From: Alphaproteobacteria bacterium
GTDB lineage: Bacteria; Pseudomonadota; Alphaproteobacteria; SMXQ01
Length of the DNA stretch: 36,713 nt
Assembly (NCBI GenBank): GCA_009380075.1
Contig: WHSO01000030.1
Coordinates: forward strand, 1-36,713
Direction: 5' to 3'
The notes beneath the pieces were generated by a model. It was not told the origin of the DNA, did no database searches, and worked only from the letters and a program-made list of their open reading frames with translations. Shown piece after piece: positions 1 through 36,713 of this stretch. The translations under genes and the position numbers were made by a program. How positions within the stretch are numbered: the first letter of the stretch is position 1; the number at the start of each line of letters is the position of its first letter.

Positions 1-124
1 AGCAGCTTTCCGCGCTTGCCGCCGCCGCCCACGCCATCGGCCACCGCGACGCCGCCGGGAACCTCGCCATCCTCGTGATCAACCTGGTGCCACCGCGCCT
101 GCGCAACGGCGGACAGGAGGCGGC

Positions 125-128
<4 letters not shown>
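1..128 (+). CDS. murG: MurG C-terminal end (partial)
   Basis: This is the last 41 or so codons of an open frame that enters from the left edge and stops with TGA at 126-128. The translation includes an Ala-rich helix ([19 protein letters not shown]) of the kind found at the C-terminus of MurG. MurG is the peripheral membrane enzyme that adds N-acetylglucosamine to lipid I to make lipid II. The assignment rests mainly on position: murG precedes murC in alphaproteobacterial division and cell-wall clusters. The stop overlaps the murC start as ATGA, so the two are probably translationally coupled. No catalytic residues lie inside the window. Confidence 0.8.
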
Positions 129-1551
<1,423 letters not shown>

Positions 1552-1555
<4 letters not shown>

Positions 1556-2502
1556 TGACGCGGGAACGCACCATCCGGCGCCTGCTCGACCGCCTGCCAG
1601 CGGTGCGCGGCCGCTACCGCGAGGGCACCGATCTTGCCCGCACCACCTGGTTCCGCGTCGGCGGCCCGGCCGAGGTCCTGTTCCGCCCCGCCGATACCGA
1701 GGACCTGTGCGCGTTTCTCGCCAACCGCCCGCGCGACGTGCCGGTCACCGTGATCGGCGTCGGCTCCAACCTGCTGGTGCGCGACGGTGGCGTGCCGGGG
1801 GTGGTCATCCGCCTCGGCGGGGAGTTCGCCACCATCGACATCGACGGCACCGAGGTTTCGGCCGGCGCGGGCGCACTCGACGGCAACGTCGCCCATGCCG
1901 CCGCCGTCGCCGGCATCGCCGGGCTGGAGTTCCTCGCCGGCATCCCCGGCACCATCGGCGGGGCGCTGCGCATGAACGCGGGTGCCTACGGCCGGGAAAT
2001 GTCCGACGTGCTGGTCGAGGCCGAGGCCGTCGGCCCCGACGGCGCGCGCCACGTTCTCACCCCCACGGACATGGGGATGGATTACCGCCACACCGGCGTG
2101 CCCGCCGACATCATCTTCACCGGCGCACGCCTGCGCGGGAAGCCCGGCGTGCGCACGGAGATCGCGCACCGCATCAAGGAAATCCAGGACGCCCGCGCCG
2201 CCACCCAGCCGGTACGTACGCGCACCGGCGGCTCGACCTTCCGCAATCCGGGCGGCCGGGCCGCGGACGGGACCAAGGCGTGGCAACTGATCGACGCCGC
2301 CGACTGCCGCGGGCTGCTGATCGGCGGGGCGCGGGTGTCGCCGCAGCACTGCAATTTCCTGATCAACGAAGGCAACGCCACCGCCGCCGATATCGAGGCC
2401 CTGGGCGAAGAGGTCCGCCGCAGGGTGCTCGAGCAGACCGGCGTCATGCTCGAGTGGGAAATCCGCATCATCGGCGTGCCGCTCAGGGGGCATCGGACAT
2501 GA
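1552..2502 (+). CDS. murB: UDP-N-acetylenolpyruvoylglucosamine reductase MurB
   Basis: MurB is the FAD- and NADPH-dependent reductase that turns UDP-GlcNAc-enolpyruvate into UDP-MurNAc. The 316-residue protein has the FAD-binding stretch [14 protein letters not shown] at about residues 65-78 and [19 protein letters not shown] in the middle. The catalytic-serine segment TGGSTFRNP is near 226. [13 protein letters not shown] near the C-terminus carries the conserved glutamate region. The start overlaps the murC stop (ATGA). A second ATG directly follows the first, so the true start could be one codon later. The stop TGA at 2500-2502 overlaps the ddl start at 2499. Confidence 0.98.
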
Positions 2503-3440
2503 GCGCGGCCGGCAACCTCCGCATCGCGGTCCTGATGGGCGGCCCCTCGGCCGAACGCGAGGTTTCGCTCGTTTCCGGCGCCGCCTGCGCCAAGGCGTTG
2601 GGCGAGCTGGACCACGACGTCTTCACCGTCGATGTCGGCCACGATCTCGCGCCGGTGGTGACGGAGCTGGCCGCGAAGAAGCCCGATGTCGCCTTCAACG
2701 CCCTGCACGGACGCTTCGGCGAGGACGGCTGCATCCAGGGCGTGCTGGAACTACTGCGGATTCCCTATACCCATTCCGGCGTGCTGGCCTCGGCGCTGGC
2801 CATGGACAAGCCGACCGCCCGCAGGCTGTTCATGCAGGCCGGCCTCGCCTGCGCCGAGGGCCGCGTCTGCACCCGCGCCGAGGTGACCTCCGGCCACGTC
2901 ATGGCGCCGCCCTACGTGATCAAGCCGCTGAACGAAGGCTCCTCGGTCGGGGTCGAGATCGTGTTCGAGGGCGACAACGTGCCGCCGGCCCGCGACTGGC
3001 CGTTCGGTGACAGGGTGCTGGTCGAGCGCTACATCCCCGGCCGCGAGGTCCAGGTGGCGGTGATGGGCGATCGCGCCCTCGGCGCCATCGAGATCCGCCC
3101 CAAGGGGCGCTTCTACGACTACGAGGCCAAATACACCGAAGGCAAGGCCGAGCACCTGATGCCCGCACCGATCGGCGAAAAGGCCTATGCCGAGGCGCTG
3201 CGCATCGGCGCCGCGGCCCATGCCGCGCTCGGCTGCCGCGGCGTTACCCGCACCGACCTGCGCTACGACGACACCTCCGCTGCGTCGCGCGGCGCATCCG
3301 GTCGCTTCGTCGTGCTCGAGGTCAATACCCAGCCCGGGATGACGCCGCTGTCCCTGGTGCCGGAAATCGCCCAGCACACCGGCATCGGCTTCGGGGAACT
3401 GGTTTCGTGGATGGTGGAGGACGCGTCATGCCCGCGCTGA
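2499..3440 (+). CDS. ddl: D-alanine--D-alanine ligase
   Basis: This cytoplasmic ATP-grasp ligase joins two D-alanines for the peptidoglycan pentapeptide. The 313-residue product starts [20 protein letters not shown], with the typical GGPSAEREVSL N-terminal motif. HGRFGEDGCIQG follows near residue 70, where the usual residue after Gly is Pro. YVIKPLNEGSSVGV is the ATP-grasp lysine segment, and the magnesium-binding EVNTQPGMTPLSL is near 274. The frame stays open far upstream inside murB, but that is a shadow: the start at 2499 overlaps the murB stop and matches the family N-terminus. The end overlaps the start of ftsQ. Confidence 0.97.
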   Translation: MSAAGNLRIAVLMGGPSAEREVSLVSGAACAKALGELDHDVFTVDVGHDLAPVVTELAAKKPDVAFNALHGRFGEDGCIQGVLELLRIPYTHSGVLASALAMDKPTARRLFMQAGLACAEGRVCTRAEVTSGHVMAPPYVIKPLNEGSSVGVEIVFEGDNVPPARDWPFGDRVLVERYIPGREVQVAVMGDRALGAIEIRPKGRFYDYEAKYTEGKAEHLMPAPIGEKAYAEALRIGAAAHAALGCRGVTRTDLRYDDTSAASRGASGRFVVLEVNTQPGMTPLSLVPEIAQHTGIGFGELVSWMVEDASCPR

Positions 3441-4321
3441 AACGCCGCCGCGCCCGCAAGACGGCGCCGAAACGGCCCCGCCGCAAGGCCCTGGCGAAGC
3501 AAATTCGCGCCGCGCTGCGCTGGAGCCTGCCGATCCTTGCCTTCGCCGCGGTCGTGGGCGGCGGCGTGTGGCTCTTTACCGGCGGGCGCGCCGCCGCGTT
3601 TCTCGGCGTCGCCCGGGATGGAATGATTACGGCGTCGGCGCACGCCGGCCTCAGGGTCGAGAACGTGCTGGTCACCGGGCGCTACCGTACCGCGCGGGAG
3701 GATATCACAGGCGCCCTCGGCGCCCGGCGCGGCATGGCAATCCTTGCCTTCGACCCGTTCACCGCCAAGCAGCGGCTGGAAAAGCTCAATTGGGTGCGGG
3801 CCGTCACCGTCGAGCGGCGCCTGCCCGACACCATCTACCTGCGCCTCGTCGAACGCGAACCGCTGGCGCTGTGGCAGGCGGGAGGCAAGCTCGCACTGAT
3901 CGACCGCGACGGCGTGGTCATCACGCGCCGGCACCTCGGGCGCTACGCGGCCCTGCCGCTGGTGGTGGGCGAGGACGCCGCATCCCATGCCGAGACCATC
4001 ATCGCCATCCTGCGTGCGCGCCCGGTGGTGGCCGAGGCCACCAGTGCCATGATCCGCGTCGCGGGACGGCGCTGGGACCTGAAGCTCAAGGCCGGCGTCA
4101 TGGTGCATCTGCCCGAGGACGGCGCGGCGCGGGCCGTGGCCAGCCTCGCCCGGCTGATCGCCCGTGACCGGATTCTCGAACGCGACGTGACCGTCATCGA
4201 CATGCGCCTGCCGGATCGCCTCGTGGTGCGCACGAAGCCGGGCGCGCGGCCGCAATCAGGCAACGACGGCGGCAAGGATTCCAGGGCCGGCACCGCGCGG
4301 CGGCCGGCCAGGGACACGTAA
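3428..4321 (+). CDS. ftsQ: cell division protein FtsQ
   Basis: FtsQ is a bitopic inner-membrane protein that links early and late divisome proteins, mainly through its periplasmic domain. The 297-residue product has a very basic cytoplasmic tail (residues 1-30, rich in Arg and Lys). One membrane segment lies at about 33-50, a POTRA domain at about 75-150 (LRVENVLVTGRYRTAREDI onward), and the FtsQ beta domain fills the rest. A start at 3407 is also open, but the ATG at 3428 is preceded by GGAGG at about 3416-3420 and overlaps only the last codons of ddl. The C-terminal tail after about residue 270 is low-complexity and charged. ftsA follows after 32 bp. Confidence 0.95.
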   Translation: MPALKRRRARKTAPKRPRRKALAKQIRAALRWSLPILAFAAVVGGGVWLFTGGRAAAFLGVARDGMITASAHAGLRVENVLVTGRYRTAREDITGALGARRGMAILAFDPFTAKQRLEKLNWVRAVTVERRLPDTIYLRLVEREPLALWQAGGKLALIDRDGVVITRRHLGRYAALPLVVGEDAASHAETIIAILRARPVVAEATSAMIRVAGRRWDLKLKAGVMVHLPEDGAARAVASLARLIARDRILERDVTVIDMRLPDRLVVRTKPGARPQSGNDGGKDSRAGTARRPARDT

Positions 4322-4353
4322 ACCGGGGAAACACGAATGCTTCAGGGAAACTC

Positions 4354-5625
4354 ATGAAATCGCGTCTGAACAGATCGAAGCACGGGCTGATCACCGCGCT
4401 CGACATCGGTTCGAGCAAGATCGCCTGCTTCATCGCGCGCATCAACGAAGGCGACGCGATCCGCGTCGTCGGAATCGGGCATCACGCCTCTGCCGGGGTG
4501 CGTTCGGGCGTCATCTCCGACGTCGACGCGGCGGAGGAAACGATTCTCGCCACCGTGCACGCCGCCGAACAGATGGCCGGTGAAACCATCGACAGCGTGC
4601 TGGTCAACCTGTCCGGCGGCGCACCGCATTCCGACATCCTCCATTACGACGTGTCGATCGCCGGTCACGAGGTCGGCGACGCCGACATGCGGAAGGTCCT
4701 GGCCCAGGGGCATGCCGCCTGCCAGACCGACGACCGCGAACTCATCCACTGCATCCCCGTGGGCTACACCATCGACGGGGCGCGCGGCATCCGCGACCCG
4801 CGCGGCATGTACGGCGAACGGCTCGGTGTCTCCATGCACGTCATTACCGCGATGACGGGCGCGGTGCGCACCCTCATCACCTGCCTCAACCGCTGCCGGC
4901 TCGAGGTGTCGGACATCGTGCTCGCCCCCTATTCGGCCGGACTGGCCGCGCTGGTCGACGACGAGATCAACCTCGGTGCCACCGTGATCGACATGGGGGC
5001 GGGCACCACGTCCATGGCGGTGTTCTACGACGGCCACCTGATCCACGCCGACAGCGTGCCGGTGGGTGGCTCTCACGTCACCATGGATATCGCCCGCGGG
5101 CTGTCGACTCCCCTCGCCCATGCCGAACGCATGAAAACGCTTTATGGAAACGCCATTGCGTCGGGCTCCGACGACCGCGAACTGATCGACGTTCCGCTGA
5201 TGGGCGAGGAAGACCGCGACCAGGCCAATCACGTGCCGCGGTCGATGCTCGTCAGCATCATCCGCCCGCGGCTCGAGGAAACCTTCGAGCTCCTGCGCGG
5301 GCGGCTCGAGATGGCGGGCCACGACAGGATCGCCGGTCGCCGGGTGGTGCTGACCGGTGGCGGCAGCCAGCTCCAGGGCGTGCCGGAACTGGCCGCCGAC
5401 ATTCTCGACAAGCAGGTCCGCCGGGGCCGCCCGCTCAAGGTCGCGGGCCTCGCGGATTCCACCGGCGGGCCGGCCTTCGCCGCCTGCGCCGGACTGCTTG
5501 CCTTCGCCGCGCGCCGCCCCGACGAGGCGCCCACCGTCCTCGCCCAGGCGCGTTCCCGTTCAACAACAGAAGAGCCGAATGGGCTGGTCGGCCGATTCGG
5601 AACATGGCTCCGTGAAAACTTCTGA
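4354..5625 (+). CDS. ftsA: cell division protein FtsA
   Basis: FtsA is an actin-like ATPase that tethers FtsZ filaments to the inner membrane. The 423-residue protein shows the actin-fold phosphate-1 loop LDIGSSKIACFIA near residues 15-27. The phosphate-2 loop VIDMGAGTTSMAVF is near 210 and the adenosine motif LTGGGSQLQGV near 333. The C-terminus (about 410-423, GLVGRFGTWLRENF) is the expected amphipathic membrane-targeting helix. An AGGGA site 5 bp before the ATG supports the start. The gene is followed by 173 bp of non-coding DNA before ftsZ, so ftsZ may have its own promoter or translational control. Confidence 0.97.
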   Translation: MKSRLNRSKHGLITALDIGSSKIACFIARINEGDAIRVVGIGHHASAGVRSGVISDVDAAEETILATVHAAEQMAGETIDSVLVNLSGGAPHSDILHYDVSIAGHEVGDADMRKVLAQGHAACQTDDRELIHCIPVGYTIDGARGIRDPRGMYGERLGVSMHVITAMTGAVRTLITCLNRCRLEVSDIVLAPYSAGLAALVDDEINLGATVIDMGAGTTSMAVFYDGHLIHADSVPVGGSHVTMDIARGLSTPLAHAERMKTLYGNAIASGSDDRELIDVPLMGEEDRDQANHVPRSMLVSIIRPRLEETFELLRGRLEMAGHDRIAGRRVVLTGGGSQLQGVPELAADILDKQVRRGRPLKVAGLADSTGGPAFAACAGLLAFAARRPDEAPTVLAQARSRSTTEEPNGLVGRFGTWLRENF

Positions 5626-5763
5626 CCGCAACTCCCATCGTCCCCGCGCCGTGCGGGAAACGACTCCCTCGTCCGGCGGGACCGTCGCGTCCGTCCGGGC
5701 AACCGCGTTCATCACCACCGCAGCACGCTTCTCCCTTCACCATCACCATCACCAGCACCCAAC

Positions 5764-5779
5764 CAGGCCCTGCGGCCTG
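5764..5779 (+). promoter_or_regulatory. short hairpin just upstream of the ftsZ ribosome site
   Basis: CAGGCC-CTGC-GGCCTG is a perfect 6-bp inverted repeat with a tetraloop. It ends 6 bases before the TAAGGAGG ribosome site (5786-5793) of ftsZ. The rest of the ftsA-ftsZ gap (5626-5798) is C-rich on this strand and has no gene I can support. A role in folding of the ftsZ leader is inference only. Confidence 0.4.
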
Positions 5780-5798
5780 ACAGTGTAAGGAGGCACAT

Positions 5799-7526
<1,728 letters not shown>

Positions 7527-7552
7527 GAGACCGGCGGAATCGTTACGGACTC

Positions 7553-7588
7553 GGGCCCGAAACCCAAATAGCGTGGAGTTTCGGGCCC
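7553..7588 (+). terminator. strong hairpin after ftsZ
   Basis: The arms GGGCCCGAAAC (7553-7563) and GTTTCGGGCCC (7578-7588) pair perfectly over 11 bp with a 14-base loop, 27 bp after the ftsZ stop. It is followed by TTGTT rather than a clean T-run, so termination may be partial. The remaining bases to the lpxC start (7589-7733) contain a small palindrome AACAATTGTT (7607-7616). I see no convincing promoter there. Confidence 0.55.
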
Positions 7589-7733
7589 TTGTTCGTAACA
7601 TTCTGAAACAATTGTTGATTTGAGGCCTCCGGGTGAGCTTGGTAAACAACTCTCCGGATGCCCTTTTGAGGGGGGTGTTCCGCCTTGGCCATCACCGACG
7701 TAACGGGGCCGGGACATCAATCGGTTGGACATC

Positions 7734-8273
7734 ATGAGTGATTTTGCCAAACAGAGTACCGTAAACAATCCCATCAGCTGTTCCGGCATCGGTCTGCACA
7801 CCGGCGCCAGGGTAGCGATGACGATTCTGCCGGCCAAGGCGGGCAGCGGCATCACGTTCAAGCGCGTCGACATTTCCGGGCGCCAGGCGGTGATCGAAGC
7901 GAACTGGCGCAACGTCGTCGACTCGCTCCTGTGTTCGACCATTACCAATGCCGACGGCGTGACCATAGCCACGATCGAACACCTGATGGCGGCCTTTTCC
8001 GGTCTTGGCATCGACAACGCTTTGGTGGAAATCAACGGCCCCGAAGTTCCGATCATGGACGGCAGCGCCGCGCCCTTCGCGTTCCTGATCGAATGCGCCG
8101 GCGTTCGCGAACAGAATGCGGCGCGGTCCGCCATCCGGATCAGGAAGGCGGTGGAGGTGCGTGAAGGAAACCGCTTTGCATCGCTGGTTCCCGCCGATTC
8201 CTTCGCCATCAGCTTCGATATCGAGTTCCCCTCACCCGCCGTGGCGAGCCATCCCACGCGATCAAGCTCATGA
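7734..8273 (+). CDS. lpxC: LpxC, N-terminal part (gene split by frameshift)
   Basis: LpxC is the zinc-dependent deacetylase that performs the committed step of lipid A synthesis. This frame encodes the first half: [12 protein letters not shown] near residue 14, [21 protein letters not shown] with the catalytic Glu and a zinc-binding His, and [14 protein letters not shown]. The normal sequence continues to [10 protein letters not shown], after which the frame runs out of family similarity and stops at TGA 8271-8273. The missing half is encoded one frame over, directly downstream. Restoring one base near 8243 (GTG-GC to GTG-GGC) would give a continuous protein of about 315 residues, the usual LpxC length. 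A TTG at 7725 is also open, but ATG 7734 fits the family N-terminus better. Confidence 0.85.
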
Positions 8274-8680
8274 ACGGCGCCTTCAAGAAGGAAGTCGCTC
8301 GCGCCCGTACCTTCGGCTTCGAGCACGAAATCGCGGCCCTGCGCGCCGCCGGCCTGCTGCAGGGCGGCTCGCTGGACAATGCCGTGGTGGTCAGTGGTGC
8401 CAAGGTGCTGAACGATTCCGGCCTGCGCTACGGCGACGAATTCGTCCGCCACAAGATCCTCGATTCGATCGGCGATCTTTACCTCGCCGGCCATCCCGTC
8501 GTCGGCCATTTCCACGGTTCGCGGTCCGGTCACGCGATGAACCACAAGCTGCTCGCCGCGCTGTTCGCCGACGCCTCGGCCTACGACATCGTGCCGATGA
8601 CCGAAGCCTCTCCCCATCGGGAGATCGCGTTCGAGGATTTCGCCGCCGCGCCGCCGCGCGCCGCCGCGGCCCACGGCTGA
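8270..8680 (+). CDS. lpxC: LpxC, C-terminal part (gene split by frameshift)
   Basis: This frame carries the second half of Lpx[22 protein letters not shown], then [17 protein letters not shown] with the second zinc His and the conserved Asp, and [17 protein letters not shown] with the third catalytic His. All hallmark residues are therefore present across the two pieces. Family similarity in this frame begins about nine codons before the ATG (GEPSHAIKL), which shows that the break is an indel and not two natural genes. By chance the ATG at 8270 overlaps the TGA that ends the first part (ATGA), so re-initiation could make a separate 136-residue polypeptide. The break falls inside domain II, so two separate pieces would have to reassociate to be active. 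Confidence 0.85.
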
Positions 8681-8718
8681 TCCCCGGCCCAGCCCCCCAG
8701 ATTGTCCGGACCTTGGTC

Positions 8719-8749
8719 TTGCCGCTCGGCGGCGGGCGCGTGCTATACT
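8719..8749 (+). promoter_or_regulatory. probable extended -10 promoter for bamD
   Basis: TGCTATACT at 8741-8749 is a textbook extended -10 element (TGN followed by TATACT). A weak -35-like TTGCCG lies at 8719-8724 with a 19-bp spacer. Transcription would begin near 8756. The leader then contains CGCGCC (8759-8764) and GGCGCG (8774-8779), able to form a small hairpin just before the bamD start codons. This would uncouple bamD-recN-ligA from the upstream division genes. Confidence 0.55.
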
Positions 8750-8793
8750 CGCCCTGCACGCGCCGCCCATTCTGGCGCGCATGAAAAACCCGT

Positions 8794-9678
8794 ATGCCTC
8801 GCTGCATGAACGCCATGGACCCCTGCCGCCGCAAGACCCCGTCTTCCATCCCGCGCCGAGCGGACCGCATTGCCGCGGTCGCCCTGGCGCTTGCGCTGAC
8901 CGTCGTACTCGGTGCCTGTTCGACCGCGCCGCCGAAGGTTCAGCCGGACCGCCCGGTGGAGGAGCTCTACAACACCGGCATCAACATGCTGGCCCAGGAC
9001 GAGCCGATCCGCGCCGTCGAGTTCTTCGAGGAAGTCGAGCGCCAGCACCCCTATTCCGTATGGGCGAGCAAGGCGGTCCTGATGGCGTCCTATACCCGCT
9101 ATCGCATCGCCCGCTACGACGAATCGATCATCGGGCTCGACCGCTTCATCCGCCTGCATCCGGGCAGCCGCGATATCGCCTATGCCTACTACCTGCGGGC
9201 GCTGTGTTTCTACGAACAGGTGGGCGACATCCACCGCGACCAGGCCGCCACCCTGAAGGCGACCGAGGCCCTGAGTGAAGTGGTGCGGCGTTTCCCCAAT
9301 TCGAAGTATGCGAACGACGCCAAGTTCAAGGTCGACCTCACCCTCGACCAGCTGGCGGGACAGGAAATGGCGATCGGCCGCTGGTACCAGCGCCGGCGCG
9401 AGCACCAGGCCGCCATCAACCGCTTCAACCGCGTCGTCGAGAAATTCCAGACCACCTCCCACGTGCCGGAAGCGCTGCACCGGCTGACCGAAAGCTATAT
9501 CGCGCTCGGCCTCGCCGAGGAGGCGAAACGCACCGCCGCCGTCTTGGGCCATAATTTCCCGGGTAGCGAATGGTACGTCGATTCCTACGCGCTGATGACC
9601 GGCAGGCGTGTCGCGGGAACGCCCCAGGAACCCGAGCGCCCCGGTTGGCTGAGCCGCACCTGGAACACCATCTTCTAG
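8794..9678 (+). CDS. bamD: outer membrane assembly lipoprotein BamD
   Basis: BamD is the essential TPR lipoprotein of the BAM complex that inserts beta-barrel proteins into the outer membrane. The 294-residue frame has a basic N-terminus, a hydrophobic signal segment and the lipobox VLGAC with the lipidated Cys at residue 42. TPR-type helices follow (VEELYNTGINMLAQDEP, AVEFFEEVERQHPYSVWA, ALSEVVRRFPNSKYANDA). RRREHQAAINRFNRVVE is typical of the third repeat in this family. Starts at 8806 and 8815 are also possible; 8815 gives the more usual 34-residue signal peptide, and no clear ribosome site decides it. recN follows after 9 bp. Confidence 0.95.
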   Translation: MPRCMNAMDPCRRKTPSSIPRRADRIAAVALALALTVVLGACSTAPPKVQPDRPVEELYNTGINMLAQDEPIRAVEFFEEVERQHPYSVWASKAVLMASYTRYRIARYDESIIGLDRFIRLHPGSRDIAYAYYLRALCFYEQVGDIHRDQAATLKATEALSEVVRRFPNSKYANDAKFKVDLTLDQLAGQEMAIGRWYQRRREHQAAINRFNRVVEKFQTTSHVPEALHRLTESYIALGLAEEAKRTAAVLGHNFPGSEWYVDSYALMTGRRVAGTPQEPERPGWLSRTWNTIF

Positions 9679-9687
9679 CCGCCGCCG

Positions 9688-13463
<3,776 letters not shown>

Positions 13464-13520
13464 ACTCGGTATGCCCGTGAAGAGACGCGTTCCGGTCCTC
13501 ACGCGGAGGGAGGAACGAAC

Positions 13521-13760
13521 ATGACCGCCAAGGCAACACGCGCGAAGCCGCATATCCAGTATCACAAGGACGGAAGTGTCTGGGCCAAGGGTCAAACCAC
13601 TGGCGATGTTCCCACAGGCTACTGGGAATGGTTCCGGAAGGACGGAACCCGGTTACGTTCGGGCTTCTTCGAGGATGGAAAGCAGGTGGGTGAGTGGACC
13701 ACCTATGACCGGAAAGGCCGGGTTTACAAGGTCACGAAAATGAGTCCCGGGACCGTGTGA
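13521..13760 (+). CDS. small MORN-like (YwqK-type) protein
   Basis: This is a 79-residue protein built from repeats of the form DG-x5-G-x-W-x2-(Y/F)-x2-(D/K)-G: KDGSVWAKG, GYWEWFRKDGTRLRSG, and GEWTTYDRKGRVY. This resembles MORN repeats and the short proteins annotated as the YwqK-family antitoxin. No partner toxin gene is next to it, so an antitoxin role is not supported. A GGAGGGAGG ribosome site at about 13504-13511 supports the start. There is no signal peptide or membrane segment. It lies 57 bp after ligA on the same strand. Its product is probably cytoplasmic and its function is unknown. Confidence 0.8.
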   Translation: MTAKATRAKPHIQYHKDGSVWAKGQTTGDVPTGYWEWFRKDGTRLRSGFFEDGKQVGEWTTYDRKGRVYKVTKMSPGTV

Positions 13761-13791
13761 GTGGTTGCGCCGTAAGCGCTCCCACCATCGA

Positions 13792-13820
13792 TTGACGGCT
13801 TTCGATTATTTGGTCACATT
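13792..13820 (+). promoter_or_regulatory. possible promoter for the sensor kinase gene
   Basis: TTGACG (13792-13797) is a good -35 match. It is followed after 17 bp by CACATT (13815-13820), a poor -10. It is the best candidate in the 124-bp gap before the kinase gene, which needs its own transcription start if the MORN-like gene ends the upstream unit. Confidence 0.3.
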
Positions 13821-13884
13821 GAATGCCAAGTGAGGAAAGCACGTTTCCGGGCGCTTTTTCCTTTCCTGACCGGGACTCCATCCT

Positions 13885-16206
13885 TTGCTGCTTCTATGGA
13901 TTGGCATCAAGGCCGTTTCCCTTCGCTCAGTCCTGCTGGCGATTGTAGTCTTCGCGTCGGTGCCGATCCTGATTTTCGGAGCCGTTGCGGTTTCCCTTTA
14001 CGCCGACAGCGAGCGCCAGCGCGCCAAACGGGAACTGCAGGAAAGCGCGCGCGGCATCGCCCAAGCAATCGACTCACGATTTTTCGGGATCATCGGCGTG
14101 ACGGCCGCGATGGCCAGTTCTCCCCTCGTCCGCGCCGGCAATTACGAGGCATTCAAACGCCATCTGCGCGCGGCCACCGAAAAGACCAATATCCAGTTTC
14201 AGCTGTTCACCGCGGACGGCAGTCCCGTCGTCGACACCATCGAAAGCGAAACGATCCGCCAAGCGCGGCCCGGAGTCGGAATCCTGGAAAAGCTTACAAG
14301 CGGTGAACCGGTCGTAACGGACATCCTCGGCCGCGACAGTCTCGAAGGCCTTCACGCCAGGGTTGCGATGCCGGTCACCGTCGACGGTGCAGTGCGGTGG
14401 GTCCTTCATGCAATTGCCACGCCCGCGCACTTTCAGCCGATCCTCAATGATCCGGGGGTACCGAAGGACTGGATCGTATCCATTGCCGACCGTGACGCGG
14501 TCCACCTGACGCGGTCGCACAACAACGAAAAGTACACGGGTGCCCCCCTTGTTCCACTGCTAGCCGAGCACGTGAGAGCACTTCGCACCCACGTCCTCGA
14601 AACCGTCACCTACGAGGGCATTCCGGCGCTTTCCGCCACCGCTTACGCGCCGGTGACGGGCTGGGTCGCCGCCGTCGGCCTGCCGCGCGAGACCCTGAAC
14701 GCGCCGCTGCGCCGGCAACTCATAACTCTCGGCCTGATCGGGGCGATTCTGACCGGCACGGCGCTTTTCCTGGCCCTTGTTCTGGCGCGGTATCTGCACC
14801 GGACCATGCGGGAGGTCGGTACGCTCGCCCGCCAGGCCGGCGCCGGCAGCCCGGTGGAGCCGCATCCCACCGCCATCCGCGAGGTTGCGCAGACGGCCGC
14901 GGTGCTGCAGAACGTGTCCATAGAGCTACACAACCAGACCGAGCAGTTGAGAGTCCTCAATACGGGTCTCGAACGGAAGGTCGAGGCAAGCACCGCCGAA
15001 CTCGTCGAAGCCAACCGAAAGCTGATCGACGAAATGAACCTGCGCGAAGAGACGGAAATCCAGTTGCGCCACATGCAGAAGCTGGAGGCGGTCGGCCAGC
15101 TGACCGGGGGCATCGCCCACGACTTCAACAATCTTCTGGCCGTCATCATGAACAGCCTGCACCTCATGCAACGCCGGATGAAGCGTGGCGAAGGGAACGT
15201 GACGAACCTGGTTGGCAGCGCCCTTGACGGCGCGGAACGCGCTGCGACGCTGACGAAGCGGCTCCTCGCCTTCTCTCGCCAGCAGCCGCTCGCGCCGGTG
15301 CCCGTCGATGCCAATCGTCTCCTGGCCGGGATGGACGGACTGTTGCGCCACACGCTACCCGAAAACATAGAGATCGAGATGGTCCTGTTCAGCGGCCTGT
15401 GGCAGACCTGCACCGACGCTCCGGCCCTCGAAAGCGCGATCATCAACCTCGCTGCCAACGCGCGGGATGCCATGCCGGAGGGCGGGAAGCTCACTCTCGA
15501 AACGGCCAACGTCGACCTGGACAAAACCTACGCCGCGCGCCATCCGGAGAGCGAGCCGGGGCAATATGTCATGGTCGCCGTAACCGATACCGGTACCGGC
15601 ATGACGCCGGAGGTGGTGGAGAAGGCCTTCGACCCGTTCTTCACCACCAAGGCGGTCGGCATGGGAACGGGCCTCGGCCTCAGCCAAGTCCACGGCTTCA
15701 TGCGCCAGACCGGCGGCCTGACGAATATCTACAGCGAGCCCGGCGTCGGCACCACCGTGAAGCTCTACCTGCCGCGCTACCACGCCGCGGGACAAGGTGA
15801 TACCAGTCTTCCGGAGGATCGCGGAACGATGGCGCACGGGACAGGCCAGGTTGTGCTGGTGGTGGAGGACGACGCCGACGTGCGCTGGCTGGTCGTTCAG
15901 ATGCTTGAGGATCTGGGCTACGCGCCGCTGGAGGCGGAATCCCCCCAGGACGCCCTCGATAAGCTGGACGCCACTCCGCTGGTCCGCGTTCTGATGACCG
16001 ACGTCGTGATGCCCCAGATGAACGGGCGCGTCCTCGCCGACAAGGCGGTCGCGAAGCGGCCCGACCTCAAGGTGCTGTTCACCACGGGCTACACGCGCAA
16101 CGCCATCATCCACAACGGCGTCCTCGATCCGGGCGTGCATCTGATCAACAAGCCGTTCAAAATCGAAGCACTTGCCAGGAAACTCGCGGAGATGCTGGAC
16201 GGCTGA
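13885..16206 (+). CDS. membrane hybrid sensor histidine kinase with receiver domain
   Basis: This 773-residue hybrid kinase starts at TTG. It has a membrane segment at about residues 10-38 and a large periplasmic sensor region of the double-Cache type (about 39-275). A second membrane segment lies at about 277-302, followed by a coiled-coil linker. The kinase core has the H-box GQLTGGIAHDFNNLLAV with phosphoacceptor His 412. The ATPase domain shows NLAANARDAMPEGG near 522, DTGTGM near 569 and GLGLSQVHGFM. A C-terminal receiver domain begins near 658 (VLVVEDDADVRWL) with acceptor Asp 706 in MTDVVMPQMNG and the conserved Lys 756. No separate response regulator is adjacent, so output may pass through phosphotransfer to a distant partner. 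The ligand is unknown. Confidence 0.93.
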   Translation: MLLLWIGIKAVSLRSVLLAIVVFASVPILIFGAVAVSLYADSERQRAKRELQESARGIAQAIDSRFFGIIGVTAAMASSPLVRAGNYEAFKRHLRAATEKTNIQFQLFTADGSPVVDTIESETIRQARPGVGILEKLTSGEPVVTDILGRDSLEGLHARVAMPVTVDGAVRWVLHAIATPAHFQPILNDPGVPKDWIVSIADRDAVHLTRSHNNEKYTGAPLVPLLAEHVRALRTHVLETVTYEGIPALSATAYAPVTGWVAAVGLPRETLNAPLRRQLITLGLIGAILTGTALFLALVLARYLHRTMREVGTLARQAGAGSPVEPHPTAIREVAQTAAVLQNVSIELHNQTEQLRVLNTGLERKVEASTAELVEANRKLIDEMNLREETEIQLRHMQKLEAVGQLTGGIAHDFNNLLAVIMNSLHLMQRRMKRGEGNVTNLVGSALDGAERAATLTKRLLAFSRQQPLAPVPVDANRLLAGMDGLLRHTLPENIEIEMVLFSGLWQTCTDAPALESAIINLAANARDAMPEGGKLTLETANVDLDKTYAARHPESEPGQYVMVAVTDTGTGMTPEVVEKAFDPFFTTKAVGMGTGLGLSQVHGFMRQTGGLTNIYSEPGVGTTVKLYLPRYHAAGQGDTSLPEDRGTMAHGTGQVVLVVEDDADVRWLVVQMLEDLGYAPLEAESPQDALDKLDATPLVRVLMTDVVMPQMNGRVLADKAVAKRPDLKVLFTTGYTRNAIIHNGVLDPGVHLINKPFKIEALARKLAEMLDG

Positions 16207-16218
16207 AGCGCCGGCCGC

Positions 16219-18258
16219 CTACACCGGCGCAGTGGCCTTCCTGAGCCAGGCGCGGGATTTCGCGTCGAGCCGCGGGCCGATTACCGTCGCCACCCGTTGG
16301 TGATAGGCGTCGAGCCAGGCCTTTTCCTCGGCCGAAAGCAGCCGGGGTTCGATCAGGCGCCGTTCGATGGGCGCCAGCGTCAGCGTCTCGAACGCATACA
16401 TCTGGCGCCCGCCCACGCCCTTGCCGTCGGCGCGCACCGCCACCAGGTTCTCGATGCGGATGCCGTAGGCGCCGGCCTTGTAATAGCCGGGTTCGTTCGA
16501 CACCACCATGCCGGGGCGCAGGGCCACCGCGTTGGGCACCTGGGAGATGCGGTGCGGGCCCTCGTGCACGTTGAGGAAATGGCCGACGCCGTGGCCGGTG
16601 CCATGGTCGTATTCCAGGCCCGCCTGCCACAGGGCGCTGCGCGCCAGCACGTCGAGCTGGGAGCCCGAGGTCCCTTCCGGGAAGCGCACCATGGCGAGCC
16701 GGATATGGCCCTTGAGCACGCGGGTAAAGTGATCCTTCATCGCCGCCGAGGGCGCCTTGCCGCCGCCGACGAACAGCGTGCGGGTGACGTCGGTGGTGCC
16801 GTCGAGGTACTGCGCCCCGGAGTCGAGCAGGTAGATCTCGCCGGGCCGCAGCTTGCGGTCGGTCTCGGCGGTGACCCGGTAATGGACGATGGCCCCGTGC
16901 GGCCCGGCGCCGGAGATGGTGGGGAACGACAGGCCCTGGAAGTGGCGTCCCTCGGCGCGCAGGACCTCGAGCACGTCGGCCGCGCCCCTCTCGGTCAGCC
17001 TGCCCTTGGGTGCCTCCGCCGCGAGCCAGGCGAGGAAGCGCGTCAGCGCCGCCCCGTCGCGGCGGTGCGCGGCGCGGATGCCGGCGAGCTCGACCCGGTT
17101 CTTGCACGCCTTGGGCATCTGGCAGGGGTCGTCGCCGTCGCGGATATCGGCGCCGGCGCGCCGCAGTCGCCGGAACACCCAGTCGGGCGCGCCGGCGGGA
17201 TCGGCCAGCACGCTTTGCTTGCGCGCCCCCAGCGCATCGAGCGCCGGACCGAGCGCGGCCACGGGCCGGACCGTCACCGCGGCACCGAGATGGACGAGCG
17301 TTTCGGGCAGGAGCTTGCGCGCATCGATGAACAGATCGACCCTTGCATCCTTGCGGATGAGTGCAAAGGCGAGCGGCAGGGGCGCGTTCGCGACGTCGCC
17401 GCCGCGGATGTTGAGCAGCCAGGCGATGGAATCGGGCCGCGTCAGCACCGCGGCGTCGATGCCGTCGGCAGCAAGACCGGCGGCGATGCGCCGGCGTTTG
17501 TCGGCGGCGTTTTCGCCGGCGAAGCGGGTGGCGAGCGGATGGATGGGCGCCAGCGGCGGCGCCGGCCGTCCCCGCCACACGGCATCGACGGGATTGCGCG
17601 CGAGCGCCTTGAGGCGGGCGCCGGCCTCGTCGCAGGCGGCGGCGAAGCGCGCCACCTCGCGCGGCGTCGTCCGCCACGGGTCGTAGCCGAGCACGGCACC
17701 GCGGGGGATATTGGCGGCGACCCAGCGCGACGGCGGCAGGCGGCTGACGTGCTGGACGGAAAAGCGCGCAGTATCGACCTCGTTTCGCGCCTGCAGGGTG
17801 TAGCGGCCGTCGACGAACAGCGCCGCCTTGTCGGCCAGAACCACCGCGATGCCGGCCGAGCCGGTGAACCCCGTGAGCCAGACGAGCCGCTGCTCCGACG
17901 CCGGCACGTGTTCGCCCTGGTGGGCGTCGGCGCGGGGCACGATGAAGCCGTCCACGCCCATCGCCGTGAGCCGGGCGCGCAGCGCCGGCAGGCGGTCGGC
18001 CGGCGGCAGGTCCTCGGCTGGGACGCCTTCCATCCGGGCCTTGAGGGCGCCCAACTGCGCCTTCAGCGCCACCGGCGGCCGCGACGCCACCAGGGCCATC
18101 CAGTCCTCGGCCCTCAGTCCGGGCGGCGCACCAAGCACGCCGCGGAGAAGATCGCGCACCGCGCGGGCGGTGGAAACGCGCACACCCGCCGCCTTGCCCG
18201 CACCGGCGAGCAGGCGGTCGAAGGCGCGATCGCCGCCGTAGGACGTTTGTGCCGACAC
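16219..18258 (-). CDS. pepP: aminopeptidase P family metallopeptidase (M24)
   Basis: This enzyme should remove N-terminal residues that precede proline, using two metal ions. The C-terminal pita-bread domain keeps all five metal ligands. Numbered from the longer TTG start at 18321, these are Asp 500 and Asp 511 (DSGAQYLDGTTD), His 577 (GHGVGHFLNVHEGP), Glu 610 (NEPGYY) and Glu 624 (IRIENL). Two creatinase-like N domains precede it (VPRADAHQGEHVPASEQRL onward), as in the eukaryotic-type enzyme. About 80-100 residues upstream of the usual N-terminus are also open and GC-rich, and may be a small extra domain. I favour a GTG start at 18258 (VSAQTSYGG) with GAAGGG upstream. The TTG at 18321 is the alternative. 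The gene converges with the sensor kinase gene 12 bp away. Confidence 0.92.
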   Translation of the reverse strand: MSAQTSYGGDRAFDRLLAGAGKAAGVRVSTARAVRDLLRGVLGAPPGLRAEDWMALVASRPPVALKAQLGALKARMEGVPAEDLPPADRLPALRARLTAMGVDGFIVPRADAHQGEHVPASEQRLVWLTGFTGSAGIAVVLADKAALFVDGRYTLQARNEVDTARFSVQHVSRLPPSRWVAANIPRGAVLGYDPWRTTPREVARFAAACDEAGARLKALARNPVDAVWRGRPAPPLAPIHPLATRFAGENAADKRRRIAAGLAADGIDAAVLTRPDSIAWLLNIRGGDVANAPLPLAFALIRKDARVDLFIDARKLLPETLVHLGAAVTVRPVAALGPALDALGARKQSVLADPAGAPDWVFRRLRRAGADIRDGDDPCQMPKACKNRVELAGIRAAHRRDGAALTRFLAWLAAEAPKGRLTERGAADVLEVLRAEGRHFQGLSFPTISGAGPHGAIVHYRVTAETDRKLRPGEIYLLDSGAQYLDGTTDVTRTLFVGGGKAPSAAMKDHFTRVLKGHIRLAMVRFPEGTSGSQLDVLARSALWQAGLEYDHGTGHGVGHFLNVHEGPHRISQVPNAVALRPGMVVSNEPGYYKAGAYGIRIENLVAVRADGKGVGGRQMYAFETLTLAPIERRLIEPRLLSAEEKAWLDAYHQRVATVIGPRLDAKSRAWLRKATAPV

Positions 18259-18427
18259 CGGGAGGAACCCTTCAATGACCTCAGACACTTGGAAGCTAGT
18301 AAGGCCGGGGCCGGGAAACAAGGCGCAATCGCCCCCTGAAAAACCGGCGGCTTAAACCCATATTCATTATAGGATTATTACGATAACAACGCGGGCACCG
18401 CCCGCCCCTTCACGGGAGGAGAAAACC

Positions 18428-18706
18428 ATGGTCGATAAGCCGCGTCACATCCCCTACGAGGAAGAAGCCCAGCTCATGCTCGACGTGGTCAACTTCTTCG
18501 TCCAGAAACTGCCCCACGCGATCGAGTCCACGGCCCAGCATTTCGACGAGGCGGCGCTCGCCAGCACCCTGTTCGGGCGCCTGTCCCAGATGACCGACGA
18601 CGAGCTGGCCGAACGGGGCCTGCACCGGGACGATATCTCCAAAGCCGCGGCCGCGGCCGCCCACCTCTTCGGCGTCGCCAAAAAGGTCAACGAAGCGAAA
18701 AAGTAA
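18428..18706 (+). CDS. small protein of unknown function, paralogue of the gene at 19208
   Basis: A 92-residue acidic, helical protein with a good ribosome site (GGGAGGA just before the ATG). I do not recognise a named family. It shares two blocks with the product of 19208-19465. Near the N-terminus both have P-(Y/F)-x2-EA-x-L-x3-V and later KLP (here PYEEEAQLMLDVV and FVQKLP). Near the C-terminus both have LA-x2-G-x2-RD-x-IS-x2-A (here LAERGLHRDDISKAA). The C-terminal block resembles that of short DUF1127 proteins, but the N-terminal part does not. There is no signal peptide. The gene is transcribed divergently from pepP across an AT-rich gap (18322-18427) that should hold its promoter. Confidence 0.8.
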   Translation: MVDKPRHIPYEEEAQLMLDVVNFFVQKLPHAIESTAQHFDEAALASTLFGRLSQMTDDELAERGLHRDDISKAAAAAAHLFGVAKKVNEAKK

Positions 18707-19207
18707 GCATTTTCAGCAAATTATAGACATGAGCCTGGCGCATGGCTCATATGACGAATCACCACTACCGATAGGCGCCGGTCGCGGGTAGCGTACACGG
18801 AGTTGTTCAGTACCGCGTCATGCGTACCCGCGTTCCGTAGCATTCTGTAAAGCTTTTGTAGCGTTTTTTGGCGTATTGGAAATGGCGGCCGCTTGCGGCC
18901 GCCATTTTCTTTTTGGGCCGGCGTATGGCCGAAGCGCCCGGATGTCCACGGAGACTCTCCATTTAACACCCTGAATGTTAAAGAAGTATTACGACGGCAT
19001 GTGATTTTTGCATGGCTTGGTTACGCAATCGGCGCGGGTCATTCGGCGCCGTCGCGCGCATATTCCCTTCAGCAAACGGCGGGGACCCGGATATCCGGCC
19101 CGCCGAAAATCAGAAAAAAGAGCAATCGCAGGTGGGCTGGCCAATGACATGCCGGACCCACGTACGTTGTCTTTCGACCCAAGAACCGTAACGCCAAGGA
19201 TACGACC
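18707..19207 (+). other. 501-bp intergenic region, possible small RNA
   Basis: I see no credible protein gene here. The region contains ATGAGCC/GGCTCAT arms just after the upstream gene (about 18729-18750). CGCGGGTA and TACCCGCG arms lie between about 18783 and 18836. An inverted repeat TTAACA-N7-TGTTAA lies at 18963-18981, and a strong terminator at 18880-18914. The paired arms followed by a terminator could be the 3' part of the upstream transcript or a separate small RNA of about 150-190 bases. The stretch 18915-19207 holds no clear element besides the 18963 repeat and an AAGGA ribosome site for the next gene. Confidence 0.4.
18880..18914 (+). terminator. strong rho-independent terminator
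   Basis: AAATGGCGGCCGC (18880-18892) and GCGGCCGCCATTT (18895-18907) pair over 13 bp with a 2-base loop, followed by TCTTTTT. It lies 174 bp after the stop of the small gene at 18428. A long untranslated 3' end or a separate RNA therefore ends here. Confidence 0.85.
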
Positions 19208-19465
19208 ATGACCGACCATTCCATTCTTTCCCCCGCGGTACCGGACTTCCCGTTCCAGAAGGAGGCGCGGCTCCTGACCGCCGTCGCCACCGCCCTGTTC
19301 GTGAAGCTGCCCCGCAGCTTCTCCGCCGCCATCCGCGCCCGGGCGATCTACGAGGACCTCTACCTGCTCGACTCCCCGGGCCTCGCCGCCCTCGGCATCA
19401 CCCGGGACGGCATCAGCCGCTTCGCCATCGAGCGTTCGGGCATGCTTCCCGAAAAGGCCGAATAG
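19208..19465 (+). CDS. small protein of unknown function, paralogue of the gene at 18428
   Basis: An 85-residue protein with blocks PFQKEARLLTAVATALFVKLP (residues 15-35) and LAALGITRDGISRFA (about 59-73). These line up with the 92-residue product upstream; the spacer between the blocks is about seven residues shorter here. A CAAGGATA ribosome site supports the ATG at 19208. There is no signal peptide, although residues 22-40 are moderately hydrophobic. It converges with prmA, with only 13 bp between the two stops. The conserved blocks in two adjacent genes argue that both are real. No function can be assigned. Confidence 0.75.
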   Translation: MTDHSILSPAVPDFPFQKEARLLTAVATALFVKLPRSFSAAIRARAIYEDLYLLDSPGLAALGITRDGISRFAIERSGMLPEKAE

Positions 19466-19478
19466 TCCGGCCATGCGG

Positions 19479-20414
19479 TCAACCGCCTTCGCATAGGATC
19501 ATCGTGCTCCAGTCGCCGAGCACGATGGTCCGGCGAAGCGCGAGCCCCGCCGCCCCGTAGGCGGCGAGCACCTCCCCTTCCTGGGCGGTCAGCAGGCCGG
19601 ACAGGACAAAAAACCCGCCCGGCGCCAGCAGCCCGGTCAGTTCCGGCGCCAGCGCGATCAGCGGCTCCGCCAGGATATTGGCGACGATCAGGTCGTAGGG
19701 CGCGCCCGCGACCACCTCCCTCCCCGATACACCTTCGCCCGCAAGGGCGACGATCCGCTCCGCCAGTCCGTTGGCGGCGGCGTTCTCGCGCGTGGTCGCG
19801 GCGGCGATCGGGTCGACGTCGGTGGCGATAACCGGGATGGGCGGCCCCCCGGCCCCCTTGTCCGCGGCGGCGGCGATGGCCAGCGCGAGAATGCCCGAGC
19901 CGCAGCCGACGTCGAGTGCCCGCACCGGCCGTCCTTCCCTCGCGAAGGACGCCATCGCCTCGTCGATGGCGACGAGGCAGCCCCGGGTCGTCTCATGGGT
20001 GCCGGAGCCGAAGGCGGGCCCGGCGTCGAGGCGCAGCGCGACCGTCCCCGCCGGGGCGACGCCGTCGAAATGACTGCCGTGAATGAAGAACCGCCCTGCG
20101 GCAACGGGCGGGAACTGGCGCCGGTTGAGCGCCAGCCAGTCCTCCTCGGGCAGGGCCTCGACCGTGATCGCGGGCAGGCCCGCCCGCGGCACGCCCACCG
20201 TCGCCGCCACCGCATCGGCCAGCGCCGCCGCGTCGGGCGCCGCGTCCACCAGCGCCAGCACGCGCCACAGCGGCGGCGCGCCGGGCGCCTCGGGCTTTTC
20301 CTCGAAACGGGAAACCGACACGGCGTTGGGCGCGAACGCCGCCTCCAGCGCATCGGCCAAGGCCGCGTCGGCGACGGCGGATATCTTCCAGAGGCTCGCG
20401 CCCGGCGACGTCAT
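19479..20414 (-). CDS. prmA: ribosomal protein L11 methyltransferase PrmA
   Basis: PrmA trimethylates lysines and the N-terminus of ribosomal protein L11 using S-adenosylmethionine. The 311-residue product has a divergent N-terminal L11-recognition domain, then EDWLALNRRQFPPVAAGRFF. The family segment AFGSGTHETT is at about 134-143, the AdoMet loop LDVGCGSGILALA at 167-179 and the PrmA motif VANILAEPL near 240. The frame is open far upstream inside uvrD, but the ATG at 20414, 8 bp after the uvrD stop, gives the normal N-terminus. It is co-transcribed with uvrD, on the evidence of that spacing. Confidence 0.96.
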   Translation of the reverse strand: MTSPGASLWKISAVADAALADALEAAFAPNAVSVSRFEEKPEAPGAPPLWRVLALVDAAPDAAALADAVAATVGVPRAGLPAITVEALPEEDWLALNRRQFPPVAAGRFFIHGSHFDGVAPAGTVALRLDAGPAFGSGTHETTRGCLVAIDEAMASFAREGRPVRALDVGCGSGILALAIAAAADKGAGGPPIPVIATDVDPIAAATTRENAAANGLAERIVALAGEGVSGREVVAGAPYDLIVANILAEPLIALAPELTGLLAPGGFFVLSGLLTAQEGEVLAAYGAAGLALRRTIVLGDWSTMILCEGG

Positions 20415-20422
20415 GGGGCCCC

Positions 20423-22906
20423 TCAGACGGGTTCGACGAACCCGGCCATGACCTTCTTCGGCCCGGCCTTGTCGAACGCGATCTCGAGCTTGTCGCCGTC
20501 CACCGCCATCACCTTGCCGTAGCCGAATTTCTGGTGGAACACGCGCTGGCCGCGGGCGATACCGTTGGACGCCGCCGGTTCCGGTGCGCCCGCCGCCTTG
20601 GCCGAAGTGGCGCGCGCGCCGCGCAGGATCTTGGGGATCTCGATCTCGCGGGCGGCACGGCGGCCGTAGTCGCGCTCGTACACCCCGGCCCGCGCGGTCT
20701 CGGCAAAGGACCCGCCGGCGCCACCGGGCCGCGCCGAGCCGTAGAGCCCCTGGGCCGCCGTCACCTCGACCTGGCCTTCGGGCAGCTCGTCGATGAAGCG
20801 CGACGGGATCGCCGTCATCCACTGGTTGTAGAGGCGGCGGTTGGCGGCAAAGGAGACATAGGCCCGGGTCCTGGCCCGGGTCAGGCCGACATAGGCGAGG
20901 CGGCGCTCCTCCTCCAGCCCGGCGGCGCCGTTCTCGTCGAGCGCGCGCTGGTGCGGGAACAGCCCTTCCTCCCACCCCGGCAGGAACACCGCGTCGAACT
21001 CCAGGCCCTTGGCCGCGTGCAGCGTCATGACGCTGACCATCGCTCCGTTCGCCTGGGCCTCCTGGTCCATGACCAGCGACACGTGCTCCAGGAACGCGCC
21101 GAGCCCGTCGAAATCCTCAAGCGCGGCGACCAGCTCCTTGAGGTTGTCGAGGCGGCCCGGAGCCTCCGGGCTCTTGTCGTTCTGCCACATCTCGGCATAG
21201 CCGGATTCGTCGATCACCACGGCGGCGAGCTCGGCCACGGTCTTGTCCTCCACCATCGCCCGCCAGCGCGAGAAGCTCTCCAGAAGCGCCGCCAGCGACG
21301 ACCGCGCCGCCGGACGCAGGCCCCCCAAGGCGATCGCGTCCGCCGCCGCGGCGGTGAGGGACTGGCGCTTGTCGCGCGCCGCCGCGTGCAGCGCCTGCAG
21401 CGTGGCGCCGCCGAGGCCGCGCCGGGGCACGTTGACGATGCGCTCGAACGCGAGGTCGTCGTCGGGCTGGGCGATGATCCGCAGGTAGGCGATGACGTCG
21501 CGGATTTCCGCGCGCTCGTAGAACCGCGGGCCGCCGATGACGCGATAGGGAATCGCCTGGGACATGAACCGTTCCTCGAACTCCCGCGTCTGCGAGCCCG
21601 CCCGCACCAGCACCGCGATCTGGTCGAGAGCTGTACCGTTGCGCTGGAGCGACTCGATCTCGTCGGCGACGGCGCGGGCCTCGGCCTCGCCGTCCCAGAC
21701 GCCGGTGACGCGCAGCTTCTCGCCGCTGTCGCCCTCGGTCCACAGGGTCTTGCCGAGGCGGCCGGCGTTATGGGCGATGAGGCCGGAGGCGGCGGCGAGG
21801 ATTTCCGGGGTCGAGCGGTAGTTGCGCTCGAGCCGGATGATGCGCGCGCCGGGAAAGTCCTTCTCGAAGCGCAGGATGTTGCCGACCTCGGCCCCGCGCC
21901 AGCCGTAGATCGACTGGTCGTCGTCGCCGACACAGCAGATATTGCCGCCCCCCTGCGCCAGCAGCCTGAGCCACAGGTACTGGGCGACGTTGGTGTCCTG
22001 GTATTCGTCCACCAGCATGTATTTGAACCGCGACTGGTAATCGGCGAGCACGTCCGCGTGCTGCCCGAACAGCGTCAGGCAATGGAGCAGCAGGTCGCCG
22101 AAGTCGCAGGCGTTGAGCGTCCGCAGCCGCGCCTGGTACGCCTTGTAGAGCTCCACCGCGCGGCCGCCGGCGAATTCCCCCGCCTCCGCCGCCGTCACCC
22201 GCTCGGGCGTCAGGCCGCGGTCCTTCCACCGCTGGATGACGGTGAGCAGCGCCCGCGGCGGCCATTTCTTGTCGTCGATATGGTCGGCCTCGAGGATCTG
22301 CTTCAGCAGGCGGATCTGGTCGTCGGTATCGAGGATGGTGAAGCTCGGCTTGAGGCCGACCAGCTCCGCGTGGCGGCGCAGGATGCGGGCGCAGATCGAA
22401 TGGAAGGTGCCGAGCCACAGCCCGTCGGCGCTTTCGCCGATGATGCCGGTGACGCGCGCCAGCATCTCGCGCGCCGCCTTGTTGGTGAAGGTGACGGCGA
22501 GGATCTGGCTCGGCCAGGCCCGCCGCGTCGCCAGGATATGGGCGAGCCTAGTCACCAGCACCCGGGTCTTGCCGGTGCCGGCGCCGGCCAGCACCAGCAC
22601 CGGGCCGTCGAGGGCCTCGGCCGCGGTGCGCTGCTCGGGGTTGAGGACGTCGAGGTACGGCGCCGCGACGGTCGCCATCGCCCGCGCGGTGATGGAGCCG
22701 GGCGCTCCGGGCGACGGGGCGGCGGGCGCGGGGGCAGAGGGCGCAGTAGGAGTCGGCGCGGCAGGCGCGGACGCGCCCCCTCCGTCATGCCCCGCCGCAC
22801 TCTCCCCATCATGCCCCGGCTTGGCCGGGGCATCCAGCGGCGCACTTGCGCCGGAGCCGCGCGGCGGCTCGGGCTCGGCGTCGGAAAGGTCGAAGGGATC
22901 GGACAT
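20423..22906 (-). CDS. uvrD: UvrD/PcrA-type ATP-dependent DNA helicase
   Basis: This superfamily 1 3'-to-5' helicase acts in excision repair and replication restart. The 827-residue product has Walker A AGAGTGKT at 107-114, VDEYQDTN, CVGDDDQSIYGWRGA, and the later motifs MTLHAAKGLEFD and EERRLAYVGLTRAR. The C-terminal Tudor-like domain (RGQRVFHQKFGYGKVMAVDGDKLEIAF) is typical of PcrA/UvrD. Residues 1-82, before the normal start of the helicase (APYLDVLNPEQRTA), are low-complexity and rich in Ala, Pro and Gly. They include LDAPAKPGHDG (24-34), which is encoded by a palindromic repeat element. No GTTC-N7-GTTC LexA site is visible upstream. prmA follows in the same transcript. Confidence 0.96.
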   Translation of the reverse strand: MSDPFDLSDAEPEPPRGSGASAPLDAPAKPGHDGESAAGHDGGGASAPAAPTPTAPSAPAPAAPSPGAPGSITARAMATVAAPYLDVLNPEQRTAAEALDGPVLVLAGAGTGKTRVLVTRLAHILATRRAWPSQILAVTFTNKAAREMLARVTGIIGESADGLWLGTFHSICARILRRHAELVGLKPSFTILDTDDQIRLLKQILEADHIDDKKWPPRALLTVIQRWKDRGLTPERVTAAEAGEFAGGRAVELYKAYQARLRTLNACDFGDLLLHCLTLFGQHADVLADYQSRFKYMLVDEYQDTNVAQYLWLRLLAQGGGNICCVGDDDQSIYGWRGAEVGNILRFEKDFPGARIIRLERNYRSTPEILAAASGLIAHNAGRLGKTLWTEGDSGEKLRVTGVWDGEAEARAVADEIESLQRNGTALDQIAVLVRAGSQTREFEERFMSQAIPYRVIGGPRFYERAEIRDVIAYLRIIAQPDDDLAFERIVNVPRRGLGGATLQALHAAARDKRQSLTAAAADAIALGGLRPAARSSLAALLESFSRWRAMVEDKTVAELAAVVIDESGYAEMWQNDKSPEAPGRLDNLKELVAALEDFDGLGAFLEHVSLVMDQEAQANGAMVSVMTLHAAKGLEFDAVFLPGWEEGLFPHQRALDENGAAGLEEERRLAYVGLTRARTRAYVSFAANRRLYNQWMTAIPSRFIDELPEGQVEVTAAQGLYGSARPGGAGGSFAETARAGVYERDYGRRAAREIEIPKILRGARATSAKAAGAPEPAASNGIARGQRVFHQKFGYGKVMAVDGDKLEIAFDKAGPKKVMAGFVEPV
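22784..22835. repeat. palindromic repeat element inside the uvrD coding region
   Basis: ATGCCCCGGC (22811-22820) and GCCGGGGCAT (22824-22833) form a perfect 10-bp palindrome with a 3-base spacer. A second half-copy (GTCATGCCCC) starts at 22784. This type of element (GTCATGCCCCGG...CCGGGGCATCCA) is a common dispersed intergenic repeat in alphaproteobacteria, and related copies lie at 25881-25962 and near 26010 and 30101. Here it is read in frame as part of the UvrD N-terminal extension. Confidence 0.75.
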
Positions 22907-22999
22907 GGGGACTTATAACACGAACGCGGCGGGGAAACGGAAGCGGAACGGCGGCCCCGACCCAGGACCGCCGCCCATAAACTCACATATGAAAGAGGA

Positions 23000-23464
23000 T
23001 CACAACTCCTTGCCCAGTTTTCGGTCCAGCGACCACGGCCCGCCGCCGCGCAGCGCGACCGCGAACAGCACCGCGCCCCACATCAGCGTGTATTCGTAGC
23101 CGCGCTTGGTCCACGCGAAGCCGTTGGGCAGGTAGATGTCGAAGGTGATGACACCGAGCTCGATGGCGGCGGCGGCGGCCCAGAAGCGGGTAAACAGGCC
23201 GGCGGCGATGCACAGCCCGCCGATCAGTTCGGTGGCGAAGATCGCCCAACCCAGGCCCTGGCCGGGAACATAGCCGCGCTTGGCCAGCGAATCGCCGAAG
23301 GCAACGACGCGGTCGATCTTGCCCCAGCCGTGGACGAACAGCGTGAGACCGACCGCGCAGCGGATGATCGGCCAGGCCAGCGGAATGACGAAATCGTAGA
23401 ACGGTTGGAGAAACGGCAGCAGCAGCCGCGGCTCGCCGCCGCGGGCCTGGGACGAATCGGTCAT
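23000..23464 (-). CDS. DoxX family membrane protein
   Basis: A 154-residue inner-membrane protein with about four membrane segments. Recognisable DoxX family stretches are IRCAVGLTLFVHGWGKIDRV, FATELIGGLCIAAGLFTRFWA and AIELGVITF. DoxX-type proteins are small redox-associated or quinone-related membrane proteins, and their exact role differs between members. The ATG at 23464 is preceded on its strand by an AGGGGGG ribosome site. It lies 93 bp downstream of the uvrD start on the same strand but is read before uvrD. The 143 bp between it and the DUF1622 gene hold nothing I can identify. Confidence 0.88.
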   Translation of the reverse strand: MTDSSQARGGEPRLLLPFLQPFYDFVIPLAWPIIRCAVGLTLFVHGWGKIDRVVAFGDSLAKRGYVPGQGLGWAIFATELIGGLCIAAGLFTRFWAAAAAIELGVITFDIYLPNGFAWTKRGYEYTLMWGAVLFAVALRGGGPWSLDRKLGKEL

Positions 23465-23607
23465 GTTTATTACCCCCCTGTTGGCCCGCACCCAACATGC
23501 CGCGCGGCCGGGGCCGCGCCGAGGGGACGGGATCAGGGAGTATGGGCGGGGCCGGAGACGGGGGTCAAGCCGAAGGAGACTCCCAAAGCCACGGGACTTC
23601 GCCGACC

Positions 23608-23982
23608 TCAGGGCCCCCGCTTCCCCCGCTCCGCCTCGGCCCGGGCCGCGTCGATCTCGCGCAGCAGGATCCACGACAGCACCACGCGCACGGCGACGAT
23701 GGCGGCGAGCAGGCCGACCTTCTCCCATGTCGGCGCCAGCACCGAGTTGACGATGTCGGCGGCGATGAAGACGTCGAGGCCGAGCATCAGGTGTTCGCCC
23801 AGCCGCGCGCGGATCAGCGGCGCGCGCTAGCCGAAGGTGACGTCGTCGGCGCGGAACAGCCGCATGCCGCAGTAGCGCACCAGCGCCTCGATGACGCCGA
23901 TGACCACGGCGAACACGCCCACCAGCGACAGCGCGACGGCGATGTAATGCACGATCTGTTCGATCACGGTCACGGCACTCAT
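23608..23982 (-). pseudogene. DUF1622 membrane protein interrupted by an in-frame amber codon
   Basis: The frame starts at an ATG (23982) that overlaps the clcA stop as ATGA. It reads VIEQIVHYIAVALSLVGVFA and further hydrophobic sequence, then meets TAG at 23827-23829 (codon 52). The same frame then continues without further stops to TGA at 23608-23610, reading RARLGEHLMLGLDVFIAADI, then VNSVLAPTWEKVGLLAAIVA and LSWILLREI. Both halves match the DUF1622 family, which has about 110-130 residues and several membrane helices. The stop falls in the expected loop between the first helix and the rest. Either a point mutation killed the gene, the base is an error, or the stop is read through. Its position after clcA suggests a joint transcript. 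Confidence 0.8.
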
Positions 23983-25763
23983 GCCTCCCCCCTCTCCTCG
24001 GCGCGGGCCTGCAGCAGGGCCGACTGGTAGGCCTGCATCACGTCGCGCGCATGTACGCACCCCACCAGGCGGAGCGATTCCGTGTCGGCGACCACGGCGA
24101 CCTGGTCCTCGCCCGCCGTCTCGATCATCCTGCGCGCATCCTCGAGGTCGGCGTCGAGCGTCAGCGCCGGCGGGCTCAGGCGCGCCACCCGGGCGGCCGA
24201 GAGCTCCCCGTCGCGGGCGGTATCGAAGGCCGCGTCGCCGAGGTCCTGCAGGGTGATGGTGCCGGCGAGGCGGCCGCTGCCGTCGGCATCGACGACGAAG
24301 AGCTCCCCGTGCGGGTCGGCCTGCAGGCGGGCGCGCACCTCGGGCATCGGCAGGTCGGCGGCGATGCGCTCGAAGTCCGAGCGCAGGATGTCGGCCACCT
24401 TGCGCGAGCGCAGGAGGCTCGTTTCCCGCCCGCCGGCGAGCGAGATGCCGCGGCGCTCGAGCTGGACGACGAAGAACGACTTGCCCGCTACCTGCTGGGT
24501 GATGACGCTGGCGATGACGACGCCGATCATCACCGCGATGGTGAGGGTGAAGTTGGAGGTGAGCTCGAAGATGATGAGGATGGTCGAGATCGGCGCGCCG
24601 AGGATGGCGCCGGCCACCGCCCCCATGCCGACGATGGCATAGGCGCCGGGCCCGGACGAGAGATGCGGGAAGGCGCCGCCGGCGACGAGGCCGAAGGCGC
24701 CGCCCGCCAGCGCGCCCATGACCAGCGCCGGCGAGAACACCCCGCCCGAGAATCCGGCGCCGAGGCACAGCGCCGACAGCGCGAACTTGAGCACGAACAG
24801 CGCCACCAGCATGCCCAGCGTCAGCTTTTCGGCGAGCGCGGCGTCCGTCACCTCGTAGCCGACGCCGAGCACCTGGGGGTACCAGATCGCCGCCACGCCG
24901 ACCGCGAGGCCGGCGATCCCCGGGCGCGTCCAGTCCGGCACCGGCACGCGCCCGATGTTGTCCTCGACCAGGGCGGTGCCCTTGATGAAGGCGACGGCGA
25001 TGAAGGCCGACACGATGCCGAGCAGCGCGAAGGCCGGGAACTCGAGGAACGAGGCGATCATGCGCGGCGGGATCTCGAACGCCGGGGCGTTGCCGTAATA
25101 GAGCCGGGTGATGATCGTGCCGGTGACCGAGGCGATGACGATGGGCGCGAAGGACGACAGGGCGTAATGGCCGACCACCACCTCGAGGGCGAAGAACACC
25201 CCGGCGATGGGCGCGTTGAACGAGGCGGCGATGGCCGAGGCGACGCCGCAGCCGAGCAGCGTCAGCGTCAGCCCGCGCGACAGGTGCAGCCGGCGCGCCA
25301 GCGACGACGACAGCGCCGCGCCGAGGTGCACCACCGGCCCCTCGCGCCCGACCGAGGCGCCGCAGCCGATGGAGGCGGCCGACGCGACCGCCGCAGCGAT
25401 GCCGGTGCGGAAATGGATGCGCCCGGCGCGCAGCGCCACCGCCTCCATCACATGGGGCACGCCTTGGGGCCGCCCGTTGGGCAGGACATAACGGATGAAC
25501 AGGCCGATCAGCAACCCGCCGGCGACGGGCGCCAGCAGGATGCGCCACCACGGCTGCTGCGCGGCGAAACTCGCCACCCGTTCCGAGCCGAAGCCGAGCG
25601 CCACCGTCTGCACCAGGGCGATCATCTCGCGGAAGCCGATGGACGCCCCGGCGGCGATGGCGCCGGTGGCGAGGCCGAGGATGAACAGCACCAGTTGCCG
25701 GTTGCGCAGGACGCGTCCCAGCGTCGACGCGGTGCGGGTGAAGGTCTGGCTCAGATATGCCAT
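23979..25763 (-). CDS. clcA: ClC-type chloride channel/transporter with CBS domains
   Basis: A 594-residue ClC protein of the inner membrane with roughly ten or more hydrophobic helices at residues 22-440, then a cytoplasmic CBS pair at about 455-585. The three anion-binding loops are visible: a variant first loop GRPQGVP (97-103), GREGP with the gating glutamate at 141 (139-143), and GGVFSP (340-345). Glu 194 in FALEVVVGH is near the position of the proton glutamate of ClC exchangers. This fits an H+/Cl- antiporter but does not prove it. The frame is open further upstream into repeat DNA; ATG 25763 gives the normal N-terminus. The stop overlaps the DUF1622 gene by ATGA. Confidence 0.94.
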   Translation of the reverse strand: MAYLSQTFTRTASTLGRVLRNRQLVLFILGLATGAIAAGASIGFREMIALVQTVALGFGSERVASFAAQQPWWRILLAPVAGGLLIGLFIRYVLPNGRPQGVPHVMEAVALRAGRIHFRTGIAAAVASAASIGCGASVGREGPVVHLGAALSSSLARRLHLSRGLTLTLLGCGVASAIAASFNAPIAGVFFALEVVVGHYALSSFAPIVIASVTGTIITRLYYGNAPAFEIPPRMIASFLEFPAFALLGIVSAFIAVAFIKGTALVEDNIGRVPVPDWTRPGIAGLAVGVAAIWYPQVLGVGYEVTDAALAEKLTLGMLVALFVLKFALSALCLGAGFSGGVFSPALVMGALAGGAFGLVAGGAFPHLSSGPGAYAIVGMGAVAGAILGAPISTILIIFELTSNFTLTIAVMIGVVIASVITQQVAGKSFFVVQLERRGISLAGGRETSLLRSRKVADILRSDFERIAADLPMPEVRARLQADPHGELFVVDADGSGRLAGTITLQDLGDAAFDTARDGELSAARVARLSPPALTLDADLEDARRMIETAGEDQVAVVADTESLRLVGCVHARDVMQAYQSALLQARAEERGEA

Positions 25764-26138
25764 GGGAGCGGGCAAATCGGGTGCGGTTGAAAGCCCCGGT
25801 ATTAAAGCACGTTTCCCGCGGGTTGCGGCACATAGAGCGCATGTCGTCGTCCTTCCAATCATCCGATTGGCGCTCCTCCTACCGTCATGCCCCAGCTCGT
25901 CCGGGGCATCCATTGGCCCATCGTCAAAACATGGATTCCCCGCATTCGCGGGGAATGACGGTGAGAGGGGCTGTTGACCGCCGGGATGGTTGCAGGATTG
26001 GCCCAAGGGCCGGGGCATGACACTTCAATGATGGGGCAATCGGAATAGCCATCGCAAAAGTGCGGGAATGGCGCGGAATTTCGCCGTTTTGTCATACGCG
26101 GCCTTGACCGCGGGCCGCGCATCCCACACCATGGAGAC
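25764..26138. other. intergenic region between clcA and the thiC leader
   Basis: This 375-bp gap between divergent genes contains no gene I can support. It holds the composite palindromic repeat at 25881-25962 and a partial copy of the same element near 26010-26021 (CCGGGGCATGAC). The promoters of clcA (leftward) and thiC (rightward) must lie here. I cannot point to convincing -35/-10 pairs for either. Confidence 0.6.
25881..25962. repeat. composite palindromic repeat element
   Basis: The element is bounded by ACCGTCAT (25881-25888) and its complement ATGACGGT (25955-25962). Inside are two hairpins: ATGCCCC/GGGGCAT (25887-25893 with 25903-25909), and ATTCCCCGC/GCGGGGAAT (25935-25943 with 25948-25956, 4-base loop). 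It is a dispersed intergenic repeat of the same kind as the copy within uvrD. The outer ends pair as well, so the whole 82 bp could fold into one branched structure. Confidence 0.8.
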
Positions 26139-28286
<2,148 letters not shown>

Positions 28287-28316
28287 CGGCGCCGGACAGG
28301 CCGACGAAGATAACGA

Positions 28317-28341
28317 GCGGGGGCATTCCCCGCCCTTTTTC
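28317..28341 (+). terminator. rho-independent terminator of thiC
   Basis: GCGGGG (28317-28322) and CCCCGC (28328-28333) form a stem with a 5-base loop, followed by CCTTTTTC. It lies 30 bp after the thiC stop. Confidence 0.85.
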
Positions 28342-28373
28342 TGCTTGCGCCGGGAACAACGATGGGTTTAAAT

Positions 28374-28388
28374 GTTCCTGTTTTGTTC
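28374..28388 (+). promoter_or_regulatory. LexA-type operator (GTTC-N7-GTTC)
   Basis: GTTC at 28374-28377 and GTTC at 28385-28388 are separated by exactly 7 bases (CTGTTTT). This is the known LexA (SOS box) consensus of alphaproteobacteria. It lies 32 bp upstream of the ATG at 28421 and just after the thiC terminator, where the promoter of that gene must be. LexA control of the gene is inferred from the site and its position. Confidence 0.65.
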
Positions 28389-28420
28389 CAAATACATGCG
28401 ACTTGAGACGGGGGGTCACC

Positions 28421-29230
28421 ATGAGCCGCATAGACGAACTGTTGGCAGAAGCGTCGAAGCTGAGAGAAGCCGAGAACTGGCAGGGACTCCTGCAACTGCT
28501 GGAATCGGGAGTGGCGGCGTTTCGCGAATCCGGCGCCGACGAAGATGCCGCCAGAATTCTTTTCGACATCTCCTTCGTGCCGGAGGAAACCGTCGGCTAC
28601 GAGCGACGGGTATTCGCAGCCCGCGAGGCCGCCGACATTTTCGAGAGATTGGGGAAGTTGAGCGAGGCGGCCAAGGCGCTCTGGCGCGCGGCACAGTGCC
28701 AAAGCATGAAAGCCGACAGTCTCGACGAAGAGGACGATCCGGACGCCGAGAGTGTCCGCGAATCCGCCCTGGAGGATTTCGCGAGGGTCGCCCTCCTGTA
28801 CGAGCAGGCGGGCGACTCGCTGCAGAGCGCCCTCACCCGGGTCGAGATGGGGCAGATCCACCAGCTCGGTCCGCAGGAGCACGATATCGCCCTCGATCAC
28901 TACGAGGTGGCGGAACCGGTCATCCGCCGCCTCGGGACCGGGGACGACCTTGCGGAATGCCTGCTCTACAAGGGCGTCGCCCTGTACGAGCTGCAGGGCG
29001 GCGACGAGGATCTCGTCGCCCTCCTCCGCGAGGCCCTGGAACTTTACCGTGCATCGGACCTCGACCATGGGCAGGAGCTGGCGCACATGTACCTGGTTCA
29101 GGCCGCCGCCACCTACGATCCCGACGAGGCGCGCCGATGCGCCGAAGCGGGACTTGCCTACGCCCGGGAGACTGGCAACGATTCCCTGGCAGGGGACATT
29201 CAGGACACTTTGGCGCGGATGGAGGACTGA
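28421..29230 (+). CDS. helical-repeat (TPR-like) protein of unknown function
   Basis: A 269-residue acidic, almost entirely helical protein, probably cytoplasmic. Paired helices with TPR-like spacing recur: AAREAADIFERLGKLSEAAK near 67-86, ALEDFARVALLYEQAGDSLQ near 115-134, LLREALELYRASDLDHGQEL near 204-223, and ARRCAEAGLAYARETGN near 238-254. I recognise no named family and no enzymatic motif, so it is more likely a scaffold or binding protein. ATG 28421 follows GGGGG a few bases upstream, a moderate ribosome site. The frame is open much further upstream inside thiC, but that is a shadow. An exact LexA-type box in its promoter region suggests induction by DNA damage. Confidence 0.85.
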   Translation: MSRIDELLAEASKLREAENWQGLLQLLESGVAAFRESGADEDAARILFDISFVPEETVGYERRVFAAREAADIFERLGKLSEAAKALWRAAQCQSMKADSLDEEDDPDAESVRESALEDFARVALLYEQAGDSLQSALTRVEMGQIHQLGPQEHDIALDHYEVAEPVIRRLGTGDDLAECLLYKGVALYELQGGDEDLVALLREALELYRASDLDHGQELAHMYLVQAAATYDPDEARRCAEAGLAYARETGNDSLAGDIQDTLARMED

Positions 29231-29306
29231 TCTCCTCTTCCTGCCCCTTGTGCCTGCGGTTTGAGCGCCAAGCCAGCCCGGCCCGCGCGCGGCTATCCTT
29301 CCCCTG

Positions 29307-29337
29307 CCTCCCTGACGTATGCTTGGACGCAGGGAGG
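29307..29337 (+). other. inverted repeat upstream of pcm
   Basis: CCTCCCTG (29307-29314) and CAGGGAGG (29330-29337) pair perfectly over 8 bp with a 15-base loop, 70 bp before the pcm start. There is no T-run, so it is not a typical terminator. It may shape the pcm leader. The rest of the 177-bp gap shows nothing else clear. Confidence 0.4.
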
Positions 29338-29407
29338 GACATCGTCGCGCCGTTCCCGGAAGGGGTGCGCCGGGGCGCGGGCGCGGCATCCGTGGCGAGG
29401 AGTGCCC

Positions 29408-30076
29408 ATGGAGGAAAAGCACCTCGACATCCTGCGCCGGCACATGGTCGAGCTGATCGGCATCTACGCCGACCTCAGCCGGGACGAGCGCGGCACCGCC
29501 GCCATCGACGAGCGCGTGCTGGCGGCCATGGGGCGGGTGCGGCGCCATCTCTTCGTGCCGGCGGAGCTCGCGCCCTACGCCTACGAGAACACGCCGTTGC
29601 CCATCGGCTTCGACAAGACGATCTCGCAGCCGTTCATCGTCGCCGTGATGACCGACCTGCTGGCCCCGGAGCCGGGCGACGTCGTGCTCGAGGTCGGCAC
29701 CGGCCTCGGCTACCAGGCAGCCCTGCTCGCCGAGCTCGCGCACGAGGTCTGGAGCATCGAGATCGTCGAGGAGCTCGCCGCCGAGGCGGCGGACCGCCTG
29801 CGGGAGCTCGGCTACGCCAACGTCGAGGTGCGCACCGGCGACGGCTCGAAGGGCTGGCCCGAGCACGCGCCCTTCGACCGCATCCTCGTCGCCGCCTCGG
29901 CCGAGCGCCTGCCGCCGGACCTGCTCGCCCAACTCAAGCCCGGCGGGCGCATGGTGCTGCCCACGGGGCGCGCGGACGCGCAGATGCTCACGGTCGTCGA
30001 CAAGGACGCCGACGGCGCCACCCGCACCCGCAAGCTGATGCCCGTCCGCTTCACCATGCTGGAGACGGTGAGGTAG
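29408..30076 (+). CDS. pcm: protein-L-isoaspartate O-methyltransferase
   Basis: Pcm repairs damaged proteins by methylating isoaspartyl residues with S-adenosylmethionine. The 222-residue product contains RRHLFVPAELAPYAYENTPL, then IGFDKTISQPFIVAVMTDLL. The AdoMet loop VLEVGTGLGYQAALLAEL is near residues 93-110. The family more often has Ser where this protein has Leu (GTGSGYQ). The C-terminus ends MPVRFTMLE, as usual. The frame opens earlier, at 29261, but that part is Arg/Ser-rich and unlike the family. ATG 29408 follows GAGGAG and gives the normal start. A terminator lies at 30200-30231. Confidence 0.95.
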   Translation: MEEKHLDILRRHMVELIGIYADLSRDERGTAAIDERVLAAMGRVRRHLFVPAELAPYAYENTPLPIGFDKTISQPFIVAVMTDLLAPEPGDVVLEVGTGLGYQAALLAELAHEVWSIEIVEELAAEAADRLRELGYANVEVRTGDGSKGWPEHAPFDRILVAASAERLPPDLLAQLKPGGRMVLPTGRADAQMLTVVDKDADGATRTRKLMPVRFTMLETVR

Positions 30077-30100
30077 GGGGTGTTGCCCTGATGGTGAGAC

Positions 30101-30132
30101 GTCATGCCCCGGCGTCGTCTGGGACACATCCA
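30101..30132. repeat. degenerate copy of the palindromic repeat
   Basis: GTCATGCCCCGG followed by a degraded right half (TGGGACACATCCA) resembles the dispersed element at 25881 and in uvrD, with several mismatches in the second arm. It lies between pcm and its terminator. Confidence 0.45.
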
Positions 30133-30199
30133 CCCCACCGCCAAGGCGAAGACGCTGCCCGCCGCCAAACAGCGCACGGACGTTCCCCGAGAAGACGAA

Positions 30200-30231
30200 G
30201 GGCGGGGGGTGATCCCCGCCCTTTCTCTTTT
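30200..30231 (+). terminator. rho-independent terminator after pcm
   Basis: GGGCGGGG (30200-30207) and CCCCGCCC (30214-30221) form an 8-bp stem with a 6-base loop, followed by TTTCTCTTTT. Confidence 0.85.
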
Positions 30232-30297
30232 GCGCCTTATCTGGGCACGGAGATTGCGCTACTTTCGCGCGAGAGAAGGACAGTTTGGATATAGGCC

Positions 30298-30639
30298 ATG
30301 GAATCTACGCGGCAAGAGAACACTGAGTTAAAGTACTTGTATCGCGACGCGTCGAACTACAAGTGGTTCGATTCCGTCATTCTTTCCGGCCACCTTACCC
30401 TTGATGACCTAAAAAAGTACCTGATAGACGGCGAATACTTCGTGCCTGAATTGGTCGGAATGAGGTGTCTGACACCAGAAATGCGCAACGAAGACGATCA
30501 TGATTGGCATGAAATCGTTGCGCTGAAGCCCACATCTCTTGCCGCGAACTTCCTATCCGCGGAGGAACTTGTACTAAAATTTAAAGCGCAACATCTCGCT
30601 GGTTGGCCCTATCTCCCGAAGGGTTGCAGATTTGGCTAG
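30298..30639 (+). CDS. small conserved-type protein of unknown function
   Basis: A 113-residue protein beginning MESTRQENTELKYLYRDASN. The segments YLYRDASNYKWFDSVILSG, IDGEYFVPELVG and DDHDWHEIVAL look like a widespread family of short uncharacterised proteins often found in accessory regions. This is recognition from memory and no function is implied. The base composition is visibly more AT-rich than that of pcm or thiC, which suggests acquisition by transfer. No strong ribosome site precedes the ATG. The 3' end overlaps the next gene by 8 bp, so the two are probably co-transcribed. Confidence 0.75.
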   Translation: MESTRQENTELKYLYRDASNYKWFDSVILSGHLTLDDLKKYLIDGEYFVPELVGMRCLTPEMRNEDDHDWHEIVALKPTSLAANFLSAEELVLKFKAQHLAGWPYLPKGCRFG

Positions 30640-31075
30640 AGGAAAGCCATGGCAAAGAGAGGAAACTCTTCAGGCAATCGAGCTCTATTGCCTGACGCCA
30701 TTCGGGCGCATCCATCGTAGGAATCCCGATATCATCGCGTTGGCGCGAAGCCTCGACCGCACCCCGGATTCCATCGCTTTGAAGATGGTCAATTTCGCCC
30801 ATCTCGATCCCACGCTCGATCGGCAAGGCATGCACCATGTCTCGCAATTGGACCGGGAGTTATGGGCAGAATTTTTCGAGAACCCAGATGCGTTTTTTGC
30901 GGAACGCGCTGTCGCAAAAACTTTACCACCGCAAGCCCATGACGGACTGCCAATGGACGCCGGCTTTCGCGAAGGCGGAACCTACGAATACACGACAAAA
31001 GGGCGGAAAAATCAGGACTATTTTCGCGACATGATATTGGCGAGGCACATCGCCAGACGCATCGAGCGCGATTGA
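30632..31075 (+). CDS. probable HNH-endonuclease N-terminal domain lacking the HNH part
   Basis: The 147-residue frame starts at TTG within the end of the preceding gene. Its N-terminus (KPWQREETLQAIELYCLTPF, then NPDIIALARSLDRTPDSIAL and KMVNFAHLDPTL) resembles the N-terminal domain of certain HNH restriction-type endonucleases. KGRKNQDYFRDMILA near the end resembles the segment that leads into the HNH domain in those proteins. The product stops about there, and no HNH Cys/His residues follow before the terminator. It is therefore either a truncated remnant or a stand-alone version of the domain. An RBS-like GAAGGG precedes the TTG. The gene is AT-rich compared with the core genes. Confidence 0.65.
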   Translation: MARGKPWQREETLQAIELYCLTPFGRIHRRNPDIIALARSLDRTPDSIALKMVNFAHLDPTLDRQGMHHVSQLDRELWAEFFENPDAFFAERAVAKTLPPQAHDGLPMDAGFREGGTYEYTTKGRKNQDYFRDMILARHIARRIERD

Positions 31076-31081
31076 ATTAAT

Positions 31082-31113
31082 AAAAGGGTGGGGTCGCCCC
31101 CCGTCCTTTTTTT
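31082..31113. terminator. bidirectional terminator between convergent genes
   Basis: AAAAGG and GGGG on the left pair with CCCC and CCTTTT on the right, with a small internal mismatch, and the stem is flanked by T-runs in both directions. It separates the gene ending at 31075 (+) from tcmP ending at 31112 (-). Confidence 0.75.
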
Positions 31114-32023
31114 ATCGCCTTAATGCTTGTCCTTGATTCAAGATATACGCGGCGATTTTGGCGCCAGTTTCATTCGGCCCAGCGAAAAAAAGATAATACA
31201 AATGGCTGCCTTTGGTGTTGCAGATCAAACGAGGCGATGGGGCAAAACCAAACAACTTTTTCAGTCGTTTTCTATACCATCCGACAAGCCTTTCGCCTGA
31301 GTCTCTTGCTTTTGTGATGCCTATATCACCGAATAAATTTTCGGCTTTCTCATAAAGCAACTCTTCCCATTCCGCGCTTCCGAAATAAGAATTCAGCATT
31401 TCCCGCTGGGCAAGATTAATATCACCGGACTTTGGCAACAAACGCTGAATTGCCATCCCGACGGGCAAATTTAAAATAGTCTCAACTCCTTTGGTTGATG
31501 CAATTGCTTCAATCGTGGACCAAGGGACCTGCATTCCAAAAGGGTCCAAGAACATAACAGCTCGACAACTTTTCCAATTGATGCCCTTGTCGAATAGAAA
31601 ATTTCGAATGGATTGATTCGCATCGCCCTCTCTAACTTCGATATTCCGGCTCCCAGCATATTCACGTTGTATAGATCTGAGTTCGTTCGCCCTATGATGG
31701 TCCTTCTCAACAAAAAAATACTTTGAAAAAGGATGCTCGATATCCAAGGCGACGAAAGGAGAACCATTAACGTAGGACAATTCTTCGGGGTCGTTGGAAT
31801 GCATGGAACTGATCTCTAAGGGCAACAAGTTTGGATTGTCTTTCTTTTCCAATTGCCGAATTGCGTTTCGGCCAGCCCCCGCGAACGCGTCGAAATAATA
31901 ATAGCCACGGCACCAATCCTGCTTCTTCATTATCTTCGTATACTCACGAAGATATCTTCCGAGGCAGTCGAGTTTTTCTCGAGCCCAAGGACCAACCTTT
32001 CCATCTCGGTTGTAACTCGTCAT
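31112..32023 (-). CDS. tcmP: three-Cys-motif partner protein TcmP
   Basis: TcmP proteins are defined by their regular pairing with three-Cys-motif proteins of the phage Gp37/Gp68 (DUF5131) family, and that partner lies directly upstream here. The 303-residue product looks like a class I AdoMet-dependent methyltransferase. It has a motif-I-like loop YFDAFAGAGRN at about 43-53, the acidic segment FFVEKD (103-108), GD at 133-134, and FLDPFG at 158-163 in place of a typical motif IV. The substrate is unknown. The start overlaps the partner's stop (ATGA), so the two are coupled. The gene is clearly AT-richer than the neighbouring core genes. Confidence 0.9.
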   Translation of the reverse strand: MTSYNRDGKVGPWAREKLDCLGRYLREYTKIMKKQDWCRGYYYFDAFAGAGRNAIRQLEKKDNPNLLPLEISSMHSNDPEELSYVNGSPFVALDIEHPFSKYFFVEKDHHRANELRSIQREYAGSRNIEVREGDANQSIRNFLFDKGINWKSCRAVMFLDPFGMQVPWSTIEAIASTKGVETILNLPVGMAIQRLLPKSGDINLAQREMLNSYFGSAEWEELLYEKAENLFGDIGITKARDSGERLVGWYRKRLKKLFGFAPSPRLICNTKGSHLYYLFFAGPNETGAKIAAYILNQGQALRR

Positions 32024-32775
32024 TCCGCCGCCAAACCCGCAAAGGATGCTGACAGGACTTCGGGGAATTCATCCCAAGTCTGGCCGTTGATCGCCCGGCC
32101 ACCGGACTTGGGCCTCACCCCGCCCCATTGCTTAAAGAAGAACGCAACCCGTGCGGCGACACATTGGTCGCGCACCTCTTCGATCCACTCACTCTTGATG
32201 GGACGGAAGTTCGGACCGCTCTCTCCTCCGACGATTACCCAATGGATGCCGCCGAGATCGAGTTTGCCGACCGGCCCCAGCATCGGCTCGATGGAAAGGA
32301 ACCGTATGGACGCGTTCATCGCCTGGACATGGCGAAGGCGCGAAAGCTGCGCGCGCGTTTCCAGTGAGGTGCCGAGCCAGATATGGGCCGGCGCACGACC
32401 GCCGCGATAGCGTGCGTTGACGAAGTTCCGCATGCGCGGACTGCGCTTCGTGAGCACCTGGTACGTATGCCAATGCGCTTTCTCCATGGTCACGAAAACA
32501 CGCTCGACGAAATCCGTCGGCACGTCCTTGTGGAACAGGTCGCTCATGGAATTGACGAAGATCATGCGCGGCTGGCGCCATTTGAGCGGTTGTTCCAGCC
32601 GCCCCGGCCGCAGCGTCAGGTCGAAACCACTTTCAAACGGGTGTCCCTTGACACCTCGGAACCGTTCCGCGAACCGCTCGGCGTAACAGTGGTCGCAACC
32701 GGGACTGATTTTCGTGCAGCCCGTCACCGGGTTCCACGTCGCGTCGGTCCATTCGATGGCAGACTTGTCGGCCAT
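32020..32775 (-). CDS. phage Gp37/Gp68 (DUF5131) family three-Cys-motif protein
   Basis: The 251-residue product has the family signature WNPVTGCTKISPGCDHCYA with Cys at 20, 27 and 30 (C-x6-C-x2-C), a spacing like iron-sulfur radical-enzyme motifs. Further family segments are IFVNSMSDLFH, WLGTSLET, RFLSIEPMLGPV, and VIVGGESGPNFRPI followed by FFFKQWGG. Its biochemical role is not established. An ATG at 32787 is also open, but ATG 32775 has GAGGGTGG in front of it and fits the predicted transcription start near 32791. A LexA-type box overlaps the predicted -10 element. tcmP follows, coupled by ATGA. Confidence 0.92.
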   Translation of the reverse strand: MADKSAIEWTDATWNPVTGCTKISPGCDHCYAERFAERFRGVKGHPFESGFDLTLRPGRLEQPLKWRQPRMIFVNSMSDLFHKDVPTDFVERVFVTMEKAHWHTYQVLTKRSPRMRNFVNARYRGGRAPAHIWLGTSLETRAQLSRLRHVQAMNASIRFLSIEPMLGPVGKLDLGGIHWVIVGGESGPNFRPIKSEWIEEVRDQCVAARVAFFFKQWGGVRPKSGGRAINGQTWDEFPEVLSASFAGLAAE

Positions 32776-32792
32776 ATCCACCCTCATGATAA

Positions 32793-32827
32793 GAACAAAT
32801 AGTGAACATTTTTGCCGTGCGGGTCAA
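32793..32827 (-). promoter_or_regulatory. LexA-type operator and promoter for DUF5131-tcmP
   Basis: On the + strand, GAAC (32793-32796), seven bases, then GAAC (32804-32807) give an exact alphaproteobacterial LexA site; on the transcribed strand it reads GTTC-N7-GTTC. It overlaps a candidate -10 (CACTAT, the complement of 32799-32804), which lies 17 bp from a good -35, TTGACC (the complement of 32822-32827). LexA bound here would block polymerase. The site ends 17 bp before the ATG at 32775. Confidence 0.7.
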
Positions 32828-32844
32828 CCATAGAACGCGCGAAT

Positions 32845-32880
32845 CCCTGCGCCTAGAGGAAAAATCCTTTAGGCGCAGGG
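32845..32880. other. long near-perfect hairpin between tctC-like gene and DUF5131
   Basis: CCCTGCGCCTA (32845-32855) and TAGGCGCAGGG (32870-32880) pair over 11 bp. The stem continues inward with GAGGA against TCCTT (one G-T pair) around an AAAA loop, giving about 16 bp in total. It lies 20 bp beyond the stop of the tctC-like gene and could end that transcript, but neither side has a T-run. Confidence 0.6.
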
Positions 32881-32900
32881 AGATAGATGCGGGAAGGGCG

Positions 32901-34175
32901 CTACTTGCAGTCGATCTTTGGGGCGAGGTCGCCTTCGCCGAAATACGCGACCGTGCAGGCCATGCCTTGCTTCAGCGCCGAGGCCTTGGCCTTCTTGCCG
33001 CCGACGGTCACCTTGGAGCGCTTGGCGTGGACGCGGACGTTGACCATCTTGCCGCTGCCGTCCTTCACCGTCATGCGCTTCTTCGACACCTTGGCGATGG
33101 TGCCGTCGGTGCTCTTGAGCTTGACCTTGGCGACCTTGCCGATGTCGAGCGCCTTGCGCGCGCGGTCCACCACCTTGTCGGAATAGGAGTGGAAGCGGAC
33201 GATCAGCTTCTCCACCGCCTCGCCGTTCATGGGATCGACGTTGAGGCCGCGCTTCTTGGCCTCGGCGAGGAAGGCCGGGTCCTTCATGGTGGCATCGAAG
33301 GCCGCGCGCAGGGCCCTGGTGCGGTCGGCCGGGAGGGCCGGCGGCGCGCCGATGGGGCGGCCCAGGGTCTGGCGGCCGTAGATCAGCTCCATCGCCTTCT
33401 TGTCGTCCTCGGACCGGGCGTAGTCGTAGATGTGCGGCACGCCCTTGAGCGCCGGGTCCGGCTCGAACCCGTTCTGGACGATGACGATGAGCCGGCCCGA
33501 CTTCCAGTCGTCCTGGCGCACCGACTGCAGGGTCGACAGCGCCATGGCGCAGGAGCCGTCGACCTCGCCGCGCTGCATCGCCAGCAGCACGCCGGTGCCG
33601 CCGGCGTAGCCGTGGATGACCTGGGCATGGGCATTGACCAGCGCGTTCATGGCGCGGGGGAATTCGCTCATCACCCCGGTCGCGCCGCTGGCGCCGAAGA
33701 TGCTGGGCTTCGACAGCACGTCGTTCATGTTCCTGATCTTCGAATTGTGCCACACGGCGCAGGTGCCGGTGGATTTCTCGGCATTGCCGATCCAGGTGAA
33801 CCTGGCGGTCTCGAACTGCGCCTTGGTGTTGCCCATCAGCGGCGCGAAAACGGCGCCGGCGCTGAAGGCGCCGATGACGGAGCCGTCGCGCGCCGCGCTG
33901 TTGTACATCCAGTTGGCGGCGAGCAGGCTCGACGCGCCCGGCATGTTGCGGATGACAAAGGTGGGATTGCCCGGAATATGGCGCGACATGTGGCCGCCCA
34001 TGGCGCGGGCATAGGCATCGTAGCCGCCGCCGGGCGGCAGGCCGATCACCAGCGAGACGTTCTTGCCCTTGTAGAAATCGGCGACGCCGTCGGCGAAGGC
34101 GGCCTGCGGCAGGGCGAGGCCCGCGGCCGCGGCGAGGATGGCAGAGCAGGCAAACGCGGGACGGGAAAACGGCAT
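32901..34175 (-). CDS. tripartite tricarboxylate transporter-type binding protein with extra C-terminal domain
   Basis: The 424-residue product has a signal peptide (PFSRPAFACSAILAAAAGLA, ending near LPQAAFA). A TctC/Bug-type periplasmic binding fold follows: GKNVSLVIGLPPGGGYDAYA, GNPTFVIRNMPGASS, and GYAGGTGVLLAMQRGEVDG. These proteins normally end near residue 320-330. Here a further domain of about 75 residues follows (DGTIAKVSKKRMTVKDGSG to the end). It resembles the small beta-barrel extensions found in some secreted proteins. No membrane components TctA or TctB are adjacent, so it is an orphan receptor. ATG 34175 with GGAGG upstream is preferred over the GTG at 34187. Confidence 0.88.
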   Translation of the reverse strand: MPFSRPAFACSAILAAAAGLALPQAAFADGVADFYKGKNVSLVIGLPPGGGYDAYARAMGGHMSRHIPGNPTFVIRNMPGASSLLAANWMYNSAARDGSVIGAFSAGAVFAPLMGNTKAQFETARFTWIGNAEKSTGTCAVWHNSKIRNMNDVLSKPSIFGASGATGVMSEFPRAMNALVNAHAQVIHGYAGGTGVLLAMQRGEVDGSCAMALSTLQSVRQDDWKSGRLIVIVQNGFEPDPALKGVPHIYDYARSEDDKKAMELIYGRQTLGRPIGAPPALPADRTRALRAAFDATMKDPAFLAEAKKRGLNVDPMNGEAVEKLIVRFHSYSDKVVDRARKALDIGKVAKVKLKSTDGTIAKVSKKRMTVKDGSGKMVNVRVHAKRSKVTVGGKKAKASALKQGMACTVAYFGEGDLAPKIDCK

Positions 34176-34322
34176 AGGGACCTCCACTGTATCGATTCCG
34201 GCCGGCTCATCCGGCGACGGTCGCGCCGTTGCCGACGCTTTGGCCGCAATGGTGCGTCATGCCGTGCGGCGATGCAATCGCCTCGCGGGCCGCCGTCCCG
34301 GCAGCATCTAACGCTTTGAGTT

Positions 34323-34344
34323 CAGGGCGAAATCTTCCGCCCTG
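34323..34344 (-). terminator. hairpin after metH
   Basis: CAGGGCG (34323-34329) and CGCCCTG (34338-34344) form a perfect 7-bp stem with an 8-base loop, just beyond the metH stop on its own strand. A T-run is lacking, so termination is only likely. The interval 34176-34322 up to the tctC-like gene shows no other clear element. Confidence 0.45.
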
Positions 34345-34347
34345 CCG

Positions 34348-36713
<2,366 letters not shown>

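Follow-up and report, generated by a model that had tools for sequence, protein, structure and literature searches.

The window, that is, the whole stretch of DNA analysed here (36,713 nucleotides of an alphaproteobacterial contig), carries on its reverse strand two genes overlapping by 4 bases, which encode a DUF5131 protein and TcmP (Table 1). Upstream of the DUF5131 gene and on the same strand lies tctC, which ends at 32901 and leaves an intergenic gap of 125 bp. Within this gap, the original prediction had placed an exact GTTC-N7-GTTC box, the motif of a LexA operator, and an exact match is indeed present there on the reverse strand. The claimed 17-bp distance between box and start codon holds with the ATG at 32775, which is taken as the start because homologues begin with MADxSxIEWT; a further in-frame ATG is found at 32787. 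Since tctC is read from the same strand and stops ahead of the box, the box can serve DUF5131-tcmP only.

Two other elements of the gap were considered. The promoter that had been proposed to overlap the box (TTGACC at 32827-32822, a 17-bp spacer and CACTAT at 32804-32799) exists as a motif, but it is absent from the list returned by the promoter scan and its score is too low, so it was rejected as evidence. The perfect 11-bp inverted repeat between tctC and the box may mark the end of tctC transcription; as a terminator ahead of the box it was rejected, having no T-run and being unscored by the terminator scan. The pair itself lies in a low-GC islet, which is consistent with horizontal gain of the window copy.

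Table 1. Features of the DUF5131-tcmP locus in the window and LexA/UmuD-family genes next to homologous pairs
Feature	Record	Position	Strand	Remark
LexA (SOS) box GTTCACTATTTGTTC	window	32793..32807	-	17 bp upstream of DUF5131 start codon
Possible promoter TTGACC-17-CACTAT, weak	window	32799..32827	-	overlaps box; 8/12 consensus bases
Perfect 11-bp inverted repeat CCCTGCGCCTA...TAGGCGCAGGG	window	32845..32880	.	between tctC and box
DUF5131 protein (PF07505), 251 aa, radical-SAM-like	window	32020..32775	-	Pfam E 1.3e-96
TcmP (TIGR04474), 303 aa, class I methyltransferase fold	window	31112..32023	-	NCBIfam 188.9 bits vs cut-off 53
ORF, 147 aa, PADLOC HNH restriction nuclease match 23-164 of 286	window	30632-31075	+	
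Low-GC islet	window	30100..32850	.	43-62 percent vs 67-73 percent in flanks
UmuD-like gene	L062	977-1495		upstream of pair
Helix-turn-helix + S24 peptidase gene	L165	1866-2504		upstream of pair, Comamonas plasmid
LexA relative	L158	4283-4942		upstream of pair, deltaproteobacterial genome

GTTCN7GTTC is the published LexA motif of Caulobacter (PMC12700426). The source genome encodes one LexA above the family cut-off, whose gene (at C109) is preceded by GTTCTAGTTTAGTTC, and its DinB-family polymerase gene carries GTTCACTTTCCGTTC 22 bp ahead of the start; together with the Caulobacter motif, these boxes identify GTTCN7GTTC as the motif expected for this host. Across the genomes carrying the modules, the same motif was found at 20 of the 21 lexA promoters with located starts. 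A further control is offered by splB, encoding the SplB/PA0069 radical-SAM protein, which is reported to belong to the SOS genes of alpha- and betaproteobacteria (PMC3323433) and to be under SOS control in other groups too (PMC8565304): its GTTCN7GTTC box was present in 21 of 24 alphaproteobacteria, including the source genome (C77, GTTCTTGATTTGTTC).

The site in the window, taken by itself, is not decisive. About one chance match per window had been predicted, in agreement with the computed expectation of 0.97, and three exact matches occur in the window (9617 -, 28374 +, 32793 -), a number reached by 7 of 100 shuffles of the window. The whole genome contains 99 matches, compared with 49 for a reversed control pattern, and with so many matches a single box is weak evidence alone. 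The simplest rival explanation is therefore that this 8-base match, with about 100 of its kind in the genome, arose by chance and is unused by LexA, a reading that draws further support from the half of the alphaproteobacterial modules without a box. Two kinds of evidence, one from the site and one from its homologues, argue against it. A spacer model trained solely on splB boxes of other genomes, with the own site excluded, ranks the window site 7th among the 99 genome matches, and the spacers at DUF5131/TcmP sites have a median score of 6.0 in this model versus -11.1 for the 99 genome matches, in addition to which the gap serves this operon only.

The second kind of evidence is conservation of the box at homologous promoters, which had been named as the check on the original prediction. 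DUF5131 homologues were gathered by protein similarity only, from whole genomes belonging to the same phylum or class as the source genome (the class being taken as Alphaproteobacteria, to which most of the nearest named relatives belong), named genomes, plasmids and phages (beyond Pseudomonadota, the sampling drew on plasmids, one phage and a scan of named genomes), and a box was counted when it fell within -150 to +30 of the operon's first gene, with the background taken from the same loci. The exact box was present in 34 of 69 alphaproteobacterial modules, where about 0.4 were expected (0.0059 per -150 to +30 interval), corresponding to a binomial p of about 1e-56, and in 26 of 41 modules of the subfamily to which the window copy belongs. 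The box also follows the first gene of the operon, in that it precedes tcmP in three tcmP-first modules (L068, L069 and L197). When 28 sites were aligned on the box, the flanks were 27 percent identical, which is the chance level, and information was limited to ATGTTC-n4-TTT-GTTCT; moreover, the DUF5131 tree requires the box to have been gained or lost 15 times or more, with 8 of these changes forced by well-supported branches. Judged from these alignments and the tree, box conservation is attributable to selection on a site and not to leftover ancestry. The site at the Methylobacterium brachiatum module, GTTCTAATTTTGTTC, is one example. Taken with the same motif at host lexA promoters, conservation across modules upholds the reading of the box as a LexA operator, and makes an unused chance match very unlikely.

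Half of the alphaproteobacterial modules lack the exact box, many of them in LexA-bearing hosts, and this counts against the LexA reading. Three box-less modules (L079, L080 and L070) belong to genomes without a LexA above the cut-off (G036, G167 and G120, respectively). The box was also absent from three Rhizobiales plasmid copies added later, outside the 69.

In modules from other bacteria, the exact box is near chance (2 of 75), and LexA-type boxes of other kinds occur only here and there. One Rhodococcus and one Arthrobacter plasmid copy carry TCGAACAAGGGTTCGA and AGAACACGTGTTCT, respectively, and CTGT-N8-ACAG boxes occur at two copies from Gammaproteobacteria (L212 and L195), that of L212, CTGTTCTTATATACAG, lying 37 bp upstream of a leading tcmP. 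A Kofleriaceae copy (L123) has CTGAACAGATGTTTAG two bases ahead of the start, which, read backwards, fits the LexA consensus of Myxococcus. The majority of the modules sampled from Actinobacteria and Gammaproteobacteria are without a LexA box, so SOS control is not universal and is sporadic there; an SOS box common to the whole family was accordingly rejected, as most Rhizobium plasmid copies sampled have none either. Two such Rhizobium plasmid copies, L275 and L276, show a different partial motif just before the start (gtttacc-n6-tggtacaat and gtttacc-n6-tgatacact). In three distant lineages, a LexA/UmuD-family gene lies immediately upstream of DUF5131-tcmP on the same strand (Table 1). Overall, the module is mobile, and it appears to be tied to SOS regulation by the host in the majority of the alphaproteobacterial lineages sampled from its main subfamily, and sporadically elsewhere.

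The DUF5131 protein had been described as iron-sulfur-like, a description that can be sharpened. It matches PF07505 with 323 bits against a gathering cut-off of 28.9, and contains the cluster motif C20-X6-C27-X2-C30-Y31; the three cysteines and the tyrosine of this motif, as well as C205, do not vary among 48 homologues drawn from many phyla. A search of the PDB by sequence gave no match for DUF5131 or TcmP. In the AlphaFold2 model (pLDDT 88.9), the predicted fold is a radical-SAM partial TIM barrel, nearest to that of spore photoproduct lyase (SPL), to which all six best fold matches belong (Foldseek and VIA-align). VIA-align gave Z values of about 13 over roughly 195 residues (best 13.1, 194 residues), and the next radical-SAM enzymes, SuiB, viperin and RlmN, followed at Z 11.3 and below. 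Profile comparison with the PA0069/SplB family gave an E value of 1.9e-4 and a score of 38, whereas the best of 60 column-permuted controls reached E 0.027 and a score of 23.6, and the LexA and TcmP controls were negative. The SplB/PA0069 side of this alignment reads NPYRGCE---HGCVYCFARP, and DUF5131 does not have that three-residue gap. The SPL family models of Pfam and NCBIfam did not match DUF5131, and no profile match linked it to two proteins that weakly match the SPL model TIGR03886. Membership of DUF5131 in the SplB/SPL family models was hence rejected, the similarity to PA0069 proteins being remote and at the profile level. From the predicted structure and the profile alignment, we conclude that DUF5131 is a remote SplB relative whose cluster motif carries an insertion of three residues; it is most likely a small radical-SAM enzyme akin to SplB and SPL.

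Comparison with known systems shows both the likeness and its limits. DUF5131 and splB/PA0069 (COG1533) have in common the LexA box and its spacer preference, their hosts (those in which 21 of 24 splB genes carry the box), the radical-SAM class and an NP..GC...GC..C(Y/F)A motif. DUF5131 is shorter, with a CX6CX2C motif and a TcmP partner, and it is patchy and mobile, whereas splB is a stable chromosomal gene. SPL of Bacillus and Geobacillus, the best structural match of the DUF5131 model, has CX3CX2C where DUF5131 has CX6CX2C in all 48 homologues, and no spores are involved in the case of DUF5131. The tyrosine after the third cluster cysteine is Y98/Y99 of SPL and has a role there (PMC3742179); the invariant Y31 of DUF5131 occupies the same place directly after the third cluster cysteine. 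The hydrogen donor of SPL is C140/C141, and DUF5131 has the invariant C205 as its fourth conserved cysteine. A weak full-length similarity to rSAM_mob_pairA (TIGR04471), likewise mobile, is seen in all 48 homologues; at 63 bits, DUF5131 stays far under the 355-bit cut-off of that model, whose partner is a second radical-SAM protein.

The description of TcmP as methyltransferase-like can be sharpened too, the predicted structure pointing more precisely to an RlmJ-like fold. The closest folds to the AlphaFold2 model (pLDDT 90.1) are RlmJ (Foldseek 2.9e-9, Z 14.6) and Trm1. RlmJ is the 23S rRNA A2030 N6-methyltransferase, whose FAGxG SAM motif is kept in TcmP, whereas the DPPY of N6-adenine enzymes is replaced by DPFG in the window TcmP. 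A winged-helix domain (PF22560) was found in 18 of 45 TcmPs, the window TcmP not among them. In a Latescibacterota genome, DUF5131 and TcmP are fused into one 634-aa ORF (L090 1161-3065), which supports joint action of the two proteins.

Taken together, DUF5131-tcmP can be regarded with high confidence, on the sequence evidence, as an operon under LexA control. LexA on the box would cover the promoter and keep the operon off; upon DNA damage, RecA would be activated, LexA would cleave itself and the pair would be made. From the sequence we infer LexA binding and damage induction of the operon, and from the structural models radical chemistry and an action of the pair on nucleic acid. In the proposed scheme, DUF5131 would act on a damaged or modified base, reversing or rewriting it by means of a 5'-deoxyadenosyl radical, and TcmP, as its RlmJ-like SAM-dependent methyltransferase partner, would bind or methylate that base. 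The explanation as a whole, a LexA-repressed mobile module acting on nucleic acid, appears likely to us, and its last part, joint radical reversal or rewriting of a base as suggested by the models, falls a little short of an even chance.

The settings of the module bear on what it does with nucleic acid. The pair is found across many phyla, with DUF5131 homologues in 404 plasmid and 161 phage records. The window pair itself consists of adjacent matches to PADLOC PDC-M41A and PDC-M41B. PDC candidates were chosen by their embedding among defence genes (PMC10855318), so that PDC-M41 and PDC-M30 are phage defence candidates by genomic embedding, with SOS control outside their definition; the papers retrieved contained no experiment on anti-phage activity of PDC-M41. 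These settings, namely phages, plasmids and restriction genes, point to defence as much as to repair and count against the repair reading. If the module is an anti-phage defence set off by the SOS response, attack by a phage or induction of a prophage would damage DNA and lead to LexA cleavage, and the pair would alter phage nucleic acid or host RNA, its radical-SAM and methyltransferase steps serving no repair. Defence would account for the PDC-M41 assignment, for the restriction genes, McrC, DUF262 and DNA methyltransferases neighbouring plasmid copies, for the temperate Gordonia phage Fairfaxidum, which keeps the pair in its immunity cassette (L278 1792-3733), and for the low-GC islet of the window copy with its adjoining 147-aa ORF, which stops ahead of the HNH domain and is probably a truncated defence gene. 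Repair, on the other hand, is favoured by the SplB-like fold, since the enzyme with the nearest fold repairs DNA, and by the analogy with splB, a presumed repair gene under SOS control. Weighing these, we rate a repair function as a little short of an even chance and a defence function as only slightly less probable.

The Fairfaxidum pair sits between helix-turn-helix genes, beside the integrase and the immunity repressor. In pCAR1-type Pseudomonas plasmids (L164 1500-4511, L172 1500-4579), a gene for a site-specific integrase precedes the pair by 30 bp or less on the same strand; a LexA box was not seen at these two pairs.

A third rival holds that the SOS hookup merely times expression to host trouble, such as transfer or prophage induction, the enzymes themselves being unrelated to DNA damage. 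The plasmid and phage records and the low-GC islet would fit such a marker of mobility; the box, however, also accompanies chromosomal copies from many families and tracks the first gene of the operon, and the SplB-like fold links the pair directly to DNA repair, which makes this reading improbable.

The literature offers little on the pair. A search of open-licence papers found none on DUF5131 by name and none on SOS control of DUF5131-TcmP, and TcmP received passing mentions in gene lists only (PMC12445080, PMC12429752). Papers of the Aravind group on SOS components and defence systems mention SplB-like radical-SAM proteins and not DUF5131 or TcmP. SOS control of SplB is already known; what is new here is a mobile, SOS-controlled radical-SAM enzyme paired with a methyltransferase. 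Only tentatively do we suggest that the pair is a previously unrecognised mobile, SOS-induced radical-SAM system of nucleic acid repair or rewriting, in which an SplB-like enzyme and its methyltransferase partner would use radical chemistry to reverse a lesion in DNA or a modified base. LexA control, combined with a fold nearest to a radical-SAM DNA repair enzyme, makes the function of DUF5131-TcmP addressable by experiment, and suggests that the SOS response may run, in addition to splB, another radical-SAM system of the repair type, or a candidate phage defence armed by damage.

Elsewhere in the window, a second strong LexA-type box, GTTCCTGTTTTGTTC, lies at 28374-28388 (+) and shares 3rd place among the 99 matches when these are ranked by the splB-trained model. 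It ends 32 bp upstream of the ATG at 28421 of a gene that is located between thiC and pcm and encodes a TPR-like protein; this is possibly a further SOS gene. An identical box, GTTCCTGTTTTGTTC, occurs in the same genome at L033 1501-1515 (C58:9744-9758), flanked by an ORF for a BglII-type restriction endonuclease (111 bp off) and an ORF of the carboxymuconolactone decarboxylase family.
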